Of a DNA stretch of 64,000 nucleotides, positions 1-64,000 are shown piece after piece. The position numbers and the translations under genes were made by a program. Position 1 is the stretch's first letter; each line of letters begins with the position of its first letter. The DNA is from Thermoproteota archaeon (GTDB taxonomy: Archaea > Thermoproteota > Thermoprotei_A > Sulfolobales > NBVN01). The stretch is taken from contig JAUQPH010000005.1 of assembly GCA_030550455.1 (NCBI GenBank), positions 62,001-126,000 of the forward strand, read 5' to 3'. The notes beneath the pieces were generated by a model. That model was not told where the DNA came from and did not search any database. It saw only the letters and a program-made list of their open reading frames with translations.

Positions 1-108
1 TTATTTGTCACAGCAGCCCTGCAAAATAAGCAAACAGACATCTCGGCTGCTCTTTTTATGTAGCTCATTCTCCAGGGTGCCCACAGTACTCTCACTCAGT
101 GTCCCCAT
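1..108 (-). CDS. candidate small protein, 35 aa
   Basis: An ATG-initiated reading frame of 35 codons ends exactly at the left edge with TAA. A TATA-like stretch (TATTATAG on the minus strand, around 128-135) lies about 25 bases ahead of the ATG, the spacing expected for a leaderless archaeal transcript. The peptide is hydrophilic in its first half and ends in a short hydrophobic stretch with a Cys pair (GCCDK). No family is recognised, and a frame this short can arise by chance. Confidence 0.25.
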   Translation of the reverse strand: MGTLSESTVGTLENELHKKSSRDVCLLILQGCCDK

Positions 109-179
109 TAGTCTAGCCTAACTAAGCTATAATAGCTAGCTCTCTAGGTCTCTAATATACGATGCTGACTCGCAATAAT

Positions 180-902
180 CTAGGTGAAGAATGCCGATGC
201 TTCTAGGAATGGCGCTACAGTGATGGCAGCTACGTACGATAGTGCTATAAACAATATATGAGGTAGTGCTGGAGAGTATACCAAGTAGTCTTCTAGCCTG
301 ATAAACCCTTTGTTTAAGGCTTCTTCTACGTCGGCCCTCTGCTTTCCAAAATCTATATTGACATCGACTGAACTATAACATATGAATCCTTCTCGAGATG
401 GATATGTATGGAGGAAAACGAACTTCTTCTTTAAAAAAGTCGCTACATTGATTGGCCTACCTACAAGGTAAAGAACTTTCTTACCTCCTTGAACACACTT
501 AATGCTACTCATAGCACTTCTGTGTACTGTCAGGTTTCCTACTAAGTTAACAAGAACTAGTGGAAGAGGTAAGAGAGACGATAGGACAAACGTGAAAAGT
601 GGGACTATTGGTTCATCTAAGTGCACCAGCGATACCGCCACCACAGCAAGAAGGTCTGCCCCACCTATCAATCCGAAAACAAAAAGAATGCCGTAAACCG
701 CTGATGGTAGTATAGCTAAAATAACTCCTAAAAGAGAGTAATTCGTCGTAGGTTTAAACACAGTACTGAGTATAGCTATTGCGTAAACAGGTATCCAGCT
801 TACCTCCGGTATCTCCCTATCTCTTAGGTCTCGATACGCCGCATACGCAAAAGTAATTACTAGAGCTACTACTGCTATGCTCTCAAGCATACTGGAGACC
901 AA
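180..902 (-). CDS. archaeal prepilin/preflagellin peptidase (A24 family, FlaK/PibD-like)
   Basis: Probable membrane aspartyl protease that cleaves class III signal peptides of archaeal pilins and archaellins. The two catalytic aspartates of the family appear in the expected context: one in YRDLRDREIP (residues 23-32, just after the first membrane helix) and one in GGAD (80-83), the local form of the GxGD motif. At least five hydrophobic segments alternate with short loops, and the last one sits at the C-terminus. At 240 aa it has the usual family length. No pilin gene lies nearby. It follows radA on the same strand after about 20 bases and may be co-transcribed. Confidence 0.85.
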   Translation of the reverse strand: MVSSMLESIAVVALVITFAYAAYRDLRDREIPEVSWIPVYAIAILSTVFKPTTNYSLLGVILAILPSAVYGILFVFGLIGGADLLAVVAVSLVHLDEPIVPLFTFVLSSLLPLPLVLVNLVGNLTVHRSAMSSIKCVQGGKKVLYLVGRPINVATFLKKKFVFLHTYPSREGFICYSSVDVNIDFGKQRADVEEALNKGFIRLEDYLVYSPALPHILFIALSYVAAITVAPFLEASAFFT

Positions 903-922
903 CTGCGTCTATTCTTTGACTG

Positions 923-1870
923 CTACTCTTCTACGTCCTTAATACCCTCTTCTGTAATAGCGAAGATGGCCTCACCCTCCGGTAGATGAGGTGCGTCAAC
1001 TACTCTAGCGATCCTCCTATTACCTCTAGACTTCCTCAGCTGAACTCTTACTCCCGGTGCGTGAGCTAGAACGTGTCCACCCACAGCCTGAGTCGGATCA
1101 CCGTAGAATACATCAGGTCTAGCCATCACTTGGTTTGTTACTACTACCGCTACTTCGTAGATATCAGCAACTCTAGATAGCTGGTGAAGATGTCTATTCA
1201 GTTTCTGCTGTCTAACTGCTAGATTCTCTCTACCAGGGTACTCCGCTCTGAAATGCCCGGTTACCGAGTCTACCACTATCAACCCTATGTTCTCCTTTGG
1301 TATTAAGTCCATTATTTCCTCAATTATCGCCATCTGGTGATCACTAGATATAGCCCTCACCCAGTAGATGTTAGTCATCGTCTTCTCAGGGTCTAAACCG
1401 ACAGCTTTCGCCATAGCTTCTATTCTTTCCCATCTAAACGTACCCTCAGAATCTACGAAAACAGCTTTAGCTTCAAGCCCTCCCCTATCTCTCGGCAGCT
1501 GGACGTTGACGGAAAGCTGTAGACACAGTTGCGTCTTACCTGTACCATATTCACCAAAGAACTCAGTAACAGTTCCTATTTCGACTCCTCCACCTAAAAG
1601 TCCGTCAAGTCTCTTAGACCCAGTCGTTATCTTAGGTAACGCACCTTTTTCTTTCTTTAGATCGAGAGCTGTCTTTAGAGTTAGACCTAGGAGCTCTCGC
1701 GCCTTAGAAACAATTCTGTGTGCTGTTGGAAGCGGAATTCCAGCTACACTTGCTAGCTCGCTTACGTTGGCTACAGCTATAGATTCGAGAGTTTTATATC
1801 CTGCTTCCTTCAATTTAGCAAGAATAGTTGAAGAAATACCTAAGTCCTCAAGATTCTTCTTACTGCTCAT
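923..1870 (-). CDS. radA: DNA repair and recombination protein RadA
   Basis: Archaeal RecA/Rad51-family recombinase that forms ATP-dependent filaments on single-stranded DNA and catalyses strand exchange. Residues 1-60 form the helix-hairpin-helix N-terminal domain ([19 protein letters not shown], then [13 protein letters not shown]). The ATPase core carries Walker A GEYGTGKT (106-113) and a Walker B-like IGLIVVDSV near residue 200; the L2-adjacent [10 protein letters not shown] and the GGHVLAHA segment are also present. Length 315 aa is typical of RadA rather than the shorter RadB paralogs. A purine-rich stretch GGAGAGAGGT immediately precedes the ATG. The order radA then prepilin peptidase suggests a short operon. 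Confidence 0.97.
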
Positions 1871-1911
1871 ACCTCTCTCCTCATTTAAAGAGTTAGAAAG
1901 CTATTAAACGC

Positions 1912-2547
1912 TCATCTTTCAGTACATGAAGCTCTCAGTAAGTCGTAGACCTCAGGAACTACTTTAGATGCCTCCTCTAGCATGTGCTTAACTAACTCTC
2001 TTATCTCCCACTGAGCCTTATAGGAAAGCCTGAGGCAGGCTATATGCAGTAGTTCCCTAAGGTTTACTGTCATGAGTATCTTAGTAGTAACAGCTTGGGG
2101 TAGCACATATCTAGCATCTTCATATGGAATGCCGGCGTCCACCATCTCTTTATACAGCCTAAGAGCTTCTTCAACTACGTTTCTAAATCTCTCTTCGAAG
2201 TTTCCTGACCTCACTGATTCAGGAACTATGTAGTCGTACTCAGCTTTGGTATATCGCTGAGACTCTTGAGTGTATGAAGCTATTCTATGTCTAACTAGTT
2301 GGTGGGATGTAACTCTAGATATACCCTCTATTAAGAATGTGAACGATATATGCTCAAGTACGGACGGAAAACTCGCTGACTCAAGAATCCAACCACGCAC
2401 GTCTTCCTCTGGGTAGTCATTTAAGTAGTGCTGTAAGGTCTCTAGAGACAGCTTTCCCTGCGATGTTTTAGCAGCTAGTACAATAATCCTTCGGGGGTCA
2501 CCACCACGAGGCGAACTCCAAGATATTAGACTAACCCTCAAAACCAT
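1912..2547 (-). CDS. thyX: flavin-dependent thymidylate synthase ThyX
   Basis: Makes dTMP from dUMP using FAD, methylenetetrahydrofolate-type carbon donor and NADPH. The signature RHRxxSxxxxSxRY is intact as RHRIASYTQESQRY, and the downstream NLRELLHIACLRLS segment also fits ThyX. Roughly 211 aa, normal for the family. A TTG six bases further upstream (2553) is an alternative start; a TATA-like TTTTTTAAG around 2573-2581 is compatible with leaderless initiation at either one. It ends 41 bases before radA on the same strand, so both may be expressed together as DNA-synthesis functions. Confidence 0.95.
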   Translation of the reverse strand: MVLRVSLISWSSPRGGDPRRIIVLAAKTSQGKLSLETLQHYLNDYPEEDVRGWILESASFPSVLEHISFTFLIEGISRVTSHQLVRHRIASYTQESQRYTKAEYDYIVPESVRSGNFEERFRNVVEEALRLYKEMVDAGIPYEDARYVLPQAVTTKILMTVNLRELLHIACLRLSYKAQWEIRELVKHMLEEASKVVPEVYDLLRASCTER

Positions 2548-2724
2548 TCCCAAACTTAATGGAGAGCTTTTTCTTAAAAAACGGGACCTTAAACACTAAA
2601 TTCTCAAATAAGCTGGGAGGTTGTGTCACCGCGTGTATGGGGGATTTCAGCATCTGCTTTAGAGCGAGTTAAAATGTGATGTTCTGTGTTTAGAAGAAAC
2701 CTGAATCTAGCGTTCAGAGTCTAG

Positions 2725-3597
2725 CTACTGCTTTACGCCCTCCCTAATTGTGTACAGAGCACCCAGCATCGTGATCGCCATTCCTATGAGTACGTTTAGA
2801 CTTACATCTTGGGATAAAATTAGCGAGGCTAAAATGGTGGCCCCTGGTGCCTCTCCAAAACCTATGACAGTCGCTACGTAAGATTTCATATACTTTACTA
2901 AGTAGTTGATAACTGTATGTCCACCGAGCATTGGTATTAACGCTAGTAACACTAAGTATACCCATGCGTTTAGCTCTCCTGGTATTATTGACTGCTTTGT
3001 CACTACAGAATAAGCAAATAAGAAGATAGTAGAAGTACTGTAGCAAACTAGAGTATAGCTTGCTAAACCAACACCTTTTTTTCTTAGGTACCTACCTACG
3101 GTAAAGTACGCTGCCCCAGTGATAGCTCCACTAAACGCTAGAATTGAACCATAGAGGGCTTTCTCAACTAGATAAGGTCGCACAGCGACAACAGTACCGC
3201 AAAATGCTACTAGAACCCCGATAAGCTCTGACCACCTCGGTCTCGAGATCCTCAAAACCGTTTCATACAGCATTGCTATCAATGGGTAGAGAACTACTAT
3301 TGTCGTTGACAGAGATATAGGTATGTAAAATAAGGATTCCATCCACGTGAGAAAGTGCGTAGCTAAGAAAATTCCCGAAAGTATAGATAGGGAGATGTAT
3401 TTAATGTCTTCCAAATAGAAGTCTTTTAAACCTTTAAATAGAGAATAGAGCGCTATGAGCAATGCCGCAATAAAAAGCCTCCAAAAAGCGCATGCTAGTG
3501 CTGTTGCTCTAGAGAGAACTACGATTATAGATGCAGAAGATATGCTGAGCCACGCCACCACGATAAGAGCGTACTGAATAGCTTTACTCAATACCAT
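2725..3597 (-). CDS. EamA/DMT-superfamily transporter
   Basis: Ten predicted membrane helices arranged as two tandem five-helix EamA repeats (about residues 1-140 and 150-285), the hallmark of drug/metabolite exporters. It starts with a hydrophobic helix without a cleavable signal and ends in a short charged tail (REGVKQ). Conserved features include the early FWRLFIAALLIALYSL segment and GEAPGATILASLIL in the last third, where the family has its G-E-P motif. Substrate cannot be deduced. It is probably transcribed alone, since more than 100 bases separate it from thyX. Confidence 0.85.
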   Translation of the reverse strand: MVLSKAIQYALIVVAWLSISSASIIVVLSRATALACAFWRLFIAALLIALYSLFKGLKDFYLEDIKYISLSILSGIFLATHFLTWMESLFYIPISLSTTIVVLYPLIAMLYETVLRISRPRWSELIGVLVAFCGTVVAVRPYLVEKALYGSILAFSGAITGAAYFTVGRYLRKKGVGLASYTLVCYSTSTIFLFAYSVVTKQSIIPGELNAWVYLVLLALIPMLGGHTVINYLVKYMKSYVATVIGFGEAPGATILASLILSQDVSLNVLIGMAITMLGALYTIREGVKQ

Positions 3598-4023
3598 CTA
3601 CCGAAGCTAAAACACTCCTGAAAACTTAAGTTGAGCACTTAAACGACATTGCCACTTTGAGACGTTAAGTCCCCTCTTTACCCTAGGTTATAGAAATTTC
3701 CCGAGAAGATACCACTAGAGTATGAACCTAATTTCCGTTGATTGAGTGACTTTAGGAGTTACACCTTGAGGGACGGCATGACAAGCGGGTGTAGAACTCT
3801 GAACAAGCGTTAGACTAACTAGAAACATAGACTGAGAGAGAAGTAGGAACTCAGTGGGTAGATTGAGAAGTGGCCTTGCTAACGCGTAGTGCTTGGGATA
3901 CATAGGTGACTAAATAGAGTTACTTAAAAATCGGTTTCGTTTCTTGTCTTCTACGGAGCTAAGCTCAGCGCATGAGGAAGCTACGTTATCGGTTTGTGCT
4001 TAACTTAAACAAAATTTAATAAG
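3598..4023. other. intergenic region without a convincing gene
   Basis: These 426 bases separate the divergent DMT transporter and Cys-rich gene. A 62-codon minus-strand frame (3715-3903) with a TATA-like TTTTTAAG before its ATG exists, but its translation is poor in charged residues and resembles nothing I know. An AT-rich box (AAAATTTAATAAG, about 4010-4022) may be the promoter of the downstream plus-strand gene. I see no RNA gene or repeat. Confidence 0.4.
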
Positions 4024-4452
4024 TTGGTGGGACTAGAGTTATTGGGTAAGAATTCGGTGTCGAAAAATCCTGACAGACGAGAATTTTACCCAAAGAGAGA
4101 ATTTAGGGATAGAGAACTAGCTGAACCAAAGCCTTTAGGCAACATGTGCAATAACCTCTGTCCACTGTTCAAATGCGCTAAAAACGCCTTAGTATTCTCC
4201 ACAAAGGTTATAAAGGGTTATACCCAAAAAGTGGCTATGTGTAGGTTAACCGGAGACCAGTGTATTGGGTACGGCTGCCAGTTCGCTTACTGCGATAGGA
4301 AAGCACTCCTACCGAACGGTAACTGCGCCTTCACTGTAAAGTTTAAGGATGGAGAAGACTTCTTTAACGAGCTAGAGAAAGAAGAGTTAGAGCTCTCGAC
4401 AAGAAGTAGGCTTGTAAAAAGATATAGCAAAAAGGACATCTTTGTGGAATAA
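4024..4452 (+). CDS. Cys-rich hypothetical protein
   Basis: Family not recognised. The middle of the 142-aa protein holds eight cysteines in a pattern C-x3-C-x4-C (MCNNLCPLFKC) followed by C-x6-C-x4-C-x4-C (CRLTGDQCIGYGCQFAYC), suggesting a bound Zn ion or Fe-S cluster. The N-terminal 40 residues are basic and low in hydrophobics, the C-terminal 40 are charged and helical. No membrane segment. The given start is TTG; TTG at 4042 is another possibility because the TATA-like box ends just before 4024. The next gene (Ldh2 family) starts 17 bases after the stop, so the two may form an operon. Confidence 0.6.
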   Translation: MVGLELLGKNSVSKNPDRREFYPKREFRDRELAEPKPLGNMCNNLCPLFKCAKNALVFSTKVIKGYTQKVAMCRLTGDQCIGYGCQFAYCDRKALLPNGNCAFTVKFKDGEDFFNELEKEELELSTRSRLVKRYSKKDIFVE

Positions 4453-4469
4453 ATGCTTTCGGGACCTCC

Positions 4470-5621
4470 GTGTCTCAAGAGGGAGGCCTTTACGAAAAGG
4501 AGCCACCTATTCCCCCAAACGAGTACGTAAGAGTTAAACATACAGTACTCAGAGAATTTATTAGCAAGATCTTCGTTGCCGCTGGGTTGTCTAGTAATGA
4601 CTCATGGGTAGTGGCTGACGTACTCGTCACTGCTGACTTAATGGGAATCTCAAGTCACGGTGTTCAGCGAGTGCGGAGGTACATCGACGGACTGCTTCAC
4701 TGCTGTGTCAACCCGAAACCGAAAATAAGGGTAGTGAGGGACTTTGGTGCTACGGCTTTAATAGATGCTGACAACGGCTTAGGGCACGTGGCCGGAGTGA
4801 AAGCTGTGGAGGTAGCTATAGAAAAAGCTAAGAGATACGGTGTTTCACTAGTTCTCGTTAAAAACAGTCATCACTACGGAATAGCAGGCTACTACTCCCT
4901 TAGAGCTGTAGAGAAGGGGTTTATCGGCATATCGGCAACAAATTCTGAGAAACTTGTGGCATATGTTAACACCACTACTAGAAGCCTCGGAACAAACCCA
5001 ATAGCCGTAGGCATCCCTAGAAAAACTCCCCCACCGATACTCTTCGACGCCGCAACATCCATCGTTCCAGTTGGGAAAATTGAAGTATACGCTAAGATGG
5101 GAAGGAAAGTCCCGGAAGGTTGGGTAATAGACTTTGAGGGCAGGATGCTCAGCGGTGATGCCGCTGAGATACTCTCGGAAATAAGAGCCGGTAGAGCATC
5201 AATTCTCCCACTAGGGGGATTAGGTGAGGAGTTCGGTGGACATAAGGGATCTGGCTTAGCTTTTATAATAGACGTGATATCGGGAGTGCTTTCTGGAGCT
5301 GCATGGGGTCTTCATGTCAGGTACACTGTTGATACAGCACCAGCGAACGTCGGACATTCTTTTGCTGTTATCGATATTGACGCATTTATACCAAAGGAGG
5401 AATTTTATGAGCGAATCGAAAGCTACATTGACGAACTCAAGTCGTTAAAGAAGCACCCGAGTGCCGATAGAATATGGATTCCCGGAGAGAAAGCCTGGAA
5501 TACTATGATGACTAGGCTACAAATAGGAATACCCGTTCACATTAAAGTTTGCGAAGAGCTTAACCTTATAGCTAAAAACCTAGGTATCAACGAGAAGTTA
5601 TGTGACTTAAATAAAAGCTAA
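4470..5621 (+). CDS. Ldh2/YbiC-type NAD(P)-dependent malate/lactate dehydrogenase family
   Basis: Member of the malate/L-lactate/ureidoglycolate/sulfolactate dehydrogenase family, structurally unrelated to classical Rossmann LDH/MDH. Typical landmarks are SSHGVQRVRRYIDGL near residue 60, LVKNSHHYGIAGYYSLRA near 130 (substrate- and cofactor-contacting His pair), LGTNPIAVGIPRK near 170, FDAATS, and the late GGLGEEFGGHKGSGLAFIIDVISGVLSGA segment. 383 aa, about the usual 330-360 plus a short N-terminal extension. GTG start. The true 2-hydroxyacid substrate cannot be read from the sequence; malate dehydrogenase is the commonest role in archaea. Confidence 0.85.
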   Translation: MSQEGGLYEKEPPIPPNEYVRVKHTVLREFISKIFVAAGLSSNDSWVVADVLVTADLMGISSHGVQRVRRYIDGLLHCCVNPKPKIRVVRDFGATALIDADNGLGHVAGVKAVEVAIEKAKRYGVSLVLVKNSHHYGIAGYYSLRAVEKGFIGISATNSEKLVAYVNTTTRSLGTNPIAVGIPRKTPPPILFDAATSIVPVGKIEVYAKMGRKVPEGWVIDFEGRMLSGDAAEILSEIRAGRASILPLGGLGEEFGGHKGSGLAFIIDVISGVLSGAAWGLHVRYTVDTAPANVGHSFAVIDIDAFIPKEEFYERIESYIDELKSLKKHPSADRIWIPGEKAWNTMMTRLQIGIPVHIKVCEELNLIAKNLGINEKLCDLNKS

Positions 5622-5695
5622 ACTTCCAAACGTGAAAAGTCAAAGATAGCCTTATTAGTTTCTCACTACTGCTTACAGCTGTTGCACTAGCTAGT

Positions 5696-6895
5696 TCAGG
5701 ACTTAATGTCATCAAAAGTCAGTATGACTATGTCGGTAGGTTTCTTACTTATAGCCCCGATTCTAGCACCTATCAACATACCAACACCTTTAGCTGAAGC
5801 TATATCCAGTAGTCTCTGCGTTATAACACCGTCCATGACTATAGCGTAGGCATCCTTGATTTCATCACTAATGAGCTTGTCTACTAGGTCCTTTACTGGT
5901 ATCCTCAAAGTTTCGTTCCAGTTTTTATCGTATATCACACTCTCCAAAGTACCTCTCAAGGATTCCACGGTCTTTACAAGTGATTCAGGGACGGTTATTT
6001 CGCTAACTGCCTCTGCCTCCGGGACTGTGACGGCTGGAAGTGCTTTAACTCCCTCTTCCGCTTTTTCAGCAGCTTCTTTAGCAATATGCTGTAAGTATGT
6101 CTCTAAAGGTGTTGCGTTTTTCAAAGCTTTAGCTATTTCTTTTCCGGTAAGCTCCTCAACTTCCCTACCTGGAGGAGCTCTTGCTACCATGTCTATTTTA
6201 GCTGCACGCGCTAGCTCCTTAAGAATCATGTCGCCGGCTCTATCGCCATCTAGAAACGCTATAGTCTTTTTAGATTGAGATAGTCTCACTATGGTCTCAG
6301 GAATTTCGCCCCTAGCGCCCTCGAGCGCGATGACATTTCTATAGCCGTACTTAAGGAGGTTTATAACATCAGCTCTTCCTTCAACTATGATTAAGGTATC
6401 AGATTTTTCGACTTCGGGTCCTGCTGGAAGTCTCTCTGGACCGTAATACACCAGCTCAGCAGTCTTAACCGATGATTCTATCTCTTGTAGTACCTCTTTA
6501 ACGTCTACCTCCTTTTCCTTTATCATGGTTTGCATTATTTCCTTAGCTCGCTCGACAATTTTTTTGATCTTCTCCTTACGTACGTCAACTATGTCTACTA
6601 CCTTAATCTTAGCGTTGAAAGGACCGACTTTATCTACAAACTCGATCATTGCTGCTACAAGAGCTGTCTCAACTCGGTCTAAGTTTGAGGGAAGAAGTAT
6701 CTCACCGACGATCTTAGACCCTTGCTGTTTCGTTTCAACAGAGATCCTACCTATTCTTCCCTTTTCCTGCAGATCCCTAAGGTCTAGCTCAGAACCAAAT
6801 AGCCCCTCAGTTTGACCGAAGATAGCGCCTATAATGTCGTGCTTATCTACTATACCATCTACTTCCACTTTAGCCCTCACTACATATTTTACCAT
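5696..6895 (-). CDS. dnaG: archaeal DnaG-like primase
   Basis: Archaeal DnaG, a Toprim-domain protein with primase activity that also associates with the exosome in several archaea. The Toprim fold is at about residues 165-245: DTLIIVEGRADVINLLK supplies the catalytic Glu, and AFLDGDRAGD supplies the DxD metal-binding pair. The N-terminal 120 residues contain the conserved GQTEGLFGSELDLRDLQEKGRIGRI segment. The C-terminal third ends with the typical VMDGVITQRLLDIASAKGV. Length 399 aa is standard. It lacks the bacterial zinc-binding domain, as expected. It appears to be monocistronic. Confidence 0.95.
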   Translation of the reverse strand: MVKYVVRAKVEVDGIVDKHDIIGAIFGQTEGLFGSELDLRDLQEKGRIGRISVETKQQGSKIVGEILLPSNLDRVETALVAAMIEFVDKVGPFNAKIKVVDIVDVRKEKIKKIVERAKEIMQTMIKEKEVDVKEVLQEIESSVKTAELVYYGPERLPAGPEVEKSDTLIIVEGRADVINLLKYGYRNVIALEGARGEIPETIVRLSQSKKTIAFLDGDRAGDMILKELARAAKIDMVARAPPGREVEELTGKEIAKALKNATPLETYLQHIAKEAAEKAEEGVKALPAVTVPEAEAVSEITVPESLVKTVESLRGTLESVIYDKNWNETLRIPVKDLVDKLISDEIKDAYAIVMDGVITQRLLDIASAKGVGMLIGARIGAISKKPTDIVILTFDDIKS

Positions 6896-6999
6896 TAGGT
6901 CAGCACCCAGTCTAACTGATACTTATCACTACGATAACATTTTGCTAGCTAGTTAAAAGTGTGTTATATCGATCAAGCCAGGAGTTTTCGCTCACGAGG

Positions 7000-7542
7000 T
7001 TAGGAAGAGTGTTTGTCGCTACATAAGCGGTCGAAGAACTTAAACCTGTTCTCCCCGCTTTTAGTAATACACCAAACGAAATCTCCCTCGATCTCTAGGA
7101 GCTTCATTATTAGCTCTTTAACGTATTCAAGGTCGATGTGACTTACTACTACCCCAGCTCCGGACTCAGAACATACTGTCTTCTGCAAACCATATCTACA
7201 CCTTAATTCTCCTCGGCAGTAAACACACTGAACATCGATGTAACCTGGTAATAATCCTATGTAGTAACCCTGAGAGACCTCAAAGTAGGTGCACCCTCGG
7301 GGAATGTTGTGCGGAAGACCTTTCGAAATTTTAACACCACTAATTATGCACTCCCAGGGTTCCTTCTCTACTTCAGTTTGGCATAAACGGTTGATTAAGT
7401 CTACTACAGTCTTGTTAACGCATGCCTCTACGTAGATAAAAGCTATGATTCCAGAACTACAGCAGCTTATTACAACGTTAGCTACACTAGTCGGTCGTTC
7501 CTGAGTACTCATTACCGACATACACCACTCTTTCGAGTTCAA
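7000..7542 (-). CDS. Cys-rich hypothetical protein
   Basis: No family recognised. The 180-aa product has fourteen cysteines, including VQCVYCRGELRC in the middle (C-x2-C-x5-C, zinc-ribbon-like), an early SCCSSG, and isolated cysteines elsewhere. The C-terminal part (HIDLEYVKELIMKLLEIEGDF) is probably helical. No signal peptide or clear membrane span. Start is uncertain: ATG codons at residues 1, 8 and 11 compete. It is isolated, with about 100 bases to dnaG downstream and 800 bases of non-coding DNA upstream, so context gives no functional hint. Confidence 0.5.
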   Translation of the reverse strand: MNSKEWCMSVMSTQERPTSVANVVISCCSSGIIAFIYVEACVNKTVVDLINRLCQTEVEKEPWECIISGVKISKGLPHNIPRGCTYFEVSQGYYIGLLPGYIDVQCVYCRGELRCRYGLQKTVCSESGAGVVVSHIDLEYVKELIMKLLEIEGDFVWCITKSGENRFKFFDRLCSDKHSS

Positions 7543-8344
7543 CTACCTCTATCTCACCTACTAACTAGGGGATAATAGCTGCTTATTTGAATATTCACCA
7601 CCGAGATCTCATATACTCTATGAAGGAGTTTATGAGACTCGAGAGTCGTGTTGAAAATGCTTCAGGGAACGTTAAGAACCACTCTAAGAGTCCAGTAGTA
7701 ACTCACGTAATTAGGCCTACGACAGTCCTCAAGGCTTTAGCATAGAGTTACTTATGTCCGCATATAACCGCTAACTCGAGGAAGAATCACCTCAGCAGGA
7801 GCTGTAACATAATGCGAGAGAAAGTCATAAGTAGCCGAAATCAGTAGGGTTTGCTATTGAGATTCAGTGCTTCAAGGACGGAAACCCAAATAAGCAGTGA
7901 CGAGCCGCTGAGGCTAATACTCGAGAACCCATAGCAACAACGCTCTATAAATAGCCGCAGCAATTGAGTGAGTTAAACTAGTTAATGAGGGCTCGTAACT
8001 GCTTTAGTGTATTAGGTTAAAGGTTTTGTAGGACTTTTTCACGATGATGGGAGGTACTTTGAGACACCTAGAGGTAGAGTCTAGATGTGGGCCCCGTGCT
8101 GTTGGGCTCGAGCGGTGCCCATGACTCCTGCGTAGAGTAGCTAGTAGCCTCAGTAAACCGCTGGTAGGAGGCACAACTCACCCTAGGAAAACCTACAAAA
8201 CCTAGAGCGAGAAACGGTGAGATGAAGGTGGAGAGCTATTAACATACCTGCACGACACAGCTTACTACTTCGAAACTGCTGATTCTTTTATACTTCTTTA
8301 AGGATTAAATTAGGTATTCAAGCTATAAATACGGGTTTAATGCC
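7543..8344. other. 800-base non-coding stretch with structured-RNA candidate
   Basis: No reading frame of note on either strand; stops are frequent. A good TATA-like box (CTATAAATAG, about 7947-7956) would place a plus-strand start near 7975. The interval 8021-8203 holds strong base-pairing potential, described separately. A pyrimidine-rich tract (about 8281-8298) could end such a transcript. The last 40 bases carry the promoter of the deacylase gene: CTATAAAT (8323-8330). Confidence 0.5.
8021..8203 (+). ncRNA. candidate structured non-coding RNA of unknown class
   Basis: AGGTTTTGTAGG (8021-8032) is perfectly complementary to CCTACAAAACCT (8192-8203), closing 159 bases with a 12-bp helix. 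Inside are further pairings: AGAC/GTCT around ACCT/AGGT (about 8060-8081), TGGGC/GCCCA enclosing CCG-GCT/AGC-GG (about 8085-8123), and CTCCT/AGGAG (about 8127-8170). Just downstream, CTCACC/GGTGAG and CTAGG/CCTAG can form an alternative fold that competes with the closing helix. I looked for SRP RNA, RNase P RNA, 5S and C/D-box hallmarks and found none. A decayed inverted-repeat element is the main alternative. Strand is inferred from the upstream TATA box. Confidence 0.45.
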
Positions 8345-9187
8345 TTGAAGAAGGTGGTAGTAGCCTATAGCACTTTGGATATAGCCGGTCGCGGTATCGC
8401 AGTGAAATTAGCCAGTTTAACCGAATGTCAAAAGACCACCATAAAGAGGAGCTCGGAGGCTTGTGCTACTGAGATAGGTGGTAATGAGGTAGTAATCGCT
8501 GGGTTTAATGAAGACGTACTGTACTTTGGGTTCTTGGATGAACTATTTGAGGCCAGCTACTACATCGTGGTGTCAAGACATAGCGCTACCTCAGGAATAA
8601 AGTCTCTTACTGTTCATCACACCGGAAATCCATCAACTAAAGCCGAGTACGGGGGTAGACCTAGGGAGCTCGCTATAGCTAATCCACCAATAGCATTTTC
8701 TATACTGACAGAATTGAGTAGCCTATCTGCAAGCCGCAGGATAGAAGGGGTCGAAATAACTTACGAAGTCACTCATCACGGACCTACAGAAGTTAGAAAG
8801 CCTCTGACATTTGCCGAAATAGGTTCCACGATTGATGAATGGTCAAACGAGCTATATCAAGAAGTTTTAGCTAGAGCCGTTTATAGAGCTATAGCAGAAC
8901 CTCAGCCTCCTTGCATTCCTTCAGTAGGTATAGGAGGAGGTCACTACGCGCATCAGTTCACTCAAAGAGCTCTACACCAGGGCGAATGCTATGGTCATAT
9001 AATATCTAGGCACGCCTTAAAGGACCTTCGCGAATCTCCCGAGTTGCTAGAGTCTATACTGAGGCAAGCTGTAGCGAAGTCGAGCATTCAAACTAGGAAA
9101 ATCATTCTAGAAGGTAAGGTGCCGGGATACGTGAAGCAAGTCGCTAACTCTATCGCGGCTGATTACGGCTTAGACGTAGTTGAGTAG
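8345..9187 (+). CDS. dtdA: D-aminoacyl-tRNA deacylase, GEK1/DTD2 type
   Basis: Hydrolyses D-amino acids from mischarged tRNA, a proofreading step of archaea and plants. The order of conserved segments matches the family: VVVAYSTLDIAG at the N-terminus, VVSRHSATSGIKSLTVHHTGNP near residue 75, the EVTHHGPTEV metal-site segment near 140, IGSTIDEWSN, then VGIGGGHYAHQFTQRAL and GHIISRHAL in the last third. 280 aa, typical. Start is TTG; GTG at 8354 is an attractive alternative because CTATAAAT (8323-8330) sits about 27 bases before it and the resulting N-terminus resembles family starts. The next gene, a uracil-DNA glycosylase, follows on the same strand. Confidence 0.92.
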   Translation: MKKVVVAYSTLDIAGRGIAVKLASLTECQKTTIKRSSEACATEIGGNEVVIAGFNEDVLYFGFLDELFEASYYIVVSRHSATSGIKSLTVHHTGNPSTKAEYGGRPRELAIANPPIAFSILTELSSLSASRRIEGVEITYEVTHHGPTEVRKPLTFAEIGSTIDEWSNELYQEVLARAVYRAIAEPQPPCIPSVGIGGGHYAHQFTQRALHQGECYGHIISRHALKDLRESPELLESILRQAVAKSSIQTRKIILEGKVPGYVKQVANSIAADYGLDVVE

Positions 9188-9232
9188 TAAAGCTATTATC
9201 TCGTTAAGAAAGGCGTACTGGTAGCGGAGTCT

Positions 9233-9871
9233 ATGGGTAAAGAGTCAGTATGGGGTAAGATAAGGGCAGAAATTTCTGAGTGTGTCAAGTGTTCCCTATT
9301 TAAGTCTAGAACTAGAGCCGTTCCGGGAGAAGGAAATCTCTATTCGAGCGTGATGCTCTTAGGAGAGGCGCCAGGAAGGACTGAGGATGAGGAGGGTAGA
9401 CCATTCGTAGGAGCTGCTGGCAGGCTTCTTGATAAACTAATTGAGGAAGTAGGCTTTAAGAGGGAAAGCCTATTCATAACCAACGTAGTTAAATGTCGAC
9501 CTCCAAACAACAGGGAACCTAAGCTGGATGAACTAATGACATGCTCGTATTTTACTGATAGAATAATTGAGCTAGTTGATCCCAGAGTTATTGTCGCGCT
9601 CGGTAACTATGCCGGCTACTACCTATTTGAGCTTAAAGGAGGTACCGAGTGGGCAGGTGTTACAAAAATGAGAGGTAGGGTATACAGACTGTCCATTCTT
9701 GGAGCTCAGAGAGCGATAATACCAACATATCACCCTGCCGCTGCTCTGTATAACCCACAACTATACGAGGTGATAAGGTCAGACTTCGAACTACTTAAGA
9801 CAGCAGTAAATGTGAGCAGAGGCCTAGAAGGATTACTTAAGTTTACAAAAAGTCGCGGTGGAGTGGGTTGA
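9233..9871 (+). CDS. udg: type-4 uracil-DNA glycosylase (4Fe-4S)
   Basis: Removes uracil from DNA in base-excision repair of thermophiles. Fe-S ligands: C-x2-C near the N-terminus (ECVKCSLF) and two later cysteines (NVVKCRPPNNREP and the C of MTCSYF). Catalytic motif 1 is GEAPGRTEDEEGRPFVGAAGRLLD; the late motif is PTYHPAAALYNP. 212 aa, normal for family 4. ATG start 42 bases after dtdA. The next frame begins inside its stop codon, so expression is coupled. Confidence 0.96.
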   Translation: MGKESVWGKIRAEISECVKCSLFKSRTRAVPGEGNLYSSVMLLGEAPGRTEDEEGRPFVGAAGRLLDKLIEEVGFKRESLFITNVVKCRPPNNREPKLDELMTCSYFTDRIIELVDPRVIVALGNYAGYYLFELKGGTEWAGVTKMRGRVYRLSILGAQRAIIPTYHPAAALYNPQLYEVIRSDFELLKTAVNVSRGLEGLLKFTKSRGGVG

Positions 9872-10338
9872 GCCAAGAAAAAATATCGAAATACCTAGAG
9901 AACAGAATTAGGGAGATCGAGAAGAAGATCAAGGAATTGTCGGAAGAACTAGAGATACTGAAGCAAATAGCTTCAGCTTTCCCCAGCGTAAAGCAGGGAG
10001 TTGCACAGCCAGCTTACAGCGAAGAAGCTAAAGTAACACAACAGGAGAAAATTAAGGTGATTTACGCTGAGGACGAGATAATAGCCAATGAAATAGTAGG
10101 AGACAATACAGTTAAAATAGTTCTTAGAGGTGGAATCAGGTCTGACGACGAGATAGTGACAAACTTCCTACTCAAAATCCTAGAGGAACTGAAGGGAAGG
10201 AAGGATTTAGACGATTTCAAGTTAAAGGAAAGTGGAGGATACATAACTCAAATAGACCTACTAAATCCGACGTCTATAGCGATAAGGCAAATCGAGATAG
10301 CACTAAGATACGTGTGGAGTAAGCATTCTTCGAGTTAG
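9868..10338 (+). CDS. coiled-coil hypothetical protein downstream of udg
   Basis: No family recognised. Residues 1-32 form an uninterrupted coiled coil rich in Glu, Lys, Ile and Leu (REIEKKIKELSEELEILKQI). A short flexible linker follows, then an alpha/beta domain of about 95 residues with alternating strands (KIKVIYAEDEI, TVKIVLRGGI) and a C-terminal helix. No cysteines and no membrane segment. The start is TTG, overlapping the udg stop by four bases, a translationally coupled arrangement. Co-expression with the glycosylase suggests a DNA-repair or chromatin-associated partner, but that is inference from position only. Confidence 0.7.
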   Translation: MSQEKISKYLENRIREIEKKIKELSEELEILKQIASAFPSVKQGVAQPAYSEEAKVTQQEKIKVIYAEDEIIANEIVGDNTVKIVLRGGIRSDDEIVTNFLLKILEELKGRKDLDDFKLKESGGYITQIDLLNPTSIAIRQIEIALRYVWSKHSSS

Positions 10339-10353
10339 CTTGGCTTGCTCGTA

Positions 10354-11706
10354 CTAGGAAACGGAGAGCTCGCCGTCTTTCCTAGCAACAACGTATGTTG
10401 CGACCAGAGATATCAGTACTGCGGGAATAGATGCTACAGTTACTGATTCTCCCGTATGTGGACCGTTTAAGACTATGGAGAAATCAAACACTGAGGGAAC
10501 CTTACTGACCTTGATTGCTCTTCCCTCCAGTGAAACCTGTACTACTTGCGTGTACATACGGCCTTCAGCTAGTATCGCGACCCCTCTTTCATCGTACATA
10601 GCCTTAGCGTATAGAACCACAGGCACGCTCTCGCTTATGTACCTCCCGAAGGCCTCAGTCCGTATTTCGACGTCGCCTGAGAGGGGGTTTTGAAGATAAT
10701 CTAAAGATCTGCCTGACAGTTCAGGATTTATGAGGAACCCTATTTTGGACAGCCTCAGCAATACTATGTCTGTATAAACGTATTCGAACCCACTGTAGCT
10801 ATAGCCTCTATCGGCAACCATCTTCAGTAGTACCGCATCTGAATACCCATTTATTTTCACGCTTCCAGAGTAAACAACTACGAGGTTAGTGTCCGTACTA
10901 ATGGAGTAATAGAGCATTGTTGCCGCAGTTGCCACAATTAACAATATCAAAATGGCCTTCGTGAAGAAACCTAAACCTTCTCGGTATACTCTAAAAACTA
11001 TGTACCTAAAGAAGAAGAACCCTTCTCTAAACGTTTTCAACTCAATGACTTTACTCCTACCGAGGACCCAAGCCATAGCTATACCTGTAATAAAGCCTCC
11101 GGCATGTGCGAAGAAAGCTACTCCACCTATCCTCATATACCCATATAGCACCTGCATAGCGAACCAGAAGACCAGGTATATAGATGCTCTAACGGTAAAG
11201 CACGCCGGTAGAAACAACAGAGGAAAGCATGCGACTAGAGATGTTCCGGGAAAGAACATTAAATAGGCCCCTAAAACGCCACTAATAGCTCCTGAAGCCC
11301 CGACTGCCGGGATATCTAAAGCCTCTAACCCAGATATCGAGATAGAGGCTGTATGAAATAGTGCTGCACCAACTCCGGAGACTATGTACAGGAGTAGGAA
11401 TCTACGAGAACCAACAAGGTCTTCGACTCCTTTACCGAAGACGTAGAGAAAGTACATGTTGAAGACTATGTGCAACAAATCGGCATGAATAAACATAGAC
11501 GTAAACATTCTAATGACTCCCTCGTTTGAGAGAAGAAGAGCCGGAATATAGCCTAACTTGTAGATATAGCTCACTGACGTACTAGTAAAGTAAGTCGTAG
11601 ACGACGTTACGATGTAGACGACCACATTTAGAGCTACTATAGCAATAGTCATTAATGGTGCACGCCTCGGTACAGCCCCCCCGAAGACGTAACCCAAGGT
11701 CAGCAC
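10354..11706 (-). CDS. rhomboid-family intramembrane serine protease with C-terminal extracellular domain
   Basis: Residues 10-220 form a six-helix rhomboid core: catalytic Ser in GASGAISGVLGAY (near residue 137) and catalytic His in AHAGGFITGIA (near 200), plus the HxxxN-type HIVFNMYFLYVFG on helix 2. A further membrane helix (about 247-267) leads to roughly 150 residues of beta-rich sequence and a final membrane helix at 425-442. That tail is unusual; most archaeal rhomboids stop after the core. It may be a substrate-recruiting domain on the outside. The gene converges on the udg cluster with about 15 bases between stops. Confidence 0.85.
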   Translation of the reverse strand: MLTLGYVFGGAVPRRAPLMTIAIVALNVVVYIVTSSTTYFTSTSVSYIYKLGYIPALLLSNEGVIRMFTSMFIHADLLHIVFNMYFLYVFGKGVEDLVGSRRFLLLYIVSGVGAALFHTASISISGLEALDIPAVGASGAISGVLGAYLMFFPGTSLVACFPLLFLPACFTVRASIYLVFWFAMQVLYGYMRIGGVAFFAHAGGFITGIAMAWVLGRSKVIELKTFREGFFFFRYIVFRVYREGLGFFTKAILILLIVATAATMLYYSISTDTNLVVVYSGSVKINGYSDAVLLKMVADRGYSYSGFEYVYTDIVLLRLSKIGFLINPELSGRSLDYLQNPLSGDVEIRTEAFGRYISESVPVVLYAKAMYDERGVAILAEGRMYTQVVQVSLEGRAIKVSKVPSVFDFSIVLNGPHTGESVTVASIPAVLISLVATYVVARKDGELSVS

Positions 11707-11816
11707 CGTAGCTTAGTATTACCCAGATATATATATGAGAAGCACGACGGCGTCCCAAGGGTCACGATAAAATAGAAACCGACGTTAAATGTCAAAAGAT
11801 TAAATAACAAGCTAAG

Positions 11817-12086
11817 CTATATCTCAATTTCTCCCCGCCTGAAGGCGTCGAGAACTTCTTTAGAAATAGTGTAGCACCCTATACCTCGCTTAATTAGGCC
11901 TAGAGAAACGAGCTTAGCTAATATCTTAGATGGATTTTTTATTCCCATGGCTCTCAGCTCTCTGGAGGCGAGTATTTCTCCCACCGATCTATACCTAAGG
12001 AAGTACCTCAAGGTCGCGAGCTCTTCTTCTCCTAGGCTTTTAAGGATTGCCGCAAGATCGTCTCCACCTCTGGTTCCTTGAGTCAA
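11817..12086 (-). CDS. small winged-helix-like protein
   Basis: The 89-aa product reads as a compact helical domain followed by a wing: an N-terminal helix (DDLAAILKSLGEEELATLRYFLRY), a helix-turn-helix (VGEILASRELRAMGIKNPSKILAKLVSLGLI) and a short strand region (KRGIGCYTISKEVLDAFRRGEIEI). This resembles MarR/ArsR-type DNA-binding folds, but I cannot name a family. It starts 10 bases after the stop of the HhH-GPD/Fe-S protein on the same strand, so the pair is probably an operon. Confidence 0.6.
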   Translation of the reverse strand: MTQGTRGGDDLAAILKSLGEEELATLRYFLRYRSVGEILASRELRAMGIKNPSKILAKLVSLGLIKRGIGCYTISKEVLDAFRRGEIEI

Positions 12087-12096
12087 CTAAGACCGC

Positions 12097-13068
12097 CTAG
12101 TAGTAGAACGTGTTAACGTAGTTATGTTCTACTATCTTGGACGCTTTTCCATGGCTTACGCAAACCGAAGACAGTGGGCAGAAGTTCGACCTCTCGCAAG
12201 CTGGGTTCTCTCTGGTACAGTACTTTCTACCAAAAGTCCACAGAAAGTCGTCAAGGTAGTCCGGTCTAATAGATGAAATCTTGGAGACGTAGCCGTAAGC
12301 TCTTCTTACGGCAGTTCTTAGCTCTATATCCTCCTCATACGTGAACTCAGACCTACTCAGGACTTTATGCATTAGATAGTTGTCGAGTCTAACTAGCCCC
12401 AACCTTAGTGCTACTCTAGTTAAGTGATTATCGACCGGTACTTCTATATTGTGAGTATCGATAACTTCGATGAGACCTCTCCTCAGGACGAACTTTATAA
12501 AGAGAAACATCTTTTTCTCAACAGGATCTGAATAAGCTTTAAACACTTTAAGTAAGCTCCCAAGTCCATAAGCCGTGGGATGCCTAATGTAGCCTCTAGA
12601 GGCTCTAATTAACTCAGATACCGACCCCTTAAAGAACCTAATAAGCTTTAAACCTGCATCACGAAGCAATTCTGCGCGAACCTCAGGATCCCAGACACAC
12701 TCTCCGCCCTGAGCCCGCAACCACCTAGCAACTTCCTCACGCGATATTACTGCCATTCTCTCGGGGTTAAAATAGTCTGGGTCCTCTCTGTACTTTAGGA
12801 TTCCTAGATGGTAAAGTAAATCGGCTCCGTGATAGCTTTCACCATTAATGTACATTTCGAAAGGCTTCAACCTTGAGGTTCTGTGGTCGATCGCTACCAT
12901 AAAGAAGAAGTACCTGAGAACATTTTCCACTTCCTCATACTTAGGGGGATAGTAACGTGGGTCCGTGAAGTCTTCTATCGTGTTAACAACCATAGTAAAG
13001 GACTCCCTTATTGCCCTAGCCACCACCGAGATCCTGCTAAAAGACAGCTCTAGAGGCAGCCTCAACAC
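12097..13068 (-). CDS. HhH-GPD-like protein with endonuclease III-type Fe-S loop
   Basis: 323 aa. The C-terminal part contains VPVDNHLTRVALRLGLV, matching the helix after the hairpin in the HhH-GPD DNA glycosylase superfamily, with the Asp at the catalytic position. It ends with an Fe-S cluster loop C-x6-C-x5-C-x5-C (residues in KYCTRENPACERSNFCPLSSVC), close to the EndoIII/MutY loop although the middle spacing differs. The canonical hairpin LPGVGxKTA with its lyase Lys is not visible before the Asp, so this is either a monofunctional glycosylase or a non-DNA relative. The N-terminal 90 residues are distinctive (FFMVAIDHRTSR). Paired with the small wHTH gene. Confidence 0.65.
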   Translation of the reverse strand: MLRLPLELSFSRISVVARAIRESFTMVVNTIEDFTDPRYYPPKYEEVENVLRYFFFMVAIDHRTSRLKPFEMYINGESYHGADLLYHLGILKYREDPDYFNPERMAVISREEVARWLRAQGGECVWDPEVRAELLRDAGLKLIRFFKGSVSELIRASRGYIRHPTAYGLGSLLKVFKAYSDPVEKKMFLFIKFVLRRGLIEVIDTHNIEVPVDNHLTRVALRLGLVRLDNYLMHKVLSRSEFTYEEDIELRTAVRRAYGYVSKISSIRPDYLDDFLWTFGRKYCTRENPACERSNFCPLSSVCVSHGKASKIVEHNYVNTFYY

Positions 13069-13196
13069 CGCTGTAAACTAGTTGTAGCCGTTATAAGAGT
13101 TCTTTGAACATCAGTATGTAGAATTTGAGTTCCTACGAGTGCTGAGAAAAATGCACCTCAAAATCTAATTTAGTTGTTCAAAGCTTATTCATACTG

Positions 13197-13982
13197 TTGG
13201 GGAGAATGTTGAGACCGTATATAGTAAGGTTCGTATCTCAGAAGTCAGGTGTAGGTAAAACTTTCGTAGCATCCAGCGTAGTAGAGGCTTTAGTAAAGGC
13301 TGGCTATAGTGTGGCGGTTGTTAAGCACTCAGCAAGCGGTATAAGTCTCGAAGAAAAAGATAGTGCGCGCTACCTTAGGGCTGGAGCTATGGAAGTCGTG
13401 GTAGCAAGTAAAGAACTAGTCCTACTGTATAGCAAAACGTTAACAGACGACCTTAATGAGATAACTAGCTATATCTCTAGACCCCTAATTGTGGTAGAGG
13501 GATTTAAAGATGCGCGTATAGGTGATAGCGTAGTAGTAGCTGATTTCGTGGAGGAAGCAACTAGAATCATCAGCAATGATACTATTGCCATAGTTTTAAG
13601 TAGAGAACCTTTAAACCCGGAACTGGAGGAAGGTATTAAAGTACCTGTTTTCTCTAGCGACCAGATAAGTTCACTAGCTGACCTAATAATAAGAAGATCG
13701 ATAGAGCACTTCACGTCCCAGCTTCCAGGTTTGAATTGTGGTGCCTGCGGCTATAACTACTGCAGAACTTTAGCCATGAAAATACTTAAGGGTATGAAAG
13801 CGACTTGCCCTATTACGCTTAATGTAAAACTCACTGTTAACGGTCAAGAAGTACATCTAAACCCCTTTGTAAAGAACGTGATAAGCTCAGTAGTTGAAGG
13901 ACTACTGAATTCCCTTAAGGGTATACCTGCTAACGTAAAGCACGTTACACTAGAAGTAGACAAAACAGCGCGTACGAGTTAA
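13197..13982 (+). CDS. MobB-like GTPase fused to an Fe-S domain
   Basis: Residues 1-165 match MobB/MobB-like P-loop proteins that bind GTP in molybdopterin cofactor maturation: P-loop SQKSGVGKT (14-22), VVKHSASG switch-like segment, and ARYLRAGAMEVVVAS. Residues around 175-205 carry an Fe-S motif of the corrinoid/CODH-delta kind (GLNCGACGYNYC followed by a Cys 17 residues on). The last 50 residues are an unassigned alpha/beta tail. Start is TTG with ATG three codons later. The fusion suggests electron transfer or metal handling combined with cofactor insertion, possibly serving tungsto/molybdo-enzymes such as the oxidoreductase at 37.5-39.2 kb; that link is inference. Confidence 0.75.
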   Translation: MGRMLRPYIVRFVSQKSGVGKTFVASSVVEALVKAGYSVAVVKHSASGISLEEKDSARYLRAGAMEVVVASKELVLLYSKTLTDDLNEITSYISRPLIVVEGFKDARIGDSVVVADFVEEATRIISNDTIAIVLSREPLNPELEEGIKVPVFSSDQISSLADLIIRRSIEHFTSQLPGLNCGACGYNYCRTLAMKILKGMKATCPITLNVKLTVNGQEVHLNPFVKNVISSVVEGLLNSLKGIPANVKHVTLEVDKTARTS

Positions 13983-14065
13983 GTGAGATAACATAGCTCA
14001 ACTAATACGTGGTACTAGAACCGCGATTATTCCATACCTTCTACTTGAAAACCCCGTGTAACCAG

Positions 14066-14854
14066 CTAAGGGTAGACTCTTATTTCTTTATCACCTACCT
14101 TCATAAGTACCTCAAAGTACTCGGCAATCTTTGTAGACACTATCTTGGGTTTGAGGACGGCCTCTATCTGGAAGAGACCGGCGAAATTATCCATCGTGAC
14201 TTCAATAGATACTGGTCTATAAGCACCGGTTAGTATGTCTACTCTCTTGATGCTTAAGGCGGATACAGAATGCATATCTATCTTTCCAAGCTTGTAGGGT
14301 ATTCTAGCTCTTCCTTCCGCCATATCTGTTCCGTCTGCAACCTTGACAACTCCTGCTTCAACCGTTAAAGCCTGGGTATTCGTTTCCGTGGCGTATATCG
14401 AGTGCAAGATCTCTTGCCTAATCATCCTCCTTCTTTTTCCTTCAATGTTAGGCATAACGTCGACTAACATTCTGTCAACTATGTCTTTAGCAAGCAGAGA
14501 ACCTACAAACTCGTGGTTTACTCTGTGTACGGCATTTCCTATGTCGTGTAGATAAGCTGATGCGAGAACTATGACCATGCTCTCCTCCAAGTTCTTAGTG
14601 ATGCCGAACTCGATAGACGTAGGTTTAACTCCAGATTTGATGAGTAGGTCGAGTATCTCAAGAGCTGCACCACTCACTATCCTGGAGTGTACTGCTCCAT
14701 GATCATTGTATCTGAGCCTGCCGACTGCCATAATGTTAGCCATCTCAACGAGGCTCTGTACTTCTTCATCTGACTCTAAAAACTCGTATACCTTCCTTAA
14801 GGTGTTATAACTCTCGATAAACTTTCTTACTAGCCCAGGACTGACTACCACCAT
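14066..14854 (-). CDS. HD-domain phosphohydrolase
   Basis: HD-superfamily metal-dependent phosphohydrolase of a type widespread in archaea. Ligands are visible as YNDHGAVHSRIV (His near 52 and 56), the diagnostic YLHDIGNAVH (His-Asp at 103-104) and RVNHEFVG; a further conserved Asp lies in KVADGTDMAEGRARIPY. 262 aa. The substrate is unknown. The C-terminal 60 residues look like a separate small domain. Convergent with the MobB fusion gene and followed upstream by tRNA-Pro. Confidence 0.85.
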   Translation of the reverse strand: MVVVSPGLVRKFIESYNTLRKVYEFLESDEEVQSLVEMANIMAVGRLRYNDHGAVHSRIVSGAALEILDLLIKSGVKPTSIEFGITKNLEESMVIVLASAYLHDIGNAVHRVNHEFVGSLLAKDIVDRMLVDVMPNIEGKRRRMIRQEILHSIYATETNTQALTVEAGVVKVADGTDMAEGRARIPYKLGKIDMHSVSALSIKRVDILTGAYRPVSIEVTMDNFAGLFQIEAVLKPKIVSTKIAEYFEVLMKVGDKEIRVYP

Positions 14855-14892
14855 ATGCTATTCCTCTCTCCCAACGATGCCTCAGACGGGAG

Positions 14893-14983
14893 TGGGGCCG
14901 CCGGGATTTGAACCCGGGACCACCAGCGTACTGGCGGGGGATGTCCCCAGGCTGGCATCCTAGCCAAGCTAGACGACGGCCCC
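14893..14983 (-). tRNA. tRNA-Pro(GGG) with 16-base intron
   Basis: Acceptor arms GGGGCCG/CGGCCCC pair fully, discriminator A, CCA not encoded. Anticodon stem CCAGC/GCTGG encloses a loop with anticodon GGG. A 16-base intron (14929-14944) interrupts position 37/38; CTGG of the loop pairs with CCAG of the intron and leaves three-base bulges, the bulge-helix-bulge needed by the archaeal splicing endonuclease. T arm CCGGG-TTCAAAT-CCCGG. A TATA box (TATTTTAAG on plus, 15005-15013) lies about 26 bases upstream. Confidence 0.93.
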
Positions 14984-15004
14984 TTATTTAACTAACTCGA
15001 AGGA

Positions 15005-15013
15005 TATTTTAAG
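15005..15013 (-). promoter_or_regulatory. TATA box of tRNA-Pro
   Basis: Minus-strand CTTAAAATA centred about 26 bases before the first base of the tRNA, the standard archaeal TBP-site distance. Confidence 0.6.
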
Positions 15014-15282
15014 TTTTAGTTTACTGCTAGCAACACTATACAAGAGCTAGTCTTCTGTTATCGCCACTTGGTTAGCTTTGACGACACGAGCACGTAAGTA
15101 GCTAGTGGAGACACCTATCTTATACTAAGCTTACTTGAGAGTACTTGGTTTCCAACGTATGTACAGAACTTCTACTAGTGCTTACCCCTATATAGCTACT
15201 CTCGGTGTTGCAGGAGATAATTACCGAGTTAAAAGGTTTTCACTATAAGGAGTTTAATAACGCTTGAGCTTACTTTGTTTCG

Positions 15283-17235
15283 GTGACGAGTTTAGCATAC
15301 TTAACTAGCTCTGGCATCGATAGAAGTGAGCCTTCGAGCTGCTCGGTACGCGAGCCCGATATCGAAGATGGAGTCCTCTCGCAGCAACACTTAACAGCTA
15401 CGTTCAAGCTTGCTGGAGTATCTGGACATCTGAGAACCGTGTTGAAGTCTCTAGACGCAATAACTAAGGGAAGACAATCGCTAAACACTAGTGCTCAAAA
15501 GAGGGTTTCGCAGCTGTCTTCTAAAGAAAAGACTAAGTACGACTTAGTTAAGTCACTGATAGCAGGTGGTATTGTTGGAGCTTTGATCGGGTTTAGCAAT
15601 ACCTACGGTTATGCTGTAAGTGGCTACACCACATCTGAGCTATCACCCATAGTAGCCGGGGTTCTGACATATCTTCTACTGAGGTTTGTTCTAGGCGTTT
15701 ATAGCACGCTTGTCCACGTCGCTGCTATAGCGTTTGCTGTAGGAATAGATATTACTACTACCCTAACTTCAGGTATGCTAATAACTTACACCATGTTTGC
15801 TGAGAGGGCTGACCCGAGAGCAGTAAATATGGCGCCGTGGGTGTATAAGGGTTTTAGTATGGAATCCGTGCTGTTCTATCTGTTTGCGTCCTCGGTTTCG
15901 GCTGGTGGAGTATTAATAGCGTTATCGCTAAGCGACCATTTTATTGAGAGAGAAAGACTTATATTTCCTGTTGGAGGAGGAGCCTGGAGAGCAGTAAACG
16001 TAATAAGGGGTTTCCAGGTACACAAGATAATCGCTACAATAACTGTAGGGTTCGCCCTAGAGCTACTGGCACTCCATGCGAACCTATCAGTTGATTTCGC
16101 TCAAATGCTCTACCTTGTCGCTCCCGGGGCGGCATTAGCTATAGCCTTTGACCCTCTAATACTGCTCCTAGCACTCCTATTGCCAGTGAGCTCTTCAGCA
16201 GGCGTTGGAGTCGGGAGTATCATCATGTTCATGGTAATAACTCCAGTCCTAGCTTTTTTAAGGGTTTTGATACCTCTTCCAACAATGAATACGTATGACC
16301 TAGCCACATCCGCATCGGCGTCCACGGCTTCATTACTAATAGGCTACCTCTCACTAACGGCATCTTACTACATAGTTAAGTATAGAAGAATGTTCTCTCA
16401 CTCACTAACTCTTATTAGAGAGATAAAGGAGTATAGGTCTACATTCTTCGTCGGCATCCTCCTCATCTCCTTACCAGCCATTCCTGCCCTACTGATTTCC
16501 AAAGATGCTGTCAGAATATTAATAATCCTACCGGCTCTAGTAGTTCTATACTTAATCATAACACTTCTAACCTGTCGGGTAGTAGGTGAAGTCGGTATAG
16601 TATCCCAATCTACTCTACCAGCTGTTACAGGACTGATGTTTGCGGCCGGAATAAGAGAATCTATGCCTTACATTCTCCTAGACCCATACACCGGGACCCC
16701 CATGCCTCAGCTTGTTGCTGCTACATCAATGAACGTAATTAAACTCAGTAAGTACTCTGGAGTTAAACCCAGTTTTATAGGTTTTCTAGTGATGCTTGGA
16801 ATAGCTCTTGGGGCTCCACTAACTTTAGCCTACGGGAATCTCCTCCTAATGACCTACGGGACATCGTCACCAAAGTTTCCCCTTATTAGGTGGCTTCCCA
16901 TAATTACATGGATGAACACTATCTATACAGGCAATGTGTTAGCACTACCCTCTCAACCTTTCATCTTAGGTGCACTCCTAGCTCTAGCTATACTGTTCAT
17001 AGTTAGAGTATTAGGTATCAGGGGGCTTTCTCCATTCGCAATACTAGTAGGGATTACTGTAACACCGGATATAGGTATACTTTTCCTACTAGCGTCGCTA
17101 ATCAAGTACTTAGCTCTACGCATAGGACCCGATACTTACGAGTCCTTAGTTGCCTATTCATCACTAGGGTTTTTTGGCAGTACCTTAGCAATAGTAACTT
17201 ACACCATACTTGAACTACTAACTACGGGAGTGTGA
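15283..17235 (+). CDS. OPT-like multi-spanning transporter
   Basis: 650 aa with roughly fourteen to sixteen hydrophobic helices after a hydrophilic N-terminal 85 residues. RERLIFPVGGGAWRAVNVI resembles the FPxG-A segment of oligopeptide transporters, and the length and Gly-rich reentrant-looking segments (SAGVGVGSIIMF, GEVGIVSQSTLPAVTG) also fit the OPT family; I consider the assignment probable but divergent. GTG start; the N-terminal region shows no membrane helix and could be over-extended. The next gene begins four bases after the stop, so it forms a unit with the FtsX-like protein. Confidence 0.6.
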   Translation: MTSLAYLTSSGIDRSEPSSCSVREPDIEDGVLSQQHLTATFKLAGVSGHLRTVLKSLDAITKGRQSLNTSAQKRVSQLSSKEKTKYDLVKSLIAGGIVGALIGFSNTYGYAVSGYTTSELSPIVAGVLTYLLLRFVLGVYSTLVHVAAIAFAVGIDITTTLTSGMLITYTMFAERADPRAVNMAPWVYKGFSMESVLFYLFASSVSAGGVLIALSLSDHFIERERLIFPVGGGAWRAVNVIRGFQVHKIIATITVGFALELLALHANLSVDFAQMLYLVAPGAALAIAFDPLILLLALLLPVSSSAGVGVGSIIMFMVITPVLAFLRVLIPLPTMNTYDLATSASASTASLLIGYLSLTASYYIVKYRRMFSHSLTLIREIKEYRSTFFVGILLISLPAIPALLISKDAVRILIILPALVVLYLIITLLTCRVVGEVGIVSQSTLPAVTGLMFAAGIRESMPYILLDPYTGTPMPQLVAATSMNVIKLSKYSGVKPSFIGFLVMLGIALGAPLTLAYGNLLLMTYGTSSPKFPLIRWLPIITWMNTIYTGNVLALPSQPFILGALLALAILFIVRVLGIRGLSPFAILVGITVTPDIGILFLLASLIKYLALRIGPDTYESLVAYSSLGFFGSTLAIVTYTILELLTTGV

Positions 17236-17238
17236 GCC

Positions 17239-18801
17239 GTGGACTCGGTGTTTCTAGTTTTTTCTGCGACGTACCTCATGGTTTTAATATATGCAATCAT
17301 AAACCTAGCTAAGACAAAAAATGCTAGTATGGAACTACCCCCGATCGCTCTTCAGCGCTATACTAGGCATAGTGCAACAAAGCTACGAGTTTTTGGCAAA
17401 GTTTTGAAGATAACCTTATTAAACATAACGACTCTACTAATTCTCCTGTGTATTGTGACGTCGTCTCTTATAGCTGCTACTGCTTATAGCGATAAGAGAA
17501 CCGAGTTTATTAAAACCATAGAGGAATCCGTCCAAGTACCTACAATTCTCATCAAGCTATCTAACCCGGTCAGTAAGCAGGAAGTCACTAAATCTCTTTA
17601 CCCAGTAGTAGAGAAAGCGGAATCCGTGTCCTATCTCTATAGAGTGACACTAGATAAGGGGATATCTATCGATGATTTGCCGGGAGTTAAGTGGGTAGCC
17701 ATTGGTGTAGATGGAGACATGCTCTCGAAACTCAATATATCTGAGAGAGAGATCTTAACTGGTTGTCAAGCTCCTCCGCAAGCGTCACACTACTCATCGA
17801 GATTTAAGATTACATGCATTCAAGACAGTACTCACAGACTTAAGATAACCCCGCTCGAAACTCTCCTACCGGTTCTGGGCTATATTGGGATAGAGCCCAT
17901 AACTCCCTCACTAGATTTAGTCATCGTATCGGACATCGAGACTATCGCCGAACTACTTAACCTAAAAGCTCCTCTAGTTACCGATATTTTGTTAACCGGG
18001 AAAAACGTAGGGCGTGACGCGGTCGAGAAGGTGCTTGAAGTATTAGATGTAGACACTCTACAGTACTTCTTCAACACTACTGCCCTAATAATAGGTTCGG
18101 CACGAGTTATGACTCTAGAGGCTAGTATCTCAACACTTTTTGTAGTAGTTTCCTGCGCTATTGTTGTAGCCATAGCATACAGATCTCTTCTACCAGAGTT
18201 CAAAACCATTAGTGAGAGATTGCATTACATAGGACTGCCTCCATGGGGAACTACTATCACCCTACTGATGCATGTAACAGTAGCAGTATCTCTTGGGGCA
18301 CTGACATCATCAACCTTAGCTTCATACCTCTTTACAACACGACAAGCAGTTATCTCAACTACGGTTAGCCTAATCTCGGGTCTCTTAGCGGCCCTAACCT
18401 TACTAAGGGAGCTGAGCACTGGGACGACTAGCTACGGAGCATATACCCCAACAGTTGAGAGACACGAACTCGTGTTCCCGATCACAAAAATCGGAAGACC
18501 TAGCGACTTAGTGAGCATAGTAAGAGAAGCTATCGAAACTAACGAATTCTTTGAGCTTGAGGAGTTCGAGTATAGGAGTTGGGAGAAAGAAGTAGTGGTA
18601 TACTGCCGTGTTAACTTCAAGGAAATGTGGGGTGTTATTTTGAGTGGGCTAATAGCCATAACTCCTCTAGATAGCAATATGGTGAAGGTGTTCATCGAGA
18701 CGGATATATCCAGTATTGAGGAAATATCTGAAAGCATAAATAACTCAATAAGAGCCCTATTCGTTTCAAAGGTGATAGGTAGGCTGAAGACGCTTTTATA
18801 A
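17239..18801 (+). CDS. FtsX/MacB-like membrane protein
   Basis: 520 aa. Topology is that of an FtsX-like permease: N-terminal helix, second helix at about 57-77, an external domain of some 210 residues, then three helices at about 293-313, 335-358 and 365-385, followed by a soluble C-terminal domain of about 120 residues. The external domain includes the ISIDDLPGVKWVAIGVDGDM stretch, like the lipoprotein-release or MacB periplasmic domains. No ATPase gene is adjacent; the nearest LolD-type ATPase lies at 41.5 kb. GTG start four bases after the OPT-like gene, hence co-translated. Confidence 0.55.
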   Translation: MDSVFLVFSATYLMVLIYAIINLAKTKNASMELPPIALQRYTRHSATKLRVFGKVLKITLLNITTLLILLCIVTSSLIAATAYSDKRTEFIKTIEESVQVPTILIKLSNPVSKQEVTKSLYPVVEKAESVSYLYRVTLDKGISIDDLPGVKWVAIGVDGDMLSKLNISEREILTGCQAPPQASHYSSRFKITCIQDSTHRLKITPLETLLPVLGYIGIEPITPSLDLVIVSDIETIAELLNLKAPLVTDILLTGKNVGRDAVEKVLEVLDVDTLQYFFNTTALIIGSARVMTLEASISTLFVVVSCAIVVAIAYRSLLPEFKTISERLHYIGLPPWGTTITLLMHVTVAVSLGALTSSTLASYLFTTRQAVISTTVSLISGLLAALTLLRELSTGTTSYGAYTPTVERHELVFPITKIGRPSDLVSIVREAIETNEFFELEEFEYRSWEKEVVVYCRVNFKEMWGVILSGLIAITPLDSNMVKVFIETDISSIEEISESINNSIRALFVSKVIGRLKTLL

Positions 18802-18841
18802 GGATATCGTCTTCAGAGTAGTAGAAGACCTCCCGCTTTAA

Positions 18842-19714
18842 TGGTGCTATTTAGCTTTATCACTAAGAAAGTATTGGCTGATCGAGCTGGTAATAGAGTA
18901 CTTAGCTAAGCTGGTAGAAGCACTGCATCTAGCGGTCTACTCATACATTAAGCCAGCAGCACCGCACAGGTTCTCCTCAAGGTTTAAGGACCTGGAAGCA
19001 ATTGTTTTTACAGTAACATCATCTTTAGATGCCTACAGCCAAGCTTTTACTGCTGGTCTAGATGTTAGTACTGGGAAAGAGACCCTGTACTCTATAGGCA
19101 TAGGCCGCCTCTTCTATAACTCTCTAGCTAAGTCATATAGAAAACTTGGAATAAGGGCTTACCAAGCTCTTAACTTAGCTTTAATTCCGACTACTCTCTC
19201 TATAGGTTACTCCACACGCCAGCATCCTTTCGCTAACAGCTATAAGAGGATATTCTCTGCTTTACTTGAAGTAAACAATCCTAAGGATGTAGCAACACTA
19301 GTTGATGGTATAAGGCAATTTTATGGTACTGGTTCCGCAGTTCTGGCTGAGCAAGGGCTAACTCCCAGCAGACTAGCGACCGAAAAACCCTCTATAGGAG
19401 ACATACTTCTGTTAATGAGCGTTAAAGCGAGAGACCTATGGTATACGTTAAAGAGAATGGATTACATATTCGAAGTCGGAACAGAAGTTGCTCGAATGAC
19501 ATCGAGTGGGGCTGATCCCAACGACGTAGCAGTAAGAGCGTTCCTCAGGTTAGCGCAGGCGGAATGCGAGAAGCTGAGGAAAGTCTCTGAAGTTAATCAA
19601 AAAAGCCTCTACGACCTCGATAAGGAGCTCATAAAGGATGGTGTCGACCTTTCTTACTTAATAACGCCATTAACTCTCGTCCTTCTTCTCTCAAACTACT
19701 TAAGCGAGAAGTAG
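18842..19714 (+). CDS. CitG-like (triphosphoribosyl-dephospho-CoA synthase family) protein, start unclear
   Basis: A frame open from 18842 to 19714 encodes about 290 residues, but its first ATG/GTG/TTG is at 19415, two thirds of the way in. The upstream part is clearly coding: LVEALHLAVYSYIKPAAPHRF followed by FKDLEAIV resembles the lead segment of the CitG family, and ALNLALIPTTLSIGYS matches its N-x-N/LAPL region. Likely starts are CTG (18878 or 18887), ATA (18893), or the ATG at 18841 joined by a +1 shift, since that frame runs 22 codons and stops at 18907-18909. CitG proteins prepare a CoA-derived prosthetic group; archaeal relatives are uncharacterised. Third gene of the OPT/FtsX-like cluster. 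Confidence 0.6.
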   Translation, partial: WCYLALSLRKYWLIELVIEYLAKLVEALHLAVYSYIKPAAPHRFSSRFKDLEAIVFTVTSSLDAYSQAFTAGLDVSTGKETLYSIGIGRLFYNSLAKSYRKLGIRAYQALNLALIPTTLSIGYSTRQHPFANSYKRIFSALLEVNNPKDVATLVDGIRQFYGTGSAVLAEQGLTPSRLATEKPSIGDILLLMSVKARDLWYTLKRMDYIFEVGTEVARMTSSGADPNDVAVRAFLRLAQAECEKLRKVSEVNQKSLYDLDKELIKDGVDLSYLITPLTLVLLLSNYLSEK

Positions 19715-19723
19715 CCCCTACAG

Positions 19724-21313
19724 CTAGCTAACCTCTATAAATACGTTGATCCCTAGTTCTTCTTTAATTCTCTTGATCTTCCGCCTGAGTCTGTTAAGGC
19801 TTTTAACCTCCTCTTTAGGTATATTGACAATAACGTTTTCACCGTCGTACACTACTCTAGCTGACGGGATGTAGGCCTTTATTAGTGGCTCGATGTTTTT
19901 CTTTATACTACTACTATAAACCTTCTTGACTGGTATCACAGTTGTTTGCTCACCGAATGTGTATATCTCGTATTCAAGTTCTCCTGTTAACGCATCTCTT
20001 ACTTCAACTACTGGTCTAGCCAAATCCGACTCTCTGAGACCCGTCGGGAGTTTAACCGTGATATCTAGCTCGTATACCTTCTTAACCTCGCCGGAGTCTA
20101 TGAATATCAGCGTGTCAACAACCGATGGTAGCATGCCGACATCAACTCTACCGATAAATCTCTGAATGGCATCGATTGGAGAGGACGCGTGAACTACGCC
20201 CACCATACCGATCCCGGCTAGCCTTAGGTCTACATAGAGCTTGAAATCTTCGTCGTTCCTCATTTCATCAAATATCGTGTAGTCAGGTCTACTCAATAGG
20301 AGGATGTCGTGAAGCTCGCTAGGAGTAGCGTAAACCTTCGAGTACTGCGTCACCTGAGGTGGTAACCTCATATCTCTAGGGGATTCGACGGTTTTAACGA
20401 TCTTTCCCTTTCTTGAGTAGTACTCTGCTAGAGCTTGAGCAAACGTCGTTTTACCCATACCGGGAGCCCCAGCAATCACTATTCCCTCGGCCTTCTCGTT
20501 AAGTCTCTTCATGAGCTTCTCTGGTAGGTTGTAATCCTCTAATTTGGGTCTCGCAAGAGGCTTTACGGCCGTTATTTCCCAACCATTACTCATAGGCGGT
20601 CTGGAGACGATGATCCTGTAGTCCCCAAGCTGGATAATAGTGGAGCCCGATCTCTCGATCTCTATTACAGCATCAGAAAGAGTCTTTGCTGCCTCTACGA
20701 TCTCCTCAGAGAGGGACTCGATCTCTTCGCGCGTTAAGGGGATATCCGAGACTTTTTCGAGAACCCACCTTCCCGGACGACCTCTCTTTACCTGGGGCGG
20801 TGCTCCCTCCTTGAGATGTACGCTCATCACGTCGCCAACAAAGTATTTCTCAAGCTCTTTGAGCTGTATTCTCTCCGGCTCTTTGTACAGAACTTTTACT
20901 CCTAAGATCTCGGCAGCGAGCTTTTGTGTTCTAGATGATGTAACTAGCACATAATCGTTCTCGTAGGCATATTCCCTTATAGCTACGTCTATATCGTCAA
21001 CTCTCCTACCTAGAGAAATTATTCTCAACTTTATGCCGTACTTATCCGCAAGGCTCCTGATCAACCTAAGCTCTTCGAGAGCAACAACACCCAAGCTTCT
21101 ACCCTCTCTACTAAGATTATCGAAGTACATCACTAGCTCCTTAGGTATAGCAACTACGCTCTTAATTCTCTCGTTAACTATTAGTCTTCTGAGGACCCCG
21201 TTATATATAACAGTACTATCTGGGACTATCACGATCTCTCCGACAGTTCTCACATCATTTTCATTTGACGTGCTTATCATGACTTTCGTATGCCTGGTTA
21301 TGACTCTATTCAA
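19724..21313 (-). CDS. PIN domain and VirB11-like ATPase fusion with KH domain
   Basis: 529 aa archaeal PINc/ATPase. N-terminal PIN nuclease domain (about 28-150; Asp in IVPDSTVIYNGVL, Glu in VALEELRLIRSLADK, Asp in the NDYVLVTSS region). The ATPase has Walker A GAPGMGKTTF near 280 and Walker B-like YTIFDEMRNDEDFKLYVDLRLAGIGMVGVVHA. The C-terminal 80 residues form a KH-like RNA-binding domain. RNA processing or decay is the usual inference. It ends 9 bases from the convergent CitG-like gene. Confidence 0.88.
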   Translation of the reverse strand: MNRVITRHTKVMISTSNENDVRTVGEIVIVPDSTVIYNGVLRRLIVNERIKSVVAIPKELVMYFDNLSREGRSLGVVALEELRLIRSLADKYGIKLRIISLGRRVDDIDVAIREYAYENDYVLVTSSRTQKLAAEILGVKVLYKEPERIQLKELEKYFVGDVMSVHLKEGAPPQVKRGRPGRWVLEKVSDIPLTREEIESLSEEIVEAAKTLSDAVIEIERSGSTIIQLGDYRIIVSRPPMSNGWEITAVKPLARPKLEDYNLPEKLMKRLNEKAEGIVIAGAPGMGKTTFAQALAEYYSRKGKIVKTVESPRDMRLPPQVTQYSKVYATPSELHDILLLSRPDYTIFDEMRNDEDFKLYVDLRLAGIGMVGVVHASSPIDAIQRFIGRVDVGMLPSVVDTLIFIDSGEVKKVYELDITVKLPTGLRESDLARPVVEVRDALTGELEYEIYTFGEQTTVIPVKKVYSSSIKKNIEPLIKAYIPSARVVYDGENVIVNIPKEEVKSLNRLRRKIKRIKEELGINVFIEVS

Positions 21314-21458
21314 GAGGTTATAAGCTTAAGCCTTCTATATGTCAGTGAGTCGCTTTAGTATCTCGAAGTTAAAAGCACTTGCGACCTTAACACACCAAGC
21401 TATAAACTCAGCAAGACACAGGACACACGCTTTCTTAGAGAACGTAGTTAGAGAAGCA

Positions 21459-21466
21459 CTTTTAAG
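21459..21466 (+). promoter_or_regulatory. TATA box of tRNA-Leu
   Basis: CTTTTAAG lies about 28 bases before the tRNA 5' end. The preceding 120 bases after the PIN-ATPase start hold nothing else recognisable. Confidence 0.5.
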
Positions 21467-21490
21467 TTACTAATCTAAACATTTACTGGT

Positions 21491-21607
21491 GCGGGGGTGC
21501 CCGAGCCAGGTCAAAGGGGTCGGGCTTAAGACCTTTCCGGCAGTAGCTAAAAGTAAGAGACCCGATGGCGTAGGCCTGCGTGGGTTCAAATCCCACCCCC
21601 CGCACCA
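21491..21607 (+). tRNA. tRNA-Leu(TAA) with 29-base intron
   Basis: Acceptor GCGGGGG/CCCCCGC, discriminator A and encoded CCA (21605-21607). Anticodon stem TCGGG/CCCGA encloses loop CTTAAGA after removal of an intron at 21531-21559 (position 37/38). A long variable arm (TGGCGTAGGCC-type) and T arm GTGGG-TTCAAAT-CCCAC identify it as a type II tRNA, consistent with leucine. Confidence 0.95.
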
Positions 21608-21659
21608 CTGCTCTCTATTCCCACCGGCTTCGATATGTGCATGACTGCCGCTCTTTATT

Positions 21660-21668
21660 ATTTAAAAA
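21660..21668 (+). promoter_or_regulatory. TATA box of tRNA-Arg
   Basis: ATTTAAAAA ends 26 bases before the mature tRNA-Arg 5' end. Confidence 0.5.
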
Positions 21669-21693
21669 CTTATACACAGTATACCTTTTTGGT

Positions 21694-21782
<89 letters not shown>

Positions 21783-21804
<22 letters not shown>

Positions 21805-22217
21805 CAACCATGACTACTTGATGTGTGAGAATACACGATCTTCCTTAAGACTGTAGAGTCTTCTCTGAGTAAAAGCTCTAGAGCTATAGACTTGAGAATC
21901 TCACATGTAACTTCGAAGACCTTAAGTTTGCCTTGCTTTCTCGCTATCTCTAGGGCTACTAGATGATAACAAGACCCTTTATGTCCTCTTAATACTACGT
22001 TCAACTCAAAGTCCTTACAGCTACAGTACATCCCCGGGAACAAAATGTAGCTTCTGTCTCTACCTTGAAATACGTACAGCTCTACGACTTCTGTTTCTCT
22101 TTTGCAGTAGAGCTTCACTAATCGCCTCTCCATTACAGCATCTATAGCTTTCTCGGAAGGATGCTCCACGAGGTTTTTCGTAAACTCACTTACTGCTCGC
22201 TTATCTAGCTTACTCAT
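21783..22217 (-). CDS. SWIM zinc-finger protein
   Basis: 144 aa. The SWIM motif C-x-C-xn-C-x-H is YCSCKDFELNVVLRGHKGSCYHLVALEIAR (first pair at about 83-85, second near 102-104). Archaeal SWIM proteins of this size are linked to recombination factors, but the function is not established. The final seven codons (ending GGPEGI) run antisense into tRNA-Arg, so the last residues are dictated by tRNA sequence. Probably the third gene of a unit with the 80-aa ORF and the flippase, all on the minus strand. Confidence 0.8.
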
Positions 22218-22310
22218 GCGGTTCAGTGTGCACTTCTCTATAGAATATTTGAACTTTTCGAGTTAAACTACAATGCCTGGATTGTCTTAGCTAATTGGGT
22301 GTGAAGTTTA

Positions 22311-22553
22311 CTACCTACCATAAAGATACACACAGACATGGTCTTTCTCGGAAGTCTTGAGCAGGTCTACTAAGTCTGGGTCTATAGATGATATAATCAT
22401 AATTTCGTCTACTTTACTCTTACTTAAGTTGAGCAGTAAGCTTTGTGAATCAGCTGAATCACGAACTTTAGAGCAATCTTCAATGTCTACGACATACATC
22501 CACTTCACTCTCACGTATGTCCCCAGAGGGCCAGTTACGTGAGCAAACCACAA
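22311..22553 (-). CDS. small hypothetical protein, 80 aa
   Basis: Not recognised. It contains a strand-like opening (VRVKWMYVVDIEDCSKV), a Ser/Leu-rich middle and a hydrophobic strand (VDEIMIISSIDPDLVDLL), suggesting one small alpha/beta domain. The ATG is 11 bases past the flippase stop, which supports translation from the same transcript. It lies between the flippase and SWIM genes. No paralog seen in this window. Confidence 0.55.
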   Translation of the reverse strand: MWFAHVTGPLGTYVRVKWMYVVDIEDCSKVRDSADSQSLLLNLSKSKVDEIMIISSIDPDLVDLLKTSEKDHVCVYLYGR

Positions 22554-22564
22554 ACCACTATTCC

Positions 22565-24127
22565 CTATCTCTGCAGCAGTCTAAGTAATAAGGTAGCGTA
22601 CTTTAAGACTATGTTTACTATCCCCGAGAGAGGTCCCAAGCTTTTTGATAGCCCAGAAAGCTTATAGACATCGCTTTCTGTAATGGTTCTAGAGATAGCG
22701 AGCAACGCTACATAGACCGCTATGTAAGCCACGAATTTCAATGCTAAAAGAAGTAGCGAATCGGCGAATTCCTGACCTTTTGCTACCGGTATTAGCGCAA
22801 GAGAAGGTGTGACTGCTGAGACCAGTACTCTAGCTGAGAACACGTAGTCTAGAGAAACTTTAGTAGACTTCACTAAGAAGTATAGTTGAGCTAGAGTGGT
22901 TATAGTGTTGAGAGATAGGTAGGATATAACCGCACCCTGTAGTCCACAAGTTCTTGCGAGGACGTAGAGTAGTGGAACGTAGGCTAATGACCCTAGAATG
23001 TTTGAAACTAGGATATACTTTGTCTTGTTAATGGCGCTTAAAGCCGGTCCCACGACGTGGGATCCGAGGAGAGTTAGAGTGTTTACGAGTACGACCATGC
23101 TGAAGTATACGTTAGCCTCTGTATACCTTCGTCCGTAAACCACGCGAACTATATCGTGTGCGGTAGCTGATGAGAAAAGAGTTAAAGGTGTGGAGAAGAG
23201 AGCTACGTATTTAATAGAATCAGTGAAAAGCTCTCTAAAATCTTGAGCACCTAGTTCTGAGAAAACCTTCAGGAACGCTGTTGAGAATGGGGCTATAGCT
23301 ATAGAGATCACACTTAAAAGATTAAGGGCCGCTCTGTAGTTGCCTATCTCGAAATCTGTAAAGAATCTTGATAGCATTAGAGTGGTATACATCTGTGTCA
23401 CCGAACCCACTAAGCCGGTAACGTATAGTGGGATCGAGAACTGAAGAAGCTCGAGCACTTCGTTATAACTAAAACTTAACTTAGGTCTACTCAAAGACCT
23501 TATTATTAGAACTACTCCAACCAAGGAGGTGACTGCGGAAGCTATAACTATGCCTAAGACAGCACCCTTAGTAAAGAAAGCTACCGCTAAAGCTATAGAT
23601 AGAGAAACTCTGAGGAAGTTGTAGATGGGGTCAAGAAGTGCTGCCTTGACTCTCTTTCCCATACCTATTAATGACGCTCTAGAGACGTTTAGAAGAGAGT
23701 ACGATAGGAGGTAAGGCATGGAGATTAACACGAGGTCCGAGTACTCAGGCCTGTTGATTAGAGTTTTTGATAGGGCACTACTTGTAAGTATTCCAATCAC
23801 CGTTATAAGTGATGAAGTGATGAGTGCGACCACTACGCCTAGAGTTACATAGGATGCTGCTTTTTCTGGATATCTAGGTATGTACCTTACCATTGCTGCG
23901 GACATGCCTAGGTCAACGAAAGATGCCAAAAACGCTGGTACTGCTAGAACTAAAGAATAAGCTCCGTAACCTTCGGGACCTAGTACTCTTGCTAATACGA
24001 GAGACCCTAGCCCAGCGATGAGAACGGAGAGAAAGCTTCCTCCGGCTAGTGTAACAGCCGTGGAAGCTGCTTCATAGAGAGCATTACTATCACCCTTCAA
24101 CTTCAGTGATCCTGAAGATTTAGTCAA
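22565..24127 (-). CDS. Wzx/MVIM-type polysaccharide flippase
   Basis: 520 aa with about fourteen membrane helices. The N-terminal segment GSFLSVLIAGLGSLVLARVLGPEGYGAYSLVLAVPAFLASFVDLG is the classic start of the polysaccharide transporter branch of the MOP exporter superfamily. It probably moves lipid-linked sugars across the membrane. With the AglH-like transferase (32.8 kb) and AglB (44.6 kb) in this window, it is a candidate flippase for the N-glycan precursor or another surface glycan; this assignment is inference. ATG start at 24127. Confidence 0.88.
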   Translation of the reverse strand: MTKSSGSLKLKGDSNALYEAASTAVTLAGGSFLSVLIAGLGSLVLARVLGPEGYGAYSLVLAVPAFLASFVDLGMSAAMVRYIPRYPEKAASYVTLGVVVALITSSLITVIGILTSSALSKTLINRPEYSDLVLISMPYLLSYSLLNVSRASLIGMGKRVKAALLDPIYNFLRVSLSIALAVAFFTKGAVLGIVIASAVTSLVGVVLIIRSLSRPKLSFSYNEVLELLQFSIPLYVTGLVGSVTQMYTTLMLSRFFTDFEIGNYRAALNLLSVISIAIAPFSTAFLKVFSELGAQDFRELFTDSIKYVALFSTPLTLFSSATAHDIVRVVYGRRYTEANVYFSMVVLVNTLTLLGSHVVGPALSAINKTKYILVSNILGSLAYVPLLYVLARTCGLQGAVISYLSLNTITTLAQLYFLVKSTKVSLDYVFSARVLVSAVTPSLALIPVAKGQEFADSLLLLALKFVAYIAVYVALLAISRTITESDVYKLSGLSKSLGPLSGIVNIVLKYATLLLRLLQR

Positions 24128-24336
24128 GAAATTGGTTAAAAGAATGTTTTATATACTGATACACCAAGGGTTCAACCCCTATGTTGGTTCATACTAATTG
24201 ACATCATCACCTTGTCTCGGTTTACCTCCGAGGAGAGCCCGCACTCCACCTGCTTAGCTCCCACCCCCGTCGGACGGCTCCACGCATCAACCAAACAACA
24301 CAAACTAGCACGAAACTCGAAACAGTTGCTTGAGGT
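24128..24336. other. intergenic region upstream of elp3, weakly structured
   Basis: A TATA-like TTTATATA (24149-24156) faces the plus strand. Downstream are small pairings: TTGGTT (24184-24189) with AACCAA (about 24289-24294), CTCGG/CCGAG around 24217-24233, and the near-palindrome CCGTCGGACGG (about 24267-24277). No tRNA, C/D or SRP hallmarks were found. It might be a short non-coding RNA or only promoter DNA for the divergent flippase and elp3 genes. Confidence 0.25.
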
Positions 24337-24367
24337 AGCTTTGCTGTGGATAGCGAAGCTTTAAAAG
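24337..24367 (+). promoter_or_regulatory. elp3 promoter with overlapping inverted repeat
   Basis: The TATA box CTTTAAAAG (24359-24367) is centred about 28 bases before the ATG at 24392, so the elp3 transcript should be leaderless. An inverted repeat AGCTTTGCT (24337-24345) / AGCGAAGCT (24352-24360) overlaps the BRE position and could bind a regulator. Confidence 0.5.
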
Positions 24368-24391
24368 TTGCTTCTAGGTATTATTGCTGAG

Positions 24392-25834
24392 ATGAGTACT
24401 GTTCGCATAGAACATGTGAGGAAGCCTACGAGGATATTGTCTGGTGTGTCTGTAGTAGCTGTTATGACCATGCCGTATAGGTGCCCACACGGTAAGTGCG
24501 TCTACTGTCCGGGCGGGCCCGAGTTCAACACTCCTCAAAGCTACATAGGTGAGGAGCCGGCACTCATGAGAGCTCTGAGAGTAGGCTTCGACCCATACGA
24601 GCAAGTGAGAGTAAGGTTGAAACAATACGAAATCCTGGGGACGTTCCCTAGCAAAGTAGAAGTAGTAGTTATGGGTGGCACCTTCATGGCCCTACCTGAG
24701 GATTATCAGGAATGGTTTATAGCTAGTATTTTTGATGCCGCCAACCGTTATCCTGAGCCAAGACCTTCTAATCCTCCAGACCTACAGGAAGCTCATAGAT
24801 TAAACGAAACAGCTAGAGTGAGGATAGTCGGACTAACTATTGAGACTAGGCCTGATTACGCTAAGGAAAAACACGCTGATAGAATGCTCTATCTTGGTGC
24901 TACTAAGGTTGAGTTAGGAGTTCAAACAGTCTTCGATGAAATTCTAGCGCTTGTAAAGAGAGGTCATACAGTGCGAGACACCGTCGAAGCCACGAGGATA
25001 CTTAAGGACAGTGGATTTAAGATAGTCTATCACATAATGCCTGGTTTGCCAGGGTCTGATCCAGATAGAGATATTCAAGCAGTCAAGGAGATTTTTGAAA
25101 ACCCCAGTTTCAGGCCAGACATGCTCAAAATATATCCAACTGTTGTAACTGAGGGTACGGAGCTATATAAGTGGTGGCTTGAAGGTAAGTACCGACCCTA
25201 TACTGACGAAGAAGCAGTTGAGTTAATTTCCGAGTTCTATCGCTACATACCGAAGTGGGTCAGAGTTATGAGAATTCAGAGGGACATTCCAGCTCAATAC
25301 ATTATAGCTGGACCTAGGAAGGGTAACCTACGTGAACTCGTAGAGCTTAGAGCCCTCTCAAAGGGAGTTAGAATCTGGGAGATCAGGTTTAGGGAGATAG
25401 GTCGCCAAGAACTCTATCGAGGAGTGAGACCTTCAGAATTGCGCATCGTGAGAGAGTACTACGAAGCGAGTGAGGGTGTGGAAGTCTTTTTATCCGTGGA
25501 GAACTCCACGTCTGATGTAGTCGCAGGTATATTAAGACTTCGGGTTCCTTCAGATAAAGCACACAGGCGAGAGCTTAGGAGTAGGTCCGCCGTCGTGAGA
25601 GAACTACATGTATACGGGTTGCAGACCCCGGTAGGTGCTTACTATGATTACTCTTGGCAACATAAGGGATGGGGAACAAAGCTATTAGAGGAGGCTGAGA
25701 AGATAGCTAGATACGAGTTTAACTGTAATAGAATACTCGTACTATCAGGTGTTGGTGCTAGAGAGTACTACCGGAAGCGTGGATATTATAGGCTTGGAGA
25801 CAGCCCGTATATGGTTAAAGACCTTAGATTCTAG
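24392..25834 (+). CDS. elp3: Elp3-family tRNA uridine-34 carboxymethyl transferase
   Basis: Radical-SAM/acetyltransferase enzyme that installs the carboxymethyl group at wobble uridine. The radical-SAM part has the cluster motif PYRCPHGKCVYCPGG near residue 30, the GGTFMALP segment and LGVQTVFDEILALVKRGHT. RIQRDIPAQYI and NLRELV link to the C-terminal GNAT domain, whose acetyl-CoA loop is HKGWGTKLLEEAEKIA. About 480 aa, a full-length archaeal Elp3. A TTG eight codons upstream (24368) is in frame, but the promoter spacing favours ATG 24392. Confidence 0.95.
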   Translation: MSTVRIEHVRKPTRILSGVSVVAVMTMPYRCPHGKCVYCPGGPEFNTPQSYIGEEPALMRALRVGFDPYEQVRVRLKQYEILGTFPSKVEVVVMGGTFMALPEDYQEWFIASIFDAANRYPEPRPSNPPDLQEAHRLNETARVRIVGLTIETRPDYAKEKHADRMLYLGATKVELGVQTVFDEILALVKRGHTVRDTVEATRILKDSGFKIVYHIMPGLPGSDPDRDIQAVKEIFENPSFRPDMLKIYPTVVTEGTELYKWWLEGKYRPYTDEEAVELISEFYRYIPKWVRVMRIQRDIPAQYIIAGPRKGNLRELVELRALSKGVRIWEIRFREIGRQELYRGVRPSELRIVREYYEASEGVEVFLSVENSTSDVVAGILRLRVPSDKAHRRELRSRSAVVRELHVYGLQTPVGAYYDYSWQHKGWGTKLLEEAEKIARYEFNCNRILVLSGVGAREYYRKRGYYRLGDSPYMVKDLRF

Positions 25835-25876
25835 AGCTCTAGTTACTTTAGAGAGATTTGAAACGATTGCCCATTG

Positions 25877-26392
25877 CTACTGTCGTGCCTGAAGTAGAGA
25901 ATCAACATATTTTGCTAGAACTGTTGGTATTAACATCTTGATCTTGGCTCCAGAGAGTTGGAGTGCTATGGCTTCCGAAATCTTCACCAGCCTCGAGGAA
26001 AAAGCTCTATACCTGCGCTCACCCAGAATAACGTCTTCCTCGAATCTCACGGGTATTCTGAGCTCGTGATCTACGAACCCAAAGAGTAGTGTTAGGTAAA
26101 AAATGTACAGTCCTCGAGACATCTCAGTTAGAAATCTAAGGTCTATGACTGAGTCTTCATCTACCTGCTCCGGAAGGGCACCGGAAACAACTTTCGATAA
26201 CCTGATCTGCGGTAGAGACTTCACTAAGCTGCGAAGAAGTTCAATGAGCTCCCTGCATGACAACATCCTGCTCAAACAAAATGAAAGCCCTGCTAATACA
26301 TCCCTATAGATACCCATTACATCCTCGTGGCTTAGTCTAGAAAGTTCTTCACTAACTAGCTCTGCTAAGGTAATTCTATCAATACTCGACAT
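25877..26392 (-). CDS. possible GINS subunit (Gins51-like)
   Basis: 171 aa. The N-terminal 75 residues are helical (LVSEELSRLSHEDVMGIYRDVL ... ELIELLRSLVKSLPQIRLSKVVSGAL), ending in the R-x2-K pattern typical of the Gins51 A domain. The last 40 residues (SRLVKISEAIALQLSGAKIKML) resemble the small B domain. GINS tethers MCM and the replisome. The resemblance was judged by eye and is moderate; an unrelated helical protein remains possible. Divergent from the TFE-beta-like gene. Confidence 0.45.
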   Translation of the reverse strand: MSSIDRITLAELVSEELSRLSHEDVMGIYRDVLAGLSFCLSRMLSCRELIELLRSLVKSLPQIRLSKVVSGALPEQVDEDSVIDLRFLTEMSRGLYIFYLTLLFGFVDHELRIPVRFEEDVILGERRYRAFSSRLVKISEAIALQLSGAKIKMLIPTVLAKYVDSLLQARQ

Positions 26393-26549
26393 ACTCGCCT
26401 AGTTGTCTAGAGCACGCAAGCTATTTAAACCTGTGGTACTCTCTCCGGTAATATAAAAGACCTCGTCTTCCACAGCTTTCGCTTTGATAGAGTTTAACTA
26501 TATTTGCTTTGTAACTCTTAATCTACTGGGATTGCAGATCAAGGGCGGC

Positions 26550-26939
26550 ATGAGCTTTGAAGAAAGAGTGCTAGAGATAATCAGGGAGTCAACTAAAAAG
26601 AGTGGGGGAATAGTCCAGAGCGAGTTGTGGCGAATTCTAGGAATAGATAGTAGAGAGGGAAGTAAGCTTATTGCTAGACTAATGAGGAAGGGTCTTTTAA
26701 TGAGGGAAGCGATAACGTATAAAGGAAAAAAGACCTACATTTTAAGATATGCCGACAATACGAGAGCTCCAGTCAGCGTTTCTGTAAACTTAAACCCTGT
26801 AGTTGAGGTACCGTGTTTTGCGTGTAAGCAGATAAATAGGTGTAGCATAGGAGGTTATTATGACCCGACTAGGTGTCCTCTCCTTACAAGATACCTACTC
26901 TCAATGAACATTCGGAGAACCTTATCGCTTACACCGTAG
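26550..26939 (+). CDS. TFE-beta/RPC34-like transcription factor
   Basis: 129 aa from ATG 26550. A winged helix occupies the first 75 residues (RVLEIIRESTKKSGGIVQSELWRILGI, then SKLIARLMRKGLLMREA). It is followed by PCFACKQINRCSIGGYYDPTRCPLLTRYL, a four-Cys motif matching the Fe-S cluster of the RPC39-like TFE-beta of crenarchaea. TFE-beta dimerises with TFE-alpha to help open promoters for RNA polymerase. A TTG at 26484 would add 22 residues rich in hydrophobics; I prefer the ATG from the domain boundary, although ATATAAAA (26451-26458) would fit the TTG. Confidence 0.75.
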   Translation: MSFEERVLEIIRESTKKSGGIVQSELWRILGIDSREGSKLIARLMRKGLLMREAITYKGKKTYILRYADNTRAPVSVSVNLNPVVEVPCFACKQINRCSIGGYYDPTRCPLLTRYLLSMNIRRTLSLTP

Positions 26940-26994
26940 CCTGCGTATCTGCGGGCGGTCACGAAATTTGTAGTAGAGTGGGTCGAGATGAAAC

Positions 26995-27004
26995 TAATAT
27001 ATAT
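26995..27004 (+). promoter_or_regulatory. TATA box of C/D-box sRNA
   Basis: TAATATATAT lies about 26 bases before the predicted sRNA 5' end. It may also drive top6B, since no better box precedes that gene at suitable distance. Confidence 0.5.
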
Positions 27005-27020
27005 CTACAAACTTCATGCA

Positions 27021-27080
27021 TCATAGTGATGAAACGACGGTCTCCTGATAGTTGATGTATCTTCTCTTCTCTGATTAACT
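27021..27080 (+). ncRNA. C/D-box sRNA (2'-O-methylation guide)
   Basis: All four boxes are in order and spacing: C GTGATGA (27026-27032), 12-base guide, D' CTGA (27045-27048), 4-base spacer, C' TGATGT (27053-27058), 12-base guide, D CTGA (27071-27074). The two equal 12-base guides with a short D'-C' spacer are the archaeal L7Ae/Nop5/fibrillarin format. The D' guide reads AACGACGGTCTC and the D guide ATCTTCTCTTCT; targets were not identified. It sits in the leader region of top6B. Confidence 0.82.
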
Positions 27081-27099
27081 AACGGGCTTTAAAGATGAG

Positions 27100-28698
27100 A
27101 TGCCTAAAGAGTATATTAGGTGTGGAAGTGTGGCAGTAGTCGAAGAAAGCTTTAAATCAATTTCGCCAGCGGAGTTCTTTTATAAGAACAAAGAAATAGC
27201 CGGATTCTCAAACCCGGCGCGAGCTTTATATCAAACTATTAGAGAGCTTGTCGAGAACTCTCTCGACGCAACTGAAAATCACGGTATTCTTCCAACAGTT
27301 AAGGTATCAATTAGAGAACTCGATGTCGTCCCAGAAGGAGCATACTATGAGGTAGTCGTCGAAGACAATGGCGTGGGAATCCCCCCAAAATACGTTCCGC
27401 AAGCATTTGCACAACTGTTGTTTAGCTCTAAGTACGTCTTGAGGCAGTCAAGGGGAATGTTTGGTCTAGGGGCAAAAATGGCGGTTCTTTATGCTCAAAT
27501 AACTACAGGTTATCCAGCTGAAGTAATAGTAGCTCCGATAAAGTCTAAACACATATATAGCTTTAAACTAAAAATAGACATAAGAGAGAATAAGCCGGTC
27601 ATACTAAATTTCACTACGACATCGAATATTTTGGGGAAGCACGGCACTACTGTTAGATTGATCACTCTAGGTGATTGGGCTAGATCGAAGCAGAGAATAT
27701 ATGAATACATAAAGAGAACCGCTATAATAGCCCCTTACGCCGAGATATTGTTTAGGGACCCCGATAGCAACTACCTACTATTTGAGAGAACTATAGACAA
27801 GCTACCACCTCCTGCTAGAGAAACATTACCTCATCCACATGGAGTAGATATAGAGACCATGAAGAGCATACTTAAATCCCTGGCGGACAGACCCATTCTC
27901 GAAAGCTTGGTAGAAAGCTTCCAAGGAATCGGTGTTATGACGGCACAAAGGATTCTCGCAGAAGCAGGAATAAAGCAAGAGAAGAAATCGGGTGAACTCA
28001 CAGACCCTGAGGTAGAGGCTCTTGTCAGAGTAATGAGAAGCTTTAAAGACATAAAGCCACCTAGAGCTGATCACCTGTCGTACCTAGGTGAGGAGATCAT
28101 AGTTGCTGGCCTAAAGAAGGCGTTTGAACCGGAATTTGCTACTGCTATCACTAGGAAACCGTCTGTGTTCGAAGGCCATGCGTTTATAGTAGAGGTCGGG
28201 ATAGCCTACGGAGGTAAGGTACCAGTAGTTGAAAAACCTTTAGTCTTGAGATACGCTAATAAGATTCCCTTACTCTACGACGAAGGCAGTGATGTAGTAT
28301 TTAAGGTCTTAGATGAAAAGAAGGGTATCGATTTCAAAGTATACGAAATAGAGTTTCCATCACCGCTCGTAATACTAACCCACATCTGCAGCACTAAGAT
28401 CCCCTATAGAGGGGTTGGAAAGGAGGCTGTAGCTGACATTCCGGAAATAGAGGAGGAAGTGGAAAGCGCTCTCCGCGAAGCTTTGAGGGAGCTTAGATCG
28501 TATATACTGAAGAAGAGAAAAGAGCTAGAGGAAATAGAGAAGGCTGTAGCAATAGCAAAATACATACCCGAGATAGCTAATTCCCTATCTAAAATGTATA
28601 AAGTTGATCCACAGGAGATATCTGTTAAGCTCTTAGAGCTTCTAAACTCCAGACTTAAGTCATTCAAAATACCGAGTTTAAGCAGTGTGGTGGTCTAG
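27100..28698 (+). CDS. top6B: type II DNA topoisomerase VI subunit B
   Basis: ATPase subunit of the Spo11-related topoisomerase VI. GHKL motifs: ENSLDAT near 50, DNGVGIPPKY near 90, and the ATP-lid GMFGLGAKMAVLYAQ near 120. A helix-two-turn-helix insert follows around residues 250-320 (QGIGVMTAQRIL), then the transducer domain with switch Lys region. 532 aa, full length. The family core begins at SPAEFF near residue 22; GTG 27130 is an alternative start. Followed at once by top6A. Confidence 0.96.
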   Translation: MPKEYIRCGSVAVVEESFKSISPAEFFYKNKEIAGFSNPARALYQTIRELVENSLDATENHGILPTVKVSIRELDVVPEGAYYEVVVEDNGVGIPPKYVPQAFAQLLFSSKYVLRQSRGMFGLGAKMAVLYAQITTGYPAEVIVAPIKSKHIYSFKLKIDIRENKPVILNFTTTSNILGKHGTTVRLITLGDWARSKQRIYEYIKRTAIIAPYAEILFRDPDSNYLLFERTIDKLPPPARETLPHPHGVDIETMKSILKSLADRPILESLVESFQGIGVMTAQRILAEAGIKQEKKSGELTDPEVEALVRVMRSFKDIKPPRADHLSYLGEEIIVAGLKKAFEPEFATAITRKPSVFEGHAFIVEVGIAYGGKVPVVEKPLVLRYANKIPLLYDEGSDVVFKVLDEKKGIDFKVYEIEFPSPLVILTHICSTKIPYRGVGKEAVADIPEIEEEVESALREALRELRSYILKKRKELEEIEKAVAIAKYIPEIANSLSKMYKVDPQEISVKLLELLNSRLKSFKIPSLSSVVV

Positions 28699-28699
28699 T

Positions 28700-29875
28700 A
28701 TGACTAACGATAGCTATTCGTCTAAAATAGATATAAGGGCTCGCGAAAGAGCCCTCAAGATCCTCTACGAGAAGTTCTACGACGTTCTCAAGGACGTATC
28801 AGAAGGAAGACCGCCGAAGTTAGTAATAAAAAAGAGAACCCTCGGTAATACCATCTACGACGCAGAAAGAAAGCTATTACTTCTTGGTGACGCAACTTTC
28901 GAAAGGTCCCTCCTAGACCTGCGCGAGGCACGCAAATTTATGCAGACATTGCTCATGGCCGGCATAATCTACGAAGCACTATCCAATGGTGAGTATCCAA
29001 CCATAAGAGACCTCTACTATAGAGGGAAGCATACTATACGGTATAGAAAGCTACCAACAAAGTCTATTGGGGAGGAAAACACTTGGGAGGAGCAGGCAGA
29101 GTCAGACTCTGTACTCAGAGATATAGAAGTTTTTTCCAACGTACTTAGAGAAGAGATGCTGATATTGAGTAAGGAGAAAGGTAAGGTTGTAGGTGACCTA
29201 AAGATAAGGTCTGGTGACGATATCATAGACTTGAGTAAAATGGGGCACGGAGCCTACTCAATCGAACCTACACCTGACCTTATAGACTTCGTTGAAGTTA
29301 ATGCTGAACTTGTTTTAGTTATAGAGAAAGATGCCGTTTTTCAGCAGCTCCATAGAATCGGGTTCTGGAAAAAGTATCGCGCTATACTAATTACGAGCGC
29401 CGGGCAGCCTGATAGAGCTACCCGGAGGTTTGTTAGGAGACTTAATGAAGAACTCGGTTTACCCGTCTACGTAATCTCTGATTCCGATCCTTACGGGTAC
29501 TACATTTATAGCGTCTTTAAGACCGGCTCAATAACCTTGTCTTATGAAAGCGAAAGGTTAGCTACACCACACGCTAGGTTCCTTGGGGTTATGATGACAG
29601 ACATATTTGGAAGCACTAAGCTCGGAAAAAAGCCGTACCTAACTGAGGAAGAGAGACGGAACTTCATTATAAGAGCTAAAGAGCGAGACATCAAGAGAGC
29701 TAGGGAGCTGAAGGAATATCCTTGGTTTAAGTCCGAGAGGTGGCAGATAGAGCTAAACGAGTTCTTAGATAGGAAAGTGAAGTTAGAAATCGAGGCTTTA
29801 GCAGGCAAGGGCCTCAAGTTTTTAGCAGATAAATATGTTCCAGAGAAAATCGAGGTAGGAGATTGGATTGAGTAA
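28700..29875 (+). CDS. top6A: type II DNA topoisomerase VI subunit A
   Basis: Spo11-like cleavage subunit. Catalytic Tyr lies in TIRDLYYRGKHTIR near residue 105. The Toprim domain shows VIEKDAVFQQL (Glu), ITSAGQPDRATRRFVRRL and VISDSDPYGYYIYSVFK (DxD). ATG at 28700 is one base past the top6B stop, so I prefer it over the in-frame GTG at 28685. 391 aa, standard. The final codons overlap the start of deoC, so the three genes probably share a transcript. Confidence 0.96.
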   Translation: MTNDSYSSKIDIRARERALKILYEKFYDVLKDVSEGRPPKLVIKKRTLGNTIYDAERKLLLLGDATFERSLLDLREARKFMQTLLMAGIIYEALSNGEYPTIRDLYYRGKHTIRYRKLPTKSIGEENTWEEQAESDSVLRDIEVFSNVLREEMLILSKEKGKVVGDLKIRSGDDIIDLSKMGHGAYSIEPTPDLIDFVEVNAELVLVIEKDAVFQQLHRIGFWKKYRAILITSAGQPDRATRRFVRRLNEELGLPVYVISDSDPYGYYIYSVFKTGSITLSYESERLATPHARFLGVMMTDIFGSTKLGKKPYLTEEERRNFIIRAKERDIKRARELKEYPWFKSERWQIELNEFLDRKVKLEIEALAGKGLKFLADKYVPEKIEVGDWIE

Positions 29876-30575
29876 TCGAGTCCCTTGTTACTTACTAGAC
29901 CTCATAAGATCTCTTGAGGCGTCCATAGATCAAACGATGCTAAGAATGGATGCGACAGAAAAGGAATACATATCTTTTATCGAGACTTCGGAGAAATATG
30001 GGTTTAGAGCTATAATAGTTCCTCAGGCAGTTCTATCTTTAGTAGTGCCAGTAACTAAGCATGTAGTTGGTACAGTAGTTGGGTTCCCAAGTGGTTACAG
30101 CTCTTTAAAGGTAAAGCTTAGTGAAATAGACTTTGCTGCTAATAGTGGAGCGCGCGAGGTCGATGTTGTTGTGAACACTATTTTAGCTAAGAGCGGTAAG
30201 TGGGGAGAATTAGCCAGTGAGGTTTCCAAAATCGTAGGAAGAGCTCGAGAGTATGGAATGTTAGTAAAGATTATAATCGAGACATCGGTTTTAAGGAGAG
30301 ACGAAATCGAGACGATTTCTAAAGTAGTTGAAGACTCTGGTGCAGACTTCATAAAGACAAACACAGGGTTTGGCACAAGAGGGGTTCTACCATCTGATAT
30401 ATTGACTATAAGGTCGTCTATAGCTGGAAGATGTAAAATCAAGGCGTCAGGAGGTATTAGAACGGCTTTAGATGCCGCCTTAATGCTCTACCTAGGAGCG
30501 CACGTCATTGGTACAAGCCATGGAGTTGAAATAGCTGAGCAGGCTAAAAAAGCTTCGATTGAAAGCTGCTTTTAG
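29868..30575 (+). CDS. deoC: deoxyribose-phosphate aldolase
   Basis: Cleaves 2-deoxyribose 5-phosphate to glyceraldehyde 3-phosphate and acetaldehyde. Family landmarks: DATEKEYISF at the beginning, VVGFPSG, AREVDVVVNTILAKSG, KIIIETSVL, the Schiff-base Lys in FIKTNTGFGTRG and KIKASGGIRTALDA. 235 aa. TTG start overlapping the top6A stop by eight bases. Works with nucleoside phosphorylase reactions in nucleotide salvage; the AMP phosphorylase homolog lies 13 kb away. Confidence 0.95.
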   Translation: MSNRVPCYLLDLIRSLEASIDQTMLRMDATEKEYISFIETSEKYGFRAIIVPQAVLSLVVPVTKHVVGTVVGFPSGYSSLKVKLSEIDFAANSGAREVDVVVNTILAKSGKWGELASEVSKIVGRAREYGMLVKIIIETSVLRRDEIETISKVVEDSGADFIKTNTGFGTRGVLPSDILTIRSSIAGRCKIKASGGIRTALDAALMLYLGAHVIGTSHGVEIAEQAKKASIESCF

Positions 30576-30693
30576 CTTCATCTTTAGGCTCCAAGTTCCT
30601 CTTATTTTATTCTAGGCTGCCATAAATTGATGTTGAGTAACTCTCACCTCCCTAACATAACCGCGAATAATAGCGTAGATTCAACATACGGGA

Positions 30694-31353
30694 TTGCCGT
30701 CGGAAGCGTTGGGCGTCCTTAATAGCTTAATCTTTTATTCTGGTGTGGTGCCCTATGTGGCTTCAGGCGATCCGTTTGAGGAGATCTGCCAAGCTATGAA
30801 ATATCTGTATCTTAAGGGTTTAATAACTGCTCTCGGTGGTAACGCCAGTGTTAAACTAGATGAAACCAAGATAGCGATCACTCCCTCCGGCAAAACGAAG
30901 TTCATGCTAACTCCCGAAGATATATCTGTGGTATCATTGAATGGAAGACACTTAGCTGGTCCAAAGCCCTCAGTTGAAACAGAGATGCACATAGGTATTT
31001 ACTTAAGCTGCCCCAACTGCGGGTCCGTAGTACATATCCACGGGTTACTTTCTCCAGTACTGGCGGGGCTTTTAAGTCCCGTGGAGGACCTAGAATTAAA
31101 GACGTTTGGAGTCAGAATATGCTACGTCGACGAACTACCTCCAGGGTCTAAAGAGCTAGCTGGAGCAGTAAGTAGTGCGGTCGCGGGTGGTTGTAAGGCT
31201 GTAATCTTAAAGAACCATGGAATAGTTGGTATTGGGAAAAACTTGGGAGAAGCGCTTGAGGTAGTAGAAGCTGTAGAAAACTCCTTCAAGAAGAGCCTGG
31301 TGCTCTACATCCTGAATATCCTAGGTGAACGAGGTCTTCACCTCTTACGTTAA
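30694..31353 (+). CDS. class II aldolase/adducin-family protein (FucA-like)
   Basis: 219 aa. Zinc-site and catalytic residues of the L-fuculose-1-phosphate aldolase family are present: GGNASVKL near 49, ETEMHIGIY (catalytic Glu), VVHIHG (zinc His pair) and LKNHGIVGIGKN (third His). In archaea such enzymes act on fuculose-P or other short sugar phosphates; the substrate is not determined here. About 25 residues precede the domain and may include an over-extended start (TTG 30694). Confidence 0.85.
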   Translation: MPSEALGVLNSLIFYSGVVPYVASGDPFEEICQAMKYLYLKGLITALGGNASVKLDETKIAITPSGKTKFMLTPEDISVVSLNGRHLAGPKPSVETEMHIGIYLSCPNCGSVVHIHGLLSPVLAGLLSPVEDLELKTFGVRICYVDELPPGSKELAGAVSSAVAGGCKAVILKNHGIVGIGKNLGEALEVVEAVENSFKKSLVLYILNILGERGLHLLR

Positions 31354-31465
31354 AGACAGAGACAGGAAAAGCTGTAACCAGAAGTGACGCTGTACTTAGA
31401 TTTAAAGTGATAAGATAGTACCCTCCGGGTGATAACGGTAAGTTCTCTGAGTTAGCTTACGGAGT

Positions 31466-32701
31466 TTACCGCTCGTCGTGTAAGGGGGAAGATAAAATAA
31501 CGCCTTGAGACCTGAGCTCTGCTACGAGGGCGCTTAAACTATCTTTGTCTGGTAGCTCAAATACTAGCTCAACTAGCGCGTAACCGGAGGGAATATCCAG
31601 ACCTATTCTTTCGTGTCTTATTTCTATGATATTGCACCTGTACTTAGCTAAAACTCCTAGGGCTCTATGTAGAGCGCCAGGCACGTCCTCTAATAATAGA
31701 GAAAGTCTCGCCGCTCGACCCTCAACACTAAGACCCTTTAGGATTACTCTGTAGATTGTGGTAAGGTCGGCGTTCCCCCCACTAACTACAGCTACTATAT
31801 TCTTTTTCATACCGTGTAAAAAGCCGCTTAAAATAGCTGCCAGTGGTAGAGCTCCAGCACCCTCAACTACTAACTTAGCCCTCTCCATCAGCAAAAACAT
31901 GGCTTGTGCTATAGAGCTTTCGTCAACTAAAACTACGTCGTCTACTACCTCACTCATTATCTTATAAGTTAGCTCGCCCACAGACTTCGTTATTACTCCA
32001 TCAGCTAAGCTCGGGCTAACAGGCACTGAGACAGGTCCTCCGGCAACTCTGGCCTGATAGAACTTTGGAGCATTCTTCGGCTCTACAGCCACTACTTTAA
32101 CTCTATTACCCAAGATCTTTTTGGCAGCTATAGCTATACCAGATATAAGTCCTCCGCCTCCAACAGGTACTAGTATATAGTCGGTACTCGCTAAGCTAGT
32201 CGCAATCTCAATGCCGATAGTTCCCTGACCAGCTATTACATACGGATCGTCAAATGGGTGAATGAAGACCGCTCCTGTCTCCTTAGAGATCTCTATAGCT
32301 TTCTCATAGGCCTCATCATATATGCGCCCATAGAGTTCTACCCTTGCGCCATACGATTTAGTTGCGTTAACTTTGTATGGAGGAGTGTGTTCAGGCATTA
32401 CGATAGTGGCTTTAATGCCTAACTCAGAGGCAGAATAAGCAACACCTTGAGCGTGGTTTCCGGAAGATGCTGCTACAACTCCATACTTTCTACACCTATC
32501 TAGGTCTGAAGAAATCTTAAAGTAAGCACCTCTAACCTTGAAGGCACCGGTCTTCTGAAGGTTTTCTAACTTCAAAAAGACGGCGTTATCGGATAGCTTA
32601 GAGAAAAACATTGACTGAACTAGAGGTGTTCGGTGAATAACTCCTTCAACAACTTCATTAGCACGCTTTATTAAACTCCATATCTCGCCTAAAGTATCCA
32701 T
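31466..32701 (-). CDS. ilvA: threonine ammonia-lyase with ACT domain
   Basis: PLP-dependent deamination of threonine to 2-oxobutanoate, first committed step toward isoleucine or a catabolic route. PLP Lys in ENLQKTGAFKVRGAYFK near residue 50, the AASSGNHAQGVAYSA loop, the Gly-rich phosphate loop VPVGGGGLISGIA and the late VVSGGNADL. Residues about 335-405 form an ACT domain (ARLSLLLEDVPGALHRALGVLAKYRCNIIEI), the shape found in TdcB/IlvA types of about 400 aa. Monocistronic. Confidence 0.94.
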   Translation of the reverse strand: MDTLGEIWSLIKRANEVVEGVIHRTPLVQSMFFSKLSDNAVFLKLENLQKTGAFKVRGAYFKISSDLDRCRKYGVVAASSGNHAQGVAYSASELGIKATIVMPEHTPPYKVNATKSYGARVELYGRIYDEAYEKAIEISKETGAVFIHPFDDPYVIAGQGTIGIEIATSLASTDYILVPVGGGGLISGIAIAAKKILGNRVKVVAVEPKNAPKFYQARVAGGPVSVPVSPSLADGVITKSVGELTYKIMSEVVDDVVLVDESSIAQAMFLLMERAKLVVEGAGALPLAAILSGFLHGMKKNIVAVVSGGNADLTTIYRVILKGLSVEGRAARLSLLLEDVPGALHRALGVLAKYRCNIIEIRHERIGLDIPSGYALVELVFELPDKDSLSALVAELRSQGVILSSPLHDER

Positions 32702-32756
32702 ACCTGTGCGCCGCTATAGTTTAGTGCTTATAACTAATTAGTTAACATACCGCTAG

Positions 32757-33758
32757 ATGCCGATGTCTGGACTCAACCTGATAGTGCTAGCGGTAACGAC
32801 TGCTTTAACTAGCTACGTGCTATCTAGAACTGTATATCGATTAGAGAAAAAACTCGGCTTCACTACGATAGACCTCCACAAGCCTGAGAAGAATGTCGTA
32901 GCTCGATCAGGGGGTTTAGCCATAATGGCTGCCCTAGTTCTCGCTCTCTCATATTGGAGTGTCCTGAGTAAATTAAACAGTGTAGTTATAGTCTATACTT
33001 TCTCAGCTATATTAGCTGGGCTCATCGGCTTTATTGACGATGTCGTGCACTTAGGTGTTAGGCTTAAGCTCCTCCTCTTCTGCTTACCTGCTCTACCTCC
33101 AGTGCTTCTACACCTCTACGAGCCCTATCCATACATACCGGGCATAGGGCATCTGCGGCTCACATTACTCTACCCGCTAGGTGCTATAGCCGCATACGAC
33201 ATTATGGCAAACGCGTTTAACATGAGCGACACACATAACGGCTTAATAGTGTCAACTTTTCTAGTTTTTGCTACTTCCATTTTGCTCTCTACAGCTCTTC
33301 CAGGTCCAGATCCTATTGAGGGTTTTGAAACTCTGCTCACAATATTTCTGTCTGTACTACTGGGTTATCTACCCCTCAACATGTACCCGGCGAAGATGTT
33401 GAACGGAAACTCGGGGTCGCACCTGATCGGGAGCCTGGCAGCCGCTTTAATCCTAACATCTCGAAGGGAGTTTCTCTCCCTAATGCTCTTAGTACCACAA
33501 ATACTGAATGGCTACTTCATCTTATTCACTACCGGCCTTAAAAGCAAGGAGTATATAGAGAGACCTACGAAGCTTAAAAGTGGAGGTATTATAGCACCCA
33601 ACTGCAGCCCTAAGTCACCAATAACGCTCGTAAAGCTGTTTGTCATAGAAAGAGAGATGTCTGAACGCGAGCTAGTTAAGAAATACGTAGCCCTTCAGGT
33701 GGTAACTAGCGCTATCTCACTTCTCCTCTATTGGGCGCTAGCTATAGTTAAATTCTAG
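32757..33758 (+). CDS. UDP-GlcNAc:dolichyl-phosphate GlcNAc-1-phosphate transferase-like (AglH/MraY family)
   Basis: About ten membrane helices, 333 aa. The catalytic loops are present: DLHKPEKNVVARSGGLAIM near 40-55, GFIDDVVHLGVRLKLLL near 95-110 and ANAFNMSDTHNGL near 150-160, then the NMYPAKMLNGNSGSHLIGS loop. This family attaches the first sugar-1-P to a polyprenol phosphate, in archaea probably beginning N-glycan assembly for AglB at 44.6 kb. Its last 11 bases overlap the convergent mptG gene. Confidence 0.88.
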   Translation: MPMSGLNLIVLAVTTALTSYVLSRTVYRLEKKLGFTTIDLHKPEKNVVARSGGLAIMAALVLALSYWSVLSKLNSVVIVYTFSAILAGLIGFIDDVVHLGVRLKLLLFCLPALPPVLLHLYEPYPYIPGIGHLRLTLLYPLGAIAAYDIMANAFNMSDTHNGLIVSTFLVFATSILLSTALPGPDPIEGFETLLTIFLSVLLGYLPLNMYPAKMLNGNSGSHLIGSLAAALILTSRREFLSLMLLVPQILNGYFILFTTGLKSKEYIERPTKLKSGGIIAPNCSPKSPITLVKLFVIEREMSERELVKKYVALQVVTSAISLLLYWALAIVKF

Positions 33759-34725
33759 GACTTAAGATCTGGGCAGTATAGCCTATTTCGGCAACTCTAC
33801 TAATCCAAACATCGCAGCTTATTCCAGCTCTATTTAGACTACTTAAGATAGCCTTCCGTGCTGCTTCAGCAGCAGCGTAGCTATCGGTAAACCCGTAAAT
33901 AGCCGGTCCCCAACTGCTTTGCCCTACTCCCCGCAGGCCATTCTCGTTCATAATTCCGGCTATTAGGTCTCCGTACGGACTGCTAAAGAATCCTCCTTGT
34001 GCTTGCGAGAAGTATTTACCAGCAACTCTTTGTATGAATTCAACACCACGCACGAATAGATCTATTCTCTCCAACCTAGCTCCAACCATCAGTTCTACTA
34101 AAGCTTTGTAGAGTTCTCTTTGCTCGTTGATTGAGGTAGGGTTGTTCATAAAATTCCCTTCCTCGTTCTCTCCCAGCCCTCTGCCCTCGGGTATAGCAAG
34201 TACTACGTACCAATGTCGCGGGAATCTCATTAAAGCCAGGGGCTTGGGTATTCCGCCGTCGTGGAGATTAACGCCGGTGTCTACGGCTAATCCACCGTAC
34301 ATGAGGGTATAGTAGCCGACGCAGCTGTATCTGCATCTACCTACCTTAATCAGTAGCTCTTCGAGGTCTAAGTCTGCTTTCCGGAGCATAATAGATGACG
34401 CTATTGCTGTAGTTAGGTAGATCCTCGTGAGAGACCCGAGACCCACGTGGTGTCTTAAGTACCCCGATATTTCTAGTACACCATTAGTAAGACCTAAACT
34501 CTTAGTTACTACAGTAACTGCTTCTCTAGCTTCATCCGTAGGTACTTTAAGGTGCAGTTTTCCATCGTCACTAGGAGCTGTTAGTTTCAGTTCCAAGTAA
34601 GGTTCTTCCAAGGCTATACCTATAGACCCGTACGCTAAACTGCTATCTAGGTACCTGTAGAAACCTAGGTGAAGCCTATATCCAGCCTTCACAGCTATCT
34701 TCCAAGCACTCAATCTCGTACCCAA
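33748..34725 (-). CDS. mptG: beta-ribofuranosylaminobenzene 5'-phosphate synthase (GHMP fold)
   Basis: Makes beta-RFA-P from 4-hydroxybenzoate (or pABA) and PRPP, the committed step of the tetrahydromethanopterin-type arm. KAGYRLHLGFYRYLDSSLAYGSIGIALEEP at the N-terminus, the GHMP-like YLRHHVGLGSLTRIYLTTAIA motif and GGFFSSPYGDLIAGIMNENGLRGVGQSSWGPAIYGF near the end fit the family. The start is uncertain: 34725 overlaps mptE by 50 bases; a GTG at 34692 preceded by GGAAGAT is an alternative. Third gene after DUF447 and mptE. Confidence 0.87.
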   Translation of the reverse strand: MGTRLSAWKIAVKAGYRLHLGFYRYLDSSLAYGSIGIALEEPYLELKLTAPSDDGKLHLKVPTDEAREAVTVVTKSLGLTNGVLEISGYLRHHVGLGSLTRIYLTTAIASSIMLRKADLDLEELLIKVGRCRYSCVGYYTLMYGGLAVDTGVNLHDGGIPKPLALMRFPRHWYVVLAIPEGRGLGENEEGNFMNNPTSINEQRELYKALVELMVGARLERIDLFVRGVEFIQRVAGKYFSQAQGGFFSSPYGDLIAGIMNENGLRGVGQSSWGPAIYGFTDSYAAAEAARKAILSSLNRAGISCDVWISRVAEIGYTAQILSPRI

Positions 34726-35386
34726 GATCCTTAAGTAGTAGAAGTAAAATCCTTGACCATGATAGCTTAGCTAGCTTTACAGTTGCGTTAACTCGAATAC
34801 CCGAAGGCTTTACCCATCTACCAACAGAGCTAAAGTTGAAGCCATATATGAATACCCTTCTAGCGCCGTAATAGTATGCGAGGAAGGCCGCTCTATCTCC
34901 ATCCGTAAAGCCCCCGGGTACCTCGACTCTGTGAGAACATTTATACTGAGCTGTCCCAAGTAGTAAGCCCCCTACGTTAGGGAGGAACCTCTCTAAGTAC
35001 TCTATATTATCACCGTGTGCGTGAACTACAAATAGGGTATCTCTATTTTTCAAAGAGCTCTCCGATACGCCGTCTAGGTCTGTCGCAACTATATCCGGAA
35101 CTACTCCTACCTCTAGGCATTTCTCGAAAGCTGCGTCCGCAGCTATTAGGACATCTCCTTGAGGCTTGGGACAATTAGAGCCAGCCGAATCTCCGACTAC
35201 TACCACATTTCTTCCTTGAAGAAGCTCTACTAGATGCTTGCGAGACTCCGCAACTATGCTCGTTCTCGTCGATAAGAGTACATCTAAAACCTGACAAGAG
35301 TAGTAGTCTCTATCTCTATCGAACCCTAGGGTAGTGAGAATACGGTCGTAAATGCTCTCCCAAAACATGGGGTCCCTAAGATTCAA
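34676..35386 (-). CDS. mptE: 6-hydroxymethylpterin diphosphokinase MptE-like (DUF115)
   Basis: 236 aa. The Rossmann-like core has VVVVGDSAGSNCPKPQGDVLIAADAA, then GVVPDIVATDLDGV with the Asp pair of the family, followed by VVHAHGDNIEYLERFLPN and GFTDGDRAAFLAYYYGARRVFIYGF. Such enzymes transfer pyrophosphate to 6-hydroxymethyl-7,8-dihydropterin. It overlaps DUF447 by 11 bases and mptG at its other end, giving a translationally linked operon for a tetrahydropterin-like C1 carrier. Confidence 0.9.
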   Translation of the reverse strand: MNLRDPMFWESIYDRILTTLGFDRDRDYYSCQVLDVLLSTRTSIVAESRKHLVELLQGRNVVVVGDSAGSNCPKPQGDVLIAADAAFEKCLEVGVVPDIVATDLDGVSESSLKNRDTLFVVHAHGDNIEYLERFLPNVGGLLLGTAQYKCSHRVEVPGGFTDGDRAAFLAYYYGARRVFIYGFNFSSVGRWVKPSGIRVNATVKLAKLSWSRILLLLLKDLGYEIECLEDSCEGWI

Positions 35387-36014
35387 CTACAACCCCCAGG
35401 TCTCTCAGCTCTTCGCATATGAGTTTCACACACTCGATAAGCTCGCTTGATCCGAGCTTCTTGACCACTGAAATACTGTGCTGTAAAGCGTTCAGCCACT
35501 CTTTAGCGTCCTCGCTGAGTAAACTACTTTTAAACCTGTAGGCCCGCAACTTAGTGAAATAGACTAGGGCCTCTATGAGCATAGAATTAGCTCTACTATA
35601 GGAAAAGTACTCTCGAACTCCCTCGTATACTTCAGCAACACTCATAAACACTAGCGCTCTTTGGTCTTCTAACACTATATGCTTTGGTAGAGCTTCAATA
35701 TAGAAGTCTACATCTGCATCTAGAATAAAAGTGGACTGCCTTCTTCCACGCTTAAACCGAAGCCTAGAGGGTCGCATGACTACATCGCAAAACACTAGGG
35801 CATTGTGAGTAAAAGCGAGAGAAACTTCGGAGCCTGCTTGAATGTTTCTATATGTCTTAGTGTTTATGTAGGGGTACATGACTAAGTTGTTCCTAATTAA
35901 CCTAACCCCCATTGCTGCAGCGTGTGGTTCCCCCGACTCTCCAACAGTAACAGCTATCGCTTCATGGTGACCGAACCGAAGTACCTTCTCAAGGAAGATC
36001 TCCTTGTTTTTCAT
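35376..36014 (-). CDS. DUF447 family flavin-binding split-barrel protein
   Basis: About 213 aa with a flavin-reductase-like split barrel: HHEAIAVTVGESGEPHAAAMGVRLIRNNLVMYPYINTKTYRNIQAGSEVSLAF near the N-terminus, a middle strand LDADVDFYIEALPKHI, and a helical tail. DUF447 members are often found beside methanopterin genes. I start at ATG 36014 because GGGAGGT sits 6 bases before it; the longer frame to 36047 has no such signal. It precedes mptE with an 11-base overlap. Confidence 0.85.
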   Translation of the reverse strand: MKNKEIFLEKVLRFGHHEAIAVTVGESGEPHAAAMGVRLIRNNLVMYPYINTKTYRNIQAGSEVSLAFTHNALVFCDVVMRPSRLRFKRGRRQSTFILDADVDFYIEALPKHIVLEDQRALVFMSVAEVYEGVREYFSYSRANSMLIEALVYFTKLRAYRFKSSLLSEDAKEWLNALQHSISVVKKLGSSELIECVKLICEELRDLGVVVES

Positions 36015-36027
36015 AGTAAGACCTCCC

Positions 36028-36192
36028 TCACACCCCATGTGCGTCACCGGTTTCCTCTACGTACAAAGTAGTCGAAGTCCCCGAGGTCGAGGGACTTAAG
36101 ACTATGAAACCCGAGAATAACACCGCATCTGGACTTAATAGCCTCATCTCTTCCCTAAGTAGCTCAGAGTAGGGCACCCTAACCGAAACCAT
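36028..36192 (-). CDS. small conserved-looking ORF heading the pterin operon, 54 aa
   Basis: ATG at 36192, TGA at 36028-36030, 54 residues beginning MVSVRVPYSELLREEM. The stop lies 14 bases before the DUF447 ATG, with the Shine-Dalgarno of DUF447 directly between, a typical intra-operon junction. The peptide alternates strands and a helix (RVPYSELLREEMRLLSP, then AVLFSGFIVLS) and looks like a folded mini-domain. I cannot name a family. It is distinct from the IS fragment that begins beyond 36226. Confidence 0.5.
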   Translation of the reverse strand: MVSVRVPYSELLREEMRLLSPDAVLFSGFIVLSPSTSGTSTTLYVEETGDAHGV

Positions 36193-36218
36193 TCTCGCTA
36201 CACCTAAGACTGACTTAC

Positions 36219-36240
36219 TCCCCGCCCTAAAGGGCGAGGG
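36219..36240 (-). repeat. IS200/IS605-type right-end hairpin
   Basis: CGCCCT/AGGGCG with two-base loop, extended by CCC/GGG past a bulged A. The tnpB fragment stop codon TAG lies within it. This is the hairpin location of IS605-family right ends and the 3' part of the TnpB guide RNA in intact elements. Confidence 0.65.
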
Positions 36241-36562
36241 TTCTAGGGAGGTTTAGAACTACATTCCCAGCGAACACTGGGTTCAGCTCTGCGCACGGTC
36301 TCGGGCGCATTACCCCTACCCCGCGTAGAGTGGGGCTCGGGGGTATGGTTTTTGTTTTGAGTAGTATGTTGTATGCTCCAACTAGGTCTGCGTTGAACAC
36401 CTTGCTGTGCATGTAGCACTTCAGTAACCCTCTGTATATTCTCCTGTGAATATTGCCCGTACCCATTAACGTGGTTGTTTTAGTTATTTTAGCTGTTTTT
36501 GGTTTTTCTGGACACGGGTTCATCCCACCTGTTTGACCTCTTTTTCCCAGCCTACGGCTCAC
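36227..36562 (-). pseudogene. tnpB: truncated tnpB (IS200/IS605 family), C-terminal fragment
   Basis: Only the last 110 or so residues of a TnpB-type RNA-guided nuclease are present. YRGLLKCYMHSKVFNADLVGAYNILL carries the final RuvC Asp (NAD) and the second zinc-ribbon half; the tail CAELNPVFAGNVVLNLPRTLAL is the characteristic extension in crenarchaeal elements. The first zinc-ribbon Cys pair and everything upstream are missing; an in-frame stop lies about five codons before the GTG at 36562. No tnpA or left end is seen. The gene body beyond this point is absent, so activity is impossible. Confidence 0.75.
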
Positions 36563-37020
36563 CAGCTCATCGACTCCCAGCTAGTAAAACACTCGGTTAC
36601 TTATACACCTTTATGTAAACCGTTGCGATTTAGTTCACACACCTAACCTAGTCTCGATAAAGGATTGTGGTAGTTCATGCGGTCCTCAACGCCGGCGTTG
36701 AGATGCGCTAACAGCAAGTTTTACCAGCCAATTCGGGGGGTTCAGCTCTGAGATGGGTTTATATTGGTTGGCTTCATTACCTCATCTCCTTTCCCCGCAT
36801 TCCGCTCGGGCTCTCATCGGGCTTAGGGGCGTTCGAGGCGACTCCTAGCACCCCACACCTAAGTACCTCGGGGAAAGCCGTCATCTATAGCATCGAGAGG
36901 CTCTCAACACCTCATCGAGATGCGCCCACGTATACCACTACAAGGTGCTTACAAATATCTCGAACGTATCAACAGATATGGCAGATATGAAATCAGATAT
37001 GAAAACTGAAACAGTTACAC
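36563..37020. other. non-coding region with decayed element remnants and repeats
   Basis: No intact gene. Minus-strand 36777-36884 encodes 35 residues ending SPSGMRGKEMR, resembling a transposase tail, with stops all around. GGGTTCAGCTCTG at 36279-36291 recurs at 36738-36750, suggesting shared ancestry with the tnpB fragment. ATTGGTTGG (36763-36771) pairs with CCAGCCAAT (36724-36732) apart from one mismatch. CTCAACGCCGGCGTTGAG (36685-36702) is a perfect palindrome. Three AGATATG copies lie at 36974-37001. Confidence 0.45.
36974..37001 (+). promoter_or_regulatory. triple AGATATG direct repeat upstream of ferredoxin/AOR operon
   Basis: Three copies of AGATATG at 36974, 36983 and 36995, about 65 bases before the ferredoxin ATG. 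Spacing of 9 and 12 bases suggests a regulator site, unproven. An AT-rich ATTTTAAAC (37031-37039) between them and the gene is the likely TATA box. Confidence 0.35.
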
Positions 37021-37066
37021 AAGGCACTTAATTTTAAACTTGGAGATGTATTTAAGGAGTATAAAA

Positions 37067-37468
37067 ATGAAAAGGTTAGTTGTAGTCGATTCTAATAGAT
37101 GCGTAGGTTGTGACTTATGTGTTTACGCTTGTACTAATAGATACGGTCACATAGGTATCAGTAAGTCAGCTATACATGTCAGATCTGCTGGAGGTGTTGA
37201 AAGAGGTTTTGTCGTAATAGTGTGCAGAGCTTGTAAGGACCCGCCGTGTGCTAGAGCTTGTCCTGTTAACGCACTTACATTAAGACAGGGTGGTGGTGTA
37301 GTACTAAACCCAAGTAAGTGCATTGGTTGCGGTTTTTGTGTAAATGCTTGTGATATAGGTGCAGTCATGTGGGACTCCGAGTTCATGAAACCCGTTATAT
37401 GCACTCACTGTGGTTATTGCGTAACATTCTGCCCTCACAACGTCCTATCTCTCGAAGAGGTGGGGTAA
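37067..37468 (+). CDS. four-cluster ferredoxin-like electron-transfer protein
   Basis: 133 aa from ATG 37067, with AAGGAG seven bases upstream. Sixteen cysteines in four clusters resemble the HycB/DmsB family: NRCVGCDLCVYACTN, CRACKDPPCARACPVNAL, NPSKCIGCGFCVNACDIGAV and ICTHCGYCVTFCPHNVL, each able to hold a 4Fe-4S centre. It precedes the aldehyde oxidoreductase gene by one base, so it is probably its dedicated redox partner. ATG 37046 and TTG 37040 are earlier alternatives. Confidence 0.92.
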   Translation: MKRLVVVDSNRCVGCDLCVYACTNRYGHIGISKSAIHVRSAGGVERGFVVIVCRACKDPPCARACPVNALTLRQGGGVVLNPSKCIGCGFCVNACDIGAVMWDSEFMKPVICTHCGYCVTFCPHNVLSLEEVG

Positions 37469-37469
37469 G

Positions 37470-39248
37470 GTGGTCGACTGGGTAAAATCTCTTTCTAGAG
37501 TTCTCTACATAGATTTAAGTAGAAAGTTGTTCTGGGTTGAAAACAGAGAAGACCTCTTTAGTAAGTGGTTGGGAGGTATAGGTGTAGCAATACAGCTATA
37601 TAGAGAAGAAGTGCCGAAGGGAGCGGACCCATTAGGACCAGAGAATACAGCAATCTTTGCTGTTGGTCCCCTTACGGGCGTCTATCCTATGGCTTCTAAG
37701 GTCGTTGCCGTCTTTAAATCCCCCCTTAATGGGTTTGTCGCAGAATCTCATGGTGGTGGTAGAGCTGCTACCGCAATAAGGTTTGCTGGTTATGGCGCCA
37801 TAGTCATTAAAGGTGCGAGCGATATGCCTATCTACGTTGTAGTAGATGAAGAAAAGGTAAGGTTTAGAGATGCCGGAGCACTGTGGGGCATGAGGAGTTC
37901 TGAAACCGTGGGTAGAGTTCTGCGAGAGGCTCTTCCAGGCGCGGGCTATAGGACGATAATGAGAATTGGCAGAGCCGGTGAGAGACTCATTAGGTACGCT
38001 ACTCTAACTGCTGAAACTTACCGTCACTTTGGGAGGATGGGGCTCGGAGCTGTGTTTGGTTCAAAGAAACTGAAAGCTCTTGTAGTAATAGGTAAGAAGG
38101 GGTTTAAGTTACCCGATATCAAAGCCTATAGAGAGGTCTATAGAGAGCTATACGAGCTAACTAGAGGACCGAGCACTAGGAAGTACCACGACCTTGGGAC
38201 AGCGGCAAACGTAGTACCACTAGACAAGTTAGGGGCTCTACCTACGAGAAACTTCTCTAGTGGGAGATTTGAGGGCGCTCGAGAGATTAGTGGTGAAAAA
38301 CTAGCGGAAGAAAATCTCGCCAGAAGACTGGCCTGCACTGCGTGCCCTGTAGCATGCATACACCTAGCTGCCATAAGGGAGGAGTACGAAGACGAGAAGT
38401 ACTTTTATAAGACAGAGTTCGTCCCGTATGACCACGAACCAATATACTCTCTCGGAAGCAACCTAGGGATCAGCGATAGATATGGTTTGCTAAAGCTAAT
38501 TAAGGCTGTAGAAGATGAAGGAATAGACGCCATAACTACAGGTGTAGTTCTAGCATGGGCGACAGAAGCTTTAGAAAAGGGGATCATCAGCATAAAGGAG
38601 ACTCTCGTTGAACTTAGGTGGGGTAACTGGAGAAACTACATTAAGGCTGTTAATTACATAGTGCTACAACCGAACGAGTTTTATAAATCGCTAGGACTAG
38701 GAGTTGAAGAAGCTGCTTCTAGGTATGGTGGACTAGAGTTTGCTCTTGCTTATAACAAAGTTGAGCCAGCAGGCTATCACACAGGACCCTTATTCCACGC
38801 TTCTCTGGCCATAGGGTTTAGACACTCGCATTTAGACTCTGGAGCATATAGCATAGACCAGAACCTAGTTGCCTCTGGGGCCTCACTACCGAGCCCCGAG
38901 GATGCTGCAAAACTAATCATAGGAGAAGAATCCTGGAGACAGGTATTAAATTCGCTGGTGATATGCCTCTTTGCTCGCAGCGTTTATACCGGGAAGATCG
39001 TTGAGAAAGCTCTGAAAGCGTTAGGTTACGATATTGATGAACTGACGCTAGTGAACCTGGGTAAAAGGATATATTTAGAGAAGCATAGAACCAAGGCTCT
39101 TGAGGGTTTTAAACCCGACCAAGTAAGAATCCCCAGAAGATTCCTTGAAACACCTACTCCCCTAGGCCAGGTCTCGGAAGAATATCTCAGGAAAATAATA
39201 GCATACTACTCTAAGCTAGTAAGCGAAAGTACTGAAAGCACGTTATAG
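37470..39248 (+). CDS. aldehyde ferredoxin oxidoreductase family protein
   Basis: 592 aa tungstopterin-type enzyme. N-terminal VLYIDLSRKLFWVENREDLFSKWLGGIGVAIQLY, the pterin-contacting segment SHGGGRAATAIRFAGYGAIVIKGAS, RIGRAGERLIRYATLTAETYRHFGRMGLGAVFGSKKLKAL, and the Fe-S motif CTACPVACIH with a distal Cys in SLVICLFARSV. Homologs oxidise aldehydes or related substrates to acids with ferredoxin. GTG start one base after the ferredoxin stop. The exact subfamily (AOR, FOR, WOR4/5 type) was not resolved. Confidence 0.95.
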   Translation: MVDWVKSLSRVLYIDLSRKLFWVENREDLFSKWLGGIGVAIQLYREEVPKGADPLGPENTAIFAVGPLTGVYPMASKVVAVFKSPLNGFVAESHGGGRAATAIRFAGYGAIVIKGASDMPIYVVVDEEKVRFRDAGALWGMRSSETVGRVLREALPGAGYRTIMRIGRAGERLIRYATLTAETYRHFGRMGLGAVFGSKKLKALVVIGKKGFKLPDIKAYREVYRELYELTRGPSTRKYHDLGTAANVVPLDKLGALPTRNFSSGRFEGAREISGEKLAEENLARRLACTACPVACIHLAAIREEYEDEKYFYKTEFVPYDHEPIYSLGSNLGISDRYGLLKLIKAVEDEGIDAITTGVVLAWATEALEKGIISIKETLVELRWGNWRNYIKAVNYIVLQPNEFYKSLGLGVEEAASRYGGLEFALAYNKVEPAGYHTGPLFHASLAIGFRHSHLDSGAYSIDQNLVASGASLPSPEDAAKLIIGEESWRQVLNSLVICLFARSVYTGKIVEKALKALGYDIDELTLVNLGKRIYLEKHRTKALEGFKPDQVRIPRRFLETPTPLGQVSEEYLRKIIAYYSKLVSESTESTL

Positions 39249-39286
39249 TAGTTAGCGACGACGTTGACGCCGAAAGATTAACGTAC

Positions 39287-40696
39287 TCAAAACAGCTCGA
39301 GTTTAGCTGCTTTTCTAAAGGCTAGAACAAGCTCGGGATTTTTATGCTGTTTGATGTACTCACACACCTCGCCGACGTTTTTGAGTACACCAAGAATAGA
39401 GATGCCTGCTCCTAGCTTTAGGGAATTGAGCTGCTCTTCTATAACCTGATAGGGCTGTGTATGCTTTCTTTTTCTTAAAGTAAATATCCGCCCGCTATGA
39501 CTTACATACGGACCAAAGCTTTTATCGTTGAGAGAATACTTAAGAACAAAGGACTTGATATCGGCGATTCTTCCTAGTGGAGGGCCTAGGTGTACCTCAT
39601 GGGAAGGAAGCTCTTTAGGAAGCACGGTAATCGTGAGAAAAGCTTTAAAGCACTCGTCGCTCCATATCGAGTAGCTTACTACCGTAAAACCGGCTCTCCG
39701 CAGAGAACTAATTAGGGAGTTTGTGGCAGACCTTAGCTTGCCCCATAAGACGTCTGGGACTATCTCGCCAGCGAGCTTAAAGAGTACTCCTATAGCTTCG
39801 CGCCCAGAACTCGTTATAGCGTGACACATGCTTTCGATGTTATCTACCTCGGGAACCCTAACCCCGGATACTATTAGCTCCTTAGACGGCTTCTGTAGAA
39901 AAATCGATGAAGCCAGTACTACCCTAGCTAGAGATTCTGCTGATACGGCTGACGCGGCATTTCTCTTCGGGTCAACGGGGTCTAGAACCACTAGGGGGGC
40001 CTTGAACACTTTTTTCAGGTAGCTACGGTCAATCTTAGCTATACTCTCATCTACGATGACGACCTCACCGAAGCGCCACCTAGCTATGTTAGTAACAGCA
40101 TTTAGGAAACTTCCATACTTAATTGCTAGCAGTTCTGTGAGGTACCCTGAGAAACCCTCGACCTTTATCTCTGCTCCATATACCCCCGCGCTCTTAAAGA
40201 ACGCTTTGAGTAGCCTAACTTCGTCTTTCATATCTTCAGTAAGTTTACTTAAGACATACTTAGTATGAAAAGGTGTTCTATCAACCGCAGTCTTTATCTC
40301 TGATATATCTTTAGCCCAGTACGCAGGCACTACATCTACTTCATATTTCCCGAGACTTATGTGTATGTATGGATGAGTAGCGTACTTCAGTTTAACCTCT
40401 CTATAAAATTCCTTAAAGACCTCGAAGAGAGGTTTGACTATATCTCTCTCAAGCCATTCTCTATTTATATCGTCATACCTTATGAGTAAAAAGACATCTA
40501 GATCCATCATACCCTTCAATTCCGTCCCTTTGGCTACAGATCCATGAAGCTCTACAGTGAAATCATAAGGAATGCGAAGTGATTCCTCTACTAACCTCTT
40601 GACTTCTTCGTATATCTTTAGTGCCTCGTACCTCTCCTCTTCTTGAGGCCTTAACTCACTAATTGCTTCCTCCAGTATTTTCTCAAGTTCCTCCAT
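39287..40696 (-). CDS. cca: CCA-adding enzyme, archaeal class I
   Basis: Adds or repairs the 3' CCA of tRNA without a template. The nucleotidyltransferase site is VELHGSVAKGTELKGMMDLDVFLLI (Gly-Ser and D-x-D) near residue 50. Next comes DVVPAYWA with the third Asp. The middle contains GFSGYLTELLAIKYGSF, typical of the archaeal enzyme. 469 aa. It overlaps thpR by 14 bases, a coupling seen often in archaea; both act on RNA ends. Needed here for tRNA-Pro, which lacks an encoded CCA. Confidence 0.95.
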   Translation of the reverse strand: MEELEKILEEAISELRPQEEERYEALKIYEEVKRLVEESLRIPYDFTVELHGSVAKGTELKGMMDLDVFLLIRYDDINREWLERDIVKPLFEVFKEFYREVKLKYATHPYIHISLGKYEVDVVPAYWAKDISEIKTAVDRTPFHTKYVLSKLTEDMKDEVRLLKAFFKSAGVYGAEIKVEGFSGYLTELLAIKYGSFLNAVTNIARWRFGEVVIVDESIAKIDRSYLKKVFKAPLVVLDPVDPKRNAASAVSAESLARVVLASSIFLQKPSKELIVSGVRVPEVDNIESMCHAITSSGREAIGVLFKLAGEIVPDVLWGKLRSATNSLISSLRRAGFTVVSYSIWSDECFKAFLTITVLPKELPSHEVHLGPPLGRIADIKSFVLKYSLNDKSFGPYVSHSGRIFTLRKRKHTQPYQVIEEQLNSLKLGAGISILGVLKNVGEVCEYIKQHKNPELVLAFRKAAKLELF

Positions 40697-41261
40697 CGTT
40701 TCTCAACCTAAATACCGCCACATCGGTGTATATCGGACCTTTCGGTGTCAGCTGACTTCTCTTTAGTTTAACCTGCGTTACAGAGCTAATACCGAAGTCC
40801 GCGAACTCGTACTTTTTTAGGTATGTAGCTAAACAATCCTGTCTAAACCTACCCTTGATCCTAGCGACAGTAATGTGGGGTACGAACTCCTCGTGATCTT
40901 CTTTAGCTATCGCCTTTAGGCAGCCTTCAAAAGAATTTCGAATAGCCTTGAGAACCTCGGTTCCATCTTTAACACCCACCCATAAAACTCTAGGTCTAGC
41001 AGTACTCGGAAAGGCCCCTACTCCATGTATAGATATATGAAATTTTTTGAAGTTTTCAACAACACGTAAGCACTCCACTATTCTAGTAAGGTAGGACTCT
41101 GGAACCTCACCTATGAACCTTAGGGTAATGTGTATGTTCTCGTCTTCTACAGGCTTTATACCGCCGTCAATTGAGCAGGAGGTCACAGCATCCCTAAACT
41201 CCACGATCCTTCGCCATGATTCCGTGTTTTCTATTTCTACAGCCACGAATAACCTTATCAC
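40683..41261 (-). CDS. thpR: RNA 2',3'-cyclic phosphodiesterase
   Basis: 192-aa 2H phosphoesterase. The two H-x-T/S-x motifs are ENIHITLRFIGEV near 45 and FVPHITVARIKGRF near 130. LFVAVEI at the N-terminus is typical of LigT/ThpR proteins, which open cyclic phosphates or join tRNA halves in vitro. Followed by cca with overlap. Confidence 0.93.
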   Translation of the reverse strand: MIRLFVAVEIENTESWRRIVEFRDAVTSCSIDGGIKPVEDENIHITLRFIGEVPESYLTRIVECLRVVENFKKFHISIHGVGAFPSTARPRVLWVGVKDGTEVLKAIRNSFEGCLKAIAKEDHEEFVPHITVARIKGRFRQDCLATYLKKYEFADFGISSVTQVKLKRSQLTPKGPIYTDVAVFRLRNDGGT

Positions 41262-41544
41262 GTTCTCACCACTTTATAGGTACTTCTACTTCTAAAACTA
41301 AGTAGGTAGCACTATTTAACGTAACTACCGTGACTACCCGATGTTCAGGTATCTTCATAGCACCTGCCGGAGCCGCCACCAAGGATCAGTAAGTAGGGGG
41401 AATTATATGTTAGCTGCTAACTCCTAGACCATAAAGTCCTTAATCTAAAAGCTACAGAAGGAGATGGTCCTGCGCCAGAAAGATAAGCTACCTGGTTTAG
41501 TAGCTGACTATCCGCATTAGTGCTGAAGGGCCTAAGTGAAATAA
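41262..41544. other. intergenic region
   Basis: 283 bases between the ThpR start and the end of the ABC ATPase gene. No convincing frame, repeat or RNA signature was seen. TATA-like ACTTTATAG near 41270 faces the minus strand and may drive thpR. Confidence 0.3.
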
Positions 41545-42240
41545 CTATAACCTAGGAGAACTGATTTGTTTTAACACTCCCTCGAATAAGCTCATGGATC
41601 TATCGACGTACTCTAGTAACCTAGCGTCATGAGTTACTATTATTATCGTAGTCCCGAAGTCTTTCTTTATGCTTAAGAAAAGCTCAGCTACCTTAATTGC
41701 GTTAGACCAATCCAGGCTTGCTGTAGGTTCATCTGCCAGCAGTACTGAGGGCGTAGTGACTAGGGCCCGCCCGATAGCTACCCTCTGCTTCTCTCCCCCG
41801 GAAAGCTTTCCGGTCCTGAGGTTCGCCTTGTCTTTAAGTCCAACGTAATCCAGTATTTCCATGACCTTCTTCCTTCTGACATCAGCATCAACACCTGCTA
41901 ACAATAGAGGTACCTCCACGTTCTCATATACTGTCATAGTATCAATAACAGCGAAATCCTGAGGTATGTAGCTACAGACATTGTTTCTATAAAGAGCTAG
42001 TCCGTATTCGTCCAGCATGTTCAAGTTGTAGCCGTCGACTATTACCTCACCTTTATCAGGTCTCACTAACCCAGCTATGATTCTTAGCAGAGTGGTTTTA
42101 CCCGAGCCGCTGGGACCGTGAATTCCAACAACTTCACCTCTATAAGCCACCATGTTTATACCTTTAAGTATGTTTATACTCATTCCCAGGAAGGCGTAAG
42201 ACTTCCAAACATCTCTTAATAGCACTACTACCTCCACCAT
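41545..42240 (-). CDS. LolD/MacB-type ABC transporter ATP-binding protein
   Basis: 231 aa. Walker A GPSGSGKTTLLRIIAGL near 43, Q-loop YIPQDFAV, signature LSGGEKQRVAIGRAL near 145, Walker B SVLLADEPTASLDW and switch VTHDARLL. The TVYENVEVPLLLAGV segment is the mark of the LolD/MacB/FtsE group that pairs with FtsX-like permeases. The adjacent membrane gene encodes a protein of only 141 aa, unusually small; the FtsX-like protein at 17.2 kb could be an alternative partner. Confidence 0.92.
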   Translation of the reverse strand: MVEVVVLLRDVWKSYAFLGMSINILKGINMVAYRGEVVGIHGPSGSGKTTLLRIIAGLVRPDKGEVIVDGYNLNMLDEYGLALYRNNVCSYIPQDFAVIDTMTVYENVEVPLLLAGVDADVRRKKVMEILDYVGLKDKANLRTGKLSGGEKQRVAIGRALVTTPSVLLADEPTASLDWSNAIKVAELFLSIKKDFGTTIIIVTHDARLLEYVDRSMSLFEGVLKQISSPRL

Positions 42241-42249
42241 AGGTCTACC

Positions 42250-42675
42250 TCAGACTATTGTAGCGCTACAGCTCTCTTTAACTTTTCTTGCGTAGTACGT
42301 GAGAAGAGTTAATGACGAAGTCCCCGATAAGACTAAAGTAAGTAGAACAATAGCAACCCTACTAGACGGAATCGTTGATAGCGATAGCGGTAATGCTATA
42401 ATGAAGGATATGGCCACCTTAAGTAGGTTTAAGTGCTTTGGTACAGCTCCACTAATTAACATCGAGTAGAAAAACTGATTATATGTGTACTTACCGTATT
42501 CAACTATGGTTAAGCCAGCAATTGATGCAAGCACTGGAAGCAAATTAGTTGCCTCCGAGTTACGCACGGAATACGAAAGAAGTAGTATTGACGCTGAAAC
42601 CAAGAGCAACACTATGTGGGAAGATGTTGTCACGAGAGTTCTTCCAGCAACTCTGAAAACTTCATATGCCCTCAT
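42250..42675 (-). CDS. small membrane protein next to ABC ATPase
   Basis: 141 aa with four hydrophobic segments (about 17-35, 45-60, 85-102, 105-125). It begins MRAYEVFRVAGRTLV, a helix reminiscent of the cytosolic coupling helix of FtsX-type permeases. GAVPKHLNLLKVAISFI in the middle is also in that style. It has no large external domain. It lies nine bases upstream of the ATPase on the same strand and is probably its permease. A Shine-Dalgarno-like GGGAGGTG precedes the ATG by about six bases. Confidence 0.6.
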   Translation of the reverse strand: MRAYEVFRVAGRTLVTTSSHIVLLLVSASILLLSYSVRNSEATNLLPVLASIAGLTIVEYGKYTYNQFFYSMLISGAVPKHLNLLKVAISFIIALPLSLSTIPSSRVAIVLLTLVLSGTSSLTLLTYYARKVKESCSATIV

Positions 42676-42954
42676 AAGTTAATCACCTCCCTGCATCTGC
42701 CTCTTTGATTGTGAGGCTTTGACATCACTTGATGTTTTACTCTACGCTGTGGCATAGGCTGCTTCATGTTTAACATACAACATGCCCCAGGGACAGTTAC
42801 TACGAATTCTTGAAGTAACTTTTAAGTATCCCTGAAAATATCGTGAAACCTCACGAAGATCCTCCAATAGCAAGCCCTCCGCTCTCACCACCAGGTTTTG
42901 ATCTTCGGTGTGACCTAATTAATTTCGTTAGCTAAAACGGCATTTTCTCGTAAC
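42676..42954. other. intergenic region without recognised feature
   Basis: 279 bases between two minus-strand genes. It holds the GGGAGGTG site of the small membrane gene, an ATG-less mix of short frames, and CATGTTTAACATACAACATG (about 42763-42782), a weak inverted repeat. Nothing identifiable. Confidence 0.3.
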
Positions 42955-44523
42955 TCAGAAATCCGGGTGCACTTCAAGCACCATCCCCTCTATTACAATT
43001 GGGTTTAATTTACTAGCTAGTTTAAGTGCTTCCGTTAGTCGACCTTCCGAGTTGCTGAAGATTTCCATCATTAATTGGCCGCTCTTAACTCTATGCCCAC
43101 GCTTCACGTAGAGCTTTACGCCAGCACCCTTATCCTTTGGGGCTCCAGCTGCTATAGCTATTTGAGCTACTGCTTTGTTGTGAACTCCGGTTACGTATCC
43201 GTCGGTTACAGCTCTTATTTCCGCCTTATATCTCCCAACGGGTATGTCCTCTGGCTTGACGTTGGGGTTTCCACCCATAGCTTCAACGATTCTCTTAAAC
43301 GTTTCATAGGCTTTACTTGAGTCAAGCAGCTTCAATGCTACTGCTCTACCTTCACCGCTTGGTGCAACTCCAGCCATTTCAAGCACGAGTCCGGCAAGTG
43401 AGGCCGCTTTTTCACGCACAGACATAGGTCCGCCCCCTAAAAGCGTTTCGAGAGCTTCTCTAGCTTCTAGTGACGGACCTATTGAATAACCAACTGGCTG
43501 GTCACCGTAAGTTATAGCACATCTTACGTCTATTCCTAACTCTCGCGAGACTTGCGTAAAAAGAGAAGCTATCTTTCTACCTTCCTGTATGGACTCTATC
43601 TTAGCTCCATGGCCTACCGGGATGTCTAGAACTAGATTCTTAACACTCATACTCAGCTTCTTAGACAAGATCGACGCAACCATTTGAGATACAGGGTCTA
43701 CTCTCAACTTGTGCTCTACTCGGATCAGTATGTCATCAGCTGGAGCTAGATTCAGAGAACCACCCCAGATAATGAATCCCCTAACTTTTTTCGCTAACTC
43801 CAAGACCTCCTCTGCCGTAAATGTTACTGGAGCTATAGTTTCCATCGTATCAGCAGTTCCAGCTGGAGAAGTTATAGCTCTCGATGAGGTTTTAGGTATG
43901 AATAGCCCCGCTGCCGCTACTATTGGAACAGCTACTATCGATACCTTCGAATTACCCGGTACACCACCTATAGAGTGTATATCATACGCTGTTTCACCAA
44001 AGTTTAGCACCTCACCGGTCTCAACCATGGCTTTCGTCAGGCTCACTATCTCAGGTACGTCCATACCAACAACTGTCTGCGCAACAACAAAGGCAGCTAT
44101 CTCTGCTTCGCTCAGCACGCCAGATACTATGTCGCGAATAATACTCCTAATCTCGTCGTAGGTAAGCTTGTTACCGTAAAGCTTCTTTACTATGTACTCG
44201 ATTGCAGGTGTACCTGTGAAGAGGTCTACGTCAACTTCACCAGGCCTCCCAAGTTCGCTATATATGCTAGTAGGTATACCTATAGATGGTTCGTTGTCGT
44301 CGGTAACTACAGCCCATAGAGATGTCGTACTAGAGCCCGCTTGAACCCTAAGCCTAGCTCCTCCACTAACTCCAAGCTCACTGCTTACTTTTTTACTGAT
44401 GAAGGCTAGCCGAAGGTCTCCAGCGTCTACTCGAACTTCGCGCGCAGGTATTCTCATAGCTAGTATTCTAGCCCCGGGAGGGTTAATAAGTTTCCTGCTC
44501 TCTCGACGCAGTTCTTTACACAT
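42955..44523 (-). CDS. deoA: AMP phosphorylase (archaeal thymidine phosphorylase family)
   Basis: Phosphorolyses AMP and other NMPs to base and ribose-1,5-bisphosphate, feeding the type III RuBisCO route in many archaea. The N-terminal 85 residues form the extra domain found in archaeal members. Core motifs: FVVAQTVVGMDVPEIVSLTKAMVETGEVL, HSIGGVPGNSKVSIV, KTSSRAITSPAGTADTMETIA and LVLDIPVGHGAKI. 522 aa, about 20 longer than usual at the N-terminus, so ATG at MRIPAREV (44457) is an alternative. No RuBisCO or e2b2 gene in the window. Confidence 0.92.
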   Translation of the reverse strand: MCKELRRESRKLINPPGARILAMRIPAREVRVDAGDLRLAFISKKVSSELGVSGGARLRVQAGSSTTSLWAVVTDDNEPSIGIPTSIYSELGRPGEVDVDLFTGTPAIEYIVKKLYGNKLTYDEIRSIIRDIVSGVLSEAEIAAFVVAQTVVGMDVPEIVSLTKAMVETGEVLNFGETAYDIHSIGGVPGNSKVSIVAVPIVAAAGLFIPKTSSRAITSPAGTADTMETIAPVTFTAEEVLELAKKVRGFIIWGGSLNLAPADDILIRVEHKLRVDPVSQMVASILSKKLSMSVKNLVLDIPVGHGAKIESIQEGRKIASLFTQVSRELGIDVRCAITYGDQPVGYSIGPSLEAREALETLLGGGPMSVREKAASLAGLVLEMAGVAPSGEGRAVALKLLDSSKAYETFKRIVEAMGGNPNVKPEDIPVGRYKAEIRAVTDGYVTGVHNKAVAQIAIAAGAPKDKGAGVKLYVKRGHRVKSGQLMMEIFSNSEGRLTEALKLASKLNPIVIEGMVLEVHPDF

Positions 44524-44599
44524 AGATTTAGCAAACTTGGCGGAGTGACAAGTAAAAATACTTATAACTCTCTGGGGTGCTAGTCTACTGGAGTTTGGA

Positions 44600-46960
44600 T
44601 TGAGTAAGGGTGCGAAGAAAAAAGTTGAGGAACATAAATCTAGAGTGGAATTGCTGAGAGTAGTGGGCAGGAAGATACCCTTGGTTTTAGGGCTTGCTTT
44701 ACTTGTCTTCTCAGTTACCTATGGTATCTACCTTAGAACGCAGATAGTTCAGAACTCGATCGAGCGTGGCTACGGTCCCACACTCTACGAGCTCGATCCC
44801 TTTCAAGAATACTTCGTTGCTAGTGTTCTACTTGAACGCGGGCTTGACTACATAACCTACTTGAATCACTACAACAACTTAACACACATATTCTGGTATC
44901 CTTGGGGCAGAGACTTTACTCACAGTGTCTACATAGGACTCCCACTCTTTGCCATCGGAACTTATCATGTGGCTAGGTTGTTTAATCCTGGCATGACTTT
45001 TTATGAGTGGATGGTTTACCTACCACCGATTTTCTTCGTGATATCTGTTGTAGGTGTCTATCTAACTGTGCGCGAGCTATCATCCGACTTGCCTGCCGGT
45101 ATAGCGTCGTTGACCTACTCCTTGATGTTCAATAGCAGACAGCTCGCTGGGTTTACAGTTAAGTACTCGATCGGTTTAGCTTTTCTCTCTATAGCTATTT
45201 TCTTTCATATAAGAGCTTGGAAGAGAAGGGACTATCTTAATGCCTCCTTAGCAGGACTCGCGCTAGGTCTAGCAGCTCTTGGATGGGCTGGCTATAACGT
45301 GGTGTTCGCAGCTATGGTTGCTCACATAGTGCTCTTACCACTCATGAGACAGCCAAACATTAAAGACCTCACTCTTTGGATAATAGAATACGCACCACTA
45401 TTTATCTTCCAACTACTAGCCCCTACATACGGAATCAGGTACGTCGTTAGATCGGTTGGAGTGCTTGGACCGGCATCCATACTCTTGCTCACGCTTGGCT
45501 ATCTAGTGTACAAGCTAAGAGTAAGCAGGTTCTCAACTTACTTGGGAATACTGGCAGAAAGACCAAAGCTCACATACTTCACTGTTCTCATAGTTACTGG
45601 GTTGCTGGGGATATACGCAACTGTGGGAGGAAGGCTCGCTCTAGCAGGTAAAGCTCTCGCAGCTGTCGGTCTTGGTACTCTCACACACGTACTAGTTGAA
45701 ACTGTCGCAGAATACCAGCCGGCTGGAGCTCAAGATGTCATAGTAAGTTTAGGTGCTGCGATCGTGTATGCCACTATCTCTACAATATACTTATTCTTGA
45801 GTAGTCTGATAAGGAAAAGAGACTCCAAGTACGGATGGTACGTACTCGTACTATCGTTAATCTTGATTGTGGCAGCTCTCATTTACGGGAGACAGGGACT
45901 GCCGCTTTCTCAATTTGTAGTGTCAGCAGCTATAGGCGCCGGGTTATTGGGAGCAGCTATAGGCTCGGGATTGAAAGACGAGTACTTCTTCTTAGTAACT
46001 CTCTTCGCTTTCTCTATAGTGGGTACGATCAATATTTCGTACTTTAATTATCTTCTCGCTACAGCCGCTACAATTCTCGTAGGCTACATAGTCTACGTTT
46101 TAATCTCTAGTGCCGTGAGCCGTAGGTCTGGATTACTGACCAAGCTCGTATCTGTCGTGATAGTCTCTGTTTACGTGGTCTCAGTAGTCTTCCAAGGATT
46201 TACCGTATGGGTCAGGGCCTATAATGCCCAGCTACCGACTATAGTAGAGGCCTCTCTCGGCCTTAACGTAGAAGCTCCCGTATGGATAGATGGCCTTAAG
46301 TGGATAAGAGAGAACACCCCCACGGACTCAGTCATAGTTTCGTGGTGGGACTACGGCTATTGGATCAGCGTCGTCGGCCAAAGAGCGTCGGTAGCTGATG
46401 GAGCGACTATTAACGCTACCCAAATCGAGATCCTGGCGGACGCATTAACTAGTACAGAAGAAGCGGCTTTAGACATGTTCGTTAAACACTTTAGGATAAG
46501 GCCGGAGAGACTATATGTAGCGGCTTACGAAGTATTCGTAGTTGATGTATCAACTAACTCGTTCTACCCAGGTCCACTCATATTAGGTGGTTCAATCCTC
46601 GGAGCTGACGCAGCAAAGGGGATCGCGGCGATATATAAGATAGCTAACAAGACCCCTCCTGTTTACGTATATAGAGACCCTAATGCGGGAATAGTTGTCG
46701 GCCTCCCAGACTGGGTATCCGAAAATCTGACTTCAACCCTCTTGTACAAGGTGCTTATTGATGCTGCCTATAGAGTGTGGGGACCTAACGGATATAGAGC
46801 CGTATTCGCGTATAGAAACCCACAGTATCCACCGGAGATACCTCGACCCACGATGTCGCTCTTTGAACCTGCCTACATATCAACATCTCTACTGTTTACT
46901 CAAGGTCCGTATTCTGTCTACGTGCTCTTAGCTATATATAAGCCGAGGATTGCTACATGA
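44600..46960 (+). CDS. aglB: AglB oligosaccharyltransferase (STT3 family)
   Basis: Transfers the lipid-linked glycan to Asn of N-x-S/T on exported proteins. About thirteen membrane helices occupy residues 25-530, with the N-terminal catalytic acidic motif in YELDPFQEYF near 64 and FTHSVYIGLP around 110. The family WWDYG signature is intact in IVSWWDYGYWISVVG near 582, followed by a soluble domain. 786 aa. TTG start. It overlaps the amidohydrolase by four bases (ATGA). Confidence 0.95.
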   Translation: MSKGAKKKVEEHKSRVELLRVVGRKIPLVLGLALLVFSVTYGIYLRTQIVQNSIERGYGPTLYELDPFQEYFVASVLLERGLDYITYLNHYNNLTHIFWYPWGRDFTHSVYIGLPLFAIGTYHVARLFNPGMTFYEWMVYLPPIFFVISVVGVYLTVRELSSDLPAGIASLTYSLMFNSRQLAGFTVKYSIGLAFLSIAIFFHIRAWKRRDYLNASLAGLALGLAALGWAGYNVVFAAMVAHIVLLPLMRQPNIKDLTLWIIEYAPLFIFQLLAPTYGIRYVVRSVGVLGPASILLLTLGYLVYKLRVSRFSTYLGILAERPKLTYFTVLIVTGLLGIYATVGGRLALAGKALAAVGLGTLTHVLVETVAEYQPAGAQDVIVSLGAAIVYATISTIYLFLSSLIRKRDSKYGWYVLVLSLILIVAALIYGRQGLPLSQFVVSAAIGAGLLGAAIGSGLKDEYFFLVTLFAFSIVGTINISYFNYLLATAATILVGYIVYVLISSAVSRRSGLLTKLVSVVIVSVYVVSVVFQGFTVWVRAYNAQLPTIVEASLGLNVEAPVWIDGLKWIRENTPTDSVIVSWWDYGYWISVVGQRASVADGATINATQIEILADALTSTEEAALDMFVKHFRIRPERLYVAAYEVFVVDVSTNSFYPGPLILGGSILGADAAKGIAAIYKIANKTPPVYVYRDPNAGIVVGLPDWVSENLTSTLLYKVLIDAAYRVWGPNGYRAVFAYRNPQYPPEIPRPTMSLFEPAYISTSLLFTQGPYSVYVLLAIYKPRIAT

Positions 46961-48180
46961 CAGAGGTTTGTGGACGTTATGTTATCGTATCTGCTGACGA
47001 GGTAATCGAGAACGCTTGCTTAGTCTTTAACGAAAGAATAGTTAGGATAGAGAAGGAGAGGGGGATCCAAGATAACACTATAGTAACTCACGGTCTTACT
47101 AGTATCCACACGCACCTAGGTCTATACCCCATTAGAACTACTCTCACAGGTTATATGAGGCTCGATGATTGGGTAACAAGGTATGTGTGGCGCTGGGAAA
47201 AGTTTTTACGCAAAGAACCTGAGTTAAGTTATGCTACAGCAGTTTTAGCTCTCTCTAAAGTGGTTTTAAGCGGAGTAACAGCTGTAGCAGATATGCACTT
47301 TAACGAGGACAAGGTTGCTGAAGCACTACTTAAAGTAGGTATTAGAGGAGACTTGAGTGTAGCAATAATGTCGAGAGGAGTTTATGACTCGTTTGAAGTC
47401 GCCATGGATGAGAACGTCGAGCTGGCTAAGAAGTACGGAGGAAGTAGCTTAATAAAGATTAGACTGGGACCTACGACACCTAGGTTGCTTTCCCCCCACG
47501 AGTTCAAGGAAGTTGTTGATAAAGCAAAGGAGATGGGTGTCGGAATACATACTCATATCGCTGAAGTCCCTGAGGATGCTAGATTCATTAGAGAAGCTTA
47601 CGGGATGAGTATGAAAGACTTTATTGAGTTCGTAGAGCTTAAGACAGTTAACACCATCATTGCCCATGGAGTGTGGTTGGACCCGGAGACCGAGCTGGCC
47701 TTAGCCCACCCTAATATTACTATAGCACATTGCCCTACATCAAACACTTTATTAAGAGACGGTGTGGCACCAATTAAAAAATACTTAGATAAAGAAATTC
47801 GCGTAGGTTTAGGAATAGATGTTTCCCTCAGCTACAGCATACTTGACGAAATCACTGCGGCAACATATCTTCACTTAGGTCGTGGAGACCTAGGTCCTCG
47901 CGAAATGCTCTATTTAGCCACAGTAGCAGGGTACCAAGCTCTGGGAATAGGTAAAGGTATCATCGAAGTTGGTGAAACAGCTGACATAGTTCTCTGGTCT
48001 ATTGATGAACCAGCTATCGACCCGGTTATCGGGTTAATTGCTTCTGGTAGAGTAACCCAAGCGTACGTTGGGGGTAGGAAAATAGTTGAAGAAGGACATA
48101 TCTTAGGAGTATCAAGTGAAGAAATAGGGGAGTTCGAAAAAGAAGTGTTAAGGTACTTTAAGAAATGCTTTACGGCATAG
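46957..48180 (+). CDS. amidohydrolase (MTA/SAH deaminase-like)
   Basis: 407 aa TrzA/AtzA-type hydrolase. Metal ligands: HTHLGLYP near 52-54, HTHIAEVPEDA near 198, IIAHGVWLD near 225 and LGIDVSLSYS, where the usual D-x-x-x-S is preserved. It may deaminate 5'-methylthioadenosine, S-adenosylhomocysteine or related purines; chlorohydrolase-like annotations also fit. Co-translated with aglB through the ATGA overlap; a functional link is not obvious. Confidence 0.85.
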   Translation: MTEVCGRYVIVSADEVIENACLVFNERIVRIEKERGIQDNTIVTHGLTSIHTHLGLYPIRTTLTGYMRLDDWVTRYVWRWEKFLRKEPELSYATAVLALSKVVLSGVTAVADMHFNEDKVAEALLKVGIRGDLSVAIMSRGVYDSFEVAMDENVELAKKYGGSSLIKIRLGPTTPRLLSPHEFKEVVDKAKEMGVGIHTHIAEVPEDARFIREAYGMSMKDFIEFVELKTVNTIIAHGVWLDPETELALAHPNITIAHCPTSNTLLRDGVAPIKKYLDKEIRVGLGIDVSLSYSILDEITAATYLHLGRGDLGPREMLYLATVAGYQALGIGKGIIEVGETADIVLWSIDEPAIDPVIGLIASGRVTQAYVGGRKIVEEGHILGVSSEEIGEFEKEVLRYFKKCFTA

Positions 48181-48410
48181 CATACCTGCCTCTGCTACTA
48201 GAACTGACCTTTTTAACGATTACAGTTACTCGAACACCAACTAAGGAGGTTGAACCTAGAACTGACTTGAGCTTTGCCGTACTCATTGCTATAGGCTTGA
48301 CATTAGTCGTAGTCGGGCATTTGATCATAAAGAGAAAGCATAAAGAAGGTGGAACCACGAATAGCTTAATAGAGAGATACGTTCTAAAACAGATAAGGTG
48401 GAACCGATGA
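48165..48410 (+). CDS. small two-helix membrane protein
   Basis: 81 aa: a hydrophobic helix at residues 3-20, a polar stretch with TPTKEVEPRTD, a second helix at 35-53 and a basic tail ending WNR. The start overlaps the end of the amidohydrolase by 16 bases and the M28-like gene starts 17 bases after its stop, so the three likely share a transcript. No family recognised. Confidence 0.55.
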   Translation: MLYGIAYLPLLLELTFLTITVTRTPTKEVEPRTDLSFAVLIAIGLTLVVVGHLIIKRKHKEGGTTNSLIERYVLKQIRWNR

Positions 48411-48426
48411 TTAAAGTTGGTAACGC

Positions 48427-49827
48427 GTGTTGGTCTTACTCGACGTAGTTGCCGGCTCAACCGCTGAGAGGAACTTAGTCAAAAGCATCTCGGAGTACCT
48501 CACGTTAAAGGATTTGTCGGTTAATGTAGCTCCAATAGAGGTGTTGGAGTGGAGTGAAGTAGAGTGCTTTATAAATAACATAAGCTGTACTGCCCAACCA
48601 CCAATCGAGAGTTCAGATGTTTCCGGAGTTCTAGGTAAAGATATAATCTCCTCGTCGACATCTAAAGACCCTGATAATGTGTGGGTAACTTATTGGCTGA
48701 ACGCAAAGAGAGGTGCCTCTGCTGTGATATTTTATGATGAATATCCATACGTACGTAGGAGGAGGATAGTAGTAAACGAGATTCCTAGCTATAGCTTCAG
48801 GACTAAGATAGTGGCAAAAAGGCCGGCAGTTCATGTACCCCTAAGCGTGCTACCCAAGCTTAAGAAAGAACGATACGTTACTATCTCTGTGAAAACCTTC
48901 AAAAGACTTTCTCAAGGCTATGTCTTAGATATCACCACTGGAGACAGGCAACCCAGAGTTGCCGTTATTACACATCACGACCGCTGGTTAACAGGCTTTA
49001 GAGACAACGGTATCGGAGTTTTAACCATTTTAAAGCTTGCAGAGTTTCTAGAGAAATCGAGTTTACCTGCGAGATTAATTAGTTTTACTGCTGAAGAGTT
49101 TGGAGATCCTGCTGAGAGGTCTTTTTATTGGGCTTACGGGTCGAGAGTCTACTCGGAAAACATGCTTGACAACTCAAATCTAGACTTAGCTATAGTGGTT
49201 GATACAGCTTACAGAGAGCCCTTAAGCGTAGACTCCGTGGGAATTCTAGGTCTAGAACGAAGTCTAAGAATAGTTAAGACTTCTGAGTCGGAGATAGGGA
49301 TAGGATATACAGATGCTGTCTCCATGGTAGACTGCGGGATCCCTTCGATCGTACTACACAACCTAAATGCGATAAAACCCGTATACCATACAGACGCCGA
49401 CACCTATCCAGGTAGGTCGGTTGAAGCTGTGATTGTTAAGCTCGTGAGGGCTATTGCGAACATAGTGAGAGAGTATGGTGAGAAGAGAATGGATTCTCTA
49501 TATAGAGCCTACATCGAGCGAATTAAATCCGTCTCCACCCCGGACATGAGAGCGTACATAGAAGTTACTTCCGACCCCATAGCCTTGAGCAAGTGTCTAA
49601 CTAAATACTACACTACAGTCGCTATCGAGGGGACATACAGCGATCTTAACACCGAACTGAAATTGCTTACGTATTCAGACATAATAAGAGGTATTAAAGC
49701 TGGACGTAAATACACTATCCTCGACAGTGATATAACTGTTAGCCCCGAAGAAGTGGACCACCTTAAAAAGCTGGCTAGAACGATGCTCGAAGAGGCCATC
49801 AGATGCTCTAAAACCGGTTACTCATAG
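48427..49827 (+). CDS. M28-like metallopeptidase
   Basis: 466 aa. The zinc-binding part is in the middle: VAVITHHDRWLTGFRDNGIGVLTILKLAEFLE (first His and bridging Asp), SFTAEEFGDPAERSFYWAYGSRVY (Glu pair), LAIVVDTAYREPL (Asp) and VYHTDADTY (final His), the order of family M28. The N-terminal 150 residues are an unassigned domain. There is no signal peptide, so it is probably cytosolic. GTG start; no in-frame ATG precedes it. Confidence 0.8.
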   Translation: MLVLLDVVAGSTAERNLVKSISEYLTLKDLSVNVAPIEVLEWSEVECFINNISCTAQPPIESSDVSGVLGKDIISSSTSKDPDNVWVTYWLNAKRGASAVIFYDEYPYVRRRRIVVNEIPSYSFRTKIVAKRPAVHVPLSVLPKLKKERYVTISVKTFKRLSQGYVLDITTGDRQPRVAVITHHDRWLTGFRDNGIGVLTILKLAEFLEKSSLPARLISFTAEEFGDPAERSFYWAYGSRVYSENMLDNSNLDLAIVVDTAYREPLSVDSVGILGLERSLRIVKTSESEIGIGYTDAVSMVDCGIPSIVLHNLNAIKPVYHTDADTYPGRSVEAVIVKLVRAIANIVREYGEKRMDSLYRAYIERIKSVSTPDMRAYIEVTSDPIALSKCLTKYYTTVAIEGTYSDLNTELKLLTYSDIIRGIKAGRKYTILDSDITVSPEEVDHLKKLARTMLEEAIRCSKTGYS

Positions 49828-49919
49828 CTAGTACGTACTGCATAGCTTAGACAACTAGAACAGCGTTATAATCGCTATAATTGCTGTTGCTATGATAAGT
49901 TCCGCTTACCTATATAGCA

Positions 49920-50750
49920 TTACGCTATCCTATCGACTCTAATTCTACCATACCTTGAGATTATGTCGACTAGCTTTTCGGTATCGTTAATGTAGATACG
50001 AAAGAGAATTTCCATATTTCCTTCACTTTTAGCGAAATCGATGAATTTTCTAGACGGGCATACTCTAACTGCGTACCCCTGGATTGGAAACTTTAGCGCA
50101 AAACCAGGCACTCCTATAATACCAGTAGTATAAACTTCCGCACTCCTTAACACATTAACATACTTCTTGACTAACCTGCGGCTAACCATCTGTATGATGA
50201 AAGATATAGCAACAGGTACTTCATAGAGTGCTAGAAGCTTCAGAACTTGTCCAAAGACGCCGCTACTGGTCGTATTAAAGTAGTGCTGAATATACGTTGG
50301 ATACACGACGAAGAACCATGCGAGCACTATCACCATAGAGAGCATAGAAACTCCGGAAGCCTTTAGAAGAGGTTTTAACTCTTTAACTAACTCTAGGTCT
50401 TTTGACTGAAGCTCTGTTACTTCCTCTTGCTTTATTACTAAAATCTTCTTACCGGTAACAATCTCTTTGACATCACTACCCTTTCTCTGCTGTCTTATCG
50501 TAGACACAAAGAACACTGACATAAAAACTATGAAGTAGAGCGTCATAATTATTCCGTGGTACTCGGGCGGAACGAATAGATTTATTATTACGAAGAGCGT
50601 TATTATTCCCTGGCTAATTAGCAGGGAGCGTACCATAGCCTTCCTCGTTAGGTAATACGACAGCTTAATACACCTCCTGTACTTAGTTGCGTGTAGATTT
50701 AAATCCAATGATGCACAAAGCTTTAAAGACTCCTGCAATAAAGAAGCCAT
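49920..50750 (-). CDS. membrane protein, DUF2208-like
   Basis: 276 aa. Hydrophobic helices at about 42-60, 66-84, 135-155 and 172-190, with a charged cytosolic stretch (RQQRKGSDVKEIVTGKKILVIKQEEV) between the second and third. A soluble C-terminal domain of about 75 residues ends in ISRYGRIRVDRIA. I associate it with DUF2208 but am not certain. The ATG lies three bases from the GTG of the divergent wHTH gene; a later ATG (about 50636) just before the first helix is possible. Confidence 0.6.
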   Translation of the reverse strand: MASLLQESLKLCASLDLNLHATKYRRCIKLSYYLTRKAMVRSLLISQGIITLFVIINLFVPPEYHGIIMTLYFIVFMSVFFVSTIRQQRKGSDVKEIVTGKKILVIKQEEVTELQSKDLELVKELKPLLKASGVSMLSMVIVLAWFFVVYPTYIQHYFNTTSSGVFGQVLKLLALYEVPVAISFIIQMVSRRLVKKYVNVLRSAEVYTTGIIGVPGFALKFPIQGYAVRVCPSRKFIDFAKSEGNMEILFRIYINDTEKLVDIISRYGRIRVDRIA

Positions 50751-50753
50751 TAG

Positions 50754-51056
50754 GTGATAAAATTTAGGGTCCCATCAGAGATCGATGTGCTAAAAGTAAT
50801 AGCTAGATACGGGTCTATTAAAGGCACGATAAACCTTCACAACCTAGTTCACGAACTGCAGACAAGAGGGGTGCTAAAAACAGAGTTTAGCTTTGTAAAG
50901 TATAGCTTTGGGTACTACAGCAAAGACCTCGAGGAAACCATATACTCTCTAAAAAAGTTAAATCTAATTAAGGTAAGTAAGGGCGATGATGGAATCGAAA
51001 TATATGAGATTACGGATAGAGGTCTTAAAGTTCTTGAAGCAGTTTTGAAGACGTGA
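50754..51056 (+). CDS. winged-helix-like small protein
   Basis: 100 aa. The sequence IDVLKVIARYGSIKGTINLHNLVHELQTRG, then FSFVKYSFGYYSKDLEETIYSLKKLNLIKV and ITDRGLKVLEAVL, fits a winged helix of the kind where a Tyr-rich segment precedes the recognition helix (PadR- or DUF4065-like). GTG start. Divergent from the DUF2208-like gene with almost no gap, suggesting it could regulate that gene. Confidence 0.6.
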   Translation: MIKFRVPSEIDVLKVIARYGSIKGTINLHNLVHELQTRGVLKTEFSFVKYSFGYYSKDLEETIYSLKKLNLIKVSKGDDGIEIYEITDRGLKVLEAVLKT

Positions 51057-51230
51057 AGTAAGTGCTGACTTCCTCACAACCTTTCCCTATATCTTTAATG
51101 CTAGGAGATCAATGAAGATTTTGATAACACCGACTACGTCTTTATGACACTTATGCTGAACTAGAAGCCTATTTACAATTTACTCTCTAGCTAGAGAAAG
51201 AACAGATGGTTGAAGTTGTTTGGTTGGTTG

Positions 51231-51968
51231 CTATATAGGGTATAGTGAAACCCTCTTCCATGGATTCCCGTAACTACCAAGTTTAACCCTAATTGAGTGG
51301 AATAGTCTTTTTCTTATCAAAATCGGTAACTTAAGGATCTCAAGGTTGACTTTGTAGTAGGGCTCAACCTTAGCTCTTCTAATGCTCTCAATTATTTCTC
51401 CAGCACTAGTACTATCAGCATTCACTAACGTGTAAGCTGAACCTATTAGCTCTAAAATATGGGCATCGCTTCCAGAGACTCTGCAACCTTTGTCTCTGGT
51501 AGAGTAGATCGTGTAGATATTGGTTATTATGTCTGAAGAGGAGTTGTATACTTCAACACAGTCTACATACTTTAGCTCAAACAGTCTTCCACTACCTTTT
51601 CTTATCAATGCAAACGGGTGAGCCGCTATAGTGACGCAATTTTCCCGAGATACCATATCCAATAAAGAGGAGAGCTCTATGTGCATCGAAGCACTTCTTT
51701 TAGACTTCAACCGTATTACGGAATTTATCGGTACTTGCTCACATAGAACTAACATGTCACCAAGTTCTGTCCTGAACTCGGCACCTGGCACGATAACGAT
51801 TTTCCTTTTTCTTCTTAAAGCAATATACGACCCAAGAAACGTGTTATGATCCGTTATAGAGATGGCGTTTAAACCTTTAAACTCAGCGTATCTTATTATC
51901 TCCTCCGGGCTTAGCTCTCCATCACTTACATAGCTATGAATGTGCAAGTCAGCCTTGAGCTTAGCTAT
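51231..51968 (-). CDS. PHP-domain phosphoesterase with probable AUA start
   Basis: PHP-family metal-dependent phosphatase/nuclease. LKADLHIHSYVSDGELSPEEII is the first motif, ISITDHNTFLG the second, VPGAEFRTE the third, TIAAHPFAL the fourth and VSGSDAHIL the fifth. The frame has no ATG or GTG before motif 1. TTG at 51947 would start inside the conserved D-L-H-x-H motif and lose the Asp. The ATA at 51968 gives MAKLKADLHIHS and is preceded by AAGGGG seven bases upstream. It overlaps the stop of the upstream acyl-CoA synthetase gene by eight bases. Confidence 0.85.
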   Translation of the reverse strand: MAKLKADLHIHSYVSDGELSPEEIIRYAEFKGLNAISITDHNTFLGSYIALRRKRKIVIVPGAEFRTELGDMLVLCEQVPINSVIRLKSKRSASMHIELSSLLDMVSRENCVTIAAHPFALIRKGSGRLFELKYVDCVEVYNSSSDIITNIYTIYSTRDKGCRVSGSDAHILELIGSAYTLVNADSTSAGEIIESIRRAKVEPYYKVNLEILKLPILIRKRLFHSIRVKLGSYGNPWKRVSLYPI

Positions 51969-53376
51969 ATCGAGTCCCCTTCATTTTCTTTTCGAACCAC
52001 TCCGCGCATAGCTTGAGAGCTTTTACCGCCTCCTCTGGTGACTTAAAGTACGGCACTCTCAGTTTTTTCTCTACGATCCTCGCGTGCTTTTCTGTATACT
52101 CTCCTCCTGGAGCTACCAAAACCATGGGCTTAGTGGTCTTGTTGCGTATGTCCAGTAGCAACTCCACAAACTTATGTGGGTCAAACGCCGGAGACTGCAT
52201 TAGAGTAATTATCAATACGGAATCAACGTTGATGTCATTAACTACTAGGTCTATAGCTACTCTATACCTTTCCGGTGGCGCGTCTCCCAATATATCGATT
52301 GGGTTCAGTGTGGAAGCTGCTGAAGGCAGTGCTCTCCTCAAGCTTTCGATAGTTTCTTTCGATAACACAGCCATCTTTAGTCCTTCTGCCTCAACGGCGT
52401 CTACTGCCAATACTCCAGCTCCACCACCGTTTGTTACTATCGCGATGCTCCTACCCTTTGGAGGCTCAAACCACTCAAGAAGCTTTAGGACTCCGACCAT
52501 ATCGCTTATGCTGTCTACTGCTATAGCACCTGCCTGTTTCACCGCTTGGAGGAAAACCTCTGCTGAACTCGATAGTGCTCCAGTATGCGATACTGCGGCC
52601 TTAACTCCAGTCGGGGTTCTGCCTCCCTTAAGTACCACAACAGGCTTTCCAGCCATAACAGCCTTCCTCAAACTATTTAAGAACTCTCTTCCATCCTCAA
52701 CACCTTCAACATAGAGAGAAATTATCCTTGTTGTCTCATCGCGTGCTAGGTACTCTATGAGCTCCCACTCCTTTATGTCAGCAGCGTTTCCATAACTCAC
52801 GAACTTGCTCATCCCGATACCTGCTTCAGCTAGCCAATCTAGTAGAGCAGCTCCTAGAGCACCCGACTGAGAAAGAAACGCTACGCTACCTGGGCTTGGC
52901 TTAGACTGTCTATCGCTCGGATTAAAAATTGTGTCAACCCCCGTCCAAGCATCATAAACTCCAAGACAATTTGGACCTAACACTCGCATTCCACAGGTCC
53001 GAGCTTTCCTCACTAACTCTACCTCTAGTCTCGCTCCCTCTTCCCCCACCTCCTTAAAGCCAGCGCTTACTACTATAGAAACCCTAACCCCCAACTTACA
53101 AAGTTCTTCAATTGCCTTAGGTGTGCTAGCTGCTGGAATCGCCACAACAGCTAGGTCAGGACTCTTCGGTAACTCATTAACACCCTTATAGCACTTAAGA
53201 CCGAAAACTGTCTCGTATTTTACGTTAACCGGGTAGATCTCCCCTCTAAACTTCCCCAATAAGTTCTCCATTATGGCTCTACCAACAGTGCCGTGTTTCT
53301 CAGACGCCCCTATAACTGCTATCGACTTCGGCTTGAACAGCCTCTCTAGGTAACTTTGTTCCAGCTCGCACACCAC
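51961..53376 (-). CDS. acdA: ADP-forming acetyl/acyl-CoA synthetase, alpha subunit
   Basis: 471 aa. CoA-binding Rossmann domain at the N-terminus (AVIGASEKHGTVGRAIMENLL), RVLGPNCLGVYDAWTGVDTIFNP, the succinyl-CoA ligase-like domain with SQSGALGAALLDWLAEAGIG, and the phospho-His in KAAVSHTGALSSSAEVF near 265. Generates ATP from acyl-CoA and phosphate. No beta subunit gene is adjacent, so it must be elsewhere. The downstream PHP gene overlaps the stop. Confidence 0.93.
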   Translation of the reverse strand: MVCELEQSYLERLFKPKSIAVIGASEKHGTVGRAIMENLLGKFRGEIYPVNVKYETVFGLKCYKGVNELPKSPDLAVVAIPAASTPKAIEELCKLGVRVSIVVSAGFKEVGEEGARLEVELVRKARTCGMRVLGPNCLGVYDAWTGVDTIFNPSDRQSKPSPGSVAFLSQSGALGAALLDWLAEAGIGMSKFVSYGNAADIKEWELIEYLARDETTRIISLYVEGVEDGREFLNSLRKAVMAGKPVVVLKGGRTPTGVKAAVSHTGALSSSAEVFLQAVKQAGAIAVDSISDMVGVLKLLEWFEPPKGRSIAIVTNGGGAGVLAVDAVEAEGLKMAVLSKETIESLRRALPSAASTLNPIDILGDAPPERYRVAIDLVVNDINVDSVLIITLMQSPAFDPHKFVELLLDIRNKTTKPMVLVAPGGEYTEKHARIVEKKLRVPYFKSPEEAVKALKLCAEWFEKKMKGTRYS

Positions 53377-53441
53377 GAATTAGTGAACCAACGTATTTTA
53401 GTTTATAAAGAAGAAAGCCGAGGCGAACTGATTACCTCGCG

Positions 53442-54185
53442 CTAGCGGCTTAGCGTAAGATACTTGAAGATCTTATACTTATGTAAACCTAAGCTTTCGA
53501 TAGTTCTCTCCCAGTCTCCATCAACTGCGAATATTGCTACGAGTGCCACTGGTTGGGCCCCACCTTTTTTGACTAGAGTAAGAGCTGCTTCCAACAACTC
53601 CTTGTTGTTAAGAAGTAGAGTGGCTAAGATCACTCTTCCTTTCTTTGGGATGCAGCCCTTGCTTACAGCTATAAAGTCTAACTCCATAGAACTATCCCTA
53701 AAGTACTCTACGAGAGCTTCACCTAACGAAACAGACTTCGTAGTTACGCAAACATCTCCTCTAATCCAGTGCGCAATCACGGCACCTAAGACACCGGATT
53801 CTTCTGGGAAGGCTAGCACACCGTCGATGTTCTCTCCATTTAGAAGCTCTAGAGTCTCGAAAGCCACTAGGTCGAGAAAACCTATGTTCTTGACTATTGA
53901 CCAGATATCACTCAGGTCTTTAGCTTTCATGAAGTTCTTTTCGAAAGTGTTCTCTACAAGCTTCTTTTCCTTAATAATCTGTATGAGCCTCTTAGCTGTT
54001 CCTTCCTCAGGAGTAGTTAAGAAGTTAGTATATCGCCACAACATTTGGTAGGGTATCCCGAGTATTTCCTCTAGCTCCTTAAATGTATAAAAGTCCTTAA
54101 GTGCGGATAGAAGCTTCATAGTAAGTACCTTAACATCCCGCCTCAGTGGGTGAACTATCTCACTTAGCTCACTCATCGCAACCAT
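53442..54185 (-). CDS. HTH-PRTase-like regulator with degenerate PRPP loop
   Basis: 247 aa. Residues 25-75 form a helix-turn-helix (FKELEEILGIPYQMLWRYTNFL), as in GfcR/PurR-like archaeal regulators. The remainder has the phosphoribosyltransferase layout (VLAFPEESGVLGAVIAHWIRGDVCVTTKSVSLGE). The segment at the usual PRPP-loop position (RVILATLLLNNKELLEAALTLV) lacks the acidic pair and the T-G-x-T, so catalysis is unlikely; ligand sensing is the natural inference. The start could be ATG 54185 or 54176. Confidence 0.7.
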   Translation of the reverse strand: MVAMSELSEIVHPLRRDVKVLTMKLLSALKDFYTFKELEEILGIPYQMLWRYTNFLTTPEEGTAKRLIQIIKEKKLVENTFEKNFMKAKDLSDIWSIVKNIGFLDLVAFETLELLNGENIDGVLAFPEESGVLGAVIAHWIRGDVCVTTKSVSLGEALVEYFRDSSMELDFIAVSKGCIPKKGRVILATLLLNNKELLEAALTLVKKGGAQPVALVAIFAVDGDWERTIESLGLHKYKIFKYLTLSR

Positions 54186-54399
54186 CCTAGTACTAGAAAA
54201 AAGCTTAAAAACCTCAGTTAGAAGCGAACTAAGCTAACCGTTTACAGCTACAAGATACCTGAAGATTTACTACCTACGTAATTCAACCGTTCTCGAAAAA
54301 GTTGGAAATAGATAGTACATACTGAAGGATCTGACCACCCGCGTAAACCATTAATAGGAGACGAAGGTGAGTAGGTAAAGTAGCAAGTGGTGGGGGGTT

Positions 54400-54493
54400 T
54401 GGTAGCGGGGGGTGGATTTGAACCACCGACCTCGGGGTCTCACAGGGTTATTCCATATGAGCCCCGCGGGCTACCAGGCTACCCCACCCCGCT
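54400..54493 (-). tRNA. initiator tRNA-Met(CAT) with 17-base intron
   Basis: Acceptor AGCGGGG/CCCCGCT with the A1-U72 pair of archaeal initiators, discriminator A and encoded CCA (54400-54402). Anticodon stem CGGGG/CCCCG with consecutive G-C pairs, loop CTCATAA once the intron at 54439-54455 is removed (position 37/38). T arm GGTGG-TTCAAAT-CCACC. A palindromic AGCTTATAAGCT (54529-54540) upstream contains a TATA-like core, somewhat distant. Confidence 0.94.
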
Positions 54494-54600
54494 GTCTTGA
54501 CCCCCCATAAGCTTTAGTAGTAGTTTGAAGCTTATAAGCTCATGTCCCGCAACTTGAGTGAGTCTTATATCGCAACATTATATTTAAAGTTACCTGGCTC

Positions 54601-55941
54601 TTACTTAGATGATAAAGATCTTACTGCGTTATAGTACACTATCGGCATTAGCTTGAGGGACTCTATCTCTACGTACTCGTTGTCCCCATGCATGTTGCCT
54701 CCTCTTGGACCTATGTCTACAGCTTCGACACCTAGAGGCGTGAAGTACCTAGAATCGCTTGCCCCGGCCCCTTCTGCTAGATACGGTTTAACTCCTACTT
54801 CTTTAAGAGAGGCAATTATAGATTCGACGACCTTAGACCTTGGTGAAGTGTTCAGATAGCTACCTGCGTCAGTTCTAACGTCAATACTGGCATTGTACAG
54901 AGATTCGCTAATTACTTCCTTAAGTGACTCTACTACATCTTCTTTTAGAGACATCGCACGGATATCGAGCACTACCTTATGGTATCCGTTCGAAAAGCTA
55001 TAAACGTTTGGAGTGATCGAGACACCGTACTCACTATACGCTCTAGTTCTAATGGGAGTTTTTACAAGAGGTAGTAATGCTCTCACTAATTCGGTGAGTC
55101 CCTCATCTATTTCTGCGTCTTCTCCTCGAGGGTCTGGAATCACGTACTCGATTTCTACTTCTGGTGGAATCACGTTTGACTTTAAAAACGCTCCCTTAAT
55201 ACTCCTAACAAACGCGTTATTCTCTCTGATGAATACTGACGCTGACACTAGAGGGTGTGAATCGGCACCACCTATGAAGTAGGCTGCGTGAGCATGTTGA
55301 GATACAGGATAATATGCTGTAAACTTAGCTGTTCCAATTTTACCCTTTACTACGGTCTTTCTCGAAGGTACACGTACTTCCGCACTGAAGCTCTTTCTCC
55401 TCCTGACTATGGGAACCATGCCTACGCCATCCCCATTTATAAGGTATTTTGGAAGCATACCTTCGGACTTTAGTTTTTGAGAAACTACGAGAGCGCCATT
55501 ACTACCACCTACTTCCTCGTCTCCAGTAAAGGCAAACACGACTCCGCAGTTCAGTTGGTGACCTTTAAGTTTTTCGAGAGCTACGAGAATAGATACCACA
55601 TTAGATTTATCGTCTAGAGCTCCACGACCATAGGCCCTTCCATCGGTTACGGTGAGCTTAAATGGGTCATAACTCCACCTCTCAGGTACCGCTGGAACTG
55701 TGTCGTAATGTGCGAGAAGTCCTACGCAGGGGGGTTTCTGCCCTAAGTAGCCAAAGATGCTGTAGTAACCGCTTGATTCAATAATATCAGAGTAAATCCC
55801 GCGCTTACTTAACCACTCAAATATAAAATCCACTATTTCACGAGTGGGCTTCACCCCCCTGTTGGGGTCGTTTACCGTGTTATACGATACTAATGCGTCA
55901 AGCAACTTGATTATGTCAGACTCTGTAGCCAAGCTAAACAC
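54601..55941 (-). CDS. M20-family metallopeptidase (ArgE/DapE/succinyl-diaminopimelate desuccinylase-like)
   Basis: 446 aa. Metal site: LLAHYDTVPAVPERWSYDP (His-x-Asp), GRGALDDKSNVVSIL (bridging Asp), FTGDEEVGGSNGAL (catalytic Glu) and a late EGAGASDSRYF plus NMHGDNEYVEIESL (His). The middle part contains the dimerisation domain. The substrate (N-acyl amino acid or dipeptide) is undetermined. Confidence 0.9.
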   Translation of the reverse strand: MFSLATESDIIKLLDALVSYNTVNDPNRGVKPTREIVDFIFEWLSKRGIYSDIIESSGYYSIFGYLGQKPPCVGLLAHYDTVPAVPERWSYDPFKLTVTDGRAYGRGALDDKSNVVSILVALEKLKGHQLNCGVVFAFTGDEEVGGSNGALVVSQKLKSEGMLPKYLINGDGVGMVPIVRRRKSFSAEVRVPSRKTVVKGKIGTAKFTAYYPVSQHAHAAYFIGGADSHPLVSASVFIRENNAFVRSIKGAFLKSNVIPPEVEIEYVIPDPRGEDAEIDEGLTELVRALLPLVKTPIRTRAYSEYGVSITPNVYSFSNGYHKVVLDIRAMSLKEDVVESLKEVISESLYNASIDVRTDAGSYLNTSPRSKVVESIIASLKEVGVKPYLAEGAGASDSRYFTPLGVEAVDIGPRGGNMHGDNEYVEIESLKLMPIVYYNAVRSLSSK

Positions 55942-56193
55942 CGACCTATGCTGTACGTAAAGTTTAATAAGTCCGCATTAGCAAAGTGCCGGTCTGTCGT
56001 CCAAGCTCTCAGTTCCGCAAGTTCCTTGGTTTATCTGCCGCAAATACAGCATTCGGTACGATTTTGCGAGCTCGTGTAGGTATGTTGCTACGGGTCAAAA
56101 AGGTCTCACCCTGATCTAAAAGTACGACATAGGAGCTACGGTATTTCGCTAACCGTTTTTAATACACCACATAGTGCAGGTAATAGTAGGAGG
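55942..56193. promoter_or_regulatory. polB upstream region with TATA box
   Basis: TTTTTAATA (56156-56164) is a good TATA box centred about 34 bases ahead of the ATG, giving a short leader of some nine bases. The AGGAGG at 56188-56193 touches the ATG directly and is too close to act as a Shine-Dalgarno. The remainder of the region shows no other feature. Confidence 0.4.
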
Positions 56194-58863
56194 ATGGCTT
56201 CACAGAAGCATTTAAAAACTGAAAAAAGCGCACCTAGTCTAGAGGCTTACGCAGTAAAGAATGTAGTTAAAGACCTTGGGAACTATGTGGTTAAGGTAAG
56301 AATAAGCAAGAAGCACCCGAATAACAACTACTCAGCTAGCTCGATGCCGTATGAAGTATCCAATACCGTTCATAAAGCATACTTACTTGGGACATATTAC
56401 TCTGGCGAAGTCGGTAAGGCGTACATGAAGTTCTACTCAGAGGAAGAAAATAAAGTTTACGTAGTTTTTGACCCAACGGGACACAAACCGTACTTTCTTA
56501 CTGATTCAACACCAGAAGAGCTAGCTAGTAATAGGAAACTTGTTGAACACCCCTCCTTCGAGTCTTTTGAACTAGTGGAGAAGTTCGACTTACTCAGAAT
56601 GAGGCGTGTTTCGTTAACTAAAGTCGTAACTAAGGATCCTCTAGCCGTGAGAGAACTTAGAAATTACACAAGCAATGCTTATGAGGCTAAGATAAAGTAC
56701 CACCATAACTACACATATGACCTACAGCTTATACCCGGGATGCGCTACACTATAGCAAATGGTAAGATAGTTCGTATTAAAACTCCAGTAAGTGAGGGGA
56801 CTGTAGCTCTTGTATCAAGACTTACTGAGGGGTACCCACCTGAGAAGAAAGCTTTTTTCATGGAGTTCGCCGAGCTTTTCGAAGAAAAACCTCCGGAGCC
56901 GAGGATCTTAGCGATCGACATAGAGGTATATACCCCCATCGAGACCCGTGTTCCAAACCCGGAGGAAGCTAACTACCCAATAATAAGCGTAGCTTTAGCT
57001 GGTTCTGACGGTCTCAGAAAGGTATTGGTCCTCTCTCGACAGGTGGAGTTTGGCGATATAAACGCCATACCTAAAGATTGTGCCATAGAGCTGCTGGATA
57101 GCGAGAAGTCCTTACTTCTAGAGCTTTTTAGAATAGTTGAATCGTATAACGTGGTTCTAACTTTTAATGGTGACTCATTCGACCTACCATACTTAATCAA
57201 TAGAGCTCTAGCTTTGGGAATCGAGAGATCAGTAATTCCTTTTGAAGTCGTTGAAGACTACGTGACGCTAAGACATGGTGCCCACGTTGACCTCTTTAGA
57301 TTTTTTGATATAGAAGCGATACAGAATTATGCTTTTGGCTCTGCGTATAAAGAAAAGACCTTAGATGCTATAGCGCGAGCCCTTCTGGGAGAGTCGAAAG
57401 TCGAAATAGAAGTAAGTGTCTCTTCTCTTACTCTATGTGATCTAGTGAGGTACAACATGAGGGACGCAGAACTCACGCTAAAACTCGTCACTTTCAACAA
57501 CAACTTAGTTTGGAAGCTTATAGTTCTGATAATGCGTATATCCAAACTGGGTTTAGAGGAGGTTACAAGAAGAAAGGTTTCAGCGTGGATAAAGAGTCTA
57601 CTTTTCTGGGAACATAGAAGGAGGGGGTACCTCATACCTAACCAATCAGACATTCTGTCACTCAAAGGCGAGGTCAAGACTACGTCCAAGCTGGGAAAAA
57701 GGTTTGCTGGAGCTATAGTCATAGAGCCTATATCGGGAGTTTACTTTAACGTCACCGTACTGGATTTCGCGTCTCTATACCCGTCTATAATGGTAGTGTG
57801 GAACTTAAGTTACGAAACTATAGACCCACCGCCGGGTCTTTGTAAAAAGCTTGCTGACGTAAAAGACGAATCAGGCAACGTCATTCATAGAGTATGCCTA
57901 GATTTTGAGGGTATAACATCCCAAACTATATCTATATTGAGAGAATTTAGAGTAAAGGTGTACAAGAAGTTAGCCAAAGACAAGAACCTTTCCGAAGAGA
58001 TGAGAGGTTGGTATGACGTAGTTCAATCAGCAATGAAGGTATTTATTAACGCCAGCTATGGTGTCTTTGGTCACGTAAGCTTCCCCTTTTACACACCAGC
58101 ATTAGCAGAATCTGTAACTGCTATAGGTAGACACGTCATTACATCTACTCTGGAGATAGCTTCCAGGCATGGTTTAAAAGTACTTTACGGGGACACTGAC
58201 TCCCTCTTTATCTGGAATCCCGACCGAGACGCTCTCGAGAGCTTAGTTAAAGAAGTTTCAGACAGATTTAAACTAGAAATTGAAGTAGACAAAACGTATA
58301 GGCACATAGCTTTTGCTCTTAAAAAGAACTACGTTGGTGTTAAAGAAGGTGGGGGAGTCGATGTTAAAGGTCTTATGGGGAAGAAGCGGAATGTTCCTGA
58401 AATAGTTAAAAACACTTTCAACCAAGTTGTCGAAGTATTAAAGACTATTGAACCGAACGTAGGCTCTATAGAGGCTGTCAAAGAGAAAGTCAAAGAATCT
58501 GTTAGAACTCTTTATGTTAAACTTAAGAATAGGGATCTCTCGCTCGAGGATGTGGCTTACAGCAACGAATTAAGCAAAGACTTAAGTGAATATAAGTCAG
58601 AAGGACCTCACGTAAAGGCCGCGAAAATGTTGTTAGCTTACAACAGGCAGATTAGGTCGGGTGACGTGATATACTATGTGAAGGTTAAAGGTAAAGAAAA
58701 GGTTAAGCCGATCCAGCTTGCTAGAATAGACGAAATAGATATAAATGAGTATATGGAGGACGCTAGGTCTACTTTAGAGCAGTTACTGATTCCATTAAGT
58801 ATCTCCTGGGATGAAGTAGCAGGGGCTCTCCCCTTAGATGTTTATATCAGGGGCACGCGCTAA
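56194..58863 (+). CDS. polB: DNA-directed DNA polymerase, family B (PolB1-like)
   Basis: 889 aa replicative-type polymerase. Exonuclease motifs: ILAIDIEVYTP (Exo I), LTFNGDSFDLPYLINRA (Exo II) and RYNMRDAELTLKL (Exo III). Polymerase motifs: VLDFASLYPSIMVVWN (A), KVFINASYGVFGH (B) and VLYGDTDSLFIW (C). All catalytic acidic residues are intact, so it should polymerise and proofread. Length and N-terminal layout resemble crenarchaeal PolB1. A single gene, transcribed rightward from its own promoter. Confidence 0.96.
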   Translation: MASQKHLKTEKSAPSLEAYAVKNVVKDLGNYVVKVRISKKHPNNNYSASSMPYEVSNTVHKAYLLGTYYSGEVGKAYMKFYSEEENKVYVVFDPTGHKPYFLTDSTPEELASNRKLVEHPSFESFELVEKFDLLRMRRVSLTKVVTKDPLAVRELRNYTSNAYEAKIKYHHNYTYDLQLIPGMRYTIANGKIVRIKTPVSEGTVALVSRLTEGYPPEKKAFFMEFAELFEEKPPEPRILAIDIEVYTPIETRVPNPEEANYPIISVALAGSDGLRKVLVLSRQVEFGDINAIPKDCAIELLDSEKSLLLELFRIVESYNVVLTFNGDSFDLPYLINRALALGIERSVIPFEVVEDYVTLRHGAHVDLFRFFDIEAIQNYAFGSAYKEKTLDAIARALLGESKVEIEVSVSSLTLCDLVRYNMRDAELTLKLVTFNNNLVWKLIVLIMRISKLGLEEVTRRKVSAWIKSLLFWEHRRRGYLIPNQSDILSLKGEVKTTSKLGKRFAGAIVIEPISGVYFNVTVLDFASLYPSIMVVWNLSYETIDPPPGLCKKLADVKDESGNVIHRVCLDFEGITSQTISILREFRVKVYKKLAKDKNLSEEMRGWYDVVQSAMKVFINASYGVFGHVSFPFYTPALAESVTAIGRHVITSTLEIASRHGLKVLYGDTDSLFIWNPDRDALESLVKEVSDRFKLEIEVDKTYRHIAFALKKNYVGVKEGGGVDVKGLMGKKRNVPEIVKNTFNQVVEVLKTIEPNVGSIEAVKEKVKESVRTLYVKLKNRDLSLEDVAYSNELSKDLSEYKSEGPHVKAAKMLLAYNRQIRSGDVIYYVKVKGKEKVKPIQLARIDEIDINEYMEDARSTLEQLLIPLSISWDEVAGALPLDVYIRGTR

Positions 58864-58991
58864 CCGAGCTCTCTAAGCTAAGAGTTTTCATTAATTATTT
58901 GTTAACTAGGCTAATGTAGTTCTCAGGGTTCTCCACATATGTCCCTTGCTGCAGTAGCATAATAAAGCGACAAAATATCGATATCCTGAGG

Positions 58992-59435
58992 GTGGGAGAC
59001 GTGAGCGAGTCGCGATTCTACTTAAGGGTTGCCGAAGACTTCCTAACTCAAGCGCGAAAGGCTCTAAACCTTGGTATTACTTCCCTTAGTGCTTTAAGCC
59101 TGGTATTAGCTGTAAAAAACTCTGCTCTTTCTATTATATCTTGCTTTAAACCGCCTCTTGTTATGGAAGATGTAGTTATCGAGCTCAAGTTCCTAAATGA
59201 AGAACACCTCAGCGCTTTCGAAAACTTAAGGCAGCGTCTCGAAGAGTTTACAGAGATCTCTCAATACATAATCTACACTTACCTCAACGTGCTAATGCAT
59301 GGAGACTTTGCTACCGGTAAGACCCCTTCAGAGGTTTTGTCGCTAGAAGAGCTCTCCGACCTAGTAGAGATATCCGAGAAAGCTGTAAGAATCGCTGAAT
59401 GGCTTATAGAAGTACTACACTGCTCTCAACAATAA
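58992..59435 (+). CDS. HEPN-like helical protein
   Basis: 147 aa, almost entirely helical: SRFYLRVAEDFLTQARKALNLG, LSLVLAVKNSALSIIS, a central stretch, then ISQYIIYTYLNVLMHGDF and a C-terminal helix. The first two helices resemble HEPN domains, and LMHGD falls where HEPN proteins have their R/H-D site, but the catalytic R-x4-H motif is not evident. Precedes the MoxR gene with a gap of about 220 bases, so it is not clearly in the same operon. Confidence 0.5.
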   Translation: MGDVSESRFYLRVAEDFLTQARKALNLGITSLSALSLVLAVKNSALSIISCFKPPLVMEDVVIELKFLNEEHLSAFENLRQRLEEFTEISQYIIYTYLNVLMHGDFATGKTPSEVLSLEELSDLVEISEKAVRIAEWLIEVLHCSQQ

Positions 59436-59658
59436 ACCAACCTTCTCTCCACGATTGAGGATTTCCTCGGGTGGTTCAATCATCTTTACTTCTCCTATGT
59501 TGGCGTTTCATCTACGAACTACCAAGAGTAAGACTTGACTCTCCAAATACTCGTTTTGGAACTCCATGAAATTGAGTCGGAAATATCTAAATATAAGGGT
59601 TAAGTAGTTTTGCACTTGGGTGCGATAGATAATTTCAGCAGGCAAACTATCGATTCTC

Positions 59659-60783
59659 TTGAACAAACTAGTGGAACCGTTCACCGGTAGAGATGAGGAG
59701 GGGAGAGTGATAGTATTAACTCTCTTATCTAGAGAGCACGCTGTGCTGATCGGTGAGCCTGGCACAGCTAAGTCAGCTATGATTAGAAGAGTTAGCGAAC
59801 TACTGAACGCTAAGTTCTTTTCCTACCTACTGACTAGATTTACAGAACCTTCAGAACTCTTTGGTCCAATAGACATAAAAGCTCTAGAAGAAGGAAAATA
59901 CGTTAGAATAACGTCTGGAAAGCTTCCTTCAGCCGAGATAGCGTTCTTAGACGAGATTTTTAAAGCTAATTCAGCCATACTAAACGCTCTAAATACTCTT
60001 CTTCAAGAAAGAGTACTTTACGATGGTTATAGCGAGATAGCCGTCCCACTCTGGTCTCTCTTTGGGGCTAGCAACGAGGTACCGGAAGAAGCAGAGCTTT
60101 TAGCTTTCTACGATAGGTTTCTCATTAGGCATTTCGTTAGGCCGGTGCCCGAAAATCTTTGGAAAGACCTGCTGGACAAATCCTGGGCTATTGAGAGAAG
60201 TACATACTATAGCGAAGGAAAGAGATCAGAGGTAGTAATGGATATGAAAGAGCTGAAGAAACTCCATGAAGCCGTACTCGAAGTTGACTTAGAACCGATA
60301 AAGCATAAAGTAACCAAGCTTTTTGCAGCATTTGAGAGCAGGGGGATACACATAAGTGATAGAAGGAAAGGTAAGGCCTTGAAGGTTATAGCGTCAAGCG
60401 CTTTACTAGATGGAAGAAGCAGGGCTCAAGAGCAAGACCTTTTAGTTCTAAAGTACTTAGTACCGCGAGATTGGGATGAGTTGGAGAAAGTCAACACTAT
60501 ATTGTCCGAGGAGTTAAAGACTCCATATAGGTACTTAAGGGAGTTAAACGAGATAAAGACAAATCTTCAGGAACTTCTCAACTATGTAGTGAGCCTTCAA
60601 CCTGTCGAATCTAAGTATGTTGACTACAGATTTAAGCAGATATTGAGAGATATAGAGCTAACACGCGAGAGAGTAGCAGCAATAGCTATAGAGTCTCAAG
60701 ACCACACAGTTCAAAGAGCTGTAGAAGAAGTTCTCGACGTTATAGAGCAGATAGCGTCTATAATCAGAAAGAGGCTTCCTTAG
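59659..60783 (+). CDS. MoxR/RavA-family AAA+ ATPase
   Basis: 374 aa. Walker A LIGEPGTAKSAMIR near 35, Walker B AEIAFLDEIFKANSAILNALNTLLQER (Asp-Glu), sensor LFGASNEVPE and a lid with sensor 2 region. It starts with TTG and FTGRDEEGRVIVL, the normal start of this family. Partner of the VWA protein two bases downstream; such pairs act as chaperones for metalloenzymes or membrane complexes. A TATA-like AAATATAAG around 59589-59597 precedes it. Confidence 0.93.
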   Translation: MNKLVEPFTGRDEEGRVIVLTLLSREHAVLIGEPGTAKSAMIRRVSELLNAKFFSYLLTRFTEPSELFGPIDIKALEEGKYVRITSGKLPSAEIAFLDEIFKANSAILNALNTLLQERVLYDGYSEIAVPLWSLFGASNEVPEEAELLAFYDRFLIRHFVRPVPENLWKDLLDKSWAIERSTYYSEGKRSEVVMDMKELKKLHEAVLEVDLEPIKHKVTKLFAAFESRGIHISDRRKGKALKVIASSALLDGRSRAQEQDLLVLKYLVPRDWDELEKVNTILSEELKTPYRYLRELNEIKTNLQELLNYVVSLQPVESKYVDYRFKQILRDIELTRERVAAIAIESQDHTVQRAVEEVLDVIEQIASIIRKRLP

Positions 60784-60785
60784 AC

Positions 60786-62060
60786 ATGCCTAGCGTCCTC
60801 AAAGGAGTTGATCCTCGTGACCCAGTAGCCCATTATAGAGGCGAGAAAGTTCTCCAAATAGTTAAGAAGGTCTTTGGTAAAGCTAGGATCGTAGATCAAG
60901 CTTTTGCTGTAGATAGCTACTACGTTCTTTACTTACCACACCCTTTACTTAAAGATGTTAGTGATATCCCTAGAGAGCTCTCTAGAAACTATGTATTCTT
61001 TAAGACTCTACTCGAGTCCGAGGAGTTCGCAAAAATCCGTTATAGCACTATTGGAGACTCTACTCTCAGCGTTCTAGTAGCATCACTGATAGCCACAGAG
61101 CTTGAGAAGTCTGTAGAGCAACTTCAACAGCTCTCAGGTGGTGGCTCCGAGCAGGGAGAGCTCAGCGATGAAGAGGCTAAGAACATAGCTGAATCTCTAA
61201 GCAAAAAAATTTCAGAAACCGTAAACTCAATGAAATCCATAAAGAAGTTGATGAGCTTTGGAAGCGAGCCAGGAACAGGGTCCGTTTTCGACCTCGAGGA
61301 AGAGGGTGAAGAAATAATAAGACTCGCCCAACTGGCTGATATCAAGGCTATCCTAGAGCTACTTAGCAAGATACCCAATATTTCAGGAAAGCTACTTAAA
61401 CCCTATGAGAGGTATAGTAGAGGCGAAATAAGGGGGTTTGAAATAGGTGGTGACTTAGAAAGAGTGCACCCATCCGAGATCGCCATGCCTAAGATGCTCT
61501 TCAGGTTAAAGCTGGCTGAAGATAAACTCCTTCTCTACGATAAAGTGCTACCGAAACTTCTCGGTCCCGTGTACGCGCTTATCGATAAATCAGGTAGTAT
61601 GGAGGGAGAAAAAATAATTTGGGCTAAAGCAACTCTGCTGGCTCTCCTCATGAGGAGTAGAAAAGATAGTCGAGACTTTTACTTAAGGTTTTTTGACGGA
61701 GTCCCACACCAGCTCGTTAAGGTTAGTAGGAGAATGAAGTCTCACGAATTTGTGGAGCTTCTAAAATACCTTGCTAGAGTAAAGAGCGGTGGTGGAACGG
61801 ATATAACTAAGGCGGTAATCTCCGCCTGTGACGATATATCTGGTGGAACTACTAAAGAAGTATCTGATATAGTGTTAATTACTGATGGAGAAGACAGAAT
61901 TGCTTCGTCCGCTTTAAGCAAGAGACTTAAGGACGTCAATTGCCGTCTTCATACGGTAATGATTATGGGTGACAATAGGGATCTAAAGAAAATAAGTTAT
62001 AGGTATCTAAGGGCTATCAAGCTGTCTTACAAAGAGATAATACAGATCATCAGCTTTTAA
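60786..62060 (+). CDS. VWA-domain protein (CoxE/ViaA-like)
   Basis: 424 aa. The C-terminal 180 residues form a von Willebrand A domain with intact MIDAS: YALIDKSGSMEG (DxSxS), SGGGTDITKAV (Thr) and VLITDGEDR (Asp). The N-terminal 240 residues are helical and include EQGELSDEEAKNIAESLSKKISE. Two bases separate it from the MoxR gene, showing one operon. The stop lies in a hairpin that could terminate transcription. Confidence 0.93.
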   Translation: MPSVLKGVDPRDPVAHYRGEKVLQIVKKVFGKARIVDQAFAVDSYYVLYLPHPLLKDVSDIPRELSRNYVFFKTLLESEEFAKIRYSTIGDSTLSVLVASLIATELEKSVEQLQQLSGGGSEQGELSDEEAKNIAESLSKKISETVNSMKSIKKLMSFGSEPGTGSVFDLEEEGEEIIRLAQLADIKAILELLSKIPNISGKLLKPYERYSRGEIRGFEIGGDLERVHPSEIAMPKMLFRLKLAEDKLLLYDKVLPKLLGPVYALIDKSGSMEGEKIIWAKATLLALLMRSRKDSRDFYLRFFDGVPHQLVKVSRRMKSHEFVELLKYLARVKSGGGTDITKAVISACDDISGGTTKEVSDIVLITDGEDRIASSALSKRLKDVNCRLHTVMIMGDNRDLKKISYRYLRAIKLSYKEIIQIISF

Positions 62061-62084
62061 ACTACGAGTTGAAATCCGTAGTTT
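62059..62084 (+). terminator. hairpin at end of MoxR/VWA operon
   Basis: AAACTACG (62059-62066) and CGTAGTTT (62077-62084) form a perfect 8-bp stem around a 10-base loop, followed by T. It starts within the VWA stop codon. Crenarchaeal termination usually relies on pyrimidine tracts, so the role is a guess. Confidence 0.4.
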
Positions 62085-62217
62085 TGACCGTATTCACGCA
62101 CGGAAACAGCGAGATAACGAAGAACAGTTAATGCGTTATAAACTTTGATTAATGTGTGCCGGACTGATTCTTTTACTCGCTCTTCCGAGTCGTCTACTGC
62201 CAGCTAGGTCTATGTCT

Positions 62218-63387
62218 TTATAGAGCTATTAACCCCATGACTACAGCTTTTCGAGCACCAGTTGCTCTGGGCACGTTATTAGGTATACCACTTAATGCTT
62301 CATGAGTAAGTACAGCCATTCCCAAGGCTTCTTTAAACTTAGAATCTACCCCCAGTTCTTCATGTAGCAGAAGTCTAAGGCCTCTTTTGCGTAACTCTCT
62401 CTCAAGCTCGCGGACTATGAACTTGTTTCTCACGCCCCCACCACCTAGGATGACCTCTGAAAACCTCCTTTTGGGGTTCTTTAGTACGTACTTATCGTAG
62501 TTATAGACTATGCTCTTTACCGTAAGCATAGATACTGTCGCAACGATATCTTCTTTTGTCAACCCCATTCTAAAGCCTTTTTTAATTACGTAGTTAGCAA
62601 AACTGCGACCGAACTCTCTCCTACCGGCAGTCTTCGGTGGCGGTGCCTTTATGAACCAGTGGTTCATAAGTTCCTCTAGTAAGGCGTCGCTCGGACTTCC
62701 CTTAGCGGCTGTAGTACCATCAACGTCTAGATCGGTAGCAAAGAGAGTCCTCATAACTTCGTCGATTACCATGTTACCTGGACCAGTATCGAATGCGTAA
62801 ACTTCAGATAAGCTAGCATTTGGAGGTAGAACAGTTACGTTAGCTATCCCACCAATATTTTGAACTAATCTACCAACTGTTTTAGAAGTTAACAGAGCCC
62901 AATCTACGTACGCTATAATGGGTGCTCCATGTCCACCTGCGGCAACATCCCTACTCCTAAAGTCTCCTACAGTAATTAACCCGGTGTTCTCAGCTATAAC
63001 AGACAGATTACCGATTTGAAGAGAGCACCTAGTTAGCGTGTTCCCTACTTTAGTATATTCTGGCATGTGGTATATCGTCTGCCCATGAGACCCGATAGCA
63101 TCTACTTCGGAAGTACTTATAGCACTACTCTCAAGTACTTCAATTATGGCCTTAGAGAATAAGTGTCCAATAACAAAGCTTAAAACACATATATCCTCAG
63201 CGCAACCTCTCTCCGAGCTATAAAGTATTCTTCTTTTCACATCAGTCGGGTATGGTAAAACTCCTTTAGAAATAAGTCTCCACTTAATACTCCTCCCGTG
63301 ACCCTCTAGGCTAACTACGACAACGTCGACGCCGTCAGCGCTAGTTCCGGACATAGCGCCAATAATCAACCTGCTTTCTTTATCCAT
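62218..63387 (-). CDS. anmK: anhydro-N-acetylmuramic acid kinase homolog
   Basis: 389 aa from ATG 63387, whose MDKESRLIIGAMSGTSADGVDVV matches the usual AnmK start. Other motifs: IGSHGQTIYHMPE, VGDFRSRDVAAGGHGAPII, VQNIGGIANVTVLPP, FDTGPGNMVIDEV and the late VILGGGGVRNKFIV. The bacterial enzyme phosphorylates and opens 1,6-anhydroMurNAc during cell-wall recycling; archaea have no murein, so the substrate here must differ. Upstream in-frame ATG codons at 63417 and 63501 extend into the structured leader. Confidence 0.9.
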   Translation of the reverse strand: MDKESRLIIGAMSGTSADGVDVVVVSLEGHGRSIKWRLISKGVLPYPTDVKRRILYSSERGCAEDICVLSFVIGHLFSKAIIEVLESSAISTSEVDAIGSHGQTIYHMPEYTKVGNTLTRCSLQIGNLSVIAENTGLITVGDFRSRDVAAGGHGAPIIAYVDWALLTSKTVGRLVQNIGGIANVTVLPPNASLSEVYAFDTGPGNMVIDEVMRTLFATDLDVDGTTAAKGSPSDALLEELMNHWFIKAPPPKTAGRREFGRSFANYVIKKGFRMGLTKEDIVATVSMLTVKSIVYNYDKYVLKNPKRRFSEVILGGGGVRNKFIVRELERELRKRGLRLLLHEELGVDSKFKEALGMAVLTHEALSGIPNNVPRATGARKAVVMGLIAL

Positions 63388-63499
63388 CACCTGAGAGAGC
63401 CTGAGAGCTAAGTTCATAAGGTACTCCGCAGATAACTGTTTTAATGGAAGAATAAAATCTGGAGTTTGGGTTTCGAGTCGGTTGATGTTGTTTGCTGCC

Positions 63500-63700
63500 A
63501 ACCCTCGACTTCACAGACCTCGGGGCATCTTTCATCGGTGCCCACCTCGTCGGTCTCCACTCGTTCAGGGTAACCCCAACCCACAGCTTCCCTTCATATA
63601 GCTCGAGTTCACAGCTGTGGAGAAAGCCCACATCTTGGCGCTAGATGCCCCACCCACTTAAGTCTTTGCTACGCACCCGCATTGCGGACGAGCACAACCC
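63500..63700 (-). ncRNA. structured leader or ncRNA upstream of anmK
   Basis: On the minus strand, GGGGCATCT-type pairing: plus 63522-63530 (GGGGCATCT) is complementary to 63643-63651 (AGATGCCCC), 9 bp spanning 112 bases. Inside, CCACAGCT (63581-63588) pairs with AGCTGTGG (63613-63620), 8 bp. CCGC/GCGG lies at 63677-63687. GC content is higher than in the flanks. TATA-like ACTTTATCG (minus strand, about 63704-63712) precedes it. No SRP, RNase P, 5S or tRNA signature. The boundaries are estimates. Confidence 0.45.
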
Positions 63701-63797
63701 ACGATAAAGTAACTAACATCAACCCTTACGAACCTTCATAAAACTGAAATAGCTGCACGAGGCAGCTCGCTGTGGAGTGATTCTATAATCGTGCTTA

Positions 63798-64000
63798 TCA
63801 GCGTGGTGTCTCTAGCGTGCTTAGGTTGTAAGTTAAAAGCCTTTCCAGGTTAGTCATATAGATGTTCGTGAGGCTGTAGCTAAGTAATGATGAGAGAATG
63901 AAGGGTCCTATGTATGAAGTCAGTACGTACATAATTATTCTTCTTCTATGAAATACTTTAAGTTCGGAAGCCAAGCCTACACCTAATATCGAAGAGAACA
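63798..64000 (-). CDS. partial membrane protein, C-terminal end
   Basis: An open frame enters from the right edge and ends at TGA (63798-63800), giving 67 codons. It contains a hydrophobic helix (IIMYVLTSYIGPFILSSLLSYSL) preceded by VFHRRR, a positive-inside signature, and ends with a polar tail. The start lies outside the window and no family can be assigned. Confidence 0.45.
   Translation of the reverse strand, partial: FSSILGVGLASELKVFHRRRIIMYVLTSYIGPFILSSLLSYSLTNIYMTNLERLLTYNLSTLETPR

Follow-up and report, generated by a model that had tools for sequence, protein, structure and literature searches.

The intergenic DNA upstream of dtdA, in the 64,000-nucleotide stretch analysed here (the window), carries a 230-bp element that is almost certainly a protein-less derivative of an IS607 transposon with an omegaRNA scaffold. 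Our preferred reading is that of a solo IS607 omegaRNA element which would be both mobilised and used in trans. We give it a probability of roughly 0.6, with partial credit for the identity of the element included. Direct support comes from multiple copies, a parent element, a preserved RNA structure and the loss of coding capacity. The features are listed in table 1.

The element and its copies

The source genome (G000) is a Sulfolobales-like metagenome-assembled genome (MAG) of 1.65 Mb, 87.8% complete. Window positions 7950-8310 were searched against it and 59 relatives, and at least 11 copies covering about 7988-8218 were found in the source genome. With the 3' part alone as query, about 18 copies spanned all of it, and several further matches covered the tail only. 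These roughly 18 copies of the subtype are 72-98% identical; the closest is found on the same contig at a distance of about 8.5 kb and is inverted relative to the window copy. The aligned copies have sharp boundaries, starting with AGGGYTCG and ending with GGGAAACGG, and their flanks are unrelated. GG is found at both ends in most copies (the right end is AG in a few), and the IS607 crossover is a GG dinucleotide (PMC4058570). An A precedes the left GG in most copies, against 35% A in the window background. The sequence preceding the element (7545-7990) occurs once in the source genome. A search for a nucleotide-exact empty site in the G026 genus, with L032, gave an alignment that reached the upstream gene only. 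The core pattern had no exact match in IMG/VR, and PLSDB gave no match.

An earlier note on this DNA had suggested that multiple copies with target duplications would point to an inverted-repeat element. Many genomic copies do exist, but they are those of an IS607 derivative and not of an element of that kind. A MITE with terminal inverted repeats was likewise rejected, since AGGGYTCG and GGGAAACGG are not inverted repeats and no duplication is evident in the flanks. A coding reading of the window copy was discarded because its tnpB frame is interrupted by in-frame stops.

Table 1. Coordinates of the element, its RNA helices and related loci. Positions without a contig or locus name are those of the window.
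Feature	Position	Strand	Evidence or remark
Whole non-autonomous IS607-derived element (AGGGCTCG...GAGAAACGG)	7988..8217	+	14 full-length copies from two genera, aligned end to end, flanks unrelated
Left end (LE), opening with A-GG (7988-7990), the presumed crossover GG of IS607 after its preferred A	7988..8040	+	73-85% identical to LE of G022:C2 (L037 1094-1155)
Degenerate TATA box of the element's own putative promoter (GGTTAAAGG)	8015..8023	+	Alignment of copies and parent
Internal deletion junction: remnant of tnpA start (ERYFKP-like, ~10 codons) followed by tnpB 3' sequence	8041..8080	+	Frame in sister copies L026/L028 and L037 tnpA start; short weak match
OmegaRNA/reRNA scaffold, homologous to tnpB 3' end of autonomous elements	8081..8217	+	R1 149 bits, E 3.8e-38 (window copy belongs to the R1 seed)
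Helix 1	8088-8094 with 8104-8110	+	Compensatory change in 5/7 pairs
Helix 2	8115-8119 with 8170-8174	+	96.8% of cells paired; one-sided changes only
Helix 3	8127-8132 with 8159-8164	+	Compensatory change in 4/6 pairs; one mismatch in window copy
Helix 4	8137-8142 with 8146-8151	+	Compensatory change in 3/6 pairs
Helix 5, 3' terminal stem	8177-8187 with 8201-8211	+	Compensatory change in 5/11 pairs
GG closing the element, crossover dinucleotide of the right end	8216..8217	+	Conservation ends there in all copies; GG known for IS607
Presumed guide (TGAGATGAAGGTGGAGAGCT), host flank	8218..8237	+	Inferred from TnpB/omegaRNA architecture
Parent, left end	L037 1094-1155
Parent, tnpA	L037 1122-1796		HTH plus Resolvase
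Parent, tnpB	L037 1768-3039
Parent, right end	L037 2917-3055
IS607 tnpA with intact tnpB and divergent omegaRNA subtype (L106, L055)	G000:C3:27816-29569		Only IS607 tnpA found in the assembly
Class-2 solo elements	G000:C4:116516-116677, C5:206641-206802, C5:88579-88743, C11:107476-107639, C16:10783-10945, others		IS607-like ends as in the window element
~370-aa family beside divergent RNA	G022:C1:552646-553890 (L151), G052:C244 (L152), G020:C106 (L153), G015:C71 (L178), L172-L177, L179, L180

Parent element

A complete parent element was found in the relative G022 (contig C2, locus L037), with the order LE, tnpA, tnpB and right-end RNA. Its tnpA encodes a serine recombinase with Resolvase plus HTH_17 domains, and a serine recombinase together with TnpB is the arrangement of IS607. 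The tnpA of the source genome matches NF033518 at 236 bits. Both ends of the window element match those of L037. The solo copies consist of the left end, a remnant resembling the tnpA start (..ERYFKP..) and then the tnpB 3' end. Since ends and gene remnants are as in the G022 parent, the window copy is identified as a non-autonomous IS607 derivative. All 14 full-length copies, from two genera, have the same junction, which is most simply explained by one ancestral deletion event. Membership in the PATEs (IS200/IS605) was considered and rejected, because the parent encodes a serine recombinase and not Y1.

The 138-nt 3' part adjoins or overlaps the tnpB 3' end in four relatives (G022, G056, G007 and G010), and in the first three of these the scaffold homologue overlaps it. 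In all four, a TnpB zinc-ribbon (PF07282) is encoded directly upstream of the homologous RNA on the same strand. A more distant RNA subtype likewise lies directly downstream of a PF07282 zinc-ribbon on the same strand in G051, G057, G002 and G043. The tnpB frame enters the RNA in several relatives, where the RNA encodes the conserved tail PVPLGSxGxHDP.

Structure of the right-end RNA

The RNA lies at the tnpB 3' end, terminates at the right end of the element and has a conserved secondary structure, as is typical of a TnpB omegaRNA (reRNA). The earlier note correctly proposed a structured non-coding RNA for this segment, but the structure and nature that it assigned to the RNA were wrong: the fold is that of a five-helix omegaRNA with 17 compensatory pairs. 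Among 31 right-end RNAs, 90.8% of cells are paired in this fold and 17 of the 35 pairs have changed on both sides, with 55 cells of two-sided change. None of 500 shuffles reached this result, and slid controls gave 6-9 pairs. Shuffles leave relatedness in; most weight therefore rests on the slid controls and on how the five-helix fold compares directly with the 12-bp helix (see below). Compensatory change is still present in 9 of 35 pairs when the 14 same-junction non-coding solos are taken (2 of 500 shuffles). Such changes could be partly older than the loss of tnpB, or could come from recombination with coding copies.

Guide-RNA loci, TnpB genes and proposed mechanism

Covariance model R1 detected 52 loci in the source genome, some low-scoring ones being class-2 elements (see below) matched via a shared 3' stem, while 9 TnpB zinc-ribbons exceed the curated cut-off. 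Only 3 of the 52 loci are preceded by a TnpB zinc-ribbon match of any quality, with an intact ORF in one. This excess recurs in relatives, for example in G003, with 37 RNA loci against 9 zinc-ribbon matches, the RNA-locus and zinc-ribbon counts being taken at E <= 0.001 with rough covariance-model E-values. The locus with the intact ORF is the single IS607 element of the source genome, on contig C3; it encodes a tnpA of 216 aa and a tnpB of 440 aa, and is a candidate trans helper of the solo elements. Its omegaRNA scores 63 bits with R1, against 149 for the window scaffold, itself a member of the R1 seed. Because this omegaRNA subtype is divergent, use of the window scaffold by the C3 TnpB remains putative.

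IS607 TnpBs use right-end RNA guides, and the ISXfa1 scaffold includes the right-flanking nucleotide (PMC10711439). TnpB-driven retention or drive has been published for IS200/605 (PMC11870625). Internal deletion of an IS607 element has left the LE, the first tnpA codons and the tnpB 3' end, which comprises the omegaRNA scaffold and the right end. In the mechanism that we propose, an IS607 serine recombinase acting in trans would move the solo element. The transcript of the element would start at its own weakened promoter or at the TATA box at 7945, and would be an omegaRNA guided by the right flank (from 8218). This omegaRNA would be loaded in trans by a TnpB made elsewhere, which would cut copies of the locus without the element, so that retention of the element would be favored. 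Transcription, trans loading and cleavage are steps that we infer, and active use of the solo omegaRNA by a TnpB in trans has about even odds.

The most serious competitor, which we hold to be somewhat doubtful, is an inert IS607 fossil: a decaying element moved by TnpA only, with an RNA used by no TnpB any more. No intact TnpB of the window subtype was found in the source genome (87.8% complete), as this explanation would have it. The window copy itself shows some decay, its TATA box being shortened relative to the parental TTTATAAAGG and its helix 3 partly altered, whereas compensatory changes persist in the same-junction non-coding copies and the 98%-identical copy 8.5 kb away suggests recent movement. 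Further evidence against a fossil is that the scaffold is kept upstream of the shared ends, although elements without it share these ends.

Class-2 elements and a TnpB-like family without zinc-ribbon

Those elements form a second class in the source genome. Their left end and final ~44 nt are the same as in the window element, but the RNA between these is unrelated and has a TATA box of its own. The sequence common to the two families appears to suffice as transposon ends. Since class-2 elements share the ends but carry another RNA, the window scaffold is not kept merely as a transposase site. Class-2 RNA copies number 13 in G000, 21 in G053 and 11 in G054, two of the latter 11 lying beside a protein of ~370 aa. 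The only protein remnant of this family in G000 is at C5:261536-261681.

In other genomes the class-2 RNA lies next to the gene of a ~370-aa TnpB/Cas12f-like protein, in divergent orientation. This family has the RuvC motifs GVDVN, LENP and LDRHTASAYLIA, and neither a zinc-ribbon nor a CxxC. One member was scanned against Pfam and had no match. The best match of the predicted fold (pLDDT 76) was Cas12f1 (E 4.7e-9), and ISFba1 TnpB was also matched. The conserved RNA beside these genes has a ~68-nt core, and model R2 matches 11 of 12 loci, several of them outside the seed. The family may represent a zinc-less TnpB with a divergently encoded guide RNA. Pairing of the class-2 RNA with the zinc-ribbon TnpB on contig C5 of G000 was rejected, because the two are ~740 nt apart and the zinc-less protein fits better.

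More tentatively, one or a few TnpB-type nucleases may use the solos in trans as dispersed guide RNAs. Two unrelated scaffolds would then have been reduced independently to LE-RNA-RE units, and the guide RNA, not the proteins, would be the unit that spreads. Were solo omegaRNAs to function in trans, TnpB elements would comprise an autonomous nuclease and satellite guide elements, and the excess of guide-RNA loci over TnpB genes in several genomes of the order would be accounted for. They would also offer a natural system for testing whether TnpB aids the persistence of non-autonomous elements.

Relation to known systems

Stand-alone omegaRNA loci act in trans with IscB, where the guide RNA is encoded away from the nuclease gene; the nuclease in that case is IscB and not TnpB. 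IS607 elements with reRNA (ISXfa1, PMC10711439; RAGATH-18 IS607 TnpBs, PMC11061315) resemble the window element in their GG crossover ends, in the combination of tnpA serine recombinase and tnpB (here in the parent), and in a structured right-end RNA running into the host flank as guide. Unlike the RAGATH-18 reRNA, the RNA described here overlaps the coding end of tnpB, and unlike those of both systems the present element resides in a hyperthermophilic archaeon and has lost both genes. Haloarchaeal PATEs (PMC10544981, PMC3119063) are also short non-autonomous derivatives of TnpB-bearing insertion sequences. They derive from IS200/IS605, with IS605-type ends and a Y1 transposase, in contrast to the IS607 serine recombinase ends found here; the 3' part of one PATE is reported to be strongly transcribed (PMC10544981, PMC3119063). 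In haloarchaea, TnpB-type elements that are non-autonomous and have a transcribed 3' end are known under the name of PATEs (PMC10544981). The Sulfolobus MITEs SM1-SM4 and SMN1 (PMC3718332, PMC10969869) belong to the same order and are short, high-copy and non-autonomous, but have terminal inverted repeats, and a guide RNA is not described for them. An IS607-based, protein-less, omegaRNA-bearing crenarchaeal family was not found in the literature searched, which is weak evidence, as coverage of subscription papers was incomplete. In crenarchaea, an unexplained short intergenic segment with RNA structure should be compared with TnpB right ends before it is named a new RNA.

The dtdA locus and the 12-bp helix

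The gene-free interval described in the earlier note was confirmed, there being no convincing gene between a 180-aa ORF (end 7542) and dtdA (start 8345). The dtdA call agrees with synteny in SKW299, a Sulfolobales MAG and the nearest named relative with this locus, where the order dnaG-orf-dtdA-udg is kept. The ORF (7000-7542, minus strand) is of unknown function, lies between dnaG and dtdA and has 53% identity in SKW299. In that genome only ~160 nt separate the orf from dtdA, with no match to R1. A TATA-like CTATAAATA is present at 7945-7953, where a TATA box of the RNA had been proposed, but it is outside the element. Lying 35 nt before it, this box could drive transcription through the element. 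An identical box at 8323-8331 immediately precedes the dtdA start, which would fit a leaderless mRNA for this gene.

The dtdA start follows the element after 127 nt on the same strand, and the guide of the element would equal DNA upstream of dtdA. The insertion might on these grounds have been co-opted as a local dtdA regulator, either as a promoter insertion or, in a TldR-like manner, through a guide RNA that serves a domesticated TnpB. We consider this very unlikely, given the many copies at unrelated loci, the position of the dtdA TATA box outside the element and the lack of the element at this locus in SKW299.

The 12-bp helix first noted in this interval is real: AGGTTTTGTAGG (8021-8032) and CCTACAAAACCT (8192-8203) are exact complements with 159 nt between them. 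As a notable feature it did not hold, since the window has 2 exact 12-bp inverted pairs at most 200 nt apart against 1.2 +/- 1.0 expected from first-order Markov shuffles, which does not exceed chance. Nor does it close a structured RNA, as none of its pairs has a compensatory change among the 14 homologous full-length copies, and its score on the 14 same-junction solo copies was matched by all 500 shuffles. Its right arm falls within the loop and the first three 3'-strand bases of helix 5. Three G026 copies delete most of this loop, and in the alignment the right arm is partly lost in 3 of the 4 G026 copies. The proposed switch pair CTCACC/GGTGAG fails as well, because GGTGAG (8216-8221) has just its first two bases inside the element and is absent from other copies. 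Compared with shuffles, the fold of the 183-nt stretch is only moderately better (z -1.7, 12 of 200 equally good), and that of 7970-8300 is no better (z +0.2). Rfam gave no match at the gathering score, and below it chance matches only. Although the helix exists and is part of the single-sequence minimum-energy fold, an independent structured RNA or riboswitch-like switch closed by it is most improbable, in view of a repeat at chance level, the lack of compensatory pairs against a competing covarying structure, three copies with part of the right arm deleted, the mobility of the region and an alternative pair that requires host flank. The helix has no part in the mechanism of the solo omegaRNA element proposed above.

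Elsewhere in the window, tRNA matches of 91-114 bases, suggesting introns or long variable arms, are found at 14893-14983, 21491-21604, 21694-21801 and 54403-54493.
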